In this document: piece by piece, positions 1-56,894 of the stretch
Numbering within the stretch: the first letter of the stretch is position 1
How the letters are laid out: each line of letters starts with the position of its first letter
DNA from: a virus
DNA length: 56,894 nucleotides
Reading direction: 5' to 3' (one strand)
Virus record (IMG/VR): IMGVR_UViG_3300025898_000001
Location: 1 to 56,894 of that record
Program-made: the position numbers and the translations under genes
Notes under the pieces: model-generated
What the model saw: only the letters and a program-made list of their open reading frames with translations
Told to the model about the DNA's origin: nothing
Databases searched by the model: none

Positions 1-127
1 CCCTCCTACTTACTCTTGGAGCTGGGCAGATCGGGATACCGCCGCTTGACCGCGGCTCTGACCTGCGCCTTCTGCTGGGGGGTGCCGTTGGCGGCGACTC
101 GCGCCAGCGCGTCGATCGCGTGGGCCC
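1..127. repeat. Exact 127-bp terminal repetition (copy 1)
   Basis: Bases 1-127 are identical to 56768-56894. The repeat lies inside the end of the small gene upstream of the large terminase, so both ends belong to the same continuous operon. A length of exactly 127 equals a common assembler k-mer size, so the repeat most likely marks a circular assembly graph (circularly permuted or concatemeric phage DNA) and not a biological direct terminal repeat. Confidence 0.95.
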
Positions 128-215
128 GGTCGTGTATCGGGTATTGCCGGGTCGCGGGAATGGCGAATGAGGACTTGGGGAGTCGGTCTCGCATCTTGGT
201 CGTCAACTGAGCCAT
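6..215 (-). CDS. Small basic phage protein upstream of large terminase
   Basis: A 69-residue basic protein with the pattern FAIPATRQYPIHDRAHAIDA followed by ALARVAANGTP and a C-terminal AAVKRRYPDL. This compact helical signature (a tyrosine-proline-I-x-D-x-x-H-A-x-x-A-L motif and a terminal R-R-Y-P) is typical of a small family found next to terminase or protease genes in many actinophages (DUF6582-like from memory). The ATG at 215 is preceded by an AGGGGGT ribosome site. Because the genome closes on itself, the next gene downstream is the large terminase, 10 bp away across the junction. The role is unknown; packaging or head assembly is a guess from position. Confidence 0.75.
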   Translation of the reverse strand: MAQLTTKMRDRLPKSSFAIPATRQYPIHDRAHAIDALARVAANGTPQQKAQVRAAVKRRYPDLPSSKSK

Positions 216-225
216 GATTCACCCC

Positions 226-543
226 CTAACTCCAGTTCATGACCGTCTCGATCAGCTGCTGCTGAGCGTCGAAGGCCTCGCCGTAGGTTGGGGGGAAAGG
301 CTGCCCGGTGACGTACCAGGAGGCTCGACCGTCGGCCCTGCGCAGACCGACCATCTGCCGGCGGTCCTCGTAGGACATCGAGTCGTTCTCGACGCCGGTG
401 AGATAGCCCAGTCGAAGTCGCTCAGCTGTGCTCAGCGCGTCGGCTGGCTTAGGCTGCACCGTGTTGTTGACGACCCTCGATCGGTACTGGACGCCCCCAT
501 ACTCCGAACCGGCGATCTGGTCGCGATAGAGCTTGTAGGACAT
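226..543 (-). CDS. Hypothetical protein, late operon
   Basis: A 105-residue acidic-to-neutral protein beginning MSYKLYRDQIAG. The frame stays open upstream of the chosen ATG (543), but that part overlaps the preceding gene and is Arg-rich shadow coding. No recognised domain; the middle contains LGYLTGVENDSMSYEDRRQM and a C-terminal aromatic stretch. It lies between a putative virion protein (557-892) and the small gene at 6-215 in the late operon, so a structural or assembly role is possible but unproven. Confidence 0.7.
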   Translation of the reverse strand: MSYKLYRDQIAGSEYGGVQYRSRVVNNTVQPKPADALSTAERLRLGYLTGVENDSMSYEDRRQMVGLRRADGRASWYVTGQPFPPTYGEAFDAQQQLIETVMNWS

Positions 544-556
544 CTCACACCCCCCG

Positions 557-892
557 TCAGTACGTGTAGCCTTCGAACTTGATCGCGGCGTTGTCGCCGT
601 TGATCTGCAGGGTGGAGCTGTAGTCCGAGGTCGAGTAGGGACCGAACCAGATCGGCCGCGTCGTGTTCGCCGGAATCGGCGTCGAGATGGCCGTCGCGTT
701 GCCGCCCCCATCCAGCCGGGTCGGCGTGATCGAGAAGTTGTGCGAGGCCGCCCCGTCGGTGTTGGTCACACCGATCTTCAGTGTGCCGTTGTTTACCATC
801 GAGTTGCCGTTGGCGACATCAGCGGCCACCGCGACCATCGAGGCCGCGCCAGCCCGGGTGACCGCTACGGGGGCGATCGGGGTTCTTGCCAT
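557..892 (-). CDS. Putative virion-associated beta-sandwich protein
   Basis: A 111-residue protein rich in Ala, Thr, Asn and Ser, lacking Cys, with alternating hydrophobic/polar stretches such as NGTLKIGVTNTDGA and TLQINGDNAAIKFEGY that look like an all-beta fold. The ATG at 892 follows a strong GGAGG site. It follows the large tail fibre gene directly in the same operon. By composition it resembles head decoration or fibre-tip proteins; the exact role cannot be read from sequence. Confidence 0.7.
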   Translation of the reverse strand: MARTPIAPVAVTRAGAASMVAVAADVANGNSMVNNGTLKIGVTNTDGAASHNFSITPTRLDGGGNATAISTPIPANTTRPIWFGPYSTSDYSSTLQINGDNAAIKFEGYTY

Positions 893-918
893 ATCATCCT
901 CCTTCAGAGGTCACTGGG

Positions 919-2979
919 CTAGTAGGCCACGCCCAAGTCTTCGATGTAGAGCTCTCGGACACCCACCGGAGTGAATATCCCGGTGCCACTTATCCTCGTC
1001 GCCGAGACGCCGAAAACATGTGTTCCCGTCACCGTGCAGAGGAATGTCTGTCTGAGCAAGATACTGTTGCGTGAAGCTGACCCCGTCGAGGAGTACGTGT
1101 ACTGACTCTGGGCGATGTTGGCCGAGGCTGAAGTCGGGTTGGAGGCCGACTGAGAGTCTCGTATATTCAACTGTATGATGTCGTTGGCGACACTCAAGTT
1201 GCCCAGCAGACCGTCGAGAGTAGCTCTGTACCGCCGGCCGCTAACCAACGTGACTGTGTGGTAACCGAGCACCGTGTCGAAAGTCTCGGTGGTGGACGAC
1301 GTGGCGGTGCCAGAGGACGACGTCGCGTTCGGGGCGGCCGAGACGATGGTGCCCTGAGGCACCCAGTGAGACCCATCGTAGACCATGCTCCGACCGGTGT
1401 CGCTCTCGAATATCTCCATGCCCTGGAACGGAGTCGCCGGCCGAGTGGTGCTGGTGACGATCGTGGTGCCGCCCAAAGCGATGACGTTGCCGGCGGCGTC
1501 CTTCCAGTTAGGTCGACCCGACAACGCGTAGAGCACTCCACCACCGGCGGGTGTGGATGCGGGTGAGGTGGTGGCATTGGCCACCTCTATGACTCCCACA
1601 CCCCCCGAGCCGAGAGTGGCGACCGCGCCCACAAGCAGCGTGGTGTCGTGGTAGAAGACCTTAGTCGTAGCTCGGCCATACTTCACGTCGCGCGCCGCCG
1701 CGCCAGAGCCGATCTCGCTGTGGCCGTCGGCATACACCGCGTATCGGTGGGAAGACACGTCGCCGGCGACTTCACCCTCATAGACGACTGTCGCCGCGTC
1801 CTGGGCGATAGCCCTGAAAATCTGACCTCCGGCCTGGGTGCTGGTGACCTGCACGGACGGGTTGGCTGCGCCGGCGGCGACCACTACACTGTTGTTGACG
1901 GTCAGCGTGTTGCTCAGCGTCTTAGCCCCGGCGATAGTCTGACTCGTGGTCAGATCGACAAAGTTCTGAGTGGCCGAACCCGTGCCGCCGTTGGCCACAC
2001 TGACCGGTGTGGCGAGCGACAGTGTGTTGCCGCTCTTAGTGAGGCCGGTGCCCGCAGTGATCTCGCCTGCGCCGGAGAACTGGGTCCAGTTCTGCGCGGT
2101 GGTGCCGACGATCAGGTTGCCAGGAATGATCGGCAGAGTCCAGCCGGAGCCAGAGTTGGCGGTGCCGCCCTCAATGAAGACGAAGGCACCCGCCGCGTCG
2201 GTGTTCGTGTCGACGTCGGTCGCTCGAGTGAGGATGTATGGGTGGGTCGAGTCGCCCACCTGAGTCACCGTGTAGACGCCGTCGTTGGCGCCTGCCGCCT
2301 CATTCTTCACCAGCACGCGGTCGCTCACGCCCGGGGTAGCCCCGTCGATAGAGCCGAGCGCGCCGTTGGCGGTCGCGGTCAGCGTGGCGCCCACACCAGA
2401 CGCGCCGTTGGAGTAGGTATTTGCCGGCAAGGCTGTCGTAGTCGCACATCGGCAGGAGGCCTTGGGCGACAGACCGGACACTATAGCGTCTACATACTGC
2501 TTGGTCGCCGGCTGCAGGGCCGCGACCGGGTCGGCGGCCAGGGTGATAGCCCCGATCATAGTGCCGCCGGTCAGTGGCAGCATCAGATCTGCGTAGGCCT
2601 TGCGCACCAGCTGATTGGCGGTTGTGGGGTTGCTCGCCGGCCCCACGGGAATAGTGCCGAAGGTCTTGGTGCCATTGATCGTCTGGTTGGTGCTAAGATC
2701 GACGAAGTTCGTGGACAACGCCGACACCGGCAGCTGCGCTGTGGGCACCAGACCAGAGCCGTCCAGCGAGGCCACGCCATTGACCGCGCCTCGAGTGGTG
2801 AGGTCGAGAGCTCCAACGTCGGCTGAGTTCAGGGTGATGCTCGAGCCTGACTTGCCGTTGACCATCGTCGGGAGTCCCTGGGGACCCTGTAGACCGAGCG
2901 ACTGTATGGTGATCTGGGGCACCGTGCCCTGGTTGGTGACGGTGACGACCCGCTGCTGGTCGAGAACTACCGCGGTCAC
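919..2979 (-). CDS. Tail fibre / receptor-binding protein
   Basis: A 686-residue protein with typical phage tail-fibre composition (very rich in T, S, G, N, A, V). A short collagen-like LQGPQGLP segment near residue 30 is followed by repeats of fibre-family phrases: NFVDLSTNQTINGTKTF and later NFVDLTTSQTIAGAKTL, LPLTGGTMIGAI, and ATKQYVDA, which are hallmarks of trimeric fibre shafts. The C-terminal 150 residues form a distinct domain, probably the receptor-binding head. I place the start at GTG 2979, which overlaps the TGA of the upstream gene as GTGA (translational coupling); the longer open frame begins in shadow sequence. Confidence 0.88.
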   Translation of the reverse strand: MTAVVLDQQRVVTVTNQGTVPQITIQSLGLQGPQGLPTMVNGKSGSSITLNSADVGALDLTTRGAVNGVASLDGSGLVPTAQLPVSALSTNFVDLSTNQTINGTKTFGTIPVGPASNPTTANQLVRKAYADLMLPLTGGTMIGAITLAADPVAALQPATKQYVDAIVSGLSPKASCRCATTTALPANTYSNGASGVGATLTATANGALGSIDGATPGVSDRVLVKNEAAGANDGVYTVTQVGDSTHPYILTRATDVDTNTDAAGAFVFIEGGTANSGSGWTLPIIPGNLIVGTTAQNWTQFSGAGEITAGTGLTKSGNTLSLATPVSVANGGTGSATQNFVDLTTSQTIAGAKTLSNTLTVNNSVVVAAGAANPSVQVTSTQAGGQIFRAIAQDAATVVYEGEVAGDVSSHRYAVYADGHSEIGSGAAARDVKYGRATTKVFYHDTTLLVGAVATLGSGGVGVIEVANATTSPASTPAGGGVLYALSGRPNWKDAAGNVIALGGTTIVTSTTRPATPFQGMEIFESDTGRSMVYDGSHWVPQGTIVSAAPNATSSSGTATSSTTETFDTVLGYHTVTLVSGRRYRATLDGLLGNLSVANDIIQLNIRDSQSASNPTSASANIAQSQYTYSSTGSASRNSILLRQTFLCTVTGTHVFGVSATRISGTGIFTPVGVRELYIEDLGVAY

Positions 2980-3368
2980 GGTTGTGCCACCCGCCTGACC
3001 GTGATCTGGCCGCTCAGCATGTCCTGCGCCGAGCCGGTGCCGGGCTGATACCACAAAGTCCAGAAGACGTAGCCGCCTCGATTACCAAACAGCGTCTGGG
3101 TCGCGACGCCGGTGAGATTCAGCGTCAGCTTGCCATTGACCGCGTCGGTCACCGTCAGCGAGCCGTTCGGATTGCTCACGTCTGTGGTGAGAATCGAGAC
3201 GAGCTTGGTGCCGTCGATCGCCTCGGCGACGAACTCCAGCACGATGCCGGTGAGATTGATCGGATTAGGCGGCGTGGAGCTATCCTGCAGGGTGAAGGCG
3301 AGACTGCGCACAGCCCCTCGGTCGCAGGTGAACATCAGCTCATCAGCGACCACAGTCACAGTGCTCAT
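2976..3368 (-). CDS. Putative baseplate/fibre accessory protein (BppU-like)
   Basis: A 130-residue all-beta protein. Its plan of a polar N-terminal strand region, a DRGAVRSLAFTLQD strand, an I-V-L-E-F-V core and a C-terminal Y-V-F-W-T-L-W-Y-Q-P strand with a final GQITV resembles the N-terminal domain of baseplate upper proteins of Gram-positive phages. It sits between two tail fibre genes and overlaps the next one by GTGA, which fits a fibre connector. ATG 3368 follows a GGAGG site. Family assignment is tentative. Confidence 0.6.
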   Translation of the reverse strand: MSTVTVVADELMFTCDRGAVRSLAFTLQDSSTPPNPINLTGIVLEFVAEAIDGTKLVSILTTDVSNPNGSLTVTDAVNGKLTLNLTGVATQTLFGNRGGYVFWTLWYQPGTGSAQDMLSGQITVRRVAQP

Positions 3369-3378
3369 TCCACACCTC

Positions 3379-4746
3379 CTACCGGGCGCCCATGATGAAG
3401 TATCCTGAGTTCGGCGTGTACGTCGTCGGATCGAAGCTCGCCGGCGCGGTGGCGACCCCGCTCTTGAATATCGCCATGCGGCGGCCGTTCATCACCGGGA
3501 AGTTCGCGGTCTGTGTGGTGCCGGTGGCCGCGAAGTGAGGCTGAGTGCCTGAGAAGTGCGTCAGGAACCCGATGTAGTAGTTACTGCCGGCGTTTACGGT
3601 GTGGGAGCCGCCCATAGCGCCGCCAACCATGCCGGTCGTGGAGAATACAGCGGTCAGATCGCCGGTCAGATCGATCTGGTTGCCGAGTTCATCGTACAGA
3701 TAGAGCGCGTTCGTGCCTGAGCCCGTGACCCCCGCGAGTGTGACCCAGATCTCCAAGGTGGAGATCGACTTGGTCCTCGACGCGGTGCAGAGGCACAGCA
3801 CGAAGTCGCCCGGACTCTGCGCGTAGGTCACCGCGCTGAGCCGCGGATCAGCGGTCAGCAGACCGTAGCCGAGCATCTTCGCCGCGTCTGAACTTAGCGC
3901 GCCGATGGAGTCCGGCGACAACGCGTCAGACTGACCGACAGCGTGTGAGGCTGCGTGGGCGAGCGGCGTCCTCGCGTCGCTGGTGGTCGGGTCGTTCGCG
4001 GACAACGCCTTGCTCGCGCCTGACCCGGCAGCGCCGACCACCGGCAGCTGGCCGAAGGTAGCCACATCGGTCGCTACCGAGCCGTTGGTCACCCCAGTGA
4101 TCTTGTGGCTACCCATAGCCAGCGCGCCAGACAGCGACCCGCCCGTCAGCGGCAGATACAGACCGGCTGCGCTCGCCGCTGCGGCGTTGATAGCGGCGGT
4201 CTGCGCCGCGGCCGCGGCCCCAGCGGCGTCCGCCCCCACCTGAGAGGCTGTCAGAAGGACGTTGCCAGTGCCGTCGGGCGGCTGACTGTTGACCGCGGTG
4301 ACCGTGCCACCGCTCGTGGGGTTGCCCCACTGAGCCTCGAAGTTGCCCACGCTCTTCAGGATCTGGCCGGGAGTGCCAGTGTTAAGAATGGTCACGCCGG
4401 GCAGCGGCGCTGGCGGACTCACCGGAGTCTTGGTCGAAAGATCCACGGTCGGTCCGTCGGTGGTCAGAATCTGTATCGGATACGGACCCTTGTCGGCGAC
4501 GCCCCGGATTCGATGGGTAATATTCCACACCGAGCCGGCCGGGACGTGCGGGTCGTCGTTGGGTACTAGAGGTGTGGGCTGGAGCACCCCCTCGACGACC
4601 GGGATTTTTATCTTGGACGACTGTATGATCAGCTTGTCGGTCGAATCCACCAGGTCGTTGGACAGTGAGGCCTCGACATAGCCGTTCATGCCCGCCAACG
4701 ACCCGTCGCCTATGGCGCCGGTCAAAACCACCGTGCTGGGAGCCAT
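3379..4746 (-). CDS. Tail fibre protein
   Basis: A 455-residue protein. Residues 1-110 form a globular domain that begins MAPSTVVLTGAIGDGSL and contains a WNITHRIRGV strand typical of fibre-anchoring domains. A low-complexity Ala-rich helical segment (about 180-200) and the phrase LYLPLTGGSLSGALAMGSHKI, shared in kind with the 686-residue fibre, mark the shaft. The C-terminal third is a compact domain ending GYFIMGAR that could bind a receptor. ATG 4746 has an excellent GGAGGTGA site. Confidence 0.85.
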   Translation of the reverse strand: MAPSTVVLTGAIGDGSLAGMNGYVEASLSNDLVDSTDKLIIQSSKIKIPVVEGVLQPTPLVPNDDPHVPAGSVWNITHRIRGVADKGPYPIQILTTDGPTVDLSTKTPVSPPAPLPGVTILNTGTPGQILKSVGNFEAQWGNPTSGGTVTAVNSQPPDGTGNVLLTASQVGADAAGAAAAAQTAAINAAAASAAGLYLPLTGGSLSGALAMGSHKITGVTNGSVATDVATFGQLPVVGAAGSGASKALSANDPTTSDARTPLAHAASHAVGQSDALSPDSIGALSSDAAKMLGYGLLTADPRLSAVTYAQSPGDFVLCLCTASRTKSISTLEIWVTLAGVTGSGTNALYLYDELGNQIDLTGDLTAVFSTTGMVGGAMGGSHTVNAGSNYYIGFLTHFSGTQPHFAATGTTQTANFPVMNGRRMAIFKSGVATAPASFDPTTYTPNSGYFIMGAR

Positions 4747-4782
4747 GCTGTCACCTCCCCCAACGCTGGGAGTCGGTCAGAG

Positions 4783-5094
4783 TCAGGCGTGCGGTCGGAA
4801 ACGCGGGTCGAGCACGAACCAGTCCTCAGCGAAGATGTCGTCCTGCGTCGGCGTCCAGGGCTGGCAGGTCCTGGTGTTGTTGTTGAACTCCATCAGATAG
4901 GGCGAGAACTTGATGCGGGTGCCCTCGGGCATCTGCAGGGCTTCCGCGGTGTTGCCGTTGATGCCGATGCCCTCAGGGTACCCCCTCTGAGCGACGATCA
5001 TCCGCTCATTGTTCCAGGAGACGCGCGACATAGCGTCTCCATTGACGATACACTGGGCGAGAATGCCCGGGAAGGGCGCGTCGAGGGTGGGCAT
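4783..5094 (-). CDS. Tad2-like (DUF2829) anti-Thoeris protein
   Basis: A 103-residue protein that matches the DUF2829 pattern along its length: an N-terminal R-V-S-W-N element, then QRGYPEGIGINGNTAEA, MPEGTRIKFSPYLM, and the C-terminal PWTPTQDDIFAEDWFVLD. DUF2829 is the family of Tad2, which binds the cyclic ADP-ribose isomer made by Thoeris TIR proteins and so blocks that defence (established for characterised members). The start ATG 5094 is used in preference to an upstream in-frame codon inside the neighbouring gene. It is unusual here to find it in the late operon between a JAB protease and tail fibres. Function in this phage is inferred from family resemblance only. Confidence 0.78.
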   Translation of the reverse strand: MPTLDAPFPGILAQCIVNGDAMSRVSWNNERMIVAQRGYPEGIGINGNTAEALQMPEGTRIKFSPYLMEFNNNTRTCQPWTPTQDDIFAEDWFVLDPRFRPHA

Positions 5095-5102
5095 GGTCGC
5101 TC

Positions 5103-5465
5103 CTAGAACTCGATGATGGTCAGGTCGTCGGCGTCCATCACGACCACCGCATATCTCAGACCTGGTATCTTGGTGCGCATGTCGCGCAGACTGGGGCCCT
5201 TCAGGCCGCTGGGGTGGCTGTGCCACACCACCAGATCCTGCTCAGACACCGACGTCCAGTCGTCGCCGGCGCAGAGCTTCAGCGCCTCGGTGATCGAGGC
5301 CGTAGAGATAGCGTAGGATGACTGAGGCTCGTCGCTCAAGTTATCTAGCGCGACGACTATCTCCGCTTCTCCTGGGGGCCGATAGAGAAGCCCCACGGCC
5401 TCCTTGAGGCCCGATCGACGCGTGATCGATCGAATAGCTTCGAGGGCGACCGGATCCTCGGTCAT
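5103..5465 (-). CDS. JAB1/MPN-type metalloprotease (JAMM)
   Basis: A 120-residue protein carrying a complete JAMM zinc motif: HSHPSGLKGPSLRD gives H-x-H-x(7)-S-x-x-D, and the partner glutamate lies in LKEAVGLLY near the N terminus. Prokaryotic JAB domains cleave peptide or isopeptide bonds; in many siphophages a JAB domain is part of a tail-tip assembly protein (lambda gpK-type), usually with an NlpC/P60 domain that is absent here. The ATG at 5465 overlaps the upstream stop as TGATG, so I prefer it to the in-frame ATG at 5480. Its place among fibre genes suggests tail maturation. Confidence 0.82.
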   Translation of the reverse strand: MTEDPVALEAIRSITRRSGLKEAVGLLYRPPGEAEIVVALDNLSDEPQSSYAISTASITEALKLCAGDDWTSVSEQDLVVWHSHPSGLKGPSLRDMRTKIPGLRYAVVVMDADDLTIIEF

Positions 5466-5791
5466 CAGATCGCGGTCCATGGGATCTGAGGCGAGACGTC
5501 TCGGCTCTTCATGACGGCCAGGTCGTCCTCGGTGATCACGCCGAGCTCGACCAGACGTCGTCGCAGCACCAGATCAGGCGTCGGCACGACCATGACGTTG
5601 ATCGTCGGCGGCAGAATCGTGCCCTCCGAGGTCTTAGAGCCGGCCTTCACGCCGACCCGCTGTGTGGATCGCTCCACAGCGCCGGTGGCCGTCCACCGAT
5701 GACCGAGGCCCTCTCGTTCCTCAGCGAGCTGGTGCTCTATCGGGTCACGGTCGCAGACGTAGCACTTGCGACCTTCGATGTCGTCGGTCAC
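5465..5791 (-). CDS. Hypothetical protein with CxxC knuckle
   Basis: A 108-residue protein. The N terminus carries a CYVC pair followed by acidic and His residues that might bind zinc; the centre is a beta-rich stretch with ILPPTINVMVVPTPDL, and the C terminus is helical (RRRLVELGVITEDDLAVM). No family recognised. It overlaps its upstream neighbour by 4 bp and its downstream JAB gene by TGATG, so the three genes are translationally coupled. Confidence 0.65.
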   Translation of the reverse strand: MTDDIEGRKCYVCDRDPIEHQLAEEREGLGHRWTATGAVERSTQRVGVKAGSKTSEGTILPPTINVMVVPTPDLVLRRRLVELGVITEDDLAVMKSRDVSPQIPWTAI

Positions 5792-6072
5792 GACGTCGCC
5801 AGCGTGACTGTCGAACCGTCGGTCGACAGCGTGTGGTCGGTCAGGCCGCTCTCAGCGAGCGTGTCCGCCATGCCGGGCTCGTAGATCGCTCCGATGAACA
5901 GGCCGCTCGGATCCAGCGTGCCGTCGCCGTAGACGTCGCCCCGATAGAACACCTGCACCGACGTCGTGGAGGCCGGCGCCACCGAGGCGTCGACGCACTG
6001 CGCGCTGAAGTGCAGATCGCCGCCTGGCTCGTGCTCGGTCACTTGGAAGTTCTGCAGCTGTGTGTCAGTCAT
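5788..6072 (-). CDS. Hypothetical protein, late operon
   Basis: A 94-residue acidic protein beginning MTDTQLQNFQV, beta-strand rich, with FYRGDVYGDGTLDP that resembles a calcium-loop-like or turn sequence. ATG 6072 lies about 9 nt after a GGAGAGG site; an alternative ATG at 6081 abuts that site. It overlaps the preceding large gene by 8 bp. No family recognised. Confidence 0.62.
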   Translation of the reverse strand: MTDTQLQNFQVTEHEPGGDLHFSAQCVDASVAPASTTSVQVFYRGDVYGDGTLDPSGLFIGAIYEPGMADTLAESGLTDHTLSTDGSTVTLATS

Positions 6073-7315
6073 CCTCTTCATCCTCTCCGACGATCTCAGC
6101 GTCTATGACATTCTCTATGGCCAGGTGACGGCCGAGCGTAGAGCCGTACACCGCCCTCAAAGCCTCGTCGGTGTAGCCCTGACGCTGACCGCGCTGACCC
6201 ACACGCATGTCGCCGGTCGTCACCACACCGTCCTGGGTCAGCTCGACGCCGGGAGCGACCATGACCTCGCCCAGAATGGCCGACAGCTTGACCGATATGT
6301 CGCTCTCGGTGCGCTGGGTCGCCTTGCCGAGCATGTGGTCGAGCGCGAACTCAGCCGCCTTCATCTTGACCGACGCCGGCACGATCGGGCGACCGCGACC
6401 GTCGATCTCGTTGTCGCCCAGAATGCCCTCGATGGTGCGCAGCGAGTCGACCGCCAGGACGTCCAGCGAGTGTCGCACCCGACGGGTGAGTTCCTCGCGG
6501 ATCTTCTCCTTCATCTCAGCCCGCATCATGGCCGAGGGAGGCAGTCTGGCGAAGTTGCCCTTGCCGTTGCGGGGATATCCGCGCTTCAGCTCCTCGAGGT
6601 CCCACTCATTGAGCGGCTTGAAGAGCAGCTGAAACTCCTCCTCGGAGAGATGCATGCCCTTCTTAAGCTTGCGCTCGGCCCGACGTCGCGCCTGACGCTG
6701 GGTCATCAGCAGCTGGGTCTGCGGATCCATCGGCCGGTCGTCGACCAGCGTCACCCGCTGCTTGAAGGCCTCGTGCTTGGCGGTGTTCGGCCGGTACGGA
6801 TTGAAGTTCTCTCCGAGCGTGCCGGCCTCCATGCGGCCCCAATAGTACTCGTTGCGGGCCATCTCAGCCTCTGCGTCCTTGCCAGGCCATCTGCTGCGAG
6901 CGAAACTCAGCGCGCCCCGATACGTCTCGGCCTCAGGGGCGGTGGAGTACTTGCTCAGGCCGTAGGCCCGGTGTGGATATAGCGGCTCCATGACCTCAGA
7001 GAAGTCGACGATCACCGGCAGCACCGGCACCGGCTCGTACACCTTGGCCCTGCGACGACGCTCCCTCAGAAACTCCTTCGAGGTCAGACCGTCGCTACCC
7101 AGAAACTCTAGGTCCTCCTCGGTGAAGCGACTGTCGTCGTAGTATCGGATGTTGGCCTCGCCGGCGTTGGGCTCGTACGTCGGCTTGTATCGAGGGTCGC
7201 GCGGATTGTCTAGTATCTCCACACCGAACTCCCGGGCGATGCGACGGCGGTAGGGTGTGGTGGGAGATGGGGTCGGCGTCGAAAGAATACGGTCTCCGAT
7301 ATGTCCTGGCATCAT
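6065..7315 (-). CDS. Putative small terminase subunit-like protein
   Basis: A 416-residue, highly charged, mostly helical protein. The C-terminal third contains SVKMKAAEFALDHMLGKATQR followed by an acidic region, reminiscent of phage small-terminase or DNA-recognition proteins in which an A-x-x-x-x-L-D-x-x-L-G-K-x-T-Q segment closes the core. At 416 residues it is far longer than a usual small terminase (150-200). The N-terminal half is rich in Arg/Tyr and could be a separate DNA- or protein-binding module. Its place near the head of the late operon that also holds the large terminase supports a packaging role, but several tail genes lie between them. Confidence 0.45.
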   Translation of the reverse strand: MMPGHIGDRILSTPTPSPTTPYRRRIAREFGVEILDNPRDPRYKPTYEPNAGEANIRYYDDSRFTEEDLEFLGSDGLTSKEFLRERRRRAKVYEPVPVLPVIVDFSEVMEPLYPHRAYGLSKYSTAPEAETYRGALSFARSRWPGKDAEAEMARNEYYWGRMEAGTLGENFNPYRPNTAKHEAFKQRVTLVDDRPMDPQTQLLMTQRQARRRAERKLKKGMHLSEEEFQLLFKPLNEWDLEELKRGYPRNGKGNFARLPPSAMMRAEMKEKIREELTRRVRHSLDVLAVDSLRTIEGILGDNEIDGRGRPIVPASVKMKAAEFALDHMLGKATQRTESDISVKLSAILGEVMVAPGVELTQDGVVTTGDMRVGQRGQRQGYTDEALRAVYGSTLGRHLAIENVIDAEIVGEDEEDD

Positions 7316-7327
7316 CCACCCCCTGAG

Positions 7328-7522
7328 TCATCGTGTGTGCGTGAGTCCAACTATGAGTCCGAAGGCGACCGCCGGCGCGACGGCCTTGATAAGAATCTCG
7401 GTCATGAGCCCGCGGATCCATCTCACTCGGGCGTCGTGTCGCTGCAGCCTCGCCAGGGATCTCATGTCCTGGGCGAACCGCGGCGAGGTGTATCGATATG
7501 TGGTGGTGTCAGGCCTCGTCAT
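7328..7522 (-). CDS. Small membrane protein
   Basis: A 64-residue protein with a basic N-terminal half (RHDARVRWIRG) and one C-terminal transmembrane segment, ILIKAVAPAVAFGLIVGL. ATG 7522 lies just after a GGGGG tract; ATG 7525 and 7537 are alternatives. It is an early gene of the late operon, far from the lysis cassette. Function unknown. Confidence 0.55.
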   Translation of the reverse strand: MTRPDTTTYRYTSPRFAQDMRSLARLQRHDARVRWIRGLMTEILIKAVAPAVAFGLIVGLTHTR

Positions 7523-7569
7523 CATGCCCCCTATCATAGGCGCATGCGCGAATCAGCTCGCCCCTTGGA

Positions 7570-7815
7570 CTAGATGCCCGACACAGTGGCCAGGTCTGTG
7601 AGCGCGGCGGCCTTAGTGGTTCTCGTCGGCTGCACCTGTATCTGCCGGCCCCCGGGCAGCGTCGCGTGTACCGCCCAGGCCTCGGTGCCGCCCTGCGGGT
7701 CGTTGGTGTTGGGCGTGTTGGCCGACATGCGCACCACACGAAGCTCGAGAATGGTGCTGAAGTTCACTCTGGCGTCGCCGTCGGTCGACGGCTGCCAGCC
7801 GGTCAGTGCCGCCAT
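7570..7815 (-). CDS. Hypothetical protein, first gene of late operon
   Basis: An 81-residue protein beginning MAALTGWQPSTDGDARV. ATG 7815 follows an AGGAG site by 6 nt, which decides the start against an upstream in-frame ATG at 7863. Beta-rich with HATLPGGRQIQVQPTRTT. It is the first gene after the promoter near 8,150 and a leader of about 310 nt. No family recognised. Confidence 0.62.
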   Translation of the reverse strand: MAALTGWQPSTDGDARVNFSTILELRVVRMSANTPNTNDPQGGTEAWAVHATLPGGRQIQVQPTRTTKAAALTDLATVSGI

Positions 7816-8026
7816 GACAGCTCCTGTGAGTGTTCGAGGGTGGGCTGTGGGCATCTCACCCACATCTTCCGAGCGAGACCGTGAGGCCCCTCAGCCCCGG
7901 GCTCTAGAAATCCATCAACCTGAGCTATGCTGCGGGTGCACCCGGCGGCGCCCAGGCCTAGCGCGTCGGAGTCGCCGCTCGCGCCGGCTGTCGGCTGTCT
8001 TGATACTTAGACGATGTGGCCCTCGA

Positions 8027-8068
8027 GCGGAGTCTAGAGCCCCTGGACGGCCGCTCGCGGAGTCTAGA
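8027..8068. repeat. 12-bp direct repeats, 30-bp period
   Basis: GCGGAGTCTAGA at 8027-8038 and again at 8057-8068 in the leader of the late operon. The period is close to three helical turns, which suits binding of a regulator or packaging protein to one face of the DNA. Confidence 0.6.
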
Positions 8069-8131
8069 CTTAGCCCAGCGACCCTGGAGGGGCCGTGCCA
8101 GGTGAGACAGACACGAGCGGCCGTCGAGAGG

Positions 8132-8161
8132 ACTATATGACAGAGCGGTCTCGACTGTCAA
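8132..8161 (-). promoter_or_regulatory. Candidate late-operon promoter
   Basis: Minus strand: TTGACA (8156-8161), 18-nt spacer, TATAGT (8132-8137). This is a near-consensus sigma70-type promoter pointing into the roughly 27-kb structural operon. Unlike the other promoters in this genome it is followed by a long leader. Confidence 0.75.
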
Positions 8162-8229
8162 CTGTGGCCGTGGCCGCTGGATTTAAATCGATGATCAAAT
8201 GGTGATAGGTGGTATCAGTAGTGGAGAGA

Positions 8230-8946
8230 TCACTTACGCGCGCCAGCGCAGTCGTTCCAAGTGACGATGACCGGCACCGTCTCCCCGCCCCCGACGATGG
8301 GCTCGCCTGAGATCGAGGTGCCCAGCATGTCGATCTGCAGCTTGTAGAGCGTCGGCTGACCCTTCACGTTGTTCGGCGTGCAGGCGACTCGGCCGGTGAT
8401 CTGGTGCTGCAGCGCCCACGGAATCTCGCCGTCGGGGCCCAGCGCGGCGACCGGAGGCAGTGAGTGGTCCACGATGGGCCACGGGTCGGTCACGATCTCG
8501 TGCCAGTATGGATGCTTGCCGGCGGGCGTCTGCCAGTGGTAGATGTGTATGTGCAGGGTGAACTCCTTCGGCGGATATCCCACACAGGCCGTGCCGGCGC
8601 GCAGATCGACCGTCGGGATCACGCCCGGCGTCAGGGTGAGACCGATGGTCGCCGGATAGAGACTGACGCCGCAGTCGCCGAACTTATAGTCGCCCCAGCG
8701 ATGGGAGGACATGTCGGGGGTCGAGACCGAGGACCCTGAGGTGGGCTGGGAGTTGGTGGTCGTCTTGGTGTTGGGGTTGTTCGAGCACCAGTCGTAGCCG
8801 TTGTCGTTGGCCGGGCAGGACTGCTTGGCTTGAGTGGCGGGAGTGGACGGCCCGTTGTTGGCGCCGCAACCGTCGGCTTGGGTCAGCGGGGCGATGATGA
8901 GGAATGTTGCGAGGGAGGCGCTGATCAAAGCGCTTCGTCGATTCAT
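8230..8946 (-). CDS. Secreted cysteine-rich protein
   Basis: A 238-residue protein with a classic signal peptide: basic MNRR, hydrophobic core SALISASLATFLIIAPL, and a likely signal peptidase I site after TQA. The mature part has a Ser/Thr/Asn-rich linker (about residues 27-80) then a beta-rich domain with seven cysteines in the whole protein, suggesting disulfides outside the membrane. No lipobox. The gene is a single transcription unit with a leaderless promoter immediately upstream, so it is probably made early. Early secreted phage proteins often alter the host envelope or block superinfection; that role is inference. Confidence 0.75.
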   Translation of the reverse strand: MNRRSALISASLATFLIIAPLTQADGCGANNGPSTPATQAKQSCPANDNGYDWCSNNPNTKTTTNSQPTSGSSVSTPDMSSHRWGDYKFGDCGVSLYPATIGLTLTPGVIPTVDLRAGTACVGYPPKEFTLHIHIYHWQTPAGKHPYWHEIVTDPWPIVDHSLPPVAALGPDGEIPWALQHQITGRVACTPNNVKGQPTLYKLQIDMLGTSISGEPIVGGGETVPVIVTWNDCAGARK

Positions 8947-8952
8947 GCAAGC

Positions 8953-8982
8953 ATCATATCAGGGCCCATATCTTGTCGTCAA
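8953..8982 (-). promoter_or_regulatory. Leaderless promoter for secreted protein gene
   Basis: Minus strand: TTGACG (8977-8982), 18-nt spacer, TATGAT (8953-8958), then six bases and ATG (8946). The expected +1 coincides with the start codon, so the mRNA should be leaderless. Confidence 0.8.
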
Positions 8983-8996
8983 GCGGGTATTAATGA

Positions 8997-9088
8997 ATTA
9001 TGGCTCCGGGGAGATCTTCTGAGCCGGTCGAGCTGTGCAACAGCTGACATTGATCAATTATGGCTCTGGGGACTTTCTCTGAGCCGGC
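8997..9088. repeat. Two 32-bp imperfect repeats 60 bp apart
   Basis: Copies at 8997-9028 and 9057-9088 share AATTATGGCTC, GGGGA and TCTGAGCCGG. Each copy has GGCTC and GAGCC arms, so each can form a small hairpin or bind a dimeric protein. A separate palindrome AGCTGTGCAACAGCT lies between them at 9031-9045. They sit 15-100 bp upstream of the -35 box of the secreted-protein promoter, so they are candidate operators or activator sites. Confidence 0.7.
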
Positions 9089-9343
9089 GCGTGGCACCGT
9101 CCGATGCACGCGTATCGGAAAAATCCAGCCATCCGACCCAGGGGGGTTCATATCGGACATATCCGCGGATCATCCGCAGAACACGGGATCACGGATACAT
9201 CGGATCATATCGCGACATGCCCATACATACATGATAGATGCATCATATCATCTGATATCAGACGCATCGGGATATGCGCATATGCCCCCATATATCAATC
9301 ATCATATATGCATATACCTATATATGCGCATGCATACATGATC

Positions 9344-9366
9344 ATGCCCGCGCATTGCGCGGGCAT
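9344..9366. terminator. Perfect 10-bp hairpin, possible terminator
   Basis: ATGCCCGCGC (9344-9353) pairs with GCGCGGGCAT (9357-9366) across a 3-base loop, standing out as GC in an AT-rich region. No U-run follows on either strand, as is common for actinobacterial terminators. It lies downstream of the minus-strand gene 9518-9769. Confidence 0.5.
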
Positions 9367-9517
9367 ATATCAATCATCGATCATCATATATCAATCAATG
9401 AATGAATAAATAATCGATGATCTTTAGTGTTTGATCAGATGCAGCCTCATTAATCATATATCAATTATTTGATGCGACTATGAAGATCGTTTATAGGGAT
9501 GATCGGTTGTCAGATGA

Positions 9518-9769
9518 TCAGTCGATCGGATTCAAGATCATGTCGGTCATGATCGATCGCAGTTCAGGGATGATCATGTCGTCGTCGAGATCGGTGGCGG
9601 TGTCGATCATGAAGTCGATCTGATCATCCGATCCGGTGTTGATCAGCAGGTCGGCGAGCTCGATCGCGTCGTGAGTGGGGCGGAGATCGGCAGCGCGTTC
9701 GGTCGAGAGCAGCGAGTAGGCAAGATCGGTGAGAGTCATGGTCGAGAACCCCTTCATCGTTTCGTTCAT
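9518..9769 (-). CDS. Small acidic early protein
   Basis: An 83-residue very acidic protein (MNETMKGFSTMTLTD start; many Asp in the second half, including DTATDLDDDMI). The ATG at 9769 is exactly six bases after a TATGAT -10 box, so the first ATG is chosen although an internal ATG (9739) has a Shine-Dalgarno-like AAGGGG. Small acidic early phage proteins are often host-takeover or DNA-mimic proteins; nothing here identifies a target. It shares the start sequence ATGAACGA with the gene at 10048 and with the transcript at 12187. Confidence 0.7.
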   Translation of the reverse strand: MNETMKGFSTMTLTDLAYSLLSTERAADLRPTHDAIELADLLINTGSDDQIDFMIDTATDLDDDMIIPELRSIMTDMILNPID

Positions 9770-9775
9770 GCCTTA

Positions 9776-9804
9776 ATCATACCCCGTGTGGGGCGGATTC
9801 GCAA
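9776..9804 (-). promoter_or_regulatory. Leaderless promoter
   Basis: Minus strand: TTGCGA (9799-9804), 17-nt spacer, TATGAT (9776-9781), six bases, ATG (9769). Confidence 0.8.
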
Positions 9805-9808
9805 GGTG

Positions 9809-10048
9809 TCAGGGCAAGATCTTTTGCCCGGTCGCATTCGAGAAGATGATCGCGTCGAGCAAGATCTTCTCGCGAGTCGTCAGGTCCTCGATCAACCGTT
9901 CAACCTCGTCGCAAGCGTCGTCGTCGGTGATCACGATTCGCTCGCCGCTCGTCGCGGCGCGGTACAGTTCGAAGGGGTCGTCGCCTATGCGCTGTGCGAT
10001 CTTGTCGACCTTCAGCGCGAGTTTAGTGAGATTCGTCGTTTCGTTCAT
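9809..10048 (-). CDS. Small early protein
   Basis: A 79-residue mainly helical, acidic protein: MNETTNLTKLALKVDKIAQR, DDPFELYRAATSGERIVITDDD, then ERLIEDLTTREKILLDAI. The start codon lies six bases below a TTTAAT -10 box with TTGACT at the -35 position. No family recognised. The first seven nucleotides match the start of the neighbouring small gene. Confidence 0.7.
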   Translation of the reverse strand: MNETTNLTKLALKVDKIAQRIGDDPFELYRAATSGERIVITDDDACDEVERLIEDLTTREKILLDAIIFSNATGQKILP

Positions 10049-10054
10049 GCCCTT

Positions 10055-10083
10055 ATTAAATCATCGATCAATGGTCGAGTCAA
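10055..10083 (-). promoter_or_regulatory. Leaderless promoter
   Basis: Minus strand: TTGACT (10078-10083), 17-nt spacer, TTTAAT (10055-10060), six bases, ATG (10048). The -10 lacks the usual A at position 2 but spacing matches its neighbours. Confidence 0.68.
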
Positions 10084-10223
10084 GGGTTACTTGTCGGTAA
10101 CTTTGAACTCCCTTATTCGCCCCCTGCGACATGATCAATCATCTATCAATGCCAGCATACCACGTAAGAACATCTTGCTCTACACACCGCGATGCCCCGC
10201 GCAAGCGAGGCAGGCGGTCAGGG

Positions 10224-10673
10224 TCAGTGGCTGTTTCTGACCCACTGGCAGGCGGTCTGGTCGCCCTGCGCGCAGTCGTCCTGCTTGGAGGTCGCGAACC
10301 CGTCGTTGAAGCTTGAGGCCTGATCTGAGGGCTTCGAGGGGCAGTCGACCTGCGCCTCGCCCGAGGCTTTCTCCTCAGCGCAGTTGGTCTTCGCGGTCTT
10401 CGAGTCGGGGTTGAGCGATTCGCAGACGTCGACCGCGAAGCCCCTGGCTTGAGCGAATGCGGTGCAGTCGTGATATGCCGACCCGGTCTTCTCGATCACG
10501 ATCTGGTTGCCCAGGTGACTCCCTGCGATCGCCTTGAAGGTGCCGGCGACGATCGCGGAGGCGATCATCAGGGCGATCATGCCGGCGACGAAGGCGATCA
10601 TGTAGTAGAAGATCGGGTGGCGCGAGCGTAGGGAGGCGCGTCGGGCGGTGGTGATGTTCGGCGTGGTCGTCAT
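10224..10673 (-). CDS. Membrane-anchored cysteine-rich protein
   Basis: A 149-residue protein with a basic N-terminal tail, one transmembrane segment (FYYMIAFVAGMIALMIASAI, about residues 23-45) and a C-terminal domain with six cysteines (in HDCTAF, DVCES, TNCAE, VDCPS, DDCAQ, TACQW). The pattern suggests a type II membrane protein with three disulfides outside the cell. It is a single-gene unit with its own promoter and, unlike its neighbours, a leader of about 40 nt with a GAGGGGA ribosome site. Surface exclusion or envelope remodelling is plausible but not shown. Confidence 0.72.
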   Translation of the reverse strand: MTTTPNITTARRASLRSRHPIFYYMIAFVAGMIALMIASAIVAGTFKAIAGSHLGNQIVIEKTGSAYHDCTAFAQARGFAVDVCESLNPDSKTAKTNCAEEKASGEAQVDCPSKPSDQASSFNDGFATSKQDDCAQGDQTACQWVRNSH

Positions 10674-10712
10674 CAGAGTTTCCCCTCAGTCGGTGTTTGG
10701 TGCGATGAGATA

Positions 10713-10742
10713 AGTATATGCCCTGTGCGCCCCCGCTGTCAA
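10713..10742 (-). promoter_or_regulatory. Promoter for membrane protein gene
   Basis: Minus strand: TTGACA (10737-10742), 18-nt spacer, TATACT (10713-10718); start codon at 10673 with a normal Shine-Dalgarno, so this one gives a leadered mRNA. Confidence 0.78.
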
Positions 10743-10746
10743 GGTG

Positions 10747-11064
10747 TCAGCCCCCGTGAACCTCGGCGATCAAGGTGTGGCAGTCATAGCGCCAGGAGTC
10801 GCCCTTGAAGTGGTCGGGTCGAAACTCGATGATCGTCTTGTAGATCACATGCAGACCGGTGTGAAGCGCGTGCTCGATCGCATCCTGTCGCTCAAGTTGC
10901 TTAGTGTCGGGGAGCTCCGGGTAACCATCCTCCTCGCACATCAGCATGATGTCGCAAAGTTCGATGATACCGTAGTCGCTGGGCTCGAAGAGGTCAGATC
11001 GGAGGTTGGCGATCAGCGTCACGAGCAGGGCGTTCGCCTGAGCGGAGGTCAAGTTCATCGTCAT
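10747..11064 (-). CDS. Small early protein
   Basis: A 105-residue acidic protein starting MTMNLTSAQANALLVTLIAN, with a helical first half containing FEPSDYGIIELCDIMLMCEED and a C-terminal FRPDHFKGDSWRYDCHTLIA. The ATG at 11064 lies six bases after TAGTAT, so I start there and not at the upstream in-frame ATG at 11070 that overlaps the -10 region. No family recognised. Confidence 0.68.
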   Translation of the reverse strand: MTMNLTSAQANALLVTLIANLRSDLFEPSDYGIIELCDIMLMCEEDGYPELPDTKQLERQDAIEHALHTGLHVIYKTIIEFRPDHFKGDSWRYDCHTLIAEVHGG

Positions 11065-11070
11065 ACCCAT

Positions 11071-11100
11071 ATACTACCACACAGCCCCGTCATCGCGCAA
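11071..11100 (-). promoter_or_regulatory. Leaderless promoter
   Basis: Minus strand: TTGCGC (11095-11100), 18-nt spacer, TAGTAT (11071-11076), six bases, ATG (11064). A GGCGTTTTAAAGCCCCC element (plus-strand reading) lies 11 bp further upstream at 11112-11127. Confidence 0.78.
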
Positions 11101-11111
11101 GGCTCGGAATC

Positions 11112-11153
11112 GGCGTTTTAAAGCCCCCAACCTGCGCCCCGTATGCTAGCATT
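11112..11153. repeat. Upstream element, copy 1
   Basis: GGCGTTTTAAAGCCCC (11112-11127) followed about 17 bp later by TGCTAGCATT (11144-11153). The same pair recurs at 11531-11571. Both copies sit just upstream of the -35 box of a leaderless promoter. Confidence 0.65.
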
Positions 11154-11170
11154 CCACACCGGCCGATCTT

Positions 11171-11200
11171 GCTCTAATGCCCCCTTGCGGGGGCTAGAGC
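11171..11200 (-). terminator. Hairpin terminator of gene 11209-11484
   Basis: GCTCTA..GCCCCC (11171-11184) pairs with GGGGGC.AGAGC (11189-11200) across a 4-base loop, just after the stop codon of the minus-strand gene. No U-run; strength comes from the GC stem. Confidence 0.7.
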
Positions 11201-11208
11201 GGGGGAAG

Positions 11209-11484
11209 TCAGAGGGCGTAGCAGTAGGAGAGCGCCTGCGGCGCGAGCTTATGTCGCGCGTCGTTGTTGAAGTAGAGACTGGCGATCGGGTCGCGGCGGA
11301 AGTTGATCACCCAGTGGTCGAGGGTCATCGGCGCGTAGTGACCGTCGGTGTCGGCGAGACCCGCGCAGACGTATCCCTGGTAGGCGTCGTGTTCAAATTG
11401 GGAGGTGTCCTCGCAGCGCTCCTCGCGGTCGAGGAGGGCCTGGAACCAGTCGGCATAAGGGCGGGGTGCGGTGTTCGTCGTCAT
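11209..11484 (-). CDS. Small early protein
   Basis: A 91-residue protein beginning MTTNTAPRPYADWFQALLDR and ending HKLAPQALSYCYAL, with TDGHYAPMTLDHWVINFRRD in the centre. Mixed alpha/beta composition with many aromatic residues. The start codon is six bases below a TAGTAT box. It has its own promoter and hairpin terminator, so it is a single-gene unit. No family recognised. Confidence 0.7.
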   Translation of the reverse strand: MTTNTAPRPYADWFQALLDREERCEDTSQFEHDAYQGYVCAGLADTDGHYAPMTLDHWVINFRRDPIASLYFNNDARHKLAPQALSYCYAL

Positions 11485-11490
11485 ACCTAT

Positions 11491-11519
11491 ATACTACCCC
11501 CTGCACCCCGGGGTGTCAA
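11491..11519 (-). promoter_or_regulatory. Leaderless promoter with internal palindrome
   Basis: Minus strand: TTGACA (11514-11519), 17-nt spacer, TAGTAT (11491-11496), six bases, ATG (11484). The spacer contains the palindrome CACCCCGGGGTG, a plausible operator between the two boxes. A GGCGTTTTAAAGCCCCC element lies 12 bp upstream at 11531-11547. Confidence 0.82.
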
Positions 11520-11530
11520 GGCACTCAGCG

Positions 11531-11571
11531 GGCGTTTTAAAGCCCCCTCATAGTCTCGGATAGCTAGCATT
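11531..11571. repeat. Upstream element, copy 2
   Basis: GGCGTTTTAAAGCCCCC (11531-11547) followed by AGCTAGCATT near 11562-11571. A partial third copy, CCCTTTAAAGCCCCCTCAACC, is at about 12415-12435 next to the orphan plus-strand promoter. Confidence 0.65.
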
Positions 11572-11695
11572 GGGGCACACCCTCATAGAGCCTACCCACC
11601 CTCTCTCAGCGCCTCCTACACAGATATTAAATCATTGCCACAGTCTGATCGCCCCACACCTGACGCGTCAGGGATTCAGTCGACACACAACACCT

Positions 11696-11731
11696 TGAGA
11701 CCCGACCCCCGATGTGCGGGGGCGGATCTCA
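11696..11731 (-). terminator. Hairpin terminator of gene 11743-12141
   Basis: TGAGA.CCG.CCCCCG pairs with CGGGGG.CGG..TCTCA around a 4-base loop, directly downstream of the minus-strand stop codon. GC-rich, no U-run. Confidence 0.65.
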
Positions 11732-11742
11732 GGGGGTGTAGA

Positions 11743-12141
11743 TCAGACCCCGACCTCGTCGGTCTCAACCTCAGAATCCTCGGCGGCGATCTCGGCGATC
11801 ATGTCGGTGAAGTCCTCGTCGGTCAGCATCCCGGCGGTCGGCTCCTCGTCGTCGACCTCGCTGAAGTCGAGATCGGCGGTCAGCGTGGCGGGGTGCGACT
11901 CCTTCGCCTGCGCCAGCTCGGCCTCCCGCGCGGCCTTCGCCGCGGCGCGGGCCTCCTCGTGGGCCTTGAAGTTCTTCTTGAACTTCGCGAGCTGAGTGGC
12001 GGTCAGTTCGAGCGAGTAGCGGCCGCCCTTGCCGACCGGCTCGACTCCGGACTCAGGGGTGCGCAGGAAGACTCGCAGCGCCTTCGGGTTGGTGCCGACC
12101 TCGGTCGCGAGCGTCGCGGCGGTGTAAGAGACCTTCGCCAT
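11743..12141 (-). CDS. Small winged-helix/HTH-type DNA-binding protein (paralogue A)
   Basis: A 132-residue protein. Residues 1-55 (TAATLATEVGTNPKALRVFL, then VGKGGRYSLELTATQL) form a compact DNA-binding module: an A-x-x-L-A-x-x-x-G-T helix, an L-R-x-F-L-R recognition helix and a G-K-G-x-R-Y wing. An Ala/Lys/Glu-rich helix follows, then a strongly acidic tail. Similar modules occur in the plus-strand genes at 23045 and 36640. The transcript probably begins at 12187, so this gene has a leader containing a hairpin and a GAAGGGA ribosome site; I choose ATG 12141 over ATG 12150 because of spacing. Likely a nucleoid-associated or regulatory protein. Confidence 0.7.
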   Translation of the reverse strand: MAKVSYTAATLATEVGTNPKALRVFLRTPESGVEPVGKGGRYSLELTATQLAKFKKNFKAHEEARAAAKAAREAELAQAKESHPATLTADLDFSEVDDEEPTAGMLTDEDFTDMIAEIAAEDSEVETDEVGV

Positions 12142-12193
12142 TTTGATCATTCCCTTCGATCGTCGGGGGCGGTTCCCCCTCGTTCATGCCTTA

Positions 12194-12222
12194 AATATAT
12201 ACCCCCCTCACCCCCCTGTCAA
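12194..12222 (-). promoter_or_regulatory. Strong promoter for paralogue A
   Basis: Minus strand: TTGACA (12217-12222), 17-nt spacer, TATATT (12194-12199), six bases, ATG (12187). That first ATG opens a different frame (about 44 codons) from the annotated gene, so it is either an upstream ORF or a fortuitous ATG at the transcript start; the sequence ATGAACGA is shared with genes at 9769 and 10048. Confidence 0.8.
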
Positions 12223-12375
12223 GCTCCGTATCGCCCCAAAACGGACGACTTTTGAAGATCTTTTATGAATAACGATCGGCCATCAATCATCCCCCAAGCC
12301 TTCACATCATGAATCATTTATGATATCGCGCGTGCGCGCGTTTATGAATCGCCAAGAGATTTTACCTAACCGACC

Positions 12376-12404
12376 TTGACAAACTCTGCCATGTATGATA
12401 CTAT
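12376..12404 (+). promoter_or_regulatory. Orphan plus-strand promoter
   Basis: TTGACA (12376-12381), 17-nt spacer, TACTAT (12399-12404). It is as good as the gene promoters nearby but points into about 940 bp with no convincing ORF, so it may make a non-coding or antisense RNA. Confidence 0.68.
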
Positions 12405-12443
12405 GTGAGTGGGCCCTTTAAAGCCCCCTCAACCGATCTCTCA

Positions 12444-12505
12444 GGATATGTCCGATTCGGGAGTATCCTCCTCGACCAGGCAATTCCTCCGGATATGTCC
12501 GATTC
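12444..12505. repeat. GGATATGTCCGATTC direct repeats
   Basis: Two exact 15-bp copies at 12444-12458 and 12491-12505 (47 bp apart), with a third 14-bp match in inverted orientation at 9152-9165. The core CGGA-N4-TCCG, complete in the second and third copies, is a short dyad of the type bound by dimeric repressors. Confidence 0.68.
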
Positions 12506-13344
12506 CGTGGGATATCTCAAGATCGGTCCAGAATGATCCAGGAAAAAATCTCTTTCCAGTCTGATGCCAGTCTGTCGTATACAACGTGATACGTTAGCGA
12601 TCTCGTGCCTCGCGTCCTGACTCGATGGATATATTCATGAAAGATTGATCTTAAATCATCAATCGAGTCCCGCGCTTCATGAATGACTCCACACCAAGCC
12701 TCTCGCGCGCATCATGCCTGCGTGTGTGCCTGCGGACGCGACGCGTGCATGGGCGCATACACTCGCACAGACTGCGCGCCTCGCGTGATCGAGGCTTCAG
12801 AATCTCTTGGGTCTTTTAAATCAATCATCGATCAATATCTAGCATCAACTTCGGCGATCTTGGGGATAATTTATGAATATTTTGGAGAGATTTTACCCAG
12901 TTTTCGAGGGATTCTGGCGAAATTCTCTTAGAAAATTCATCAATATCTCATGGTTTTTATCAAAATCCCGTGGAAGTGTTCTCTGAAGCGTCGTGCCGTG
13001 CCCAGTGGAGCTTTGACCTAAGCCCCGTGTCGGTATATACGTGGTTTGACGTGGAGCTATCTCGGACCGCAGCGACACGTCGGAGGAATTCGACCCCTCT
13101 CGAGGCCTCATCTCAAACCCCGTCAAGGCCCTCAGTCCTCTCCCGAACTACCTATCCCCCGTTCCTCTCCCGAGCCGCCTCACACTATGTCATAGCCCCG
13201 TCTCAGCCTCATCACCCCATCCCTATCATCACCTCATCTCTATCAAATCCCTAAGGCCATGAAGAAGGCCCTCATGCATCATTCGTCATCAAGGCCTATC
13301 TCACAGTCCTAGAGAAGCATTCAACAATCCCTAGACAGCCTCAA

Positions 13345-13962
13345 TCATTCGCCCTCGATCGTCGATTCATCGTCGACGCCCCCATCGTCGATCTCGATGG
13401 CCCGATTCATCGCGGCCCTGAGCTCAGTGACTCTCTCAACGTCGACCCTGACCGTGATCTCCCCAGTCTCGATATCGACCCCATAGTACATCTTCAGCTC
13501 CTCGGCGATATCCCTAGCCACCGCTCGTAGTCGCTTATCGACTCTCTCCTTAAGCCTGAGAGCTTCCTCTGGACCAAGAGACAGCCCGCTCCCCGGACCT
13601 CTTGCGCCAACACGTACCGACCTGCGCGCGCTCCCCCCGGAGCGAACGACGAGCTCCCCCATGCGCTCTCTCGACCTCTCAGTGTCCCTGAGACGGCCGC
13701 CCCCACCTCCCCCCTTGTTCTTTGGATCAGCGCTAACTCCGACCTCCGCATCCCGCCGGCGATCCGACGCACGCCCCTGACCATCATGCCCCTCATCTCC
13801 TGTCGCTATCCTCCACAGCTCCTCATAAGCCCGAGCGAAACTCGGCGGCAGCTCGTACAGCACCTCCACACCGATCCGCCCCTGATCCACCCCCGCCGCG
13901 CTCATGATCTCAGCGATGCGGCGGCGCACTAGCCGGTCGATCGAGGCGCTCAGCGGACCCAT
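13345..13962 (-). CDS. Hypothetical charged protein
   Basis: A 205-residue, very Arg/Glu/Gly-rich protein. N-terminal helix MGPLSASIDRLVRRRIAEIM, then LPPSFARAYEELWRIATGDE, a disordered Gly/Arg stretch (about 65-115) and a C-terminal helical/beta part with VARDIAEELKMYYGVDIETG. Start is uncertain: ATG 13962 after AAGGGCGAG is used here; GTG 13980 after GGAGAGG is equally possible. Last gene of the small-gene operon. No family recognised. Confidence 0.6.
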   Translation of the reverse strand: MGPLSASIDRLVRRRIAEIMSAAGVDQGRIGVEVLYELPPSFARAYEELWRIATGDEGHDGQGRASDRRRDAEVGVSADPKNKGGGGGGRLRDTERSRERMGELVVRSGGSARRSVRVGARGPGSGLSLGPEEALRLKERVDKRLRAVARDIAEELKMYYGVDIETGEITVRVDVERVTELRAAMNRAIEIDDGGVDDESTIEGE

Positions 13963-13969
13963 CTCGCCC

Positions 13970-14350
13970 TTACGAACCACTTTCAACCTCTCCCTCTCCC
14001 TCAGCCGGCCTCTTGCTCACCACGAAAGCGTCATGCATCACGGCCAGCGTGCTCTTCAGGTGTCGCTCCACCCACTCCATGATCACCGACTCGTCGACCC
14101 ACCCCACGCCCAGCGGCGCGCCCCCCAGCCCTTCATACTCCCCACTCACGTCACGCCCCCCCCTCGCCGGCACCCCACCCCTCATCACGTAGCGCGGATA
14201 CTCCATCGTGATCGAACCACAGGCGGCACACCTGCCCCGCATCGACATCACCTCATCCCCAACCCCCAGCCCAAACTCCATTCTCGGTTGACAGCCCACA
14301 GTCCATCGATACTCGTTAGGTCCCCTGCTCTCGATCCCACTCTCGCTCAT
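13970..14350 (-). CDS. Hypothetical protein with one CxxC
   Basis: A 126-residue protein with a single CAAC knuckle (RGRCAACGSITMEYPRYV) that could be half of a zinc site, a Gly-rich centre and a helical VDESVIMEWVERHLKSTLAV near the C terminus. The start ATG overlaps the stop of the upstream gene as TGATG. No family recognised. Confidence 0.6.
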   Translation of the reverse strand: MSESGIESRGPNEYRWTVGCQPRMEFGLGVGDEVMSMRGRCAACGSITMEYPRYVMRGGVPARGGRDVSGEYEGLGGAPLGVGWVDESVIMEWVERHLKSTLAVMHDAFVVSKRPAEGEGEVESGS

Positions 14351-14562
14351 CAGCTCAGCTCCGGATGGTGGTTGGATTCGATGCCCTCGTACTCACTCAC
14401 ATGCAGCCACTCTACCTCAGCGCCCCACGCTCCCTCAGTCGTGCCCTCAGTCGTGCCGCCAGTCTTGATGACCAGCACCACCTCCTGTCCACACCGACAG
14501 ATCCCCCGATCCCCAACTTCAGGCTGTAGCTTAGCGGCGGGATCGCCACCCTCAAACAACAT
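14350..14562 (-). CDS. Small hypothetical protein
   Basis: A 70-residue protein starting MLFEGGDPAAKLQPEVG with a CRCGQE motif and a repeated TTEGTTEG segment. ATG 14562 follows GGAGCG; the longer frame from 14598 lacks a ribosome site. It overlaps the upstream gene by 11 bp. Confidence 0.58.
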   Translation of the reverse strand: MLFEGGDPAAKLQPEVGDRGICRCGQEVVLVIKTGGTTEGTTEGAWGAEVEWLHVSEYEGIESNHHPELS

Positions 14563-14752
14563 AGCTTCGACGCTCCATCCAGCGCCGCATCGTCTCATTC
14601 ACGATAGCCCCCCAGACCAGACTGTCGAACGCCTCGGTCACATTCTCTCCGATCCTGAAGGCCGCCCACATCTGATTCTCTGTCTGGTCGGCGATGCGAC
14701 CACACTCGTCGCTCATCGCTCGGCGCCAGTCGTCGTACTCCTGCTTGTTCAT
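14552..14752 (-). CDS. Small helical hypothetical protein
   Basis: A 66-residue helical protein, MNKQEYDDWRRAMSDECGRI followed by ENQMWAAFRIGENVTEAFDS. The start forms an ATGA overlap with the stop of the 178-residue protein upstream, which decides it against an in-frame codon 15 bp earlier. No family recognised. Confidence 0.6.
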   Translation of the reverse strand: MNKQEYDDWRRAMSDECGRIADQTENQMWAAFRIGENVTEAFDSLVWGAIVNETMRRWMERRSYVV

Positions 14753-15285
14753 CGTTCCAGCCACCAAGTCTCGAAGCGACTTCTCACGCCGGCGATCTTC
14801 GGTCCATAGGTGGCGCCATCGATGACTCCCCGGTCATAGGCTGGCTTAGCGATAACCTCTTCGAGGTGGTCGATCACCCGTCGAGCCAGCACCCGATCGG
14901 ACGCCCGCTCGAAGCCGTCCGCGCCCCAGATCTCGAAGAGCTGCTTCACCAGCGTGATGGCGCGATGCCGAGGATTGTTGTAGGAGGTGACCTCTTCACT
15001 CTCAGCGAGTGTCGTCTCGGGCTCAGTGTACAGTTCACTGACCAGCTGATCCACACAGGCCAGGAAGTTGATCGCGTCGAGGCACTCAGCCTCGTGTCGC
15101 GGCTGAGCCGTGGCGATCTCGACCTCTTTCTCTACCCCGTCCTCGCCCTTGACCGTCGTCCAGAAGGCCAGTCGACCGACGTACTCGTTCTCGTACTCAA
15201 GCTCCGGCGTGACCTTGACCATCATGCCCTTAAGCGTCGCGGTGATGTCGCTCATCAACCGTGAAGCCTGCCTTCTCGTCAGCAT
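14749..15285 (-). CDS. Hypothetical protein
   Basis: A 178-residue mainly helical protein. After a beta-rich segment (ELEYENEYVGRLAFWTTV) comes a long helical part with RHEAECLDAINFLACVDQLV and VLARRVIDHLEEVIAKPAYD, ending FETWWLER. ATG 15285 follows GGAGGG. Codon use matches its neighbours. No family recognised. Confidence 0.65.
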   Translation of the reverse strand: MLTRRQASRLMSDITATLKGMMVKVTPELEYENEYVGRLAFWTTVKGEDGVEKEVEIATAQPRHEAECLDAINFLACVDQLVSELYTEPETTLAESEEVTSYNNPRHRAITLVKQLFEIWGADGFERASDRVLARRVIDHLEEVIAKPAYDRGVIDGATYGPKIAGVRSRFETWWLER

Positions 15286-15297
15286 TTCAGACCCTCC

Positions 15298-15528
15298 TCA
15301 CCTCTCCGAGTCTCGCGTGGCGATGATATCCCCGCAGGGCTGCATCGTCAGCGACTCTGTGCGAAACTCCACGTCGACTGAGACCTGGTCGCCCACCCGT
15401 CGACGAGGTGTCATCGTGGGCCTCACCGTCCCGACCATTTTCTCCACGCCCGCTCCACACCTGGGGCACACCAGCCCTAATCCAGGCATGGGCTTGATGG
15501 TCACCTCCAGCGTCTGCATTCTAGCCAT
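15298..15528 (-). CDS. Small zinc-knuckle-like protein
   Basis: A 76-residue protein with CPRCG near residue 21 and a later Cys (MQPCGD), perhaps a partial zinc ribbon; the rest is beta-rich and Arg/Val-rich (RRRVGDQVSVDVEFRTE). ATG 15528 follows GGGAG. Lies in an operon of small proteins with 3-12 bp gaps. Confidence 0.58.
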   Translation of the reverse strand: MARMQTLEVTIKPMPGLGLVCPRCGAGVEKMVGTVRPTMTPRRRVGDQVSVDVEFRTESLTMQPCGDIIATRDSER

Positions 15529-15531
15529 AGT

Positions 15532-15720
15532 CTACTCCCTCTCCGCCATGCGCTTCTCCCACACCCACCGCTGAGCGGCGTGGTAGTCCATTCTCGGGGA
15601 GAATCTCGAGAGTACCGCGATCCACTCTCCGTCGGTCCACTCGTCCTTGCTGACCACGCGCCCTCGCTCGGCGTCGAGCAGCAGTCGCTCGTACTCCTCC
15701 GGGGTGATTACCTCAGACAT
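15532..15720 (-). CDS. Small helical protein
   Basis: A 62-residue protein, MSEVITPEEYERLLLDAERG at the N terminus and YHAAQRWVWEKRMAERE at the C terminus; predicted helical. No clear ribosome site; translation may be coupled to the upstream gene 3 bp away. No family recognised. Confidence 0.6.
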   Translation of the reverse strand: MSEVITPEEYERLLLDAERGRVVSKDEWTDGEWIAVLSRFSPRMDYHAAQRWVWEKRMAERE

Positions 15721-15723
15721 CGT

Positions 15724-16305
15724 CTACACCGTCCGACCGTGGGCGTCGTGCCGATCTTCAGGAATCATCTTATCCCCCGCCTGTCGCCCGTTGATATGGC
15801 CCGGCGCCCTGACAGCTAGCTCCTTGCCCGCCTCATGCAGCGGATCAGTCTCTCGCGGCGTCATCATCGCCGGCGCCTTCGGCCTCCATCCCTCGCCGGC
15901 AGCCCCCAGCCACTGATCGAAGTCTGAGGCCAGCACCGGCATCATGAAGACCGTTGAGAAGACGTCGAAGTGCCCCACCCTCGCCTGCACCGCGACAGTG
16001 TAGACGGCCTCGGTGCGATGCCCCTGAGACTTATTGGCGATCGTGCCCAGTTGATCCAGACTGATCAGTCTCACCCGGTGGTCGCTCCGGTCGAGTCGTA
16101 TCTGTCGATACAGCCCCGCGCCGATGGCGTAGTTCATGGTGGCCTCGTGGTAGTTCACCGTGGCGCCAATGAGCGACTCGCCGCTCACCTTGAACTCAGT
16201 CCACACCACCTCATGCTCGGGCGTGTATTCAGACTGTATCCTGCCGTCCCTCAGGTCCCGACCCCGACGAATCCTCCGGACTATCGTGTTCAACATCTTC
16301 CTCAT
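15724..16305 (-). CDS. Hypothetical protein
   Basis: A 193-residue protein. I start at ATG 16305, which follows GAGGAGG; the frame extends further upstream inside the preceding gene. The N-terminal 30 residues are Arg-rich, then a beta-rich core (EVVWTEFKVSGESLIGATVN, VYTVAVQARVGHFDVFSTVF) and a Pro/Gly/His-rich C-terminal tail. No family recognised. Confidence 0.6.
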   Translation of the reverse strand: MRKMLNTIVRRIRRGRDLRDGRIQSEYTPEHEVVWTEFKVSGESLIGATVNYHEATMNYAIGAGLYRQIRLDRSDHRVRLISLDQLGTIANKSQGHRTEAVYTVAVQARVGHFDVFSTVFMMPVLASDFDQWLGAAGEGWRPKAPAMMTPRETDPLHEAGKELAVRAPGHINGRQAGDKMIPEDRHDAHGRTV

Positions 16306-16570
16306 GCACCTCCTCAGGCTGAGTGTGTTGTGGCCGGGGCTCCCATCCGCGAATCTCATCCGCCTCGCGATGCAGTCGCTCGTGCCCCGGCTCGATCACT
16401 GACCAACCATACCATACCATGGCCGAGCCCGTCAATAGCGCGATGAACCACACCCAGACCGGCGGTCCGAAGCCTCTCGAATCCACCACCCATCTAAACA
16501 CCGAGCCGAGGAGGCGAGAGAGCCCCCCGGCCGGCGAGAGAGTTGTGCCTCGAACCCTCGCACCGATCAT
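16229..16570 (-). CDS. Single-span membrane protein
   Basis: A 113-residue protein with one transmembrane segment, PPVWVWFIALLTGSAMVWYG (about residues 36-56), a basic N-terminal side and an acidic, His/Glu/Pro-rich C-terminal tail that ends in shadow-like low complexity. It overlaps the next gene by 77 bp in another frame. Function unknown. Confidence 0.55.
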   Translation of the reverse strand: MIGARVRGTTLSPAGGLSRLLGSVFRWVVDSRGFGPPVWVWFIALLTGSAMVWYGWSVIEPGHERLHREADEIRGWEPRPQHTQPEEVHEEDVEHDSPEDSSGSGPEGRQDTV

Positions 16571-16573
16571 ATC

Positions 16574-16807
16574 TCACATGCCTCGCATGCCCTCATCGAG
16601 GCGCTCACTCTCAGCGTTGTCGACAGCCGGCTGGCCCGCGACGGTGGGTGTCCAACCATACCACAAGTCGCGAGCCTTCACAGCCTGAGCGTAGTTGTCG
16701 AGGCATCCTCGGAGATACTCAGCGAGTATGAAGTCGGGAGTCCCCGACTGATTCTCCACGCTGTGGCTGTTGATGAGCTCCTCGAGCTCTCGCACAAACT
16801 CACTCAT
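16574..16807 (-). CDS. Conserved small actinophage protein
   Basis: A 77-residue protein with the pattern RELEELINSHSVENQSGTPD followed by FILAEYLRGCL and a helical ARDLWYG. I recognise this S-V-E-N-x-S-x-T-P-D-F-x-L-A-x-Y-L signature from many actinobacteriophage genomes, where it is always annotated as of unknown function. ATG 16807 has an AAGGGGG site and the gene overlaps its upstream neighbour by 4 bp. Confidence 0.72.
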   Translation of the reverse strand: MSEFVRELEELINSHSVENQSGTPDFILAEYLRGCLDNYAQAVKARDLWYGWTPTVAGQPAVDNAESERLDEGMRGM

Positions 16808-17304
16808 CGGTGGTCCCCCTTGTCGTGGTGAGATCGCCGCTCGACCATCTCTTCGAGTCGTCGGCAGATGTCGCTGTGCCAGGCGGCGAGAACGACCGCG
16901 CTCTGGATCATCTCTGCCTCGAGATCCGGCTCATTCTCACCCGTCGACCTCTTCATATCTTCCACACCGACCACCGGCTCGCACTCAGCGACCTCGCCGA
17001 TCTCCTCCAGCAGTATGTCCATCCAGGTGACCTGACCCGCCGCAGCCATCTTCTGGCACAGAGTCTTCAGCGTGGAGGCGAGAGCCCCAGCGTCGGGAGT
17101 CGTGCCGTCGGGGTGCCGCTGGTCGCCCCAGCGTTTGACCTGCCTCACCCGCTCTATGTAGACCAGCTTGAAGAAGTAGCCCAGCAGCTGCTCTTCGCGG
17201 CCCGGGAGACGTTGGACGTTCCACTCGGCGGGATGCAGATAGATGCCAGCACCGCTGCCTGCAGCGTGCTCATCGTCGCTCACACCTACAGTGTCAGGCG
17301 TCAT
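16804..17304 (-). CDS. MazG-like nucleotide pyrophosphohydrolase
   Basis: A 166-residue protein. The core reads ERVRQVKRWGDQRHPDGT, then WMDILLEEIGEVAE and a helix EAEMIQSAVVLAAWHSDI. The E-E-x-x-E arrangement on one helix followed by an acidic/hydrophobic helix fits the all-alpha NTP pyrophosphatase fold (MazG/phage DUF550-like) that hydrolyses NTPs or alarmones using magnesium. In the second helix the usual E-x-x-D is only partly kept (E-A-E-M), so substrate or activity may differ. It overlaps both neighbours by 4 bp. Confidence 0.65.
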   Translation of the reverse strand: MTPDTVGVSDDEHAAGSGAGIYLHPAEWNVQRLPGREEQLLGYFFKLVYIERVRQVKRWGDQRHPDGTTPDAGALASTLKTLCQKMAAAGQVTWMDILLEEIGEVAECEPVVGVEDMKRSTGENEPDLEAEMIQSAVVLAAWHSDICRRLEEMVERRSHHDKGDHR

Positions 17305-17909
17305 TCTAGGCCCTCCCAGTCCCGGGCGCGGTCTGACTGCGGCGTCATCGAGCCGTCGGCGCCGGCGAGATAGTCCGCGACTCTCTCTGTCCCCTCATCA
17401 AACTCATCCCCCCTCATGGCGGAGAGTCGGCCGTTCTCCACCTTGACAGTGGCCTCATACTCGCCCGGAGCGAGTGGTCGCTGAGAGACGATCCTCAGCA
17501 CCCGACCGGTCTCGCCGTCGAGCACGACCTGGGGCCTCGGGGGCGGCTCAAAGCTGTGGCACTGAGAGCATTCAGGCTTCGGCCCCGTGTGGTAGTTCAG
17601 CTCGGTCTCAGACAGACCGTAGTTGGTCGTCAGCAGATGACGCAGCTTGAAGATCTGCTGGTGGAGAGCGTGCAGATCGGCTCCGGGCGGGGTGAGTCCC
17701 GCCGGCTTGTCGGGGTGTCGCTCATTCCACATGCCGATGCACCGCCAGCAGCTGACCTGGTTGATGACACGCGTGGTGCTGTCGCCGGAGTCGGACCATG
17801 GGACAGCCTCTCCGGTGCACCAGGCGACCTCAGGAAGCTGCCCCACAGACCTGAGAGCGTGTGGATCTTCAGCTCTCTGTCGTCGGCCCAGATGAATCTC
17901 TCCCGCCAT
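17301..17909 (-). CDS. Hypothetical protein with paired CxxC motifs
   Basis: A 202-residue protein. I start at ATG 17909, which overlaps the stop of the lipoprotein gene as TGATG. It has a CWRC pair (about residue 55) and a CSQC pair (about residue 115), spaced so that they could form one zinc site, flanking a helical segment with DLHALHQQIFKLRHLLTTNY. C-terminal part beta-rich and acidic. No family recognised. Confidence 0.6.
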   Translation of the reverse strand: MAGEIHLGRRQRAEDPHALRSVGQLPEVAWCTGEAVPWSDSGDSTTRVINQVSCWRCIGMWNERHPDKPAGLTPPGADLHALHQQIFKLRHLLTTNYGLSETELNYHTGPKPECSQCHSFEPPPRPQVVLDGETGRVLRIVSQRPLAPGEYEATVKVENGRLSAMRGDEFDEGTERVADYLAGADGSMTPQSDRARDWEGLE

Positions 17910-18244
17910 CAGTGGGCCGCCTGGTCGACATAGACGCCGGTGGAGCAGTTCGGGTCGCTCGGCACGACGGTGATCGAGCCGTAGGCGCTGTCGCCGTGGT
18001 AGGTGACGTAGAGTCCGTTGTGTCCCACGCACTTGGCGGCGACGTTGTTGAAGCCGTCGGGCATGGCGAGCGTGACCGCCTGCGTCAGATCGACCTTGCC
18101 AGTCTGACCGGCGTCGAGGAAGGGCTGACTGGCCTTGCCCGTGTTCGAGCCGCAGCCTGCGACCCCCGCGACGATGGCCGCCGTGGCGAGTCCCGCCGCG
18201 GCCACGCTCAGCAGGGTCTTCTCGCTCCTAGTCTGCTTCATCAT
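17909..18244 (-). CDS. Phage-encoded lipoprotein
   Basis: A 111-residue protein with a signal peptide (MMKQTRSEK, then LLSVAAAGLATAAIVAGVAG) ending in a lipobox V-A-G-C at Cys31, so it should be lipidated and anchored outside the cytoplasmic membrane. The mature part of about 80 residues is beta-rich with two more cysteines (AKCVGH and PNCSTG) that may pair. Small phage lipoproteins are often superinfection-exclusion factors; this is inference. It lies second in the operon starting at 18495. Confidence 0.8.
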   Translation of the reverse strand: MMKQTRSEKTLLSVAAAGLATAAIVAGVAGCGSNTGKASQPFLDAGQTGKVDLTQAVTLAMPDGFNNVAAKCVGHNGLYVTYHGDSAYGSITVVPSDPNCSTGVYVDQAAH

Positions 18245-18495
18245 CTCTCCACACCCTCCCCAGACAGCGCGTCGCGCTGCTGCCGCTCGGCCTTGATGTC
18301 CTGTATCATCGTGGCCAGGCCGATCTTCACCGCTCGTCGCAGCAGCTCGGCCATCGAGATCCGATAGTGCTCCTTGACCTTGACCGCCGCGTCTCGCAGC
18401 CTCCGCTCGGCGGTGAAGGGCGGCAGAGTGACCGGGTCCTTGAAGCCCGGCGGCCGGCCCAGGGGCGCGGCCTGCAGTCGTTTGTCGTTCGTCAT
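18241..18495 (-). CDS. Ribbon-helix-helix-like regulator
   Basis: An 84-residue protein. The segment VTLPPFTAERRLRDAAVKVK followed by ISMAELLRRAVKIGLATMIQ resembles the strand-helix-helix of CopG/MetJ-type DNA-binding proteins, with a basic N-terminal tail. It is the first gene of the small-gene operon, and its start codon lies six bases after a TATAGT box, so it may autoregulate a leaderless transcript. Family assignment is by pattern only. Confidence 0.6.
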   Translation of the reverse strand: MTNDKRLQAAPLGRPPGFKDPVTLPPFTAERRLRDAAVKVKEHYRISMAELLRRAVKIGLATMIQDIKAERQQRDALSGEGVER

Positions 18496-18501
18496 GCCAG
18501 C

Positions 18502-18530
18502 ACTATATCATCGATCAACTATCTCGTCGA
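18502..18530 (-). promoter_or_regulatory. Leaderless promoter of small-gene operon
   Basis: Minus strand: TATAGT (18502-18507), six bases, ATG (18495). The -35 is weak, TCGACG at 18525-18530 with 17-nt spacing. Confidence 0.6.
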
Positions 18531-18917
18531 CCTTCTCCTCTTACCCCCTGCCCCGGTAGGCCCCCGCCCCGCGCATCAGGCGCCCCCTGGGGCGCTAAGA
18601 TGCAAGCGGGAGCGGAGGACGCCCCACCGGGGGTCAGTGTGAGTGCTCCACACCGCGCTGTCAGCGCCTGACGTGCCCGTTCGTCACGTCCTGCACCCTG
18701 ACAAGGGTCAGGCGGGGCGAACCCAAGCTTAAGCTGACGATAGTTAGGCTTTAGTTTATTTTCAGGCTATGTCATACTGCCCCTTCGCCCCACGATAGTG
18801 GGGCAGGGGCGTATGCACATATGCGCGCCATGCGCGCGCACGATCGTGGTAGGCCTCAGGGAGCCACCATAGAGTGATTCAGGCTCCTGAGACCTACCCC
18901 GTATCGCGCGATCGTGG
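18508..18917. other. Intergenic region between operons
   Basis: About 410 bp with no supported gene: GC-rich on the left, an AT-rich TTTAGTTTATTTTC stretch near 18,750, two GATCGTGGT words and a long hairpin at 18848-18898. It separates the primase-helicase gene from the small-gene operon. Confidence 0.55.
18848..18898 (-). terminator. Long hairpin downstream of primase-helicase
   Basis: GGTAGGCCTCAGGGAGCC (18848-18865) pairs with GGCTCCTGAGACCTACC (18882-18898) with one bulge and one mismatch. It lies 20 bp after the stop codon of the minus-strand primase-helicase gene. No U-run. Confidence 0.62.
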
Positions 18918-21161
18918 TTATACCGCGAGGAGCCACCCATTATCGATCGCTATATCGATACACTCCTTGGTGCCACCGTGCAACCTAGTAGCCATCATGG
19001 GCACCGTGTTGAGCTTATGGGCCGCGCACCACACTGCGCGGTGCTCTCTGGCCTTCCACAGATTGACGCCGGAGTCGAGCAGGTCGCTGCCGGCCTTGGT
19101 GAGCACGTATGAGGTCGACGACTCGACCAGGTGATATCTACCATCGCGCCCGCGCGTGAGATGACCATCACGCACCGCCCAGTCAAGTTGTCGCTGCACC
19201 TCCTGGAGATCCCAACCCAGCGCTCGAGCGAGTTTGTCTGGTGTGGAGGGTCCATTTTCAGCGATATGCCGCGTCGCTCTTGCGTTGCGGGTGGGTCGCT
19301 GTATCTTGGGCTCTTTGACCCCGGCGAAGTCGAACTCTTGCTGAGGCACATTCAGAAGGTTAGACTCGTGTATGGGCTGCCATGCGTGGCGATCGGGACC
19401 AAAACTGAATCTATGTGTGGAGGACTCAGCCGACTTGCTCTCGGCCTCGAATATCAGGTGGCCGTTGTCCGCCGTGATGTAGAGACTGTCCTCCGCCCAG
19501 GCGTGGAAGGCCTGAGACCCCAGCATGCGCTGGCCTCCGCGGGTGGAGCCGTCCTTGGAGGCCTTCTTGAAGTGGTGTATGACTATGATGTTGAGTCTGT
19601 GGCGCCTAGATAGCATCGTCAGCGGCCCCAGCAGCTTCGTCATGAGCTCTAGAGACTTATTCTCATCGACGTCGCCGGCGGAGCGCATCATGGTGTCGAT
19701 GATGAGAGCCTTGTAGGGTCGGCCGGTGCCCAGCTTGCCCTCGCCCAGCATCGCTGAGAGCCAGTCCCTGCCCCGCTCGGACGACAGCTGTATGACACAG
19801 TCGCCGACGAAGTCGATGGAGGGTGTGGGTCGTGTGGGCATGTAGTCTCGTCCGATGAAGAGCTGACCATCCTCGAAGCCCACACCCCAGGCCTCGTCGA
19901 TCTTGGAGGCCCAGATCTTCTCGCCTCGAGACTTCACCACCGGCAGGGCGTCCTCGAGAATGAGATACAGCACCGGGCCGCCCTCATTGACGTCGAAGTG
20001 GTTAAGAAATCTAGCGTTGATGCCCTCACCTGCGAGAGCTACTGAGAAGGCGAGATCGAGTCCGACCCAGCTCTTGCGTGTCTTGGGTTCGCCAGCGATG
20101 AATCCCACACTGCCCTCCGTGAGGAGGCCGGGCACCAGCCACTGAGGTCGTCTGACCAGCGCCATTCCTGCCGCCCAGTCCTGCTTGACCGGCAGCGGGC
20201 CGCCCAGCTCCTTCTCATCGTGGGCCTCGACCGCCGCTACTGCGTCAGAGCCCAGACGTCTCAGTTCGTCGGCTCGACCTTCGAACTTATTCCACACGGT
20301 GGGGCGAAGCATGGCGATGATCTCAGCCACGGTGCAATCCGCCTCAGCGAGGCACTGGGTGAGATACCACCGAGTCTTGCTACGATCCTCGCCATTGACA
20401 TTTTTCGCCTTAAGCAGCGCCTGGGCTCGCTTGGGCAGCGTCGGACCTATGCGCTTGGCGAGTTCAGCCCGGTCGACATCCTCAACTTCAGCAAGCAACT
20501 CCTCGTCGAACTCCACCGCGTGGAAGCCCTTGGGCAACGGGGGCAGATCGTTGAAATCCACCGCCCTGTAACGGGGGCCGTCGCTCCACAGCATGACCCC
20601 CTGCGCCACGCGCCCAGGCGCCGAGTATTCGGGCTTGTGGTTGACCCAGCCCGGCACTCTCAGCAGTTGGGTGATGTCCCACCCGCTGGGGTCGGCGCCC
20701 AGCATGTGGGTCATGAGTCGATTCTCACCGGTGGCTCTCGCCGCGCCATAGAGATCCTCCTCGACCGGGTCCTTCAGCAGCCATAGCGCCTGATACCTCC
20801 CGGGCGAGGTCTCCCAGGCCACGGTCGGACGCCATCGCTCCTCGATGCGGTGTGGATCGGCCTCGTCGAGATCGGCCCACAGGGCGTACTCCTCGCCGGC
20901 GAGCTGCTCCTGCCGGTGTGGAGCGCTGAATAGCACCGGGCACCAGTAGAGATCTTCATTCTGATGCGTGAGCATGTGCTCGACGATCTCTTCACGCTCG
21001 CCCGGCCACTCGAAGGCGACCGAGTGAAAACCCCTCTTACCCTCGCTCTGAGCCTGCTCACGTCGATTGATCCAGGGAAAGAAACAATACCCCTCATTGT
21101 CCTTTGGACCCCAGGCTTGGGATATCACAGACAACACTTGTTCGGCTTGGCGCCTATCCAA
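18918..21161 (-). CDS. Primase-helicase (RepA-like ATPase fusion)
   Basis: A 747-residue replication protein. Residues 1-290 look like an archaeo-eukaryotic-type phage primase: EEYALWADLDEADPHRIEER carries the D-x-D-type catalytic acidic pair and WDITQLLRVPGWVNHKPEYS is typical of such primases. Residues about 330-580 form a RecA-fold helicase with Walker A GEPKTRKSW, Walker B ALIIDTMM and a sensor NIIVIHHFKK. The C-terminal 150 residues contain two winged-helix-like segments (GPSTPDKLARALGWDLQEVQ). Start is TTG 21161 after AAAGGAG. It probably primes and unwinds phage DNA for the polymerase at 27739. Confidence 0.85.
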   Translation of the reverse strand: MDRRQAEQVLSVISQAWGPKDNEGYCFFPWINRREQAQSEGKRGFHSVAFEWPGEREEIVEHMLTHQNEDLYWCPVLFSAPHRQEQLAGEEYALWADLDEADPHRIEERWRPTVAWETSPGRYQALWLLKDPVEEDLYGAARATGENRLMTHMLGADPSGWDITQLLRVPGWVNHKPEYSAPGRVAQGVMLWSDGPRYRAVDFNDLPPLPKGFHAVEFDEELLAEVEDVDRAELAKRIGPTLPKRAQALLKAKNVNGEDRSKTRWYLTQCLAEADCTVAEIIAMLRPTVWNKFEGRADELRRLGSDAVAAVEAHDEKELGGPLPVKQDWAAGMALVRRPQWLVPGLLTEGSVGFIAGEPKTRKSWVGLDLAFSVALAGEGINARFLNHFDVNEGGPVLYLILEDALPVVKSRGEKIWASKIDEAWGVGFEDGQLFIGRDYMPTRPTPSIDFVGDCVIQLSSERGRDWLSAMLGEGKLGTGRPYKALIIDTMMRSAGDVDENKSLELMTKLLGPLTMLSRRHRLNIIVIHHFKKASKDGSTRGGQRMLGSQAFHAWAEDSLYITADNGHLIFEAESKSAESSTHRFSFGPDRHAWQPIHESNLLNVPQQEFDFAGVKEPKIQRPTRNARATRHIAENGPSTPDKLARALGWDLQEVQRQLDWAVRDGHLTRGRDGRYHLVESSTSYVLTKAGSDLLDSGVNLWKAREHRAVWCAAHKLNTVPMMATRLHGGTKECIDIAIDNGWLLAV

Positions 21162-21227
21162 GGCCCGCTCCTTTCACTTACCGCTCAATCATCGCACAAC
21201 TCCGTCTGTTCATCAACCGCCAGCTGG

Positions 21228-21257
21228 TTGACAACCGTCAATGCCCTGCGATAAATT
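21228..21257 (+). promoter_or_regulatory. Leaderless plus-strand promoter
   Basis: TTGACA (21228-21233), 18-nt spacer, TAAATT (21252-21257), six bases, ATG (21264). A small dyad TTGAC-N4-GTCAA overlaps the -35 box. Divergent to the primase-helicase gene. Confidence 0.82.
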
Positions 21258-21263
21258 GGTGCC

Positions 21264-21296
21264 ATGACGCTGCCCCACGACGACAGGAGGCTTTGA
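21264..21296 (+). CDS. Ten-residue leader peptide (MTLPHDDRRL)
   Basis: Begins at the predicted transcription start and ends in TGA that overlaps the ATG of the next gene as TGATG. The codons AGG AGG at its end form the Shine-Dalgarno of the downstream gene, so translation of the peptide and of the main gene must interact. A closely similar leader start, ATGACGCTGC...AGGAG, precedes the gene at 23045, supporting a real function. Confidence 0.6.
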   Translation: MTLPHDDRRL

Positions 21297-21847
21297 TGAC
21301 GGCGATGATACCCATAGCGGAGTTGCTTCAAGACAAGACTTTCGCCAAGTTCTTCGATGAGACTCCGGCCATGTATCCGCACCAAGCCGCCCGTAAGGAT
21401 GGTTGGAGACTGTGGGTCAAGCTGGGGCCCAACTCGCCCTGGAGGCGTAAAGATGTGGAGCACTACCAGTCAGGCGTTCGATTCATTCATCGTGGACTCG
21501 ATGAGGGTGACCTGCAAGACGCTGTCCTACAGTGTCGAGGCGTCTCGTACAAGCCCCCCATCAGGCGGTTTGGAGTCAAGGACCCTAAGACTGGTAAGCC
21601 TGCCGTCGAAGTTGTTAACGGGGTCGCCAAGCGCAAGATCATCGAGAGAGTCTGGACGCCCGACCCCCAGCTCATCCAGGAGTACGGCCCCCACGAGTGG
21701 TGCTACTACTGCCGGCGACCGGTCGTCTTCGGCTACTTCTCCAAGCACCCCGCCTTCCGGGGCACAGTGCTTGAGCCCTACTACGACGGCGCGGTCCGTC
21801 GCTGCTGCATCTGCGGCATCTCCCACGAGTCCGTCCGTCGAGCCTGA
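21296..21847 (+). CDS. Zinc-finger-like protein of unknown function
   Basis: A 183-residue protein. The start ATG is fixed by AGGAGG and the TGATG coupling to the leader peptide; the longer open frame is shadow. The N-terminal part (MTAMIPIAELLQDKTFAKFF) is helical, the middle basic, and the C-terminal 60 residues contain two pairs of cysteines, WCYYCRRP and RRCCICGIS, which could form a treble-clef or ribbon zinc site. It may bind DNA or RNA. No family recognised. Confidence 0.7.
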   Translation: MTAMIPIAELLQDKTFAKFFDETPAMYPHQAARKDGWRLWVKLGPNSPWRRKDVEHYQSGVRFIHRGLDEGDLQDAVLQCRGVSYKPPIRRFGVKDPKTGKPAVEVVNGVAKRKIIERVWTPDPQLIQEYGPHEWCYYCRRPVVFGYFSKHPAFRGTVLEPYYDGAVRRCCICGISHESVRRA

Positions 21848-21858
21848 GAGGCCCCGTC

Positions 21859-22098
21859 ATGCAAGAGCTACCCCAGTCCGACGGACCCTTGGAGTCTTCG
21901 CCCTCGCGGCCTTGCGCACCTGGCGAACATCGTTGGGTGTTGATAACCTACAGCCACGGCGACGTCTTCGGCGTGGATTCACAGGGCGACCCGGTGTGGG
22001 TGCCCTCGCCGCAGCACGAGATGCAGTGCATCATAACTTGCAACGAGTGCGACGAGAATTGGACGACCGAGACTCCGCTCACAAAGTTCGCGAGTTGA
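21859..22098 (+). CDS. Hypothetical protein with CxxC
   Basis: A 79-residue protein with a Pro/Ser-rich N terminus, a strand EHRWVLITYSHGDVFGVDSQ and a MQCIITCNECDENW segment containing a CNEC knuckle. ATG 21859 follows GAGAGG 11 bp after the upstream stop. No family recognised. Confidence 0.62.
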   Translation: MQELPQSDGPLESSPSRPCAPGEHRWVLITYSHGDVFGVDSQGDPVWVPSPQHEMQCIITCNECDENWTTETPLTKFAS

Positions 22099-22197
22099 TC
22101 CGCCTCGCTGCGTATGCGATACTTGAATCGCTGCCCTCGACCGGGGGCATCGAATCCGCCCTATCAGGCGGTCGTCTACCCGGAGGACCCGATAGAC

Positions 22198-22575
22198 ATG
22201 AGCTACCGATTGTTGGACCCGTTGAAGGAGCCGGTGTTCGCCGACCTCGTCACGGATCCCCGATTCGCGCAGGTGGCCAACGAGTTCTTGCAGCCGACCA
22301 GCTACGAGCCGAGGCACTACGTCAGCAGGATCGGGTCGAACTTCCTGGATCACCCGGACGAGTGCAACGCGTGCGCCCCACATCGCATCGAGTTCCTCGC
22401 CTCACGGGCTAACCGCGCGCATCTCCACAGCCAGCCTCGGCGCCGGCGGGTCGTCGATCTGTCGGAGCACCCCGTGCAGAGTTCTGCAGATCAGCGGGAG
22501 ACCGCGCGGTCCTTCGGGCCTCCGCCCAAGGCGGGCAAGCGACGGAAGAAGGGGTCCCAGACCGATGGGCAGTGA
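22198..22575 (+). CDS. Hypothetical protein
   Basis: A 125-residue protein starting MSYRLLDPLKEPVFADLVTD; acidic/helical first half with HPDECNACAPHRIEFLASRA (a CNAC knuckle flanked by His) and a basic, Lys/Arg-rich C-terminal tail. I prefer ATG 22198 after GGAGG; an in-frame ATG at 22114 would add 28 residues. It overlaps the next gene by 11 bp. No family recognised. Confidence 0.55.
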   Translation: MSYRLLDPLKEPVFADLVTDPRFAQVANEFLQPTSYEPRHYVSRIGSNFLDHPDECNACAPHRIEFLASRANRAHLHSQPRRRRVVDLSEHPVQSSADQRETARSFGPPPKAGKRRKKGSQTDGQ

Positions 22576-22951
22576 CGACCTCTTCCGCACCATCCTGGTG
22601 CCATGGAACCCCTTCAAGCCGATCGAGGAGGTCATGATCCCCTTCGATCTGTCTCATCGACTGCGTAAGCTGCAGGAGATGATCGGCGGACACTTCGAGG
22701 TGGTGTCGGGCACGTCGACCCTGAACAAGCTGGCCAGAGGCCGCGCCCGTGTGGGAATGTTAGTTATCGAGGACATACGGGATCTTCCGGGGTCGGTCAC
22801 CCTCAACGCTCGGGCTTCCTACATACACGGCGCGGCGATCTACGGCAACGCAGTCCTCCTCGGTGTGGGCCAAGAAGACGTGCTGCCCATGCCAGTCCAC
22901 ACGACGCTCGACTGGCTGATCGAGCAGCTCACTCTTATCGTCGAATCCTGA
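22565..22951 (+). CDS. DUF3846-like protein
   Basis: A 128-residue protein that fits the DUF3846 layout: an N-terminal strand with PFDLSHRLRKLQEMIGGHFEV, a central VGMLVIEDIRDLPGSVTLNA and the segment IYGNAVLLGVGQEDVLPM. DUF3846 proteins are common in phages and plasmids of actinobacteria and have no established function. Located in the plus-strand regulator cluster. Confidence 0.72.
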   Translation: MGSDDLFRTILVPWNPFKPIEEVMIPFDLSHRLRKLQEMIGGHFEVVSGTSTLNKLARGRARVGMLVIEDIRDLPGSVTLNARASYIHGAAIYGNAVLLGVGQEDVLPMPVHTTLDWLIEQLTLIVES

Positions 22952-22979
22952 GGGTCGCAGAGAAGATCTAGCTGCGGCC

Positions 22980-23009
22980 TTGACACCCCTCTAGTCGGTG
23001 TAGTAGCAT
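22980..23009 (+). promoter_or_regulatory. Promoter of paralogue B
   Basis: TTGACA (22980-22985), 18-nt spacer, TAGCAT (23004-23009), five bases, ATG (23015). The spacer contains the left arm of a 13-bp inverted repeat. Confidence 0.8.
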
Positions 23010-23036
23010 GATTGATGACGCTGCTACACCGACTAG
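22991..23036. repeat. Perfect 13-bp inverted repeat over promoter
   Basis: CTAGTCGGTGTAG (22991-23003) and CTACACCGACTAG (23024-23036) are exact reverse complements separated by 20 bp. The left arm fills the promoter spacer up to the -10 box and the right arm lies in the first codons, ending at the AGGAG ribosome site. A dimer bound here would block transcription; the product of the gene itself is DNA-binding, so autoregulation is the simplest idea. Confidence 0.75.
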
Positions 23037-23659
23037 GAGTTGTGATGACAACCCTCGACACGAGTAAGGTCGCCGCTGAACTCGGCACCGACAGCAGAAC
23101 GCTGCGCAAGTTCCTCCGCTCGTCCGCCTCACCCCTGCAGGCCGTCGGCCAGGGCGCTCGATACGTGATGAAGCCCGAGGATCTGCCGGAGCTGAAGGAC
23201 AAGTTCGACGCTTGGCGGGGCGGTCGCCGCACCCCCACGACGAATTCATCATCAAAGGCTCCCCGGGAACGGAAGAGCCGGGCCGCGCGCTTGACCGACA
23301 TCGAGCGGGTCGATCCGCTCGCCGAAGACGATCTGATGACTCGCACCACGCTCTCGATCGCCGATCGGCAGCGCAGAGCTGGGGTGGTATGCAACCACAC
23401 CTGGCCTCATCCCAATGTCAAGGGTCTGACGGTCAAATGCACCAACGCAAACCAGAAGGGCACTCGATACTGCCGCTTCCACCAGCAGATGACCTGGTGT
23501 GGAGGCGACGAACCGGCGCCCTCACTCTGCGGCCCCTCGCCTGAGGACAAGAACTCACCCACCGGCCACCCATACTGCCGCTACCACAATGGCGACATCT
23601 CAGAGGAGGATTTCAACGCGCTGCTCGTTGACAACCCCGACGCGGAGATGCTAGCATAG
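23015..23659 (+). CDS. DNA-binding and zinc-binding protein (paralogue B)
   Basis: Two starts are possible: ATG 23015 at the predicted transcript start (214 residues, adding MTLLHRLGVV) or ATG 23045 after AGGAG (204 residues); they are in frame. The N-terminal 55 residues (TSKVAAELGTDSRTLRKFLR, VGQGARYVM) repeat the DNA-binding module of the gene at 11743. After a basic linker comes a Cys/His-rich domain, with VCNHTWPH, VKCTNAN, RYCRFHQQM, TWCGGD, SLCGP and PYCRYHNG, enough for two zinc sites. Probably a regulator of phage or host transcription. Confidence 0.75.
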   Translation: MTLLHRLGVVMTTLDTSKVAAELGTDSRTLRKFLRSSASPLQAVGQGARYVMKPEDLPELKDKFDAWRGGRRTPTTNSSSKAPRERKSRAARLTDIERVDPLAEDDLMTRTTLSIADRQRRAGVVCNHTWPHPNVKGLTVKCTNANQKGTRYCRFHQQMTWCGGDEPAPSLCGPSPEDKNSPTGHPYCRYHNGDISEEDFNALLVDNPDAEMLA

Positions 23660-23741
23660 CTTCATGAACCGCTCGATCGGCTTCTCCCCCGTGGCCGAGA
23701 GAGTGAGACGAGGCTGCAGAGGCTTAGAGCCCCGGCCCCGG

Positions 23742-23796
23742 TCAGAGAACCCCGACCTCTATCTCGCCCCGCCGACTTGAGGTTCGGGGTTCTCTG
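23742..23796. repeat. Perfect 13-bp inverted repeat
   Basis: CAGAGAACCCCGA (23742-23754) and TCGGGGTTCTCTG (23784-23796) are exact reverse complements with a 29-bp gap. The right arm lies just upstream of the TATCAT -10 box at 23805, so it may be an operator; it could equally be the terminator of the gene ending at 23659. Confidence 0.65.
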
Positions 23797-23804
23797 GTGT
23801 GTGA

Positions 23805-23810
23805 TATCAT
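23805..23810 (+). promoter_or_regulatory. -10 box of a leaderless promoter
   Basis: TATCAT (23805-23810), six bases, ATG (23817). No good -35 at 17-18 nt; GTTCGG is at that position, inside the right arm of an inverted repeat. Confidence 0.5.
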
Positions 23811-23816
23811 CGCTGC

Positions 23817-24008
23817 ATGCTCACTAAGCGAACACTCATCGAGCTGCTTGAGATGTATCCTGAGGATACACAGGTTCAGCTAGAGCTGGGCCATGATGCA
23901 TGCGAAGGTGATCTGCTCAACGCAGCCAAGATTCAAACTCACGCCACTATCGAGGGCGTCGTGCTTCTCGTCAGCGACACCTACCATGAGGACGAAGACG
24001 ACGTCTGA
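23817..24008 (+). CDS. Small acidic protein
   Basis: A 63-residue acidic protein, MLTKRTLIELLEMYPEDTQV then QLELGHDACEGDLLNA and an acidic end (SDTYHEDEDDV). The first half (L-I-E-L-L-E-x-Y-P-x-D-x-x-V) resembles short phage proteins that begin with a helix followed by a P-x-D turn. It lies directly below a TATCAT box. Function unknown. Confidence 0.65.
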   Translation: MLTKRTLIELLEMYPEDTQVQLELGHDACEGDLLNAAKIQTHATIEGVVLLVSDTYHEDEDDV

Positions 24009-24088
24009 TATACTGGCCTCGCGATCCTCCGCATAGGATCGTCGTCTTAGCCCCTGACGATCGAACTAGGATGGGCGCCACCCTAGCG

Positions 24089-24124
24089 ACCCTCATACTC
24101 AACCTTCCCCCTGAGTATGAGGGT
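24089..24124. terminator. Bidirectional hairpin between convergent genes
   Basis: ACCCTCATACTCA (24089-24101) pairs perfectly with TGAGTATGAGGGT (24112-24124) across 10 bases, between the plus-strand gene ending at 24008 and the minus-strand gene ending at 24183. A second small dyad (CGATCC/GGATCG) lies at about 24022-24041. Confidence 0.7.
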
Positions 24125-24182
24125 CGACTGGCGTGTGAAGATCTCTATCAAAACCTAGAGAATTTGAGTGGGCATGTGCATA

Positions 24183-24566
24183 TCATCGATCAGCGCGAGT
24201 ATCCCACCGCCTGAGGACTCGCTTTGCGTCTTCTCTAGACACTGAATCGATCGCTTCATCGAGCGTCGATAATGCAGTGTCGATCAGATCGAGCACCTTG
24301 TTGGCTTGGGCGACAGTCCACACCACATAAGCCCCTCCGCCAGCCTGTTTGATCTCCTTAAGCCGCAGTCGCTGGACCGGCGAGACGTTGTCACGAGTCT
24401 CAGGCGTCTTCACCTCCATCGCCACGAAGCATCCGCGATAGCATGCCAGCAGATCAGGAGTGCCGACCGGCATCATGGGTGACCCGTGGATCTTGATGAC
24501 GTAGCCGCCACGTTTACGAACCGCCTTCTGAATGTTCTGCTGGATCCTTGTCTCAGGGCCGCTCAT
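24183..24566 (-). CDS. VRR-NUC nuclease
   Basis: A 127-residue protein with the compact VRR-NUC (PD-(D/E)xK) pattern: N-terminal E-T-R-I-Q-Q-N-I-Q-K-A helix, IKIHGSPMMPVGTPDLLACY (G-x-PD), FVAMEVKTP (E-x-K) and SPVQRLRLKEIKQAGGGAYV. These phage enzymes cut branched DNA or act in recombination/end processing. ATG 24566 follows AGGAG. It is the last gene of the replication block. Confidence 0.85.
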   Translation of the reverse strand: MSGPETRIQQNIQKAVRKRGGYVIKIHGSPMMPVGTPDLLACYRGCFVAMEVKTPETRDNVSPVQRLRLKEIKQAGGGAYVVWTVAQANKVLDLIDTALSTLDEAIDSVSREDAKRVLRRWDTRADR

Positions 24567-24653
24567 CCGATCGCTCCTAGGTCGATCTCACAGCTTCTAA
24601 CCAGCCTATCATCGCATCGCCGGCGAGCGTCATGCAACGGCCCCACACACCAG

Positions 24654-24707
24654 CAGACCCCACCGGGTGACGCTGCCCTCGACAAGGAGAACAACCGGTG
24701 GGGTCTG
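24654..24707 (-). terminator. 13-bp inverted repeat downstream of SSB gene
   Basis: CAGACCCCACCGG (24654-24666) and CCGGTGGGGTCTG (24695-24707) are exact reverse complements, 28 bp apart, about 65 bp after the stop codon of the minus-strand SSB-like gene. Probably its terminator. The loop read on the plus strand, GTGACGCTGCCCTCGACAAG followed by GAG, echoes the leader motif at 21264 and 23015. Confidence 0.6.
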
Positions 24708-24773
24708 TGGTGCGCGGGTCTACCTCGATCGGTCGACCCTCAGATCATCGCATGATCAGGTCGTAGATGTCAA

Positions 24774-25481
24774 CTACAGCTCGTCGAGGTCGAGCTCCTC
24801 GAGCTCATCGTCGTCGACCGGGGGCGCGGTCTTGCGGGCCGCTGCCTTCTTCGCCGGGGCGGCCGCCTTCTTGGCCGGAGCGCGACGCGGCGGGGGCGGA
24901 GGAGCCTCCTCTTCTTCCTCCTCTTCGTCCTCGTCGGCGTCCTCCTCCTCGTCCTCGGTCTCCTCGACCGGCGCCGGAGCCGCGGCGCGGCGCTTGGCCT
25001 TGGGCGCCGGGGTGGGCTCGGGCTCCTCGTCCTCGTACTCCTCCTCGTCGTCCTCGATGTCCTCGTCGTCCGCGTTGCCCTGGACGTCGGCGACTGGGAT
25101 CGTGGCTCGTACCTCAGACTGCAGCTTGCCGTTGTACTCGGTGTCCTCGAGCGTGACGCCGATCATCTTGCCGACGATCGCGTTCGGGTCGAGCTTCACC
25201 CGCTTCTTCGGGATGACCACGCCGGCCGCGCCCCAGAGCGAGCGGATCTTCCAGAGGTGCTTCGCTTCGAGGATGCAGTAGTGGCCGTACTCGCCGACCT
25301 GCCCGTTGTGCTTGACCTGGATCGTGAAGACCCACATCTTGTTGTCGTTCTTGGAGGTCGCCTCATCCACCTTCGTGACCTTCGCCACGTAGTCGCCCTC
25401 CGGGAAGCGGCGCTTGTTGAACTGACCGCCCCCATCCTGAACATCTGTGAAGTCGAGGACTTCAGTGGCTGGCTTAGCCAT
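24774..25481 (-). CDS. ssb: Single-stranded DNA-binding protein-like
   Basis: A 235-residue protein. Residues 1-130 look like an OB-fold of the DUF669/phage SSB kind (FPEGDYVAKVTKVDEATSKN, WVFTIQVKHNGQVGEYGHY, IVGKMIGVTLEDTEYNGK). The rest is low complexity: an Asp/Glu-rich stretch, a Lys/Ala/Pro-rich histone-like stretch and the acidic tip DDDELEELDLDEL, the kind of tail that SSBs use to recruit partners. It is next to Sak4-like and Cas4-like recombination genes. ATG 25481 follows AGGAGG. Confidence 0.75.
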   Translation of the reverse strand: MAKPATEVLDFTDVQDGGGQFNKRRFPEGDYVAKVTKVDEATSKNDNKMWVFTIQVKHNGQVGEYGHYCILEAKHLWKIRSLWGAAGVVIPKKRVKLDPNAIVGKMIGVTLEDTEYNGKLQSEVRATIPVADVQGNADDEDIEDDEEEYEDEEPEPTPAPKAKRRAAAPAPVEETEDEEEDADEDEEEEEEEAPPPPPRRAPAKKAAAPAKKAAARKTAPPVDDDELEELDLDEL

Positions 25482-25544
25482 TCATGCCTCCTGTGTGGAA
25501 GTAGTTGGTGAGTAGATCATATCATACCCACCAAAGGATCAGAT

Positions 25545-26348
25545 CTAGCTGTCGGCTTTGGGTCGAGCTCGAGTGGGCACCTTGCCCGTCTCCAACAGAT
25601 GAAGCAGCTTGGGCACCGTGGGATTTTTCAGATAGTCGGGCAGCGTGTACTCAGAACGACCGCCGGTGTCGTACATCGGGTGGTCGCCCAGCCACAGTCG
25701 ACGCTGACTGACCGACACCCCATTGACTTCGGTCTTGGCGACGTAGATGCGAGCGATCACGTCAGCAAGCGAGTTCACTGTGCCGCGGACGCCCTTCGGC
25801 AGATCAGCGACGAAGGCGGTAGGCTCGTCCTCGATGTCCTCATCGGCCTCTGAACTCTGAGTCTCAAGGGGTCGCTCCTGGGCGGTGTATATGACACCCA
25901 TCGATCGGAGATTGTAGAAGTTGACGAGCATGGTCTTCATCAGCTTGCCGGCGACGCCCCAGTCCTTCTGCTGAACCATGCCTGGCTTAGTTGTGATGAC
26001 CCGCTCGTTACGCACGTTCATGGTGTAGTCGAGGGCCATGTCGCTGAAGCGGGTCAGACCGTCGAGCGCTACCCATCGATAGGGGTGCTTGCCCAGTCGA
26101 AGGTAGCCGTAGAGCTCCTCCAGATCTTCCCACTTCGATACGGGCCAGACGTGTGGATTCAGACCCTTCATGTAGGTGGTGCCGGTCTCGGGGTCAGCGA
26201 TGAGCGTGTGCTCCACACCGGCCGATGTGCAGAAGGTGGTCTTACCCTTCTTGTTCCGACCGTACACCAAGATCCGAGGCAACTTCTCCATGGTCGCCGG
26301 CCGGACGATCCGCTGCTTGGCTATCGCCACGTAGTCCTTCTCCGCCAC
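25545..26348 (-). CDS. Sak4-like RecA-fold recombination ATPase
   Basis: A 267-residue protein with Walker A YGRNKKGKTTF near residue 30, Walker B YRWVALDGLTRF near 95 and a sensor region NLRSMGVIYTAQERP. The compact single RecA core without C-terminal domain fits phage Sak4-type annealing/recombination ATPases, which work with an SSB. The SSB-like gene is directly downstream. Start is GTG 26348 after AGGAGGAG; the gene begins inside the end of the upstream gene. Confidence 0.78.
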   Translation of the reverse strand: MAEKDYVAIAKQRIVRPATMEKLPRILVYGRNKKGKTTFCTSAGVEHTLIADPETGTTYMKGLNPHVWPVSKWEDLEELYGYLRLGKHPYRWVALDGLTRFSDMALDYTMNVRNERVITTKPGMVQQKDWGVAGKLMKTMLVNFYNLRSMGVIYTAQERPLETQSSEADEDIEDEPTAFVADLPKGVRGTVNSLADVIARIYVAKTEVNGVSVSQRRLWLGDHPMYDTGGRSEYTLPDYLKNPTVPKLLHLLETGKVPTRARPKADS

Positions 26349-26655
26349 TCGCTCCTCCTGTGTAGGATGGGAGATTGACGATGTGGATCAACTCTCCCTC
26401 TGCCATATGCGCTCGCATGTGGTTATTGACCATCATATCACGATGTTTAACACTGAGAAAGAAGCCTATCACGCCGACGTGAGGACCGTTCGGTTCGCCC
26501 ACTTTCAACTTACGGGCCCTGCACAGCGTGCAGGTGCTGGTGTGGGTCCTGCCGGCGAGCGCCCCCTTAGGCAGAGGCATGGTCAGAATGATCCAGCCCT
26601 CGAGTTCGACTCGGTCACCCAGGTTGGTGCGGAAGGTCTCGAGTTCAGTTCTCAT
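26242..26655 (-). CDS. Hypothetical protein overlapping Sak4-like gene
   Basis: A 137-residue protein starting MRTELETFRTNLGDRVELEG. The core (GWIILTMPLPKGALAGRTHT, STCTLCRARKL, HVGVIGFFLSVKH) looks like a small beta-barrel with a CTLC pair. The last 35 codons overlap the Sak4-like gene by 107 bp in another frame and are low complexity, so the functional part may end near residue 105. ATG 26655 follows AGAGGAG and overlaps the upstream stop. Confidence 0.6.
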   Translation of the reverse strand: MRTELETFRTNLGDRVELEGWIILTMPLPKGALAGRTHTSTCTLCRARKLKVGEPNGPHVGVIGFFLSVKHRDMMVNNHMRAHMAEGELIHIVNLPSYTGGASGGEGLRGDSQAADRPAGDHGEVASDLGVRSEQEG

Positions 26656-27718
26656 CGCTCCTCTTATCCGGAATTCGATCCTGGTAGTACTCCATGGGGT
26701 CGCCCTCACGGAAGTTGTTCTTGAGCAGACTCTTGGTGTTTGAACCCATCAGTTCAGCGGTGCACAGATCGGCGAAGGGGCACCACTCGCAGCCTCGATC
26801 GATAGAGCGTTCAACCATGTCGGGCTTGTGGAATGGATATGCCCTGATGCGAGCGACTGTGTGGACGGTCTCGGTGATCACGCGATCGAGCATGTCGTCG
26901 TCCTTCTCCAGTGGATCTCGTCTGAAGAAGGGTGAGGTCTGAGGTTCGCCGGGTGAGTATCGCTCCGCCTTCAGTCGAAGTAGATGAGCCTTGATATCGG
27001 GCGTCATCGCCCGCAGCTCGCCGGTCTTCAGCAGTCGCTTGATCTCCATGCCGAAGGTGTGGTAGTCAGTGTCGCTGAGGTTCTTGTACAGTCGGTTACC
27101 AGCCTTCACTACACGGGGCTTAGATGGGCCGGTGGTTCTAAGATAGTTCCACATGAATCCCTGAACCTCTAGACCCCGCTCGAGCGCGGCCCACATGTAC
27201 AAGGCTGACTGGGCGTCGAGCAGTCGGAAGGTCAAACCCGGCAGTCGACCGTGGGTCTTGTGGTCGCCGATCCACAGACCGAAGACATTCTCAAACAAGA
27301 TGTCCACGCGGCCTCGATAGACCACTAGTGCCGACTTCAGCGGCAACTCAGTCTCGATCGTGAACTCGGTCTCGTGGGTCTGCCAGGGATCGTCTTCGTA
27401 GTAGTAGACGTACGCGCGCATCAGCGCGTAGCACTCCTCCGGCAGATCGCCGTAGTAGTCCTTCTCTTCATCGAGCAGCGTGTCGTACTGGGCGCAGAGT
27501 TCGATATGTCTCAGCTTCCAGTCCATGCCGCTGTGGTGCGCCTCTAGCAGCTCGTGCATCCAGGTGCCACGCTTGAGCGGTGTGCCTGTGGTTCGAGGCT
27601 TGAGGCGTCTCACGTACTTGTAGTAGTACTGACGGGGGCATCGGCGAAACGTCTTGATCGCCGAGTGGGTGATGACCTCAGTGTCGATCGCCGGGTCGAT
27701 ATAGAGTGAGGTGGTCAT
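26645..27718 (-). CDS. Cas4/RecB-type PD-(D/E)xK exonuclease with Fe-S cysteines
   Basis: A 357-residue nuclease. HSAIKTFRRCPRQYYYKYVR supplies the first conserved Cys; the active site lies in YRGRVDILF and LWIGDHKTHG (D...D-x-K) around residues 135-155, followed by a Q-x-x-x-Y motif (DAQSALYMW). The C-terminal CEWCPFADLC supplies three more cysteines for a 4Fe-4S cluster. Cas4/AddB-like nucleases resect DNA ends; with the Sak4-like ATPase and SSB this makes a recombination module. Confidence 0.85.
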   Translation of the reverse strand: MTTSLYIDPAIDTEVITHSAIKTFRRCPRQYYYKYVRRLKPRTTGTPLKRGTWMHELLEAHHSGMDWKLRHIELCAQYDTLLDEEKDYYGDLPEECYALMRAYVYYYEDDPWQTHETEFTIETELPLKSALVVYRGRVDILFENVFGLWIGDHKTHGRLPGLTFRLLDAQSALYMWAALERGLEVQGFMWNYLRTTGPSKPRVVKAGNRLYKNLSDTDYHTFGMEIKRLLKTGELRAMTPDIKAHLLRLKAERYSPGEPQTSPFFRRDPLEKDDDMLDRVITETVHTVARIRAYPFHKPDMVERSIDRGCEWCPFADLCTAELMGSNTKSLLKNNFREGDPMEYYQDRIPDKRSDEN

Positions 27719-27727
27719 AGTGCTTCT

Positions 27728-27756
27728 ATCATATCACCTCAGTGAGCCTCAGCCAA
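27728..27756 (-). promoter_or_regulatory. Internal promoter ahead of recombination genes
   Basis: Minus strand: TTGGCT (27751-27756), 17-nt spacer, TATGAT (27728-27733), nine bases, ATG (27718). It overlaps the end of the polymerase gene. Confidence 0.62.
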
Positions 27757-30273
27757 CTCCTGGATCTTAGCTAGGCCTGGGAAGTCGTAGACCTGCTCGG
27801 GCTCAAGCTCGATCGAGTCGCCCCAGTGTGTGCCCACCTTCAGATCTGCGACGATGGGCAGCGCCATCTTGAGACCGAACTTACGACGCATATTCTCCAT
27901 ATCCTCCATAGAGTCTTTGATGATAGGCAGCACCTCGCCGACCACATCTTCACGAATCTCGAAGTTGACCGCGTCGTGCACCAGACCGAGGCAGTAGGCC
28001 TTGTCGGCGAGATCACGTTCATGCAGCGTCTCATTGATCTTGATCATCGCCATAACCGCCATGTCGCTAGCAAGCCCCTGCACTGGCGAGTTGATCGCCT
28101 GTCGCTCGGCCTCCGCGCGGACCCCCTTCTCTGGCGAGTTGATATCGGGTAGATGCCGGATGCGACCGATGGCCGACTGCACCCGGCCGTGGATGTTGAC
28201 CAGTCGTCGCTGACGCTCGTGCCAGGCGAGTAGATCTGGGAACAACTCGAAGTAGGCTTTGCGATAGGCCCTCGCTTCAGACTCGCTGAATCTGACTCCG
28301 TAGTTGTTGAAGGCGGTCTCGATGAACTTCATCCAGCCCATGCCGTATAAGAAACCGAAGTTGACCGGCTTGCCGATCTTCTTGCGCAACTCCTTAGTGA
28401 TCTTGTGACGAGGCAGTCGGGTGACCGCCATCGTCGTCTCCATATGGATGTCTGCGCCCTGATTATACATTCGTATCATGGTGCGTTCGTGGGCGCAGAA
28501 GGCGGCGATTCTCAGCTCGATCTGACTGTAGTCGGCCTCGGCCCACACCCAGCCTGGTGTGGCCCCGATGATGCCGCGAATGAAGGGGTCTCTCGGCACT
28601 TGCTGGGCGTTGAAGCCTTTGATCTTGGAGGCCGAACCAGAGAACTTAGAGGCGTCCTCCTTGCCTGAGGCGAGTCGGCCGGTGACCGTGCCACCCAGTT
28701 TGAAGGTGGTGCGAATCTTGCTCTCTTCGTCGGCCAGCCTCTCGAAGGCTTCGAGAAAGGTGAGATCCTTCTGCATGCCGGCGCGTTCGAGCATCAGCTT
28801 CAGTACTGGGTGTGGGGACCTCTCCTCCCCCAACACTTTGAGCGCCTCGGCCGACATCGAGGGCATCCCCGGTGAGCCGTCGTCCTTCTCCTTGCCGCGA
28901 GCATACACCGGCAGCTGGAGCCACTCGAAGAGAAACCATCGGGCGAAGTTCGATGCATTGAAGTTGACCTCGAGCGGCTTGCCCTTCGAGTCTCTGGGCC
29001 AATCCTCAGAGTCTCTATCAGGCAGCCATTCGGCGATAGCGGCTTCGATGATGCCCAGGTCGGCCCGCTTCTGCGGCAACCGCTCAGCGAGTCGACCCTT
29101 GTCCACCCAGAGTCCGCGCTGCTCAGTCTCGATCAGGTCGCGATTCGCCGGCTTGTACTCTAGCTGCATGATGCGGGCGAGACGGGGTTGTTGCTTGAGT
29201 TCCTCCTTTACCTGCAGATAGATCAGGTAAGTGTAGTAGGTGTCGAGGAAGTTGTACTGCAGCACCTCATCGAGAGGCATGTCGAGCAGCGACCTTGTGT
29301 CGACGCCCCACGGCTCCACGCCGAGGCGCATCTGAGCTTGAGGCTTGAGTCCCTTGAGCACATTCTCGTCGAGAAGGTGGACGGCGAGCATGGTGTCGAA
29401 GGTGTTCCACATACCCCCCACACCGAATCGACGAAGCCACCTGGAGTCGAACTTGCCGTTATGGGCGACGCGCTTAGGCACCGCTGCGAGGCACGGCCCC
29501 AGATACTTCAGCACCGCTCGCCAGCGAGTCTTGAAGGGCGACTCAGGGTGATATAGGGGCAGCGCGAAGCCGCGCACCTGACCCTTGACGACGTAGGTGC
29601 CGGCGATCGAGATGATCTTTGCCTGGGGGTCGAATTCGCCCAGTGGCACGATATTGGTCTCGACGTCGAAGCTGAGTAGTTCGGCCGCTCGCAGATCAGA
29701 CTCTAGCTCTCTCACCCTCGCCGGCGAATCGACGATCAGAGGATTGATCGGAATGACGCGGTTGAGAGTGTCGCCCTTCACCATCGAGACGAACAGCTTC
29801 AGATCGGCTTCGTACCCCGGTCGGTTCTGAGGTCGAGCGAGCACAGCCGAGGGTGAGATCGTCGGCAGCACCTTGGCGTCATGCGCGTCGAGCGGCTTGC
29901 CTCGCCACTTCATGATGCCGCTATGGCCGGTGACCGAGAGTAGCGCCTCGTTGCCCATGGTGAGAATGAACTCGGGCTTGATCTCGGCGATCTCAGCCTC
30001 GAGATACTCTCGACACGCCTTGACGTCGCCATTGCTCGCGTTGGCCTCGAAGTTGCGGCACTTTAACGCGGAGGCCCAGTAAATCTTGGTGTGGATCAGA
30101 TCGAGTCCGGCGTTGCGTAGATCCTGCTGCAGCACGCTCTGGTATCGGTCCGAGTTAGGCATCTTGCCGACCACCATGACAGTGGCGCCCCTCGCACCGA
30201 CACCGGGTTCGCACACCAGATCGACGCCGCGGTGAAGCTTGCACTTAGTGCAGCTGTCGTTCAGCGTCACCAT
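27739..30273 (-). CDS. polA: DNA polymerase I fused to UDG-like domain
   Basis: An 844-residue protein. Residues 1-170 resemble a family-4 uracil-DNA glycosylase: CTKCKLH at the N terminus, VMVVGKMPNSD at motif 1, and LPTISPSAVLARP at motif 2. Both motifs are degenerate (G-E-A-P-G and H-P-S are expected), so this domain may bind but not excise. A 3'-5' exonuclease follows (LLSFDVETN, VAHNGKFDSRWL, YNFLDTYYTY). The polymerase has motif A EADYSQIELR, motif B KPVNFGFLYG and motif C VHDAVNFEI. There is no 5' nuclease domain. ATG 30273 follows GGAGTG. This is the replicative polymerase. Confidence 0.88.
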   Translation of the reverse strand: MVTLNDSCTKCKLHRGVDLVCEPGVGARGATVMVVGKMPNSDRYQSVLQQDLRNAGLDLIHTKIYWASALKCRNFEANASNGDVKACREYLEAEIAEIKPEFILTMGNEALLSVTGHSGIMKWRGKPLDAHDAKVLPTISPSAVLARPQNRPGYEADLKLFVSMVKGDTLNRVIPINPLIVDSPARVRELESDLRAAELLSFDVETNIVPLGEFDPQAKIISIAGTYVVKGQVRGFALPLYHPESPFKTRWRAVLKYLGPCLAAVPKRVAHNGKFDSRWLRRFGVGGMWNTFDTMLAVHLLDENVLKGLKPQAQMRLGVEPWGVDTRSLLDMPLDEVLQYNFLDTYYTYLIYLQVKEELKQQPRLARIMQLEYKPANRDLIETEQRGLWVDKGRLAERLPQKRADLGIIEAAIAEWLPDRDSEDWPRDSKGKPLEVNFNASNFARWFLFEWLQLPVYARGKEKDDGSPGMPSMSAEALKVLGEERSPHPVLKLMLERAGMQKDLTFLEAFERLADEESKIRTTFKLGGTVTGRLASGKEDASKFSGSASKIKGFNAQQVPRDPFIRGIIGATPGWVWAEADYSQIELRIAAFCAHERTMIRMYNQGADIHMETTMAVTRLPRHKITKELRKKIGKPVNFGFLYGMGWMKFIETAFNNYGVRFSESEARAYRKAYFELFPDLLAWHERQRRLVNIHGRVQSAIGRIRHLPDINSPEKGVRAEAERQAINSPVQGLASDMAVMAMIKINETLHERDLADKAYCLGLVHDAVNFEIREDVVGEVLPIIKDSMEDMENMRRKFGLKMALPIVADLKVGTHWGDSIELEPEQVYDFPGLAKIQELAEAH

Positions 30274-30677
30274 TCGGGTGTCACTCCACTGACGGTGTGG
30301 AACTCCATCTTGAAGTCGGTCGGCGTCAGCAGATACATGGGCACCATGCCCATCATCTCGGCGAGGGCCTCGCACATCGTGCTGACGCACTCAAGCTTGA
30401 AAGTGTAGTTGCCTCGACCATCCTCCTCAACGATCCAGCGATGGGCGAATGAAGCTTCCTCGCCGAAGTCGATCAGTGAGAACGGCTTTCGCATCGCCTG
30501 GATCAACTGGTGGATTGAGATGATGTTCTCGCTGTGCAGACCATACCACTGAGGCCAGGTCAGCGTGACTCGGAATCGAATCTCCGAGTCTTCGAGGAAC
30601 CAGTTGTCGGGCAGCCAATCCTCAGCGCTGAGCATATCAGGCGTGAAGCCAGTTTCGGGGGTCATGATCGTCGTCAT
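30267..30677 (-). CDS. Hypothetical protein
   Basis: A 136-residue protein starting MTTIMTPETGFTPDMLSAED, with a Trp/aromatic-rich N-terminal half (TLTWPQWYGLHSENIISIHQ) and Met-rich C-terminal part. ATG 30677 is chosen because it forms an ATGA overlap with the dCMP deaminase stop and also sits seven bases below a TAAAAT box; an upstream in-frame ATG overlaps that box. No family recognised. Confidence 0.65.
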   Translation of the reverse strand: MTTIMTPETGFTPDMLSAEDWLPDNWFLEDSEIRFRVTLTWPQWYGLHSENIISIHQLIQAMRKPFSLIDFGEEASFAHRWIVEEDGRGNYTFKLECVSTMCEALAEMMGMVPMYLLTPTDFKMEFHTVSGVTPEW

Positions 30678-31150
30678 GTCAGCCATTTTACCACCTCCAC
30701 ACCCCCCTTGTCAAGCAGATCCACACCCGCCATGTCTCGGTGGTCATCGCGAAAGACGACTCGTTCGATGCCGGCGCTGAGGATCAGCATGGAGCAGTTG
30801 GGGCATGGTGCAGTGGTGGTGAAGAGCTGACCACTCTCCACACGTACCCCGTATCGGGCCGCATAGGAGATGGCGTTGGCCTCGGCGTGGACCGAGATGG
30901 TGCAGGGTTTGGTCGCCGGGCAGTAGGCGGAGTGGGCGTTGTGTAGATGTGAGTCTTTGGCCGGGCACTTGCACTCGTGGTCACAATGGGTCATTCCCGC
31001 AGGGGCGCCATTGTAGCCGCTGACCAGCGGTCGGTATTCGGCCGTCGCGATGATGACGCCCACCTGTGCGCGTGAGCATGTGCTACGGAGCGCGTAGAGC
31101 GCCGCTGAATTGATCAGGATGTGGTCGCGTGAAGGTCGCTGCGACATCAT
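30674..31150 (-). CDS. dCMP deaminase
   Basis: A 158-residue zinc-dependent deoxycytidylate deaminase converting dCMP to dUMP. The catalytic site is HAEANAI and PCPNCS (H-A-E and P-C-x-x-C); a Cys/His-rich insert before it (HCDHECKC, HLHNAHSAYC) resembles the extra zinc site of the T4 enzyme. LVSGYNGAPAG is the family N-terminal motif. It overlaps the ThyA-fold gene upstream by 4 bp. Confidence 0.92.
   Translation of the reverse strand: MMSQRPSRDHILINSAALYALRSTCSRAQVGVIIATAEYRPLVSGYNGAPAGMTHCDHECKCPAKDSHLHNAHSAYCPATKPCTISVHAEANAISYAARYGVRVESGQLFTTTAPCPNCSMLILSAGIERVVFRDDHRDMAGVDLLDKGGVEVVKWLT
30685..30714 (-). promoter_or_regulatory. Internal leaderless promoter ahead of polymerase
   Basis: Minus strand: TTGACA (30709-30714), 18-nt spacer, TAAAAT (30685-30690), seven bases, ATG (30677). 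It lies within the 3' end of the deaminase gene and should boost polymerase expression. Confidence 0.75.
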
Positions 31151-32061
31151 GACATCATCGCTTCCATGAGCCGCTGGGACTCTTTGGTCTGCAGCTCAAC
31201 AACGTGGGTCTTCATGAACTCTCGGTCGCCGTCGAACACATGTAGTGAGCCGATGTTCATGGCGAGGGTGCCGAGGGTGAGTCTAGAACCTTTGGCTCCC
31301 TCGTTGCCCTCCATAAACCACCACCGGTCGGCGACCCACCACATGAGACGCATGGCGTGGTAGACGTCGTCGCGCATGTGGCGTAGATAGTCGCAGGACC
31401 GCATATGGTACGTGCAGTTCAGTCGACCTTGACGGATGCGGAACTGGTAGCCCAGCGAGCAGGGCACCCGCTGACCCTCCACCGAACCAGTGTCCTCCGG
31501 GAACCAGATGGGCAGATAGGCCTGACGCGTGGTCGGGTCGCGATCTAGGAGTTTCACCACGTCGAGCAGATCGCCAAGATGATACCGAACGCCGAACTGA
31601 GGTCCAAGATCGCAGTACTCGTTCGGGCCGTATTTGCCACGGATGCTCGACGAGCAGCTGGTAGGAGCGTGGCCCGGTCCAGCGTGCTTGGGCCAGAACC
31701 GCTCGGGGTAGGTGTGGGAGAACTGCCCGCTGGCGAGATGCTCGCTGTTGTCGTTCTTGCGGAACGGCCACCGCTCGTGGGAGGGTGGGGGGTTCAGCGC
31801 GACGCCAGACACTCGCTCCTCGAAGTGCTCGTCGGCCCAGGGCAAGTTCGGCTTGACCAGGTGGGCCATTGAGGTTACGCTCATCGGCACCCCAAGCTCA
31901 AAGCAGACGTCCTCGAGTTCCCAGGTCCGGCCGAGCCCCTCTCGGCCCTGTGTGGATTGGGATTGCCAGGTCAGGCTGTCGACCGGCTTGGCGTCTTCCA
32001 CCAGACGGTCTGCCAGTTCGTACATCAAGCCGTTGAAGCTTCGACTCTTGAGCGTGATCAT
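31147..32061 (-). CDS. ThyA-fold enzyme, probable dCMP hydroxymethylase
   Basis: A 304-residue thymidylate synthase superfamily protein. The nucleophile lies in RVPCSLGYQF, preceded by TTRQAYLPIWFPED, and the nucleotide-binding motif is MRSCDYLRHMRDDVYHAMRL. In thymidylate synthase that last motif is R-S-x-D-x(7)-N; here the Asn position (E. coli Asn177) is Asp. The same change (Asp179) defines T4 dCMP hydroxymethylase. With a deaminase, kinase and pyrophosphatase in the same operon this suggests synthesis of 5-hydroxymethyl-dCMP; a thymidylate-type reaction remains possible. Confidence 0.72.
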   Translation of the reverse strand: MITLKSRSFNGLMYELADRLVEDAKPVDSLTWQSQSTQGREGLGRTWELEDVCFELGVPMSVTSMAHLVKPNLPWADEHFEERVSGVALNPPPSHERWPFRKNDNSEHLASGQFSHTYPERFWPKHAGPGHAPTSCSSSIRGKYGPNEYCDLGPQFGVRYHLGDLLDVVKLLDRDPTTRQAYLPIWFPEDTGSVEGQRVPCSLGYQFRIRQGRLNCTYHMRSCDYLRHMRDDVYHAMRLMWWVADRWWFMEGNEGAKGSRLTLGTLAMNIGSLHVFDGDREFMKTHVVELQTKESQRLMEAMMS

Positions 32062-33092
32062 TCTCCGAAATCCTCCTCATCATCTTCCTCTATGTCCACC
32101 ACCACACCCTTCATTATATCGCCCATTCGGCCGAGCGGGAGTCCTAGCTTGGAGAGATCGAGATTTGACGCGTAGCAGTGGGGCAGCGGGTGATAGGCCT
32201 TGAAGAACTCTTTGCCCTGGGACCCGTCACGCAGAATCTTCGGTCCTTCGAACTGGAGAGCGTGGTTGTATCCGAACAACTCGGTGTGCCACCGCCGGCG
32301 GATGCGTCGATAGGTGTTGTAGTTCATCTGACCGTAGGTCATGCCGGCCTGGTCCTCCTTCCTGACCTTGCGCAGCCAGACTCGACTGATCTTGATCGCT
32401 GGCGCCTCCAGCAGCTGGAGTTCATCTTCCGACAGTCGAGACGTCGAGGCTAGCAGGACTCGACGACCGACCCGACGATGGTCAGAGTCTGGATGCATCA
32501 GTAGATAGGCGAGTGATTTGAAGGAGTGATACTGTATCGAGTCGATTTGCCACACGAACCCGATATCCTGTAAACTCTGCCTAGTGAGTTCGGCGACGTA
32601 CTTGCCGAGCACCTGAGCCACCGTCAGATCGAGCGCCGATAGGTAACCCATGTAGGAGGTCCGACTGTGCAGCGTGATGGTCGGAGTGGGTAGCGCCTTG
32701 TAGACCACCGCGAGCATGCACGACCCCCATCGTCGGCGTTCGCGGTTGGTCATGCCGTTGATAGAGCCGCCCTGGGATCGTACGATCTTAGTGCGCAATG
32801 TCGCCTGGCCCCGCCCTTTAGAACCGATGCGCACGCATTGCGCGAGCCACATTTTAACATCTTCGGGGTCGAGGTACTGCTTGATCATCATCGTCCATCG
32901 GGACGGGGTTAACCACAGCGACTTGAGATCGAACTCCCACTCGAGTGAGTCCGCCACGCCGATGACGTTGTGCTTTGAGACGTCGATCATCGACACGGTG
33001 TCTAACTGATCTCGAGGAGAGTAGATCAGATCTAGACACATGCGGTCGTGCAGTTCGGTGAGGGTGCTCGCGCTATAAGCGTGAGATCGCAA
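32058..33092 (-). CDS. Divergent ThyA-superfamily-like protein
   Basis: A 344-residue protein that overlaps the ThyA-fold gene by 4 bp. RRRWGSCMLAVVYKALP followed by TITLHSRTSYMGYLSALDL and FVWQIDSIQYHSFKSLAYLL parallels the Cys, R-S and final H-x-Y regions of thymidylate synthases, but the P-C and R-S-x-D signatures are not kept intact. It may be a second nucleotide-modifying enzyme or a non-catalytic partner. TTG 33092 follows GGAGG. The C terminus is an acidic tail. Assignment is tentative. Confidence 0.45.
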   Translation of the reverse strand: MRSHAYSASTLTELHDRMCLDLIYSPRDQLDTVSMIDVSKHNVIGVADSLEWEFDLKSLWLTPSRWTMMIKQYLDPEDVKMWLAQCVRIGSKGRGQATLRTKIVRSQGGSINGMTNRERRRWGSCMLAVVYKALPTPTITLHSRTSYMGYLSALDLTVAQVLGKYVAELTRQSLQDIGFVWQIDSIQYHSFKSLAYLLMHPDSDHRRVGRRVLLASTSRLSEDELQLLEAPAIKISRVWLRKVRKEDQAGMTYGQMNYNTYRRIRRRWHTELFGYNHALQFEGPKILRDGSQGKEFFKAYHPLPHCYASNLDLSKLGLPLGRMGDIMKGVVVDIEEDDEEDFGE

Positions 33093-33246
33093 TGTAGGCC
33101 TCCACGATGAGTTGGACGATGACGACTATGAAGTAGACGCCGATGCTGACCACGAGACAAAGGCCGAGACCGATGACTATGGCGCCGGTGATCTTAACCC
33201 ACATCGGATGCGGTCGCGTCGGTGTATCCGTTGTTTTGTCTTCCAC
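33073..33246 (-). CDS. Small membrane protein
   Basis: A 57-residue protein starting at GTG 33246 (after GGAGAA), nested between the pyrophosphatase and ThyA-like genes and overlapping both. A polar N terminus (TDTPTRPHPMW) is followed by one long hydrophobic span, ITGAIVIGLGLCLVVSIGVY and a second IVVIVQLIVEAY, possibly a hairpin. The longer open frame is shadow of the pyrophosphatase gene. Function unknown. Confidence 0.55.
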   Translation of the reverse strand: MEDKTTDTPTRPHPMWVKITGAIVIGLGLCLVVSIGVYFIVVIVQLIVEAYIAISRL

Positions 33247-33709
33247 GATTCTTCTCCCACGCTCGGAAGTAGGCGTCGAACAACTGGTCGGCGCTGATGC
33301 CCGCGGTGATGCACATCTCCACGAAGAAATGCAGCGCGTCGGCCATCTCCTCAGTGAATTTGGCCTCGTCGGTGCCATTCCACTTCTGCTTCCACGGCTT
33401 CCAGCGCAACTCCTGCATGGCCTCGCTGAGTTCACGCACGGTGAAACCGAAGAGCTCGTGCAGTCTGGCTTGCACCGTGGCGAAGTTGATCTCGCCGTAG
33501 TCGCTCTCCGGTATCGGGAAGGACGGCTCACCCGTCTCGATCTCGAAGTACTTCCGCATCAGCTCTCGCTGGCCGGCGAAGATAGTGCGCAGCGCGTCGA
33601 ACTGAGAGATGTACCCGGTGTTCATGTAGATCGCACCAACCTCGTACCACACGCCCTGATTGGTGATGCGGGGCTCCTGGTACGGCACACGGTCAGTACT
33701 TGACGTCAC
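33194..33709 (-). CDS. All-alpha NTP pyrophosphatase (dUTPase/dCTPase-like)
   Basis: A 171-residue protein of the dimeric dUTPase/MazG superfamily. Helix RELSEAMQELRWKPWK supplies E-x-x-x-(M/E) ligands and FTEEMADALHFFVEM supplies E-E-x-x-D; the C-terminal DQLFDAYFRAWEKNRGRQNN is the typical K-N-x-x-R-Q segment. Such enzymes remove dUTP or, in T4 (gp56), dCTP and dUTP. GTG 33709 after AAGGA is the best start; the open frame extends into the kinase gene. Its position beside the hydroxymethylase candidate suggests clearing of dCTP or dUTP. Confidence 0.78.
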   Translation of the reverse strand: MTSSTDRVPYQEPRITNQGVWYEVGAIYMNTGYISQFDALRTIFAGQRELMRKYFEIETGEPSFPIPESDYGEINFATVQARLHELFGFTVRELSEAMQELRWKPWKQKWNGTDEAKFTEEMADALHFFVEMCITAGISADQLFDAYFRAWEKNRGRQNNGYTDATASDVG

Positions 33710-34247
33710 GAGACTCAGTCCTTGTGTTGAGAGCGAAGACGATGTTCTGGTGGATGCGACCGTACATGTGCTCACGGTCGGGGTGCCGGTAGTCCCACAG
33801 CTTGGCGTCGGTACCCCAGTTGCCATAGGCGGCGACGTAGGCGTTGTAGATCTTGTGCATGTACGGAACGACGACCTCGTTATTCGGGTCATGGGCCGTG
33901 TTCAGATAGACCGAGCTCCACGGAGGCAAACAGAAGATCACAACCGGTTTGATCTGACGAAACACTTGAAGCGCGGGAATCAGCCACTCGGGATCCCAGA
34001 AGTCTGCATCGGGCTCTCTGGGCATCACCGACGAGTAGATCGGCTCTGAGATCAGACGATGCCGATCAAAGATGGCCGGCTTGAATCCGCCGGCGAGGTT
34101 GTCGTTGACCCAGTCACGAAGATTAGTCATCGGTCGGGTGTCGGAGTCGACGACCTTCGCCGCCAACTCCAGGTGTGGAAAGTCGCCCATCAGTCGCTTG
34201 ATTAGCGTGGTCTTGCCGGCCCCATCCGGACCTTCGACCACGATCAT
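33693..34247 (-). CDS. Deoxynucleoside monophosphate kinase-like
   Basis: A 184-residue P-loop kinase: Walker A VEGPDGAGKTTLIKRL at the N terminus, a D-R-H motif in AIFDRHRLISEPIYSSV equivalent to the D-R-x of thymidylate kinases, VVIFCLPPW strand, and a C-terminal lid-like region. It should phosphorylate a dNMP to dNDP. In a hydroxymethylation pathway it would play the part of T4 gp1. ATG 34247 overlaps the upstream stop (ATGA). Confidence 0.82.
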   Translation of the reverse strand: MIVVEGPDGAGKTTLIKRLMGDFPHLELAAKVVDSDTRPMTNLRDWVNDNLAGGFKPAIFDRHRLISEPIYSSVMPREPDADFWDPEWLIPALQVFRQIKPVVIFCLPPWSSVYLNTAHDPNNEVVVPYMHKIYNAYVAAYGNWGTDAKLWDYRHPDREHMYGRIHQNIVFALNTRTESRDVKY

Positions 34248-34555
34248 AACTTCTCGAGTCCTTTCTTGCCGCTGCCCCCGCATACATAGCCACGAGTGTT
34301 GTTGTGGTGGGGCATGATGTAGAATCGATCGGCCGTCAGGCCGCAGGCCTCGACGACGGTCTCGTACTCGCAGTCAGTCTGGCCGCAGGTGTAGATTGTG
34401 CTCCGCTGAGGCAGTTCGACGTATAGATCGAGACCGGTGTGATGGTTACCCACCAGTGTGTTGTCCTGATAGCCGAGGGTCTCGCACAGATCGAGAAACT
34501 CCCTGACGTCCTTGATAGTGGCGCAGTTCGCACTGAGCCTAGTCTTCTGAGGCAT
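34244..34555 (-). CDS. Hypothetical protein with Cys pairs
   Basis: A 103-residue protein starting MPQKTRLSANCATIKDVREF. It has a helical first third, a strand region TGLDLYVELPQ and a CGQTDCEYETVVEACG cluster that may bind metal; the C terminus is Gly/Lys-rich. ATG 34555 follows AAAGGAGG. No family recognised. Confidence 0.68.
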   Translation of the reverse strand: MPQKTRLSANCATIKDVREFLDLCETLGYQDNTLVGNHHTGLDLYVELPQRSTIYTCGQTDCEYETVVEACGLTADRFYIMPHHNNTRGYVCGGSGKKGLEKL

Positions 34556-34599
34556 CGCCCCTCCTTTCCAACTAAGTCTATCATTCTTGCGTCTCGCGA

Positions 34600-36126
34600 T
34601 CAACCGCGGAGTAGCGACTTCGGAGACTTCATGATCGCCTTAGCCACATCGCCATCCGCTTGCAGGGTGTGGTAGATCACTTCATCCACAGTATCCTCAG
34701 CCAACAGGTAGACGAACCGTGTGCCTCGCGCGTCCTTATTCAGGGCGATACGATCCTCTGCCTGAGTGAAGTCGACATAGCTCAGCGTCAGAGAGAACCA
34801 TATGAAGGTGCCCGCGGTGGATAGGTCGATGCCCAACGATCCCGCGGCGGGCTGCATGACAAACACCGCACAGCCGTCGGTGTGAGCTCTAAATGCCTTG
34901 ATATTAAAGTCGCGATCCTGTCTACTGACCTTGCCATAAAGGGGATAACATTTGACTTTTAACTTACGACAGATCGACTCGATGGCCTGTATGTCGTGCA
35001 CGAACTGGGCGCCGACAACAACCTTCTCGCCCGCCTCGATCAGGTCCTCAAGCATGTCTCGAAACACCGCCAACTTCTCGGTGCCCACACGATAGAGCCG
35101 GCCGTCAGGATGCTCTGGTGTGGGGTTGGTGCGGGCCACCCCCGAAGTGATCTGCCGGAGTCTCACCAGTTGGACTATCGGCAGCGACGCCTCGGTGACC
35201 TCACCGGTCTCGATTTGATGAATCATCTCATTAGCCATGTCGTCGTAGGCCTTGCCCGACTTGACTAGCGGCACTCTAATGATCTCGGGGGGCAGTCTCG
35301 CCGGCAGATCAAAGCACTCAGCTCGTGTGATGGCGAAGGCGTCTCGGTGGATCAGCTTGTGGAGTTCACGTGTGTTCTGGTTGCCGAGCCATTTCTCATA
35401 ACCCTGCAGCTTGACCCAGCGACCAAAGTGAGCCTTGAACTCACGGAAGGTCATGTCGAATCGATCGGGATTCATGAACTCCCACTGACTCCACACGTCG
35501 AACACTCGCTTGCGCTTAGTGACGACTGTGCCGGTCATGATTACTCGGTAGTCAGCGATCTTACCCAACTTGTGGATCATCTTCGACTTCTTAGCTGTCG
35601 CGGACTTGATGCGGTGACTCTCGTCGAGGGCGACGACGTGAGGACCCCAGGCCTCTAACGACTTATATACGTCGAAGCGACCGCCTCGGTTCTTGGATCG
35701 GGTCTTGATGGTGAGAGGTTTCTGATCCTCGTCTCGCTCCACAGTCCTAGTCACCACCTGCCCCGGTGTGGACAGCGCGTCGTAGTTGACGACGACGATC
35801 TGCAGTTTGCCATCGCGACGCCGAGGGATGCGCGGGTAGTTCTTGCGCACCACTGAGTCCCACACGATGATCTGATACTCGAAGGGGCAGTGGGTCTCAA
35901 ACTCATCCTTCCACACCCCCATCACCGATACCGGGCAGAACACTAGAACTCTTTCGACCTTGCCCAGTTGGTATAGAATCGACACATAGTCGATAAGGGT
36001 CTTGGTCTTGCCGGTTCTAGGCTCCATGAGAAGAGCGCCGCCGAAGTCGGTGCTGAGCAGCTTCTTGACCGCAGAGACCTGGTGAGCGTAGGGCTTGGTG
36101 CGCCAGATGTATGTGTTTCTTGTCAT
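34600..36126 (-). CDS. SNF2-type superfamily 2 helicase
   Basis: A 508-residue SF2 helicase. Q-like AHQVSAVKKLL, Walker A EPRTGKTKT, DEAD-equivalent VVALDESHRIK, motif III VIMTGTVV, then in the second RecA lobe VVVGAQFVHDI, GSLGIDLSTAGTFIWFSL and FTQAEDRIAL (motif VI). The lineage is the SNF2/phage helicase group that remodels forks or recombination intermediates. The start forms an ATGA overlap with the preceding gene; the extended frame upstream is shadow. Confidence 0.9.
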   Translation of the reverse strand: MTRNTYIWRTKPYAHQVSAVKKLLSTDFGGALLMEPRTGKTKTLIDYVSILYQLGKVERVLVFCPVSVMGVWKDEFETHCPFEYQIIVWDSVVRKNYPRIPRRRDGKLQIVVVNYDALSTPGQVVTRTVERDEDQKPLTIKTRSKNRGGRFDVYKSLEAWGPHVVALDESHRIKSATAKKSKMIHKLGKIADYRVIMTGTVVTKRKRVFDVWSQWEFMNPDRFDMTFREFKAHFGRWVKLQGYEKWLGNQNTRELHKLIHRDAFAITRAECFDLPARLPPEIIRVPLVKSGKAYDDMANEMIHQIETGEVTEASLPIVQLVRLRQITSGVARTNPTPEHPDGRLYRVGTEKLAVFRDMLEDLIEAGEKVVVGAQFVHDIQAIESICRKLKVKCYPLYGKVSRQDRDFNIKAFRAHTDGCAVFVMQPAAGSLGIDLSTAGTFIWFSLTLSYVDFTQAEDRIALNKDARGTRFVYLLAEDTVDEVIYHTLQADGDVAKAIMKSPKSLLRG

Positions 36127-36473
36127 GACTCCCCTCGCTCGGTTCCGTAGTCGTGCATGAAAAGCGAATCTATCACGACCTCTGGGCCGGACTCTCTTCT
36201 CCAGGACTTGAGCTCGTCGCGTCCGATCAGATTCTTCGGCACCTGAGTGCCGGCGGTAGGCTTGCCGCACTTACGGTGAACAAACCACCGAAAGCGGGGG
36301 CCGAGGGCTATCAACTTGCCGCTGTGTCGACCGTTGGTCTCGTCGGGACAGTCGCATCGGGTCTTCATCAGATGGAACAGACCACAGACTCTTAGCGACT
36401 CGACTGAGTCGAGCTTCTCCCTAAGTTTGGTGATTGTCGCCTCGTCGCCCTCGATCAGCAGTATTTGCGTCAT
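36123..36473 (-). CDS. Hypothetical Cys-containing protein
   Basis: A 116-residue protein starting MTQILLIEGDEATITKLREK (helical), then CGLFHLMKTRCDCPDETNGR and RFRWFVHRKCGKP, which together offer four cysteines and histidines for a zinc site. First gene of the replication block, read from a leaderless promoter. No family recognised. Confidence 0.65.
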   Translation of the reverse strand: MTQILLIEGDEATITKLREKLDSVESLRVCGLFHLMKTRCDCPDETNGRHSGKLIALGPRFRWFVHRKCGKPTAGTQVPKNLIGRDELKSWRRESGPEVVIDSLFMHDYGTERGES

Positions 36474-36478
36474 GCTTC

Positions 36479-36508
36479 ATACTACCACACCCCCTAGAAC
36501 TATCGCAA
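36479..36508 (-). promoter_or_regulatory. Leaderless promoter of replication block
   Basis: Minus strand: TTGCGA (36503-36508), 18-nt spacer, TAGTAT (36479-36484), five bases, ATG (36473). Confidence 0.78.
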
Positions 36509-36558
36509 GGCCGAGTCGTCGTGAATATAAGGGGCGCCTCATCAAGCTTCCCGTCGCC

Positions 36559-36587
36559 TTGACAGTCGCCCTCGCTATGGATATTGT
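36559..36587 (+). promoter_or_regulatory. Promoter of paralogue C
   Basis: TTGACA (36559-36564), 17-nt spacer, TATTGT (36582-36587), followed by a leader of about 45 nt and GGAGG before ATG 36640. Divergent from the replication-block promoter. Confidence 0.78.
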
Positions 36588-36639
36588 AGTGCCATAACCA
36601 ATCGCCCCACCGCCCATCAGGGCCACACTGGAGGATGAG

Positions 36640-37242
36640 ATGGCGACTCGCACAAGCGCCCGTCGCACGACGAAGGCCGCGCCGGCCAAGACGAAGCCGG
36701 TCGAGCCGGCGGAGGAGGAGCTCGAAGAGCTGGAGGAGGCGGAGGACTTCGAGGAGGTCGAGGAGGTCGAGCCCGAGGCCGCGCCGGCGAAGGGCGTCAA
36801 GACACGGGACGACGCGGTCGTCTTCGGAGTCGCCGACCTGGCGAGGCACCTCTCCCAGAAGACCGGCAAGGACGTCACCACTCGGGAGCTGCGGACCTTG
36901 ATCCGCAAGATGGCTCGCGACGGCGGCGGCCGGGTCAACCGCGAGATCGTCGCCGGCAACCGCAGCCGGTACGACTGGCCGAACGGCCTGAAGGACCCGG
37001 AGGTCCGGGCGATCATCGCCGCGTACACCTCCGGCGAGGGCGAGGAGGCCAAGAGGGCCTCGCTCCAGGCGCTGCAGGAGCGCAACGCCGCGAAGCGAGC
37101 CGAAGCCGCCGCCGAGCGTCAGACCGCCGCCGAGGCGGCCAAGACCAAGCCGGTCGCGAAGAAGGCCGCCGCCAAGAAGCCGGCGCCCCCCGTCGAGGAG
37201 GTCGACGAGGAGGACGAAGAGCTGGACTTCGGCGACGAGTGA
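36640..37242 (+). CDS. Nucleoid-type DNA-binding protein (paralogue C)
   Basis: A 200-residue protein. N-terminal 50 residues are Lys/Arg/Ala/Pro then Glu-rich; residues 60-125 (VFGVADLARHLSQKTGKDVT, TRELRTLIRKMARDGGGRVN, GNRSRYDWP) form a small helix-rich DNA-binding module with the same L-A...L-R-x-h-h-R...R-Y plan as the genes at 11743 and 23015. The C-terminal third is an Ala/Lys helix and histone-H1-like tail ending in an acidic DEEDEELDFGDE tip like that of the SSB. Likely binds and organises DNA. Confidence 0.7.
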   Translation: MATRTSARRTTKAAPAKTKPVEPAEEELEELEEAEDFEEVEEVEPEAAPAKGVKTRDDAVVFGVADLARHLSQKTGKDVTTRELRTLIRKMARDGGGRVNREIVAGNRSRYDWPNGLKDPEVRAIIAAYTSGEGEEAKRASLQALQERNAAKRAEAAAERQTAAEAAKTKPVAKKAAAKKPAPPVEEVDEEDEELDFGDE

Positions 37243-37267
37243 CGCCGACCAGCTAATCCACACAGAC

Positions 37268-37307
37268 CTCGCCGGGCCCGGGCGACCGCACACCTGGGCT
37301 CGGCGAG
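37268..37307 (+). terminator. Hairpin terminator of paralogue C
   Basis: CTCGCCGGGCCC (37268-37279) pairs with GGGCTCGGCGAG (37296-37307) (one G-U pair), 26 bp after the stop codon; followed by TTCCATGTT. Confidence 0.65.
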
Positions 37308-37329
37308 TTCCATGTTAGGAGAGTTTCCC

Positions 37330-37866
37330 TTGAACATCCAGCCGATTCTGTTGGGGCAGGCGCCCTCCGCACAGGGCGACGGTCGACCCTTCACCGGACC
37401 CAGCGGCAAGACTGTCTGCAAGTGGTTGGGTGTGGAAGGTCGCGAGCAGCTCGCAGAATACTTCTATCTCGAGAACTTGCTTCCACATCCGCTACCCCGC
37501 AACTCCGACGAACGCCGTAAGTCGAGTCAGCTCACGCCGGCGCAGGCCAGACTGGGCGCTAAGAACTTCCTCACCAGAACTCGATTCCGCCTACGCAAAG
37601 ACCTGGGTTCTGAGGGCTACACCAAGTTCATCGACCAGTCGAGATTTCTGCTCGTGGTGGTGCTGGGCACCAAGGTGTGGAGGGGTTTCAATCTACCCTC
37701 ACACGACGAGTGGTTCACTGAGCGACTGATCAGCGATGAGTTCATGATGGTCAAGTTCCCCCATCCCAGCGGCCTGAACCACGAACTCAACGATCCTGAT
37801 TTCGTCCGTGAGACGGCCCGGCACCTGCGATCGATCGCGCTGCATCGGCAGCAAACCATCAAGTGA
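37330..37866 (+). CDS. Uracil-DNA glycosylase-like protein
   Basis: A 178-residue protein of the UDG superfamily: motif 1 LLGQAPSAQGDGRPFTGPSG and motif 2 KFPHPSGLNH near residue 145, with FYLENLLPHPL as the central strand. The G-x-x-P...F-x-G-x-S-G and H-P-S-G pattern is kept, so the enzyme may be active in removing uracil or another base. I start at TTG 37330 after AGGAGAG because the in-frame ATG 37312 precedes that ribosome site. A second UDG-like domain is fused to the polymerase. Confidence 0.72.
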   Translation: MNIQPILLGQAPSAQGDGRPFTGPSGKTVCKWLGVEGREQLAEYFYLENLLPHPLPRNSDERRKSSQLTPAQARLGAKNFLTRTRFRLRKDLGSEGYTKFIDQSRFLLVVVLGTKVWRGFNLPSHDEWFTERLISDEFMMVKFPHPSGLNHELNDPDFVRETARHLRSIALHRQQTIK

Positions 37867-37899
37867 CGGATCGACCTGAGCCTCTCTAGACACACAAAA

Positions 37900-37944
37900 A
37901 TCGCCCTCGGGGCCGTCGATCGAGCAGACGACCACGAGGGCGAT
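37900..37944 (-). terminator. Intrinsic terminator of late operon
   Basis: ATCGCCCTCG (37900-37909) pairs perfectly with CGAGGGCGAT (37935-37944). Read on the minus strand the stem ends in a T5 tract, just after the endolysin stop, so this closes the late operon. It also lies between convergent genes. Confidence 0.88.
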
Positions 37945-37951
37945 GTTGTGG

Positions 37952-38746
37952 TCAGCGACTGACCGGGCGTTCCCAGGTCGCTCGCCAGGTGTTGGGTCCG
38001 ACCTCGCCGTCGAAGGATAGGTACCATCCGTGGGTCGTCGAGTCCTGCTGGAACGCGCCACACACCTTCGCCGACTCTGAACCGTAGAGACCATCGACCT
38101 TGATGGCCCAGCCACGCCCCTGCATGCGGCGCTGCCACGTCTTGACGTTCGCGTCGAATCGAGGCTCGATCCCGGAAGTGTAGAGCAGAACGTACCCCGG
38201 GTAGTGCGGGTAGTTCTGCTGAGGCTTGGGCAGCGGCACGGGCTGCACCCCGAGGATCTGCTTGGCCCGATCGACGATCTGCTGCCGTTGGGCGAGAATC
38301 GGCGCGCCGGGGCAGTCGGGGTGGTTCCCACCGGCGACCCCCAGTTCACCGTGGCCGATGACGCCCTGCCCATTGGGATCGTTGGTGACCTGCAGCAGTG
38401 TGCCGTGCGTCGTGTGGGCCCAGGCGAGCAGCTGCGCGGCGTTCTCCAGCTGAGTAGCGGTCAGGGAGTCGCCGGACTGGCCCTCATTCTCCACACTGAT
38501 GCCGACCGAGTTATAGCTGGCCTCGGCCCAGGCCCGATCGGCGGTGTCCACCCACTGGTCGAGAGACCCCGTCTTGGGGTTGCCGAAGTGGGCGCTGACC
38601 TCGCTCGCCGGGTTGTGGACCCAGGCGTCAGTCCCGCTCTCCGTCCCCTCCTGAACGTGAAGGACGAACAGCCGGTGACTGGTCATCCCACCCGGTGCCA
38701 TGTTTGGCACTGGGCCCCTCCAGTGAGCCTGCCCGAATCGCGGCAT
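37952..38746 (-). CDS. Endolysin: N-acetylmuramoyl-L-alanine amidase
   Basis: A 264-residue lysin. Residues 1-165 are an amidase_2-like domain: LFVLHVQEG (first zinc His), YNSVGISVENEGQ, VIGHGELG and NHPDCPGAP (second His and Cys/Asp). After a Pro-rich linker, residues 190-264 are a peptidoglycan-binding domain (VKTWQRRMQGRG, VDGLYGSESAKVCGAFQQD, DGEVGPNTW). It cleaves the link between MurNAc and the stem peptide and must be released by a holin. ATG 38746 follows GGAGCGAG. No signal peptide and no lysin B nearby. Confidence 0.9.
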   Translation of the reverse strand: MPRFGQAHWRGPVPNMAPGGMTSHRLFVLHVQEGTESGTDAWVHNPASEVSAHFGNPKTGSLDQWVDTADRAWAEASYNSVGISVENEGQSGDSLTATQLENAAQLLAWAHTTHGTLLQVTNDPNGQGVIGHGELGVAGGNHPDCPGAPILAQRQQIVDRAKQILGVQPVPLPKPQQNYPHYPGYVLLYTSGIEPRFDANVKTWQRRMQGRGWAIKVDGLYGSESAKVCGAFQQDSTTHGWYLSFDGEVGPNTWRATWERPVSR

Positions 38747-39080
38747 CTCGCTCCTCCTGCTCTTGGTGTCGTCGCTCTCGTGTGAATTGAATCCAGATGA
38801 TCGCCCCTATCCGCCAGACGATGATAGCTTCCACCAACCACACGGTGAATATGTCGTACCAGGCGAAGAAAGGGTTGTTGAGATTAAGATGAAACCACAG
38901 ACGTAGACATGTGGGCAGATCAATCAGCCCCAGTCCGATGTCCATAGAGACGAACATCTTGGCCCAGATGTTGAACCAGTTCTTGTTGAGCGCGTAGTAG
39001 GTGATGAGTAGCACGTTTGAACTGATCAGTATAGCCTGGGCACCGCTCTGTACAGCGTCAAGCTGTGCCACCGTTACCAT
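38628..39080 (-). CDS. Putative holin (multi-span membrane protein)
   Basis: A 150-residue protein with about three transmembrane segments (AILISSNVLLITYYAL, FVSMDIGLGLIDLPTCLRLW, DIFTVWLVEAIIVWRIGAII) and a charged, hydrophilic C-terminal tail, the layout of class I holins. It overlaps the endolysin gene by 119 bp in another frame, which is unusually long. ATG 39080 follows AAGGAGG. Holin role is inferred from topology and position. Confidence 0.68.
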   Translation of the reverse strand: MVTVAQLDAVQSGAQAILISSNVLLITYYALNKNWFNIWAKMFVSMDIGLGLIDLPTCLRLWFHLNLNNPFFAWYDIFTVWLVEAIIVWRIGAIIWIQFTRERRHQEQEERDAAIRAGSLEGPSAKHGTGWDDQSPAVRPSRSGGDGERD

Positions 39081-39318
39081 GAGGATGAGGCCTCCTTCTC
39101 TCAGCGAGCTGGTCCATCAGCTCGGCGAAACCATTCTCGGCCCTGATCGCACGAGCCTTATCGCCGATCCGGCGGCTCTCATAGACCAGTCGGTCCAACA
39201 TCTGAGCCTCCTCCCTAACCTGCGCCTGCTCAGCTTGGGCCACCTGCATCCCCGTGGTGTCCTGCCTTCTTGATCTCCGAGTCGAATGCATCATCTTAAT
39301 GAGCCGTAGTAGATGCAT
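39058..39318 (-). CDS. Hypothetical helical protein of lysis cassette
   Basis: An 86-residue basic, helical protein. A short amphipathic N terminus (MHLLRLIKMMHSTRRSRRQD) precedes a coiled-coil-like AEQAQVREEAQMLDRLVYES and RAIRAENGFAELMDQLAERR. Start uncertain: GTG 39333, ATG 39324 or ATG 39318 are in frame. It overlaps genes on both sides. Could regulate lysis or be a minor tail component. Confidence 0.55.
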   Translation of the reverse strand: MHLLRLIKMMHSTRRSRRQDTTGMQVAQAEQAQVREEAQMLDRLVYESRRIGDKARAIRAENGFAELMDQLAERRRPHPHGNGGTA

Positions 39319-39592
39319 CAGCATCTCCCTCACCGGCCACCGAAGTCATAGCCTCTAAAGCCTTGACGTTGGTGTCTCCGACATCGACGAATTGACTCAG
39401 GGTGTGGAGCGCTTGTCGACTAATCTCCCCCCGTTCCTGGGCTATCCCTTTCCACATAGCGATCTCTTCATCCTTAGACTTCAGGAGTCGATTGACCGTT
39501 CTGCCCGGGAGTAGAATGCCCGTCACGACCAAGATAACTATCAGGGCTAGAACTCCAACTACGGTCACTGGAGCCGTCATGATAGTTTCCAA
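39296..39592 (-). CDS. Single-span membrane protein, holin/antiholin candidate
   Basis: A 98-residue protein with one N-terminal transmembrane segment (TVVGVLALIVILVVTGILLP) followed by a charged helical domain. Start is TTG 39592 placed 8 nt after AAGGAG; the in-frame ATG 39580 would leave the ribosome site too far. One-span proteins like this often pair with a multi-span holin in actinophage lysis cassettes. Confidence 0.65.
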   Translation of the reverse strand: METIMTAPVTVVGVLALIVILVVTGILLPGRTVNRLLKSKDEEIAMWKGIAQERGEISRQALHTLSQFVDVGDTNVKALEAMTSVAGEGDADASTTAH

Positions 39593-39610
39593 CGGGCGCT
39601 CTCCTTCGTG

Positions 39611-39919
39611 TCAGTGATCCCCTTCGGACTCCTCGTCCGACTCCCCCTCGGCCGCTACGTCCTCCAGACCGCCGTTCTTGAGCTCCTCGATCTCGGCCCG
39701 AATCCCTTGAAGTTGCTGATCGACATCGGCCTTCTCCTGTTCGAGCCCCTGCACTCGAAGGAAAAGCGACTGACGCTGGGCGAGCAACGTGTCCACACCC
39801 GCCTCGGCCTGAGCGAGTCGGTAGTAGGTGTCGCCCAACTCCTTGCGAAACCACTCGACCAACTGGCTGTGGTCGATCTGGACGCCGGTCGGCGGGCCGC
39901 TCTGATTGACTTCGTCCAT
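39611..39919 (-). CDS. Coiled-coil protein downstream of tail genes
   Basis: A 102-residue acidic protein with a continuous heptad-like helix (about residues 28-80: RLAQAEAGVDTLLAQRQSLF, LEQEKADVDQQLQGIRAEIE) and an acidic tail. No transmembrane segment. It lies between the tail-tip protein and the lysis cassette; it could be a minor tail chaperone. No family recognised. Confidence 0.62.
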   Translation of the reverse strand: MDEVNQSGPPTGVQIDHSQLVEWFRKELGDTYYRLAQAEAGVDTLLAQRQSLFLRVQGLEQEKADVDQQLQGIRAEIEELKNGGLEDVAAEGESDEESEGDH

Positions 39920-39958
39920 AGGTCCTCATAACGTCGGAGATCTTACCTCGTGATGATA

Positions 39959-42900
39959 TCATCCCCAGATGATTCCCCACACATCGACCGTTCCCGTGTA
40001 GGCGGCGCCAGCGGCGGTGAAGGCGTTCAGAGTTATAGTCATGTTGCCTCCGGAGTTCACCGCGGATATCATCTTGATCTGGCTCGCTCCACCAGATCCG
40101 CAGTTGAACACCCCCCCGATGGGAGTCCAGGGTAGACCATTGTTGACGAGTGTCCCACTCCCTGAGCTGAAAGACAGATTGGTGACATGGATGAAGTCCA
40201 CCAACTTCATCTTGCCATCAACCCCCCACTGACCGGGGGACATCAGGACGTTGCCGCCAACATAGTTGGTGCCGTCGCCCGGTGTGGAGCCGCTTAGCGC
40301 TCCTGCGCCCCAGCTGAGGGGGTATCGCTCTATAGAGGTGTTTGGATCAAAGTATGTGAGACTCCCATTGGCAGTAGCTGGACTACCATTAACCCCGCTT
40401 GTCAACACCGCTCTGACATAGCTACCATCAGTCTCAGTAGCCGACTTAAGAACTAACCCCTCATAGATGATTCCCCCGGGAAAGGTCAGATAGTTCGCAT
40501 AAATCTGACTGGGTGTCACCGGAGGTGAAGCGCTGTTCGCGGTGAGTTTAATGACCGGACTCTTAGTTGAACCTGGGGCGTGATCGATGATGATGCTGGC
40601 TGCGCCGGGGTTGGTATACAGCTTCAAGCCGTCCACACCGAGAGAGGAGATCAATGCGCCAGTGTTGTCGTAGGTGTAGACCGTGTCTGTGCCGCCATCG
40701 ACTAGAACTCTACCCCCTGAGAGCGCAGTCTGCATCGTGCCGGCGAGGACGATCCCTGCGTTGATCGTGCCCGCGGTGATCTTGTTGGCCGACAGAGAGT
40801 TGATCTTAGCGTCGGTGATCGCCGCGTCAGCCACCAGCAGGGTGTCCATCTGCATGCGAAGCTCGATGTTGTCGAACCACACATGCCCCGCGGTGTGGGC
40901 GGTGCTGGTCAGGACGACATTGGCGCTGACAGTCCCACCTGGCGCAGTGGCCGGCGTGTCTGACACCCTCGGGCGCCAGGTGTTGTCGTTGGTGCTCGAC
41001 ATAGACCAGTTCGTGACGAGATCATTATGCTGGATGATCGCGCCGGTGTTGTCGATGAAGTCTAGTCCCAGCGCGACAAACATTGTCGAGGTCGTCGAGG
41101 AGTCCATCTTCACGTCTACGGCGCCCATGAAGACCTGGCCGACCTTGACATTGTTGATACTGCCGATGGTCACCTTCTCAGTGCCCACCGCGAAGCCCGT
41201 GTGTATCGCAGACCATGTGCCCGACGACGAGGTCGTGTTGTCGAGTCCAAAGTGGCTGCCGCCGAACTGAGAGTTTCTAACAGCCTGCCAACTCGCGTCC
41301 TCGAAGGAACCATTGTCGATCAGGTTGCCCACGTCAGAGAAGGAGACGTTGCTCAGGCCCACCTGATTAGTGCCGAGGTCTGTGTACACCACCTGCAACA
41401 GAGTCGCGGTGCTCGCTGTGGAGGCGGCGCTCAGATTTCCAGACTGATCGACCGCGATGAGTTTCACCCAGTACTGGGTGTTGTAGGTCAACAGAGAGCC
41501 GGGCACCTGGAAGGACTGACCGACACGAACACTGCCGTACAGATTGCTGGCGGATGGAGTGAAGGCTGATCCGCTGCTCGACACATAGATGTTGACATGG
41601 TCAAAGTCTGGGGGCATCGGCGCGGCTGTGGAGTCCAATCCGTCCCATGTCACAGCCAGCTGGCCTAGCCTCGACGCTACGCTCGGTGTGGATGGCTGAT
41701 TAGGCGCGGTCGTGTCAGAGGTCATCGTCGCGACGACGGAGGAGGACCATCCGCTGTTGTTGCCTTGCGTGTCGATCGCGGATACCTGGAAGTCATATTG
41801 GAGACCTGGTAAGAATGGGGACAGCGTGAGCGAGGTGGTGCCTGCGACCACCAGCTTCTGGGCCTCCCAGGTTCCAGCTCCATGTATCGAGTGCCTAACC
41901 GCATAGCTAGCGAGGCTATTCTCAGGGTCGCTATTGGTGTTCTGGGTGACAGGACTCCAGCCTATGCTCGCCTGGGCGAAGGTGTGGCCCTGATTATCCT
42001 GATACACCGAGCTGCCTACGATCAGGCCGGTTGGCACTTTGGGTGGATACTTGATCGCGGGGACTGGTGTGGGGTCGCTCTTGCCCTGGACTATCACCCC
42101 GTTCTGCAGGGCGTTGAGCTTGCCGTTGATACGGGCGATCTTCTCTTGAAAGATGTTGTCGAGGGCGACAGTGCCGCTCATAGCACCGTCGCTGGCGACA
42201 CTGATAGTCCACTGTATGACACGTTGACGCTTCAGCGTGCTGTCGCCGATGTCGACATACAGCCAGTCGCCCACATCGAAACTATCGATGGGTAGAGGAC
42301 ATTTTGGATCGGCGAAGTTAAGCTGCAGGGTTCTTGCCTTCACCTCATCAGACACGGTCTGAAGTAGCGAGGTGCCGACCGCGCTCAGGGTGCCAGTGTC
42401 CTCCACACCGCTCTGAGAGTAGCCCACCTCTCGGCGGCCTCGTGTGGAGATGCTGGGCGAGTTTTGAACTTCGACATAGACATTGTTGTTGCCGGCGACC
42501 AACGCCACATTGGCTAGACCTAAAGTGCTGTTCTGGGCCTGTGACTGGGTGAGGTCTCTGCCTCGTCGAAGAATTGTCGGGGGTTCAACAGCGGTGTGGT
42601 CGACCCCCTCGGTCTGGTACCGATAAGCGTCTAGTCGGTAACCAACCATCTTCAGGTCGCACAGAGCGTACTGCACCATCGTCTGGAAGCACACTAGATA
42701 GGTGGTCTGCGCGTTGAAGCTGATGGTGACATTGTCCCACAACTGGCCGTTGGAGTCGCGGGTGGCGGTGAAGGACCAAGTTATGCCAGCGAGACCCCCT
42801 CTCGCCTGGGCCTTCTGTATCAGGTCGATAAGCACCTGGCCTGTGGGCACTCCGCTGTAGGCCTGCGTCGCAGGCGACGAGGAGGTCGGCCATCCCGACG

Positions 42901-43225
42901 GATAGATGATGGCGCGATCGAAGTGGGAGAAGGACATCCGCGAGTTGAAGCGTCGGACGTCGCCCTCCTCTGCCAGCGAGGCGTCGTCGCCCTGATTCTG
43001 TTCGAGGGTTGATCTCAGGGACTGCACCTCTGCGCCCTGGTAAAACACATAAAGGTCTCTGTCGTTCTGAATCTGTGAGTAGTTAACCCCGTTCTTGGGA
43101 TAGCCGAACTGCACAGTCCCCACATCGGACAGCATGGGCGCGATGGTGAAGGTCTCTACATCCGGCAGCACTATGTCCGGCAGACCGGTCGCGGGATTCA
43201 GTATGCGAAACTCGAACAGATTCAT
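39959..43225 (-). CDS. Tail-tip protein (Gp37-like) with fibronectin III domains
   Basis: A 1,088-residue minor tail protein. The first 370 residues, beginning MNLFEFRILNPATGLPDIVL, look like the Gp37-like tail hub of actinophages (ReqiPepy6 type). Two fibronectin type III domains follow (about 390-500, with GLQYDFQVSAIDTQGNNSGW, and 505-610, with TQYWVKLIAVDQSGNLSAAS). A jelly-roll-like carbohydrate-binding segment (about 640-790) and a collagen-free C-terminal fibre region complete it. FN3 domains usually help reversible attachment to the cell surface. Confidence 0.85.
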   Translation of the reverse strand: MNLFEFRILNPATGLPDIVLPDVETFTIAPMLSDVGTVQFGYPKNGVNYSQIQNDRDLYVFYQGAEVQSLRSTLEQNQGDDASLAEEGDVRRFNSRMSFSHFDRAIIYPSGWPTSSSPATQAYSGVPTGQVLIDLIQKAQARGGLAGITWSFTATRDSNGQLWDNVTISFNAQTTYLVCFQTMVQYALCDLKMVGYRLDAYRYQTEGVDHTAVEPPTILRRGRDLTQSQAQNSTLGLANVALVAGNNNVYVEVQNSPSISTRGRREVGYSQSGVEDTGTLSAVGTSLLQTVSDEVKARTLQLNFADPKCPLPIDSFDVGDWLYVDIGDSTLKRQRVIQWTISVASDGAMSGTVALDNIFQEKIARINGKLNALQNGVIVQGKSDPTPVPAIKYPPKVPTGLIVGSSVYQDNQGHTFAQASIGWSPVTQNTNSDPENSLASYAVRHSIHGAGTWEAQKLVVAGTTSLTLSPFLPGLQYDFQVSAIDTQGNNSGWSSSVVATMTSDTTAPNQPSTPSVASRLGQLAVTWDGLDSTAAPMPPDFDHVNIYVSSSGSAFTPSASNLYGSVRVGQSFQVPGSLLTYNTQYWVKLIAVDQSGNLSAASTASTATLLQVVYTDLGTNQVGLSNVSFSDVGNLIDNGSFEDASWQAVRNSQFGGSHFGLDNTTSSSGTWSAIHTGFAVGTEKVTIGSINNVKVGQVFMGAVDVKMDSSTTSTMFVALGLDFIDNTGAIIQHNDLVTNWSMSSTNDNTWRPRVSDTPATAPGGTVSANVVLTSTAHTAGHVWFDNIELRMQMDTLLVADAAITDAKINSLSANKITAGTINAGIVLAGTMQTALSGGRVLVDGGTDTVYTYDNTGALISSLGVDGLKLYTNPGAASIIIDHAPGSTKSPVIKLTANSASPPVTPSQIYANYLTFPGGIIYEGLVLKSATETDGSYVRAVLTSGVNGSPATANGSLTYFDPNTSIERYPLSWGAGALSGSTPGDGTNYVGGNVLMSPGQWGVDGKMKLVDFIHVTNLSFSSGSGTLVNNGLPWTPIGGVFNCGSGGASQIKMISAVNSGGNMTITLNAFTAAGAAYTGTVDVWGIIWG

Positions 43226-43226
43226 A

Positions 43227-44111
43227 TCACACCGTCACATACTTGCGGCGACCCGAGACCACTAGCTGGGTGTGGGAGTCCATCCCAGTAGCCGACCAGG
43301 CGATCTGTGGAGCGGTGTTGAGCGGTCCGGGTTGAAGCGACATGAAGGACGCTGAACCCATATGCACCAAGTTAGCAGTCGAGGGCGTGAAGCCGGTGCT
43401 GCCGGTCACAGACCACACGCTAGAATCCACGATCAGACTCTTCAGCGTGGGCACCGCTCCGGTGTACTGCATCCAGGTATCGACCTCAAGCGCCGCACTA
43501 TTCTCTAGCGCCTGCACCTTAGGGTTGGTCGCCGCGCCGCTGATGGTCCACACCAGATCCTCCATGGGCGCTGTCGCGCCGATGAATGGGGCCAGCGTGA
43601 GCGTCTGATTGCTCGACAGTATGGGCGACGTGTAGGTGACTGGATTCAGATCCTGCCAGAACGCGGCCGGAATCGTGATGGCCACATTGAACAACGCCAT
43701 GGGCTGCACCGACTTGGACTGTGGATCGATCGCGGCCAGCACCTCGCCGAAGCACTGACGGATGGTGCCGTCGGGCAGGGTCTGTCGTATATCCAGCAGT
43801 CCAGACTTTCTGGTGAAGGTTTGCATCAGAATGTCGAGGTTGTTCTGGAAGATGCGACGACTGAGGCCGTTGGAGTTGTCTGGCACAGAGCCGTCTTCGT
43901 TGGCGCCTCTGACCCACATAGACATCGTAAAGACGCCCTGCTGGAACTTCTTCGATCGCACACGCACAGTGCCATGCCTGCCGGCGAGCTCGACGTTCTT
44001 AGTTCTCACGTCCGGCGTCGTGTATCGACCGGTTCGTGTGGAGATGTTGTAGGCTAGGGTGTTCAACACGAGACCATCGACAGTGACCGTCTCGGCGGTT
44101 GTTACTGTCAT
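43227..44111 (-). CDS. Distal tail protein (Dit-like)
   Basis: A 294-residue beta-rich protein. N-terminal strands, RHGTVRVRSKKFQQGVFTMS and NGLSRRIFQNNLDILMQTFT are typical of Dit/HK97-type tail-tip ring proteins, and the C-terminal domain (DLVWTISGAATNPKVQALEN) resembles a galectin-like insertion. It joins the tail tube to the hub and starts directly at the tape measure stop (1-bp overlap at 44111). Confidence 0.8.
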   Translation of the reverse strand: MTVTTAETVTVDGLVLNTLAYNISTRTGRYTTPDVRTKNVELAGRHGTVRVRSKKFQQGVFTMSMWVRGANEDGSVPDNSNGLSRRIFQNNLDILMQTFTRKSGLLDIRQTLPDGTIRQCFGEVLAAIDPQSKSVQPMALFNVAITIPAAFWQDLNPVTYTSPILSSNQTLTLAPFIGATAPMEDLVWTISGAATNPKVQALENSAALEVDTWMQYTGAVPTLKSLIVDSSVWSVTGSTGFTPSTANLVHMGSASFMSLQPGPLNTAPQIAWSATGMDSHTQLVVSGRRKYVTV

Positions 44112-46927
44112 CAGAAAGCCCCCATCGCGGCTAGAGTGCTAAGCTTCTGGGTCGTGGAGGTGGCGCTATCCTCCGCCACTGGATTGTAGACGTTGACCTC
44201 AAGAACCTTGGTCGGACCCGACTGCTCTCCCTGTCCATAACCTTGCGCTGAAGCTCCAGCCTGACTGGACAGATAGTAGCCCGGGTTGCTGGGTCCGAGC
44301 ATCGACCTCAGCGCGCCTTGCATCATCGTCTGACCATTGAGCGACGTGGCTAGCACCGCGCTGTAGCTAGAGGCGACTGTGGCCGGGTTCAAGTCCATCA
44401 TCTGTTGACCCAGGCCATTGATCTTCTTGACGTAGTTACCTATCTTGTCTGTCTGAGTCATCATGTGGTCGGTGATGTTGGTCATCGCGACCTCGATGTA
44501 CGAGGGCGAGTGGATGCCCAGTCCGTGCTTGAATCCGTCCCATAGGCCCTTGGCGAAGTTGACCGCCGCGTCGAAGGCGCTACCGACCATATTCTCGAAG
44601 GTCTGGATAGCGTTGTTGAGAGTCTGCCATACCAGGCCCGGAAGCTGATTGAGGAAGTTGAGAATCCCGTTGACGAAGTTCAAGCCGATGGTGCCGGCCC
44701 AGTTTACTGCGTTGTTACCCCAGTTGATGATGTTGTTAATGACTTGATTAAGCCAGTTACCGATTCTACCGGGCAGCGCTGAGAAGAAGTTGGCTACAGA
44801 CTGACCGAAGTTGCCTAGCCATCTGACCACCGAGATAACTACATTGTTCTCGAAGTTCGCGATGCTCGCAGCGGTCGAGACCAACCAGTTCCATACCCGA
44901 CCGGGCAGCTTCTCGAAGAAGTCGGCTATCTTCAGATCTACCTGGGTGACCCAATTGATGATATTGGTGATAGTGGTCTGGGTCCAGTTGCTGATGCTCG
45001 TCGCAGCCTGGGTCAGCCAGTTAGCCAACCTGCCGGGCAGCTTCACGAAGAAGTCGCCCACATCCTCGCCGACTTGGATGAGCCAGTCGACGAAGGCCTT
45101 GGCTGCCTCCGCCTGCCACCTGATCAAGGTGCCGAGGGCGTAACCCAGCCAGTATCCCAGTTTATAGGGTAGATTCTGGAAGAAGTTGCCGACCGACTGA
45201 GCGACCTGACCGACCCATCGTTCAACTCTCCCTGGCAGCTCTTGGAAGAAGCTGACCACTGAGTTGTAGGCGCCAGTGACGCCGTTCTTGATATCTTCGC
45301 CTATGCGCTTGAAGAAGTCGACGACAGAGTTCCAGGCCCCTACTATGCCGTTGATCCCGTCGCTGAACCACTGCTTGATGTCGGCCCACACGTGCTCGAA
45401 GAACCGGGGCAGAGTCTCAAACCATCTGACAGTGGCCTCAAACGCGCCCTTGAGGTCCCGACCGACAGCGTTGAAGAAGTCCCTGACGGGCTTGACCTTC
45501 TCATAAAGCAGATAGAAGGCCACCCCGAGGGCGATGACTATGGCGATAATGATGCCGATTGGAGACGCTAGAATGGCGGCCCCGAGATCGATGATGCCTT
45601 CACCGACCGCCGCCAGAACACCCCACAAGAATCTGGCCGCCTGGGCGAGTCGACCGAAGGTCTCCCACAGTTTGACCGCGAAGCCGACTATCTTGATCAG
45701 TGCCGAAGCGGCGATGAGCAGCGCGGCCGCGATAGCCAAGGTGTGGATGATATTGGCTTGTGTGGCTGGCGAGAGATTCTCGAACCAGTGCACCAGACTG
45801 TTCAGACCCTGCACAACCTGACGCAGGAAGTCTTGCAGCGGCTGACCGGCCTGGATGGCCATAGTCTGTAGCGACGAGGTCAACTTCTTGACGTCGCCCT
45901 GCAAGTTGTCCATGCGCTTCGCGGCGACATCTGCGGCTGTTGTGCCGCTCATCGCCGCGTTCATGTCCTTGAAGCCCTTAGCGCCCTCGCGTGTCAGGAT
46001 GGCGGCGGCCGACAGCGCGCGGTTATTGAATATGGTCTTGATGGCGGCGAGCTGCTGCTCTTGGTTTAGACCACGCAGATGGTCCTGCAAGATCTGGAAT
46101 ATCTCAGCCAGACCCTTGGCCTTGCCGGTTGAGTCGAAGAACTGGTTGGCGCCATCCTTCGTGATGATGCCCAGCTTCTCAAGCTCAGCGGCCGCGGGCT
46201 TAGTAGTTCCCAGGATAGACACCATGATCTGGCGCAGACTGGTGCCCGCCATAGAACCCTTAAGACCGGCCTGTCCCAGTAGGTCTAGCGCGGTAGTGGT
46301 CTCGTCGAAGCCGATGCCCAACTGATGGGCTACACCCGAGACGTACTTCAGCGAGGTGGCTAGATCGGAGACGTCGACGATAGATGCATTGGCTGCGCCC
46401 GCGAGTCGGTCCGACACCTCGGCGGCCTGAGCGGCTGACAGGCCGTAGGCGTTGAGAACAGACACGACTGTGGTGACCGCGCTGTCGAGAGGGATCTGAG
46501 CGGCCTGGGCGAGATTGACCACCGCATCGGCCACACCACCAGTGATATCTTTAGCGCCCTCACCAGCCTTCGCCAGCTCGACGAACATGTTCGCGATGTC
46601 CTTGGTAGAGAACATCGTCGTCTGGTCGAGCTGCAGCGCTTTTTGACGCACCGCCTCCATCTGGGCGGTAGTGGACCCTGAGATCGCCTGGAAGTAGCTC
46701 ATCTGAGCGTTGAAGTCAGCGGCTTGCTTCGCAGCGTATCCCAGGGCCGTCGCTAGCCCGATACCCACAATCCCGACCGCGTTGCCGACAGTGTTCAAGG
46801 TTCCACTGATCTGGCGGAGCGCGTTGGTGGTGTCTCGGTTGGCCTTCTGCACGGCGACGTAGGCTGCCAGCGCCTGTGACACATCGATCTTGATCTGGCC
46901 GGACACAGTGCCGAGCAGATTGGCCAT
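44111..46927 (-). CDS. Tape measure protein
   Basis: A 938-residue protein. Residues 60-350 are a TP901-type tail tape measure domain (AADFNAQMSYFQAISGSTTA, DIANMFVELAKAGEGAKDIT). A hydrophobic stretch at about 400-480 holds two possible membrane-spanning helices for DNA entry. Residues 500-850 contain about six aromatic repeats of the form F-F-x-x-L-P-G-R-x-x-x-W-L separated by about 40 residues. By the usual 1.5 A per residue the tail should be about 140 nm long. Confidence 0.92.
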   Translation of the reverse strand: MANLLGTVSGQIKIDVSQALAAYVAVQKANRDTTNALRQISGTLNTVGNAVGIVGIGLATALGYAAKQAADFNAQMSYFQAISGSTTAQMEAVRQKALQLDQTTMFSTKDIANMFVELAKAGEGAKDITGGVADAVVNLAQAAQIPLDSAVTTVVSVLNAYGLSAAQAAEVSDRLAGAANASIVDVSDLATSLKYVSGVAHQLGIGFDETTTALDLLGQAGLKGSMAGTSLRQIMVSILGTTKPAAAELEKLGIITKDGANQFFDSTGKAKGLAEIFQILQDHLRGLNQEQQLAAIKTIFNNRALSAAAILTREGAKGFKDMNAAMSGTTAADVAAKRMDNLQGDVKKLTSSLQTMAIQAGQPLQDFLRQVVQGLNSLVHWFENLSPATQANIIHTLAIAAALLIAASALIKIVGFAVKLWETFGRLAQAARFLWGVLAAVGEGIIDLGAAILASPIGIIIAIVIALGVAFYLLYEKVKPVRDFFNAVGRDLKGAFEATVRWFETLPRFFEHVWADIKQWFSDGINGIVGAWNSVVDFFKRIGEDIKNGVTGAYNSVVSFFQELPGRVERWVGQVAQSVGNFFQNLPYKLGYWLGYALGTLIRWQAEAAKAFVDWLIQVGEDVGDFFVKLPGRLANWLTQAATSISNWTQTTITNIINWVTQVDLKIADFFEKLPGRVWNWLVSTAASIANFENNVVISVVRWLGNFGQSVANFFSALPGRIGNWLNQVINNIINWGNNAVNWAGTIGLNFVNGILNFLNQLPGLVWQTLNNAIQTFENMVGSAFDAAVNFAKGLWDGFKHGLGIHSPSYIEVAMTNITDHMMTQTDKIGNYVKKINGLGQQMMDLNPATVASSYSAVLATSLNGQTMMQGALRSMLGPSNPGYYLSSQAGASAQGYGQGEQSGPTKVLEVNVYNPVAEDSATSTTQKLSTLAAMGAF

Positions 46928-46941
46928 GTGAGCCTCCTCTT

Positions 46942-47244
46942 CTACTTAGCGAAGAGCAGCGCTGGATCAGCGAACTGACCAGCCTGGGGCTTTTTGTCGT
47001 TCTCGCCGAACCACTGATCGAGCACCCCCTGAGCCTTACGCTCAGTGTTCTTGCGCTCGCCCTTGTCGTCGTTCGGCGCTGTGGCGTCGTCGATCTCGTT
47101 GCTGATGGTCATGCCCAGGAAGTATACCGCCTCGTCGAGGCAGTAGGCTCTATACAGATCCTCGGGTCGCTGCGTTCTTCCGAGCCCCAGCAGATCGCTT
47201 GGTCGTACTCCCCACTGCTTTGCGTGGTTGTACAGCCCCCACAC
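46942..47244 (-). CDS. Tail assembly chaperone, frameshifted part (gpT-like)
   Basis: A 100-codon frame that has no ribosome site of its own. It lies +1 relative to the upstream chaperone frame and overlaps it by about 95 bp; read further upstream the frame continues as RFLRNLQAVW before its first GTG. WGLYNHAKQWGVRPSDLLGL and YCLDEAVYFLGMTISNEIDD have the look of G-T chaperone C-terminal extensions. A shift at UUU-C (47266-47263) would give a fused product of about 255 residues. Confidence 0.8.
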   Translation of the reverse strand: MWGLYNHAKQWGVRPSDLLGLGRTQRPEDLYRAYCLDEAVYFLGMTISNEIDDATAPNDDKGERKNTERKAQGVLDQWFGENDKKPQAGQFADPALLFAK

Positions 47245-47710
47245 CGCTTGCAGGTTTCTCAGGAAACGGCGCGGCGTCCTCAGGCTCCCCCACAGCCCGG
47301 TTGAAGATGAACATCTTGTCGTCGAGGTCCATCTCGTCGACGTACAGCAGCTCGTCGCTGCGATCGTCCTCGCCCTCGGGGACCGGATAGACTCGAGGCT
47401 GAACCGCCACGACGCAGACGAAGGCGTCGACCGTCTCGAAGAGGTCGGCCAGTCCCTCCGGATCCTCCATCAGCTTGACAATGTTCTGCTCCATGCGACC
47501 TTCGGCCGCCTTGGAAGGCTTGCCCCCCTTGCCCTTGCGGTCGTCGATCGCGTCCTGGACCACGGCCATGAGCGCGTTCGGGATCTTGCCCATCTGTAGG
47601 AAGGTGGATAGAGAGGTCGGCTTGAGGATCATCCGCTTGCCGGACGGCAGCAGAGTGACCTCGGACTTCTTCTTAAACTCTGAGACTGAGCTCACAGACA
47701 GCTCGGACAT
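47150..47710 (-). CDS. Tail assembly chaperone (gpG-like)
   Basis: A 186-residue chaperone that precedes the tape measure, as in nearly all siphophages. N-terminal KKKSEVTLLPSGKRMILKPT and the helical GRMEQNIVKLMEDPEGLADL segment fit the family; the C-terminal 40 residues are low complexity and are the part replaced after frameshifting. ATG 47710 follows GGAGGG. It binds the tape measure during tail assembly. Confidence 0.85.
   Translation of the reverse strand: MSELSVSSVSEFKKKSEVTLLPSGKRMILKPTSLSTFLQMGKIPNALMAVVQDAIDDRKGKGGKPSKAAEGRMEQNIVKLMEDPEGLADLFETVDAFVCVVAVQPRVYPVPEGEDDRSDELLYVDEMDLDDKMFIFNRAVGEPEDAAPFPEKPASGVGAVQPRKAVGSTTKRSAGARKNAATRGSV
47263..47266 (-). other. Candidate +1 programmed frameshift site (UUU-C)
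   Basis: In the chaperone frame the codons read CCG TTT CCT GAG. Slipping forward by one on TTT-C lets tRNA-Phe pair with TTC and enters the gpT frame. The alternative is a -2 shift on one of two G5 tracts (GTGGGGGAG upstream or GTGGGGGCT downstream); both reach the same frame. The usual -1 shift would not. Confidence 0.55.
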
Positions 47711-47758
47711 CGGCCCTCCAGGGGGTCTGGTGTGGTTTAGTATTAGCGATTATATCGC

Positions 47759-48310
47759 CTACGGGACGATCGCGGTCGCGGTCTCGTTCTGGACGAACTG
47801 GTATAGCTTGAAGTCGGGCGAGGAGCCGGCATTGTTGCCGAAGCCGGTGCCAGTCGCCTTAGAGACCCAGAACTTACCGTTGGACCAGGAGCCGTCGAAT
47901 CCGCCGTCAGCCTTGCAGCGGTAGACGATGCCGTGCATGTCGCCGCCGGAGTCGCTGATCGCTTGGCCCTCGACCTGGAAGTAGGGACGCTGGTCGGTGG
48001 TCAGCTTGGTGTATGTCTTCTTGCTGGTCGGCGAGACGCCTGTGGTCACGATCGCGCCGCCCATGATGACCTGGTAGGCCTCGAACGAGATGCCGCCCGA
48101 CTCCAGCTCCCAGTTCACCATCGGACCGGCGCCATGACTGGCGAGGTTCTGGTCGTCGCCCTTCAGGATCTCGAAGGTCTCGGTCTCCTTGAAGGTGAAG
48201 ACCTGAGCCACGGGCAGGTCCACACCGGCCCCGACGGTGCCGTCCGCGGCGATCGGATAGACCTTGACGTCGCGCAGGCCGAAGGGCAGGGGCGGGTTAG
48301 CTAGTGCCAT
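47759..48310 (-). CDS. Major tail tube protein
   Basis: A 183-residue beta-rich protein beginning MALANPPLPFGLRDVKVYPI, with ETFEILKGDDQNLASHGAGP, a strand-turn-strand core and FWVSKATGTGFGNNAGSSPD. The motif order, Gly-rich loops and position before the chaperones identify the tail tube subunit. ATG 48310 after GAGGAGG is preferred to an in-frame codon five residues earlier. It overlaps the preceding small gene by 14 bp. Confidence 0.88.
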   Translation of the reverse strand: MALANPPLPFGLRDVKVYPIAADGTVGAGVDLPVAQVFTFKETETFEILKGDDQNLASHGAGPMVNWELESGGISFEAYQVIMGGAIVTTGVSPTSKKTYTKLTTDQRPYFQVEGQAISDSGGDMHGIVYRCKADGGFDGSWSNGKFWVSKATGTGFGNNAGSSPDFKLYQFVQNETATAIVP

Positions 48311-48512
48311 TGTTGTCCTCCTCACGGGGTGGATTACGGAACCTGCGCGTGTCGACCATCGCGCCGGTCAGAGTGCTAAATGTGTGGAGCACCACCACGT
48401 CCTTGCTAGCTCCACACCGCCGGCGACCGCATTTGACCTCGATCGTCCCTCGGTCTAGATCCAGTCGAGCGTGCATAGTGCCTTCACATCGCAGCTCAAG
48501 CATCCTATTCAT
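48297..48512 (-). CDS. Com-like zinc-binding small protein
   Basis: A 71-residue protein, LELRCEGTMHARLDLDRGTI then EVKCGRRRCGASKDVVVLHT. Three cysteines and a His arranged as C-x(5)-H...C-x(4)-C resemble small phage proteins of the Com type found beside tail and head genes in actinophages. Com of Mu is a translational activator; a similar role here is only a suggestion. Confidence 0.65.
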   Translation of the reverse strand: MNRMLELRCEGTMHARLDLDRGTIEVKCGRRRCGASKDVVVLHTFSTLTGAMVDTRRFRNPPREEDNNGTS

Positions 48513-48569
48513 TCCCTAAGCGATTGAGGCTTGTTGTGCGATCAATCAGTCACACGACTCATCCAACAC

Positions 48570-48611
48570 CGCGAGGCCCCGCCCCAGTCGATCCTGAGGT
48601 AGGGCCTCGCG
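48570..48611 (-). terminator. Hairpin between structural genes
   Basis: CGCGAGGCCC (48570-48579) pairs perfectly with GGGCCTCGCG (48602-48611), 29 bp after the stop of the gene at 48641. It may lower expression of downstream tail genes relative to head genes or stabilise mRNA ends. Confidence 0.65.
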
Positions 48612-48640
48612 TCATGCTTGCCGGCGCAGTCGATCGAGAA

Positions 48641-49015
48641 TCAGGCGCTCGGGGTCGAGTTCTCGCCACTCGCCGACGAAGAGCTGGAGGTAGTCGGCGC
48701 GCCGTCGTTCTCGGTGTTCGTCGGCGAGGACGCGGTCGAGCCCGACGAACCGTCCGAGTTTCCCGTGCGCTGCGCGAGCTCGGCCGCGGCCTCCTCGTCG
48801 CTCAGGACGTGGAACTCGTGGCCGATCGCCGGGTGCTCGGCGATGAAGGTCGCCAGGTCGCTCTCGACGTGCTGCGCGACGCCGCGCACGAAGGCGATCG
48901 CCTTGTTCTCGCCGAGCTGCTCGAGCGTGCGCGCCTCGGCGCCCAGGCCGGCCAGGTCGACGTGGGTCAGCAGTCGCGCGACCGAGTCGCCGACGAAGGT
49001 GAGAAACTTACCCAT
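48641..49015 (-). CDS. Hypothetical structural-region protein
   Basis: A 124-residue protein. The first 90 residues are helical and well folded in appearance (FLTFVGDSVARLLTHVDLAG, AIAFVRGVAQHVESDLATFI); the last 35 are a Ser/Gly/Thr/Asn low-complexity tail. It lies between the tail terminator and the tail tube gene. Higher GC and Ala content than its neighbours. Could be a head-tail joining component or a scaffold-like factor. Confidence 0.62.
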   Translation of the reverse strand: MGKFLTFVGDSVARLLTHVDLAGLGAEARTLEQLGENKAIAFVRGVAQHVESDLATFIAEHPAIGHEFHVLSDEEAAAELAQRTGNSDGSSGSTASSPTNTENDGAPTTSSSSSASGENSTPSA

Positions 49016-49037
49016 TTCACCACTCCTTCAGAGGGGG

Positions 49038-49445
49038 TCATGTCATCACAGCTTGGAATCTCAGATATCTGAAGACCGTGTCCAGGGTCACATCATCGAA
49101 ATCCGCGCTGCGTTCGATATATGTTATCCAGGTTATCCTATCAGGGGGAGAGGACGGGTTCAACCTGAAAACGTTCTTCACGAGATCTGTGTAGTCATCC
49201 AGATTCACGTAGCTCGGTCGCTGATCGTGGATGTACACCATGAAGAACTGACGATGGGGCCTAGCCGACACATCTGGGTCATCCCACCCCTCGTCGTTGT
49301 CGTTCATCATCTTGACGACGATATACGGCTTGGGATTCTGCGCCGACATCAACGACTGGCCGGCCAGCACCCGACCTGAGAAAATCGCCGCCAGGTCAGG
49401 ATCGAGCTTGAGCGCGGTGGTGATGAATGTTCTGAGACTCATCAC
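49038..49445 (-). CDS. Tail terminator protein
   Basis: A 135-residue protein starting MMSLRTFITTALKLDPDLAA, followed by PKPYIVVKMMNDNDEGW, QFFMVYIHDQRPSYVNLDDY and TLDTVFRYLRFQAV. The alternating strands with a helix and its position just before the tail tube fit the hexameric tail terminator (lambda gpU-like), which stops tail growth and binds the neck. Confidence 0.7.
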   Translation of the reverse strand: MMSLRTFITTALKLDPDLAAIFSGRVLAGQSLMSAQNPKPYIVVKMMNDNDEGWDDPDVSARPHRQFFMVYIHDQRPSYVNLDDYTDLVKNVFRLNPSSPPDRITWITYIERSADFDDVTLDTVFRYLRFQAVMT

Positions 49446-49840
49446 TCACCTCCACTATCTCCAGAGTCGGGTTCCGGAGCGGATCCCCCGCCTTCGCCCT
49501 CACTCAGATCCACCATCACCGCGCCGGCGAAACGCTGCAGTGTAGGCATGATGACCGCGAAGCGACCGTTCTGTATGACCTCCAGCCAGAGGCCGTAGTC
49601 TACAGTGTGGTACAGTTGTATGATGATCGCTTCGGCGTCCTGCTGAACCTCTACATCCAGGCCCTGACGTGCGTTCCCGGTTCGATCCTCCCAGGGCGCG
49701 TTGGTCTTGGCGTAGTCGAGGATCTCCTGAGCCATGTGGAGAGCGTGAGATTCGACCTCACCCATGAGCTTGGGGCCCACACCACCCAGCGCGATGGATA
49801 TAGTGTCTTCAAGCAGGGTGAATCCGCTTCCACCCGCCAT
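49442..49840 (-). CDS. Neck protein (HK97 gp10-like)
   Basis: A 132-residue protein with the HK97-gp10 pattern: HMAQEILDYAKTNAPWEDRT, then GNARQGLDVEVQQD and TVDYGLWLEVIQNGRFAVIM with APTLQRF-like end. The A-P-W-x-D-R-T-G-N-A-R motif and the Y-x-x-x-L-E segment are diagnostic. It forms part of the neck joining head to tail. Overlaps both neighbours by 4 bp or less. Confidence 0.82.
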   Translation of the reverse strand: MAGGSGFTLLEDTISIALGGVGPKLMGEVESHALHMAQEILDYAKTNAPWEDRTGNARQGLDVEVQQDAEAIIIQLYHTVDYGLWLEVIQNGRFAVIMPTLQRFAGAVMVDLSEGEGGGSAPEPDSGDSGGE

Positions 49841-50244
49841 CAGGTCTCCTTGTCGCGAATCTCGATGAGAATCGTGACCCGATCGGAGATAGCCCGGTTC
49901 TGGGTCTTAGGCTCCACACCCATGACCTTGTACTCCGCGCCGTTGAGGGTGAATTCGTCCCACCGCTGCACGTCGACGTCGATAGTGGCGACCAGCGAGT
50001 ACTGGACGTTGGGGATGTCGCCGTCGGCGGTGTGGTCCGTTAGGTTGGTCAGTCGGCGCTTGTAGGGCACCAGCCGCATCACCTGTGGGGCGACGTTCTG
50101 AACCGGCCCCTTGATCCAACCCCCAGCCCCATCATCCAGCTTTGGGTAGCGTCGGAAGGATATGGTGACCGGATCCGCGTTGATGTACTCGGCCATCACA
50201 GTCCGCTGCATACGCAGCTGGGTGGCGTTCATCGCGGCGCTCAC
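49840..50244 (-). CDS. Head closure protein
   Basis: A 134-residue protein with a helical N terminus and a beta-barrel-like core: DPVTISFRRYPKLDDGAGGW, APQVMRLVPYKRR and WDEFTLNGAEYKVMGVEPKT. This is the usual plan of stopper/head-closure proteins (SPP1 gp16-like) between connector and neck genes. It shares one base with the next gene (49840). Confidence 0.78.
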   Translation of the reverse strand: MSAAMNATQLRMQRTVMAEYINADPVTISFRRYPKLDDGAGGWIKGPVQNVAPQVMRLVPYKRRLTNLTDHTADGDIPNVQYSLVATIDVDVQRWDEFTLNGAEYKVMGVEPKTQNRAISDRVTILIEIRDKET

Positions 50245-50579
50245 CAGGGCATCGACCTCCGATTGACCCCGATCCTGGTCTTGCCGATGACGATCGAGTT
50301 GTCCGGCAGACCGGCCCAGTACTTCGCCATCTCGAGGGCCTTATCCGCCGCCTGACTCATCTTGCGCGACGAGTTACCCTCCTGGACGTCGACGAAGCTC
50401 GCGAAGATAGCCGCCTTAGCTCTCCAGCACGCGGCGGTGGCTCGATTCGCGGACTGCGCGTTGCCGTCCAGGAAGGCCTGGATCTGCTCGTCGCTGAAGT
50501 TGGTGTCGCTGGCAGAGCCACCATCGGGAATGGACTCGCCAGCGTTCAGCCTGACTTGATCCACCAGCGACATCGTCAT
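50241..50579 (-). CDS. Head-tail connector (adaptor) protein
   Basis: A 112-residue helical protein: MTMSLVDQVRLNAGESIPDG, FSDEQIQAFLDGN, AACWRAKAAIFASFVDVQEG and KALEMAKYWAG. The helical bundle with a W-R-A/A-x-x-A core after a short acidic segment is typical of gp6/SPP1 gp15-like adaptors that bind the portal. Confidence 0.8.
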   Translation of the reverse strand: MTMSLVDQVRLNAGESIPDGGSASDTNFSDEQIQAFLDGNAQSANRATAACWRAKAAIFASFVDVQEGNSSRKMSQAADKALEMAKYWAGLPDNSIVIGKTRIGVNRRSMPW

Positions 50580-50580
50580 G

Positions 50581-50937
50581 TCAGCTGCCTGGCTTCGCGG
50601 CTTGCGCCTCGTCGTAGGCCTGCAGCGCCGCGATCACGGTGGATCGCCTCCGGTCGGTGAGGGTCAGGTCCCGCTCCTTGGCCAGTTGGGCCAGATCGTG
50701 GCTAGTCATCTCCTCGTAGGTCGTCGCGCCGTCGCCGTTGTCGGCGGCCTGCGGCTCGTCGTCCTCGACCTCCTCCACACCCGCGGCCTCGGCCTGGTCG
50801 CGTTCGTGCATCGCGAGGGCCAAGCTGTACTCCGGGTGGTTACTGAAGATCGAGCCGTCGGGACGACGGAACTGCACGATCTTCTCGCCCGAGCTGTCCA
50901 GCAGCTCCGGAGGCTCTTCGAACTCTTGCTTCGCCAT
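50581..50937 (-). CDS. SAP/HeH-like domain protein after capsid gene
   Basis: A 118-residue acidic protein. The C-terminal 45 residues (TYEEMTSHDLAQLAKERDLT, then STVIAALQAYDEAQ) form a helix-extended-loop-helix (SAP/HeH/Rho-N-like) module often seen in small phage genes between capsid and connector. The N-terminal half with FRRPDGSIFSNHPEYSLA is separate. Possibly binds DNA or head components. Confidence 0.68.
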   Translation of the reverse strand: MAKQEFEEPPELLDSSGEKIVQFRRPDGSIFSNHPEYSLALAMHERDQAEAAGVEEVEDDEPQAADNGDGATTYEEMTSHDLAQLAKERDLTLTDRRRSTVIAALQAYDEAQAAKPGS

Positions 50938-50953
50938 GTCTCCTCCTCTCCAG

Positions 50954-50999
50954 CCGGTGCGAGGCCGGGCCCGCTATATTGCCTCAGGCCCCGCACCGG
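50954..50999 (-). terminator. Hairpin after major capsid gene
   Basis: CCGGTGCGAGGCC (50954-50966) pairs with GGCCCCGCACCGG (50987-50999) with one mismatch, 7 bp after the capsid stop codon. Such elements often give partial termination or RNA stability so that capsid is made in excess. Confidence 0.72.
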
Positions 51000-51005
51000 A
51001 TGACG

Positions 51006-52247
51006 TCAGCTGTTGTAGGCGGTCGGGACGGTGTAGGTAGTGGTGGTCGTGTTCACCAGCTGCACGACGAGGCCGCCGCCGCGCTGCCGGATGCCGGTGC
51101 CGAAGCCCCGGCGGTAGAAGGACTCGATGACCGGGTAGTCGTTGTCCTGCCCCTTGATCAGCTTGAGTCCCTGGTAGGCCGGATTGACGTGCTGCCGGAT
51201 GCCCACCGGGTTGTTGATGTTGAGCTGACCGCCGGAGACGAGTGCGCAGACGTAGCCCGCTGGGATGTACGGCTCCTCGATGATATGGAAGGGGCCGTAG
51301 GTGCCGATCTCGCCGGCGACCGGGGTACCGTCGGGACGGCCGACGATGCCGAGCGACTGCGGCTGGTAGATGCCGCCGCCGACCCCGGCGCTGGGGATGA
51401 AGTCGTACCGCGCGCCGTTGGCGACCTTGAAGCCGCGGATCTTCAGGCCCTCCTGGCGGTTGACCCAGAGTACTAGGTCGTAGCCGTTCTGCAGAGTGTA
51501 TCCGTGGTTGTAGAACTCGTTCTCGATGTCGTCGATCGTGGCGGGCTGCAGAGCTGCGTTCTGCACCGCGGACGGCAGGCCGTACGAGGTGTAGTAGTGG
51601 GTGTGGGAGCCGGTGAAGGTGATGTTCTTGTAGGCCGGCGGCACCTCGCCGTCGCCGTTGTAGAACTTGTACACCGTCGTCGGGATGTTGCGGTCCGCGA
51701 TACCCACCGAGTTGGCGCTGTTGAAGACCGCCGACATGACCTGCTTGAACAGCAGTCGGTTGTCGGCCTCCAGCGCCATGTTGGTGTAGTTGTCGATCTG
51801 CGCCCGGCTCGCCTCGGCCAGGAACATCCAGGTGTATCGGATGGCCAGGTCGTAGAACTTGAAGCTGTAGCCTCGGGCGTAGAATCCGCCGCCGCGGATA
51901 CCGACGGGCTTGCCGTACTCCGACGCGATCTCGAAGTCCACCTCGACCGGCACGGCGACGTAGTCGATCACGTCGGTCACGTTGAAGGTGAGGTAGTCGA
52001 TCAGTCGGTCCCGCTGCTGGTTCCACACCTCGAGCATCTGCTGGATCTCGTCCCAGATGACATTGAGGTCGGAGCCGTCGGCAGCCTGGACCAGAACGTC
52101 GCCGCGCTCGAGGGTACCTTCGTCGAAGCCCCGGACGAGCATCGACTCCATGTCCTCGCCCTCCAGGAAGCGAGCGAAGATGTTCTTGCGAGTCACCGGG
52201 TTCAAGTGGACGACCGGAGTCTCGCCGTAGAGCAGGTCTTGTGCCAT
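51006..52247 (-). CDS. Major capsid protein
   Basis: A 413-residue protein, MAQDLLYGETPVVHLNPVTR at the start. Long helix DLNVIWDEIQQMLEVWNQQR, then a beta-rich core with TFTGSHTHYYTSYGLPSAVQ and a C-terminal IRQHVNPAYQGLKLIKGQD followed by YRRGFGTGIRQRGGGL. This matches actinophage HK97-fold capsid proteins in size, position and composition. ATG 52247 follows AAAGGAGG; the longer frame adds 24 unlikely residues. Codon choice is strongly GC-biased, as expected of a highly expressed gene. Confidence 0.88.
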   Translation of the reverse strand: MAQDLLYGETPVVHLNPVTRKNIFARFLEGEDMESMLVRGFDEGTLERGDVLVQAADGSDLNVIWDEIQQMLEVWNQQRDRLIDYLTFNVTDVIDYVAVPVEVDFEIASEYGKPVGIRGGGFYARGYSFKFYDLAIRYTWMFLAEASRAQIDNYTNMALEADNRLLFKQVMSAVFNSANSVGIADRNIPTTVYKFYNGDGEVPPAYKNITFTGSHTHYYTSYGLPSAVQNAALQPATIDDIENEFYNHGYTLQNGYDLVLWVNRQEGLKIRGFKVANGARYDFIPSAGVGGGIYQPQSLGIVGRPDGTPVAGEIGTYGPFHIIEEPYIPAGYVCALVSGGQLNINNPVGIRQHVNPAYQGLKLIKGQDNDYPVIESFYRRGFGTGIRQRGGGLVVQLVNTTTTTYTVPTAYNS

Positions 52248-52290
52248 TGTGCTGGGTCCTCCTTTCGGGGAGGTTGATGGAGCCGGTGGA

Positions 52291-52746
52291 TTAACCCTGG
52301 AACGAGTAGACGTCGACAACCAGACGGTCTGCGGTCACCGTGAAGCCGACGCTCACCGCGTTGGTGCCGGCCGCCGGCGGAGTGGCGGTCAAGCTGCCGT
52401 CGGACGCGGCGAAGTATCGAGTGCCGGCCGCCAGGCCGGAGACCTGTACGATCTCGCCCTTGGTCATCACGTCGACGATGTCGCCGGCCTTGCCGCCGAT
52501 CGGCACCGCCAGGTTGGTCTGACCCGGGATGTTGCCGAGTCGGGGGTACTGCGGCAGGTTCTTCACCAGCAGGCCTACCATCGGCGTGTTGGCGCCGGTG
52601 GTCCCGATGACCACCTGACCAGACGCGTTCAGGGCCACCGCCTTCGGCCCGAATCCGCCCGAGGCGGTCAGTCCGGAGAGGTCCGCAGCGAGCGCGGCCC
52701 GGAAGGTGCCGCCATCGGGGACCTTGTCATACCGAGCGTCTGCCAT
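52291..52746 (-). CDS. Head decoration protein (DUF2190-like)
   Basis: A 151-residue beta-rich protein: MADARYDKVPDGGTFRAALA, then PMVGLLVKNLPQYPRLGNIP, VPIGGKAGDIVDVMTKGEIV and GTRYFAASDGSLTATPPA. The K-A-G-D-x-V-D-V-M-x-x-G-E segment is characteristic of capsid stabilisation/decoration proteins. It lies directly before the capsid gene. Confidence 0.78.
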   Translation of the reverse strand: MADARYDKVPDGGTFRAALAADLSGLTASGGFGPKAVALNASGQVVIGTTGANTPMVGLLVKNLPQYPRLGNIPGQTNLAVPIGGKAGDIVDVMTKGEIVQVSGLAAGTRYFAASDGSLTATPPAAGTNAVSVGFTVTADRLVVDVYSFQG

Positions 52747-52754
52747 CGTTCACC

Positions 52755-53543
52755 TCACTTTGTCTTGTCGCCGGTCCGGACTGCGGTGCGCAGGGCCGGA
52801 ACTCTGCCAGCCATCTCAGTGACGCTGAGACCGCCTGTCTGCTTACCGGACCCGCGTCCGGCGAATTTGGGGCCGCTCTGTCGCGTCCCGGTGCCCTGCT
52901 GACCGCCCTGGTTTCCCTCGACCGGTTTCAGCAGATACGGCTTCTCCTTGGCCAGGGCCTTGACCGCCGTACGGATCTCCGACTCGTCCCACACCACGTT
53001 GGAGGGGTCGTCGTCGTCCTGAGTGTAGTCGAAGAGGCCGGCGTCGAGGAATCGCCAGACGTCTGAGGGGTCGGCGAAGTTCTTGGCGATGGCGGCCACG
53101 GTGGAGGCCAGCGACTGCTCGCGGAACTTCACGACCATCTTCTCGTAGCGCGGGTCGGTAGTCTCGCCGGACTCGCCCTCTTCTTCGCCTTGGCTCTGAC
53201 CCTGTGTGGAGCCGCTCTTGCCCTTCCCCTTGTCGCTGCCCTGCCCCTTGGTGGCGGCTTGGGCGTTACGCTCCAGGATCTTGGCCTTCTTCTCAGCCGC
53301 GGCTCGGAGGTCCCGTTCCTTCTTGAGAATGGCCTTGATGTTGTCGGGAAGCTTCGACTCATCGTCGTCGCTTTCGCCTTCACCACCATCGACATTCTCG
53401 CCGCCCTCGGCGCCGGATTCGCTCTCACCGGTACCCCCCTCATCCCCCTCGTCGTAGCCGACGATGTGGGAGAATCCGAGCCAGGACAGCTTGGCCTCTT
53501 CGATCACCCGCATGCCATGAATGGCGCCAACCACAGTCGACAT
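52755..53543 (-). CDS. Scaffolding protein
   Basis: A 262-residue protein. N-terminal 30 residues are folded (GMRVIEEAKLSWLGFSHIVG), then a Glu/Asp/Gly/Ser-rich disordered part, a helix with LPDNIKAILKKERDLRAAAE KKAKILERN-type charges, and a C-terminal domain with DPSDVWRFLDAGLFDYTQDD and a basic, Gly-rich end. Disorder plus charged helix plus place between portal and capsid is typical of phage scaffolds; no protease motif is visible. Confidence 0.75.
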   Translation of the reverse strand: MSTVVGAIHGMRVIEEAKLSWLGFSHIVGYDEGDEGGTGESESGAEGGENVDGGEGESDDDESKLPDNIKAILKKERDLRAAAEKKAKILERNAQAATKGQGSDKGKGKSGSTQGQSQGEEEGESGETTDPRYEKMVVKFREQSLASTVAAIAKNFADPSDVWRFLDAGLFDYTQDDDDPSNVVWDESEIRTAVKALAKEKPYLLKPVEGNQGGQQGTGTRQSGPKFAGRGSGKQTGGLSVTEMAGRVPALRTAVRTGDKTK

Positions 53544-53547
53544 CTCG

Positions 53548-55323
53548 TCAACTCCTTCTACTCACGGCCGGGGGCCTCGCGCCCCGAGCCTGTTTACCAA
53601 GTGGTTGGCCGGACTCGGTCCCTTTGGACTCGTTGACCCTCCGCTTGTTGTTGCTCGTGCTGGCGGGCGGAGGCAGAGTCGTCGACTTCTGCCCATTCAC
53701 GCCCTGCGGCAGCTGCTCGGGGTCGCCCTGGGCTGTCGCCACCGCGTTGGCCGCCGTCTCAGCGGCCTGATTGACGAGATTACCCGCCGGCACGTTGTAT
53801 TTGAGCTCGTCCTCGCGCTCCTCGTCGATCTGGTCCTGGATGTCGTCGGGGAATTCATACCCCAGTTTCGACATCTCTTGACGATAGTATCGCTTAGAGA
53901 TCACGTCTCGGTCGAGCATGTTGTTCAACTCATTGATGCGCGCGGTGCGATCCTGAGGCAGTTTGTCGCCCGGCTCGATGCGAAGTTTGACCGACTTGGG
54001 CCAGGACCTGTTCTCGAAGGCTTTCCGCCACTTGGTCCAGTCCCAGAACATGTTGCGAAGCGCGCCGAGCGCGATCTCTTCGCGATACTGGATCTTGGAC
54101 AGGGTCGGTAGGAATTTGATCGACAGAGCCATGGGATTCGAAGCGGTCTGAGAGTCCACTTCGCCCTGAGCGACCGCGCTCAGTCCGGCGGCCTCATTGA
54201 TCTTGCTCTCGGAGTATTTCATCCAATCGAGCGCGGGGGTGATCGAGGTGATACCATCCACACGCTTGAAGTAGGAGCCGTTCTGGATCTCGAGAATCAT
54301 ACCGGGCTCGATGATCCAGTTAGTCTCACGACCATCGTCGGTGGTCGGTCTCGACGCGTCGGTCACGAAGGTGCCCAGGCCGTCGAGAGCGAGTCCCACA
54401 CCCAGGTCGGTGGCCTCCTGGGACAGACCGCGGATGCCGCGTTCAAACCCTCGGACGTCGGAGCTGCCGAAAGGCTGACCGTCGGTCGGGATGTTCTTGA
54501 ACCAGTAGATCGGGATGCAGTCGATCGGATCCGGGAGAGTCTCAGGCGGCATCTCGACCGTGATCACCATCTCCTCGGGCGTCCAGAGCTTGTCGTCGAC
54601 GAGGAGAACTTCAAGCTCGCGCATCACCTGCCGGCCGCTGTCCAGCCCCTCCCTAGCCTCTGTAGAGTCGGGGGGAGGAACCTCATCAGCGTCGTCGAGC
54701 AGTGCATGGGGCTGGTCGTCGGCGTCGTTGTCCCGGTCGGAGTACCAGTAGTGCAGTCGACGCACGCACTCACGGTCTTTATCCTCTGGGTCGTCGCAGG
54801 GCTCGACGATCCAGGCGTCGGTCATGAGCTCGCCGTCGTCGTCGTCGAACTTACGAACGACCTTGCCAGCGTAGATCGAGGTGATCGAGATTCGATGGCC
54901 CGCCGGCAAAGCTTCATTGGCGGTCATGTGGAAGACGTAGTCGCCTCGGATGCAGCCGTCGTGCTTCGCCACATGGAACCGAGGCAGGAACTGGTTGCGA
55001 TCGAGGAAATCCTCGAGATCCTGCTGCTGGGTCTTGTTCTTCTCAGGATCCTGGACGCCGATGGTGAGACCCTTGAGCAGGTAGTGGCTCATCGTGTCGA
55101 CGATGATACGCGGCACTGGAACATATACCGGCTGCTCGGTGACGATCACTCGCAGCGCGTAGGTGTAGTCCTCATTCCAGTACATGCCGGTGTAGCCCTC
55201 ATACGCCGCGTTGCGAGCCGCGTCATCCTTGGGCAGCCAGTTCTTGCTGTTGGTGTTCTGTGGAAACTGGAAGGTCTCCCAGGGCAGCGTTCCGCCGAAC
55301 CGCTTCTTGTATGCAGACGTCAC
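53548..55323 (-). CDS. Portal protein
   Basis: A 591-residue portal of the SPP1 gp6/actinophage type: RIIVDTMSHYLLKGLTIGVQ near the N terminus, DYVFHMTANEALPAGHRISI, IPIYWFKNIPTDGQPFGSSD in the wing, IRGLSQEATDLGVGLALDGL, and KINEAAGLSAVAQGEVDSQT in the stem. The last 100 residues are disordered. GTG 55323 follows AAGGAGG and overlaps the terminase stop as GTGA. Confidence 0.9.
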   Translation of the reverse strand: MTSAYKKRFGGTLPWETFQFPQNTNSKNWLPKDDAARNAAYEGYTGMYWNEDYTYALRVIVTEQPVYVPVPRIIVDTMSHYLLKGLTIGVQDPEKNKTQQQDLEDFLDRNQFLPRFHVAKHDGCIRGDYVFHMTANEALPAGHRISITSIYAGKVVRKFDDDDGELMTDAWIVEPCDDPEDKDRECVRRLHYWYSDRDNDADDQPHALLDDADEVPPPDSTEAREGLDSGRQVMRELEVLLVDDKLWTPEEMVITVEMPPETLPDPIDCIPIYWFKNIPTDGQPFGSSDVRGFERGIRGLSQEATDLGVGLALDGLGTFVTDASRPTTDDGRETNWIIEPGMILEIQNGSYFKRVDGITSITPALDWMKYSESKINEAAGLSAVAQGEVDSQTASNPMALSIKFLPTLSKIQYREEIALGALRNMFWDWTKWRKAFENRSWPKSVKLRIEPGDKLPQDRTARINELNNMLDRDVISKRYYRQEMSKLGYEFPDDIQDQIDEEREDELKYNVPAGNLVNQAAETAANAVATAQGDPEQLPQGVNGQKSTTLPPPASTSNNKRRVNESKGTESGQPLGKQARGARPPAVSRRS

Positions 55324-56762
55324 CTCGTGGTCCTCCTTCCTGTCGCGTTGATACCAGCTGTGACGCCGGCCATACCGCCTCGTGTGGCGCGATGAGTGAC
55401 CCTGGTCCTCCCGACCGGAATCTTACTCGCCATGTGACCCTTGAAGAACCGTCCCAGCGCTTCGGGGCCGTGGTTGTTCTTGTCGAGCGGAGTCTCGCTG
55501 ATATTCCTGCCCTCGCCGGCTCGAGCCGCTCTGTCCTCGGGCCAGCGATAACCCTGTCGCATCTCCCACTCGAGCACTCCACACGAGCGGTCGACGTATA
55601 GCGAGGGTTTCTTGTCCGGGTGGCCGTCGGGGAGATGCTCAGGCTTCAGCTTCAACGCTCGCCGTATCAGCTGTAGTCGGGTGTTGAGCTCCCCGCCCGT
55701 GTTGTTGTTCGTCGGCTTCCCCAGGACTCTGGCCAGAATCGCTGCGTCGTCCGGCGCGGCTGGGTCGACGTATATCATCTGAACTTGTGGCAGCAGGGGG
55801 TGTAGGCTGAGGTCGCGTCGCGCGATATCTTCAGTGTCACGGAGTCGGAATCGCTCCTCGCCGATGACATACACCGTGCCCCACACATCCAGCTGAATCC
55901 ACAGCCAGACCCAGTCGTTGGTGTAACCGAAGTCGACCGCCGCGAAGAGCGGCCACCGACGGTTGTACTCCAGGTCTCTGATGTGCACTTCAGAGTCCCA
56001 CTCGGCCATGACTCGACCCACCCGTTCGACGAACTCAGCGCCGTACTGGCGCTTGAACTCATCCTCAGTCAGGTCGTCCTTGGCCTCGAGAATCTCGGGG
56101 TCCCGACGTCCCCCGGGAAAAACTATCGTGTTCGTCCAGGAGGGCATCCTGACCGACCACCAGGACCGCTTCGTCGGGTCCTGACCCCGCATGAAAAGAG
56201 AGTACAGCAGCGAGTCCTCTGCCGCGCCCTCGGGCACTCCAGACGTGAGCGACCAACCGCGCTTGTCGGACAGCGCAGGTCGTACATAGTCGCCCCACAT
56301 CCTCCGCTTGTGTCGACCCGCCTCCACCAGCAGCACGAAGTCGAGCCCCTCACCCACCAGCGACTCGGGGTGCCTCGCCGACCGACATTCGAGGTCGAAG
56401 CCCCAGCGGGTGCGGATGTGCATATTGCCATTCTCGACATTGTTCAAGAATCGATCAGACACCGTGTCGATGCCGAGCTTCTTGAAGGTGTCGAAGACGA
56501 TCCGGAACTCCTTCTCGCAGTCAGAGTACTCCGGGCCGATGATCCACCCCCGCTGGGGCATGCCCAGGAAGTTCTTGACGAAGGCCGCGGCCTCGCACTC
56601 CTTGCCGCCGACCAGCGTCTTGCCCCACCGTCGGCCGTTGCATAGCACTCGGTGCCGTGTGGGCTCATAGTGGACCAGTCTCTGGCCGCCATGCGGCTCG
56701 TATCCGGTCTTGGCGAACCAGAGATCCTTGCGGAAGACTTTGGCCGGCGTCTGGGCGCTCAT
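55320..56762 (-). CDS. terL: Terminase large subunit
   Basis: A 480-residue packaging ATPase/nuclease. Walker A is CNGRRWGKTLVG at about residue 42; Walker B lies in GLDFVLLVEAG, where the usual D-E pair reads V-E. The RNase H-fold nuclease shows FAAVDFGYTNDW and IYVDPAAPDD, with a later acidic residue near KNNHGPEALGR. ATG 56762 follows GGAGGGG. The next upstream gene is at 6-215 across the contig junction. Confidence 0.92.
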   Translation of the reverse strand: MSAQTPAKVFRKDLWFAKTGYEPHGGQRLVHYEPTRHRVLCNGRRWGKTLVGGKECEAAAFVKNFLGMPQRGWIIGPEYSDCEKEFRIVFDTFKKLGIDTVSDRFLNNVENGNMHIRTRWGFDLECRSARHPESLVGEGLDFVLLVEAGRHKRRMWGDYVRPALSDKRGWSLTSGVPEGAAEDSLLYSLFMRGQDPTKRSWWSVRMPSWTNTIVFPGGRRDPEILEAKDDLTEDEFKRQYGAEFVERVGRVMAEWDSEVHIRDLEYNRRWPLFAAVDFGYTNDWVWLWIQLDVWGTVYVIGEERFRLRDTEDIARRDLSLHPLLPQVQMIYVDPAAPDDAAILARVLGKPTNNNTGGELNTRLQLIRRALKLKPEHLPDGHPDKKPSLYVDRSCGVLEWEMRQGYRWPEDRAARAGEGRNISETPLDKNNHGPEALGRFFKGHMASKIPVGRTRVTHRATRGGMAGVTAGINATGRRTTR

Positions 56763-56767
56763 ACCAC

Positions 56768-56894
56768 CCCTCCTACTTACTCTTGGAGCTGGGCAGATCG
56801 GGATACCGCCGCTTGACCGCGGCTCTGACCTGCGCCTTCTGCTGGGGGGTGCCGTTGGCGGCGACTCGCGCCAGCGCGTCGATCGCGTGGGCCC
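56768..56894. repeat. Exact 127-bp terminal repetition (copy 2)
   Basis: Identical to bases 1-127. It contains the 3' part of the small gene annotated at 6-215 and shows that this gene sits directly upstream of the large terminase gene (start 56762). Removing one copy leaves about 56,767 bp of unique sequence. Confidence 0.95.

Follow-up and report, generated by a model that had tools for sequence, protein, structure and literature searches.

We analyzed a window of 56,894 nucleotides (positions 1 to 56,894 of IMG/VR virus record IMGVR_UViG_3300025898_000001) and found a cassette that encodes a dCMP deaminase, a ThyA-fold protein (A), a gp56-type NTP pyrophosphatase and a P-loop kinase (Table 1). 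A preliminary description of this DNA had listed the same four genes as adjacent and translationally coupled. All four are present, but they are not neighbors throughout: the gene for a further protein, B, and a short membrane ORF separate A from the pyrophosphatase. Coupling is apparent from the DNA at individual junctions, with ATGA overlaps between the deaminase and A (31147-31150) and between A and B (32058-32061) and an overlap of the kinase and pyrophosphatase genes, but it does not join four contiguous genes.

Table 1. Features of the cassette and its flanks, with the evidence for each.
Feature	Position	Strand	Evidence
Family-A DNA polymerase, N-terminal uracil-DNA-glycosylase-like domain	27739..30273	(-)	PF00476 227 bits; PF03167 48 bits
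dCMP deaminase	30674..31150	(-)	PF00383 61 bits; phrog_174 E 4e-43; HAE and PCPNC zinc motifs
Protein A, predicted dCMP-type ThyA-superfamily enzyme	31147..32061	(-)	PF00303 30.5 bits (cut-off 24.3); phrog_160 E 5e-30
Protein B, predicted second ThyA-fold protein, phrog_13667	32058..33092	(-)	344 aa; AF2 model and Foldseek
Short ORF between pyrophosphatase and B, one predicted membrane helix	33073..33246 (approximate; alternative start 33204)	(-)	Translation, starts
All-alpha NTP pyrophosphatase, T4 gp56 (dCTPase/dUTPase) type	33194..33709	(-)	PF08761 36.5 bits; phrog_173, phrog_12184, phrog_18650
P-loop nucleotide kinase (GPDGAGKTT), thymidylate-kinase-like	33693..34247	(-)	phrog_761 'thymidylate kinase' E 2e-11
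SNF2-type helicase, upstream of kinase	34600..36270	(-)	PF00176; PF00271

The deaminase contains an additional Cys/His cluster. The pyrophosphatase, with its stop at 33194 and a presumed start at 33709, matches families in common with T4 gp56 (PF08761, phrog_173). The membrane helix of the short ORF (~33073-33246) was called by eye, and small ORFs lie near the same slot in GTE2 and MW202455. The kinase had been described as a dNMP kinase equivalent to T4 gp1; it is a P-loop kinase, but it matched only thymidylate-kinase-type and general P-loop families, none of which names gp1. The window also holds a MafB19-like deaminase domain, and a PRA-PH domain that scores only below its own cut-off. The glycosyltransferase that the preliminary description could not see was likewise absent from the window for PF00535 and PF13692, the two families that we searched; in a Tet/JBP search of the window, the control gave no match. 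The cassette had been equated with the set that T4 uses to replace cytosine. Its activities are T4-like, but the SPO1 hmU set is also similar, and gene content alone is not T4-specific. A dCMP deaminase and a dUTPase also suit a plain supply of dTMP.

Protein A is distant from every characterized enzyme. The top Foldseek matches of its AF2 model (pLDDT 79, with residues ~110-160 in the middle poorly modelled) all belong to the ThyA family, and the highest target-normalized TM-scores were 0.77 for 9iqu and 0.72 for 9iqc. A single-sequence search of the PDB placed the CMP hydroxymethylase MilA nearest (E 4e-7), and phrog_160 is common to A, T4 gp42 and RB69 ORF048c. The ThyA catalytic set (in reference numbering, the Cys, the phosphate-binding Arg126 and Arg166, Tyr94 and His207) is complete in A as Cys201, at the nucleophile position, with Arg179, Arg221, Tyr118 and His274, each invariant in 128-129 relatives. 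Asp224 corresponds to the pterin-binding D169 of E. coli and is kept in 125 of 129 relatives.

The preliminary description had also claimed that A carries Asp in place of the substrate-selecting Asn. We aligned A with ThyA and T4 gp42 and found this to be correct: profile alignment (hhalign to T4 gp42) places Asp232 at E. coli Asn177 and T4 Asp179, as do multiple alignment and the location of the residue three positions into a predicted helix. Asp occupies this position in all 129 distinct relatives with data, so it is not there by chance. Position 147, directly after the catalytic Cys, is Ser202 in A and either Thr (103) or Ser (26) across the 129 relatives, never His. At positions 177 and 147, T4 gp42 and the RB69 5-hodCMP synthase have Asp and Thr, E. 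coli ThyA has Asn and His, and SPO1 has Asn at both. In PMC8670742, where the cytosine modification of contigs was demonstrated experimentally, these are the two positions that best tell apart the ThyA homologues of modified and unmodified contigs, and PF00303, dCMP deaminase, MafB19-like deaminase and PRA-PH domains co-occur on the modified contigs. Because Asp177 and Ser/Thr147 both mark the homologues on those contigs, dCMP is the likely substrate of A, to judge from its sequence. The product is another matter: a 5-hydroxy-dCMP synthase of the ThyA superfamily is known in RB69-type phages (PMC13390438) and also has Asp177 in our alignment, and this residue therefore does not fix what is made.

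The claim that the modification would be T4-like 5-hydroxymethyl-dC is not supported. In T4 gp42, Asp145, three residues before the Cys, is essential (D145N is dead), and this Asp together with a Ser-x-Tyr motif constitutes the hydroxymethylation signature (PMC6400193). A departs from the signature at both places. Three residues ahead of Cys201 it has Arg198, conserved in 129 of 129 relatives, where the T4 type has Asp (or Glu), and its active-site Tyr stands in His-Thr-Tyr, with His116 (125 of 128 relatives) where hydroxymethylases have Ser or Thr. Nor does A bear the candidate marks of the RB69 type, Glu three before the Cys and Asn at 169, having Arg and Asp instead.

The preliminary description overlooked a second ThyA-fold protein in the operon. 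B, which likely starts at a TTG with GGAGG upstream, has no Pfam family, and phrog_13667 has so far been annotated only as hypothetical protein; the predicted ThyA fold is assigned here. The AF2 model of B (pLDDT 92.7, pTM 0.89) gave 32 PDB matches at E<=1e-3, all 32 in the ThyA superfamily, with 9iqu best (E 7.6e-8) and modest TM-scores of at most 0.54. Profile comparisons (hhalign/hmmsearch) of B with ThyA, T4 gp42, SPO1 gp29 and RB69 gave no match, nor did a PDB profile search, so the assignment rests on predicted structure. Cys125, Arg144, Tyr147, Asp155 and Gln187 are invariant in 85 of 85 relatives. Cys125 lies just before a strand, Arg144 three residues before the end of the next strand and Asp155 three residues into the following helix; the secondary-structure places of the Cys, Arg, Asp and Gln-His of B match those of A. 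B lacks His207/Tyr209 and the pterin-binding Asp169, and has Gln187/His189 and Tyr147 instead. From the model, we propose that B is a ThyA-fold protein with a Cys-Arg-Asp pyrimidine site of its own.

Across phage genomes, B is nearly absolutely dependent on A by computational comparison: A lies downstream of B in 80 of 81 loci, and the remaining locus is truncated by the end of its contig. The 81 loci also contain the kinase (77), the polymerase (77), the deaminase (76) and the SNF2-type helicase (76), and the gene order around phrog_13667 is kinase-pyrophosphatase-B-A-(deaminase)-polymerase. Sequenced phage records with B number at least 85; most are of Gordonia phages, and others are of phages of Mycobacterium (e.g. 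Muddy), Streptomyces, Microbacterium and Curtobacterium. On a FastTree tree of A, the B-paired proteins clustered strongly, with 3 changes for the absence of B versus 33.9 in shuffles. A is often found without B, and B is thus dispensable to A in some phages. Upstream of A at such loci, one group of genes encodes calcineurin-like phosphoesterases and a second, judged by eye, IMP dehydrogenase/GMP reductase-like proteins; neither matched B or ThyA profiles. Two small upstream groups are distant relatives of B, one clear (c5) and one weak (c2), and phrog_34294 links both. Carbamoyltransferase was rejected as a general decorating partner, scoring over the cut-off in 2 of 46 A genomes without B and in 0 of 49 with B. 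The two glycosyltransferase families searched each occurred in 1 of the 49 B-carrying genomes (phage Zuko).

We consider it probable that this operon modifies a deoxycytidine nucleotide at C5 ahead of DNA synthesis and supplies it to the phage polymerase, and that it does so with A and B as a ThyA-fold pair. The phage very probably makes an altered cytosine for its own DNA: the earlier prediction that part of the virion cytosine is modified is well supported at the sequence level by Asp177, Ser/Thr147, the gp56-type pyrophosphatase and the domain co-occurrence. The pyrophosphatase would convert dCTP (and dUTP) to the monophosphate, and A, as a dCMP-specific enzyme, would add a group at C5. The kinase would start re-phosphorylation of the modified dCMP, allowing modified dCTP to be incorporated, while the deaminase would turn surplus dCMP into dUMP for thymidylate. 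B would be the obligate partner of A; most likely the two form a hetero-oligomer, or B is a second-step enzyme. The cytosine product may be hydroxymethylated, methylated, hydroxylated or new.

If A is a dCMP hydroxymethylase like T4 gp42, the virion DNA would contain 5-hydroxymethyl-dC, undecorated or nearly so. The Asp177 and Ser/Thr147 pair of T4 gp42, the gp56-type pyrophosphatase, the retained pterin-binding Asp224 and the proximity of MilA all favor this, yet we hold it to be somewhat unlikely, given the invariant Arg198 where T4, MilA and SPO1 gp29 have Asp, His116 in place of T4 Ser94, and the scarcity in B-carrying genomes of carbamoyltransferase (0/49) and of the two glycosyltransferase families (1/49 each) when T4-type hmC is usually decorated. 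It is unlikely, in our estimate, that A and B work only together, as an unprecedented two-protein ThyA-fold enzyme, and that the group they add at C5 of dCMP is neither hydroxymethyl nor methyl nor hydroxy; as an example route, a different nucleophile might trap the exocyclic methylene intermediate under the guidance of the invariant Arg and His.

The lack of the water-activating Asp would suit a dCMP methylase and 5-methyl-dC DNA as in phage Xp12. So would the conversion of thymidylate synthase (TS) into a dCMP methylase by Asn-to-Asp at 177 (N229D, cited in PMC8670742), and decorating enzymes were not found among those searched in B-carrying genomes. We rate this as improbable, however: where A has Arg three residues ahead of the Cys, TS has Leu, and A shows no aligned counterpart of the Trp80/Trp83 positions or the C-terminal tail of TS. 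Fold comparison favors a flavin-dependent dCMP hydroxylase like AfhB, the RB69-type 5-hydroxy-dCMP synthase (9iqc/9iqu), whose structures gave A its top TM-scores and include the best PDB match of B; A and RB69 ORF048c also share Phe at 209 and phrog_160. Such an activity nonetheless seems hardly likely, as AfhB has Asn169 and a Glu three before the Cys where A has Asp and Arg, we saw none of the RB69 sugar-synthesis neighbors here, and 5-hydroxy-dC normally carries a sugar. Finally, the gene set is compatible with ordinary thymidylate supply and no modified base, with deaminase and dUTPase providing dUMP, A making dTMP and the kinase dTDP; phage annotators indeed use the labels thymidylate synthase for A and thymidylate kinase for the kinase. 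We judge this very unlikely: every relative with data has Asp177 and Ser/Thr147, domains found in the window mark cytosine-modified contigs in PMC8670742, and one relative, MW202455, has ThyX beside A and thus does not need A as a thymidylate synthase.

In the open-licence literature we found no study of the nucleosides of this phage or of other phages with B (GTE2, Muddy, relatives). If cytosine is modified as we propose, at least 85 phage records carry modified-cytosine DNA, apparently unreported in the literature searched, with consequences for the restriction and CRISPR sensitivity of B-carrying phages and for their sequencing and editing. The ThyA superfamily, whose methyl, hydroxymethyl and hydroxy products span a range still being mapped, would gain a two-protein system and an Arg-for-Asp change, and phrog_13667 would gain a name. 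Should the product of A and B prove to be a novel C5 group, many phages of actinobacteria, together with other soil phages, would share an undescribed cytosine base.

Among known systems, the ThyA homologues of MetaGPA (PMC8670742) share with this cassette the co-occurrence of dCMP deaminase, MafB19-like deaminase and PRA-PH and the two diagnostic positions; their carbamoyltransferase partner is missing from all 49 B genomes, and B is not reported in the available text of that study. The T4 hmC pathway (gp42, gp56, cd, gp1) resembles the cassette in Asp177, Thr/Ser147, a gp56-family pyrophosphatase, a dCMP deaminase and a nucleotide kinase. Here, in contrast, Arg and His replace the Asp145/Ser94 signature, B is additional, the kinase is thymidylate-kinase-like, the tested glycosyltransferase families are absent, and a family-A UDG-polymerase takes the place of T4 polymerase gp43. 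RB69-type (Mosigvirus) AfhB shares Asp177, Thr147 and Phe209, matches both A and B in fold and has a thymidylate-kinase-like gene nearby. It differs in the Glu three before the Cys (Arg in A), in Asn at 169 (Asp in A) and in its location among arabinose-synthesis genes, and no B was seen in the RB69 type. The SPO1 dUMP hydroxymethylase gp29 differs in the dUMP-type Asn177 and Asn147, in the Asp three before its Cys and in belonging to phrog_5131 rather than phrog_160; yet it has Gln127 as in A and similar kinds of accessory gene, and among the single sequences tried it is the closest to A by hhalign (95.7%).

The window (56,894 bases, 61% G+C) carries siphophage-type tail genes and genes for terminase, portal and head proteins, almost all of its genes lying on the minus strand, with a replication block at 24-36 kb. 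Family searches confirmed that the dCMP deaminase, ThyA-fold enzyme (protein A), NTP pyrophosphatase and kinase named in the preliminary description are all real. The claim that these four genes are adjacent and coupled held in part: ATGA four-base overlaps, read from the DNA, are present at 31147-31150 and 32058-32061, and the kinase and pyrophosphatase genes also overlap, but the gene for a further product, protein B, and a short one-helix ORF separate A from the pyrophosphatase. In the A-carrying phage MW202455, a gene annotated 'superinfection immunity protein' adjoins the pyrophosphatase; compare the short ORF of the window.

Features of the cassette and their coordinates in the window
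Feature	Position	Strand	Remarks
Protein A	31147-32061	-	ThyA-fold enzyme
Protein B	32058-33092	-	344 aa; phrog_13667 (E 1e-97); no Pfam family (Pfam search)
Short membrane-helix ORF	33073-33246	-	between pyrophosphatase and B
ORF, 139 aa	30267-30686		between deaminase and polymerase; no family match
Family-A polymerase fused to UDG-like domain	27739-30273	-	

What makes the locus most interesting, and what the preliminary description overlooked, is B, which its predicted structure identifies as a second ThyA-fold protein. Its sole PHROG match is to a family of unannotated function, and hhalign, hmmsearch and PDB profile searches revealed no link between B and ThyA; the ThyA assignment therefore rests on structure. 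An AlphaFold2 model from an alignment of 26 relatives (pLDDT 92.7, pTM 0.89) gave 32 Foldseek matches in the PDB at E<=1e-3, every one in the ThyA superfamily: AfhB with dCMP ranked highest (E 7.6e-8, target TM 0.54), followed by MilA and T4 gp42. Viral predicted structures likewise place B in the ThyA fold. In predicted secondary structure, A and B share one arrangement: a Cys before a strand; in the next strand, an Arg three residues short of its end; an Asp three residues into the helix that follows; and, closing a later strand, a pair made up of His/Gln and aromatic/His. Cys125, Arg144, Tyr147, Asp155 and Gln187 of B are invariant (85 relatives with data). Because the pterin-binding Asp169 (E. 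coli ThyA numbering) is replaced by B's Tyr147, and the His207/Tyr209 pair by Gln/His, the modelled B seems capable of accommodating a cytosine nucleotide, though not of the usual mode of folate binding.

We found A just downstream of B in 80 of 81 B-encoding loci, the remaining locus ending at a contig end. The same 81 loci contain the kinase (77), polymerase (77), deaminase (76), SNF2 helicase (76) and pyrophosphatase (68), and Zuko, Muddy, Shrew and GTE2 show concordant gene orders. A also occurs without B, and B-paired A proteins cluster strongly on the A tree. These data fit a stable A/B unit and weigh heavily against B lying there by chance, but they fall short of proof of a complex. At three other loci (L024:7069-7962, L088:5178-6011 and L087:2909-3679), the protein upstream of A belongs to phrog_34294 and looks like a distant relative of B; two of the three bear the annotation 'pyrimidine hmase synthase'. 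Many large phages lacking B (L017-L047) have a calcineurin-like phosphoesterase gene upstream of A.

The preliminary description had also reported Asp at the position of the substrate-selecting Asn of ThyA, and this was borne out. A profile of 60 A relatives aligned Asp232 and Cys201 of A with Asp179 and Cys148 of T4 gp42, and a multiple alignment with E. coli ThyA, T4 gp42, SPO1 gp29 and RB69 ORF048c gave the same register. All 129 distinct A relatives with data keep Asp at this position (177); position 147, directly after the catalytic Cys, holds Thr in 103, Ser in 26 and never His. A metagenomic study in which cytosine-modified phage DNA was enriched reports that positions 177 and 147 best separate ThyA homologues of modified and unmodified contigs, that Asp at 177 is found on modified contigs, and that the ThyA domain co-occurs there with dCMP deaminase, MafB19-like deaminase and PRA-PH (PMC8670742). 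The window deaminase matches PF00383 and, just below the cut-off, PF14437; the pyrophosphatase matches PF08761 and, below the cut-off, PF01503. Since Asp177, Thr/Ser147 and the domain set agree with modified contigs as described there, dCMP is well supported, from sequence, as the substrate of A. That A is a plain thymidylate synthase is argued against by MW202455, which has ThyX as well, beside A.

The UDG-like polymerase domain accompanies B in nearly all loci. Active family-4 glycosylases carry GEAPGxxE and HPS motifs; because GKMPNSDR and SPSAVL replace these, the domain may bind rather than excise. Named-family searches found no carbamoyltransferase, ThyX or member of two glycosyltransferase families in the window, so that the earlier statement of no glycosyltransferase holds for the two families tested. 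Of 49 B-carrying genomes, 48-49 lacked the carbamoyltransferase and each of the two glycosyltransferase families; because these searches cover named families only, decorating enzymes of other families are possible. Among the B-carrying genomes tested, that of Streptomyces phage Zuko (MN204493) alone gave GT2 and GT4 matches (76267-76452 and 2926-3246); the modification in Zuko could be glycosylated.

The main idea of the preliminary description, a module that modifies cytosine at the nucleotide level, is probably correct, and the pyrophosphatase shares families PF08761, phrog_173, phrog_12184 and phrog_18650 with T4 gp56. The proposal in that description that 5-hydroxymethyl-dC is made as in T4 was not supported. 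In T4 gp42, Asp145, three residues before the Cys, activates water to yield 5-hm-dCMP, D145N yields none, and the proposed hydroxymethylase signature is Asp/Glu plus Ser/Thr-x-Tyr (PMC6400193). SPO1 gp29 and MilA likewise have Asp three residues before the Cys, whereas A lacks the signature, with Arg198 at the Asp145 position (129/129 relatives) and His116 at that of Ser94. A hydroxymethyl product is possible for A, although its residues failed this one published signature test; methyl, hydroxy or another group would be alternatives. According to PMC13390438, a ThyA-superfamily enzyme of RB69-type phages makes 5-hydroxy-dCMP. RB69 ORF048c, nearly identical in sequence to crystallised AfhB (PDB 9iqc, 9iqu), has Asp at 177, as A does; Asp177 therefore predicts the substrate, not the product.
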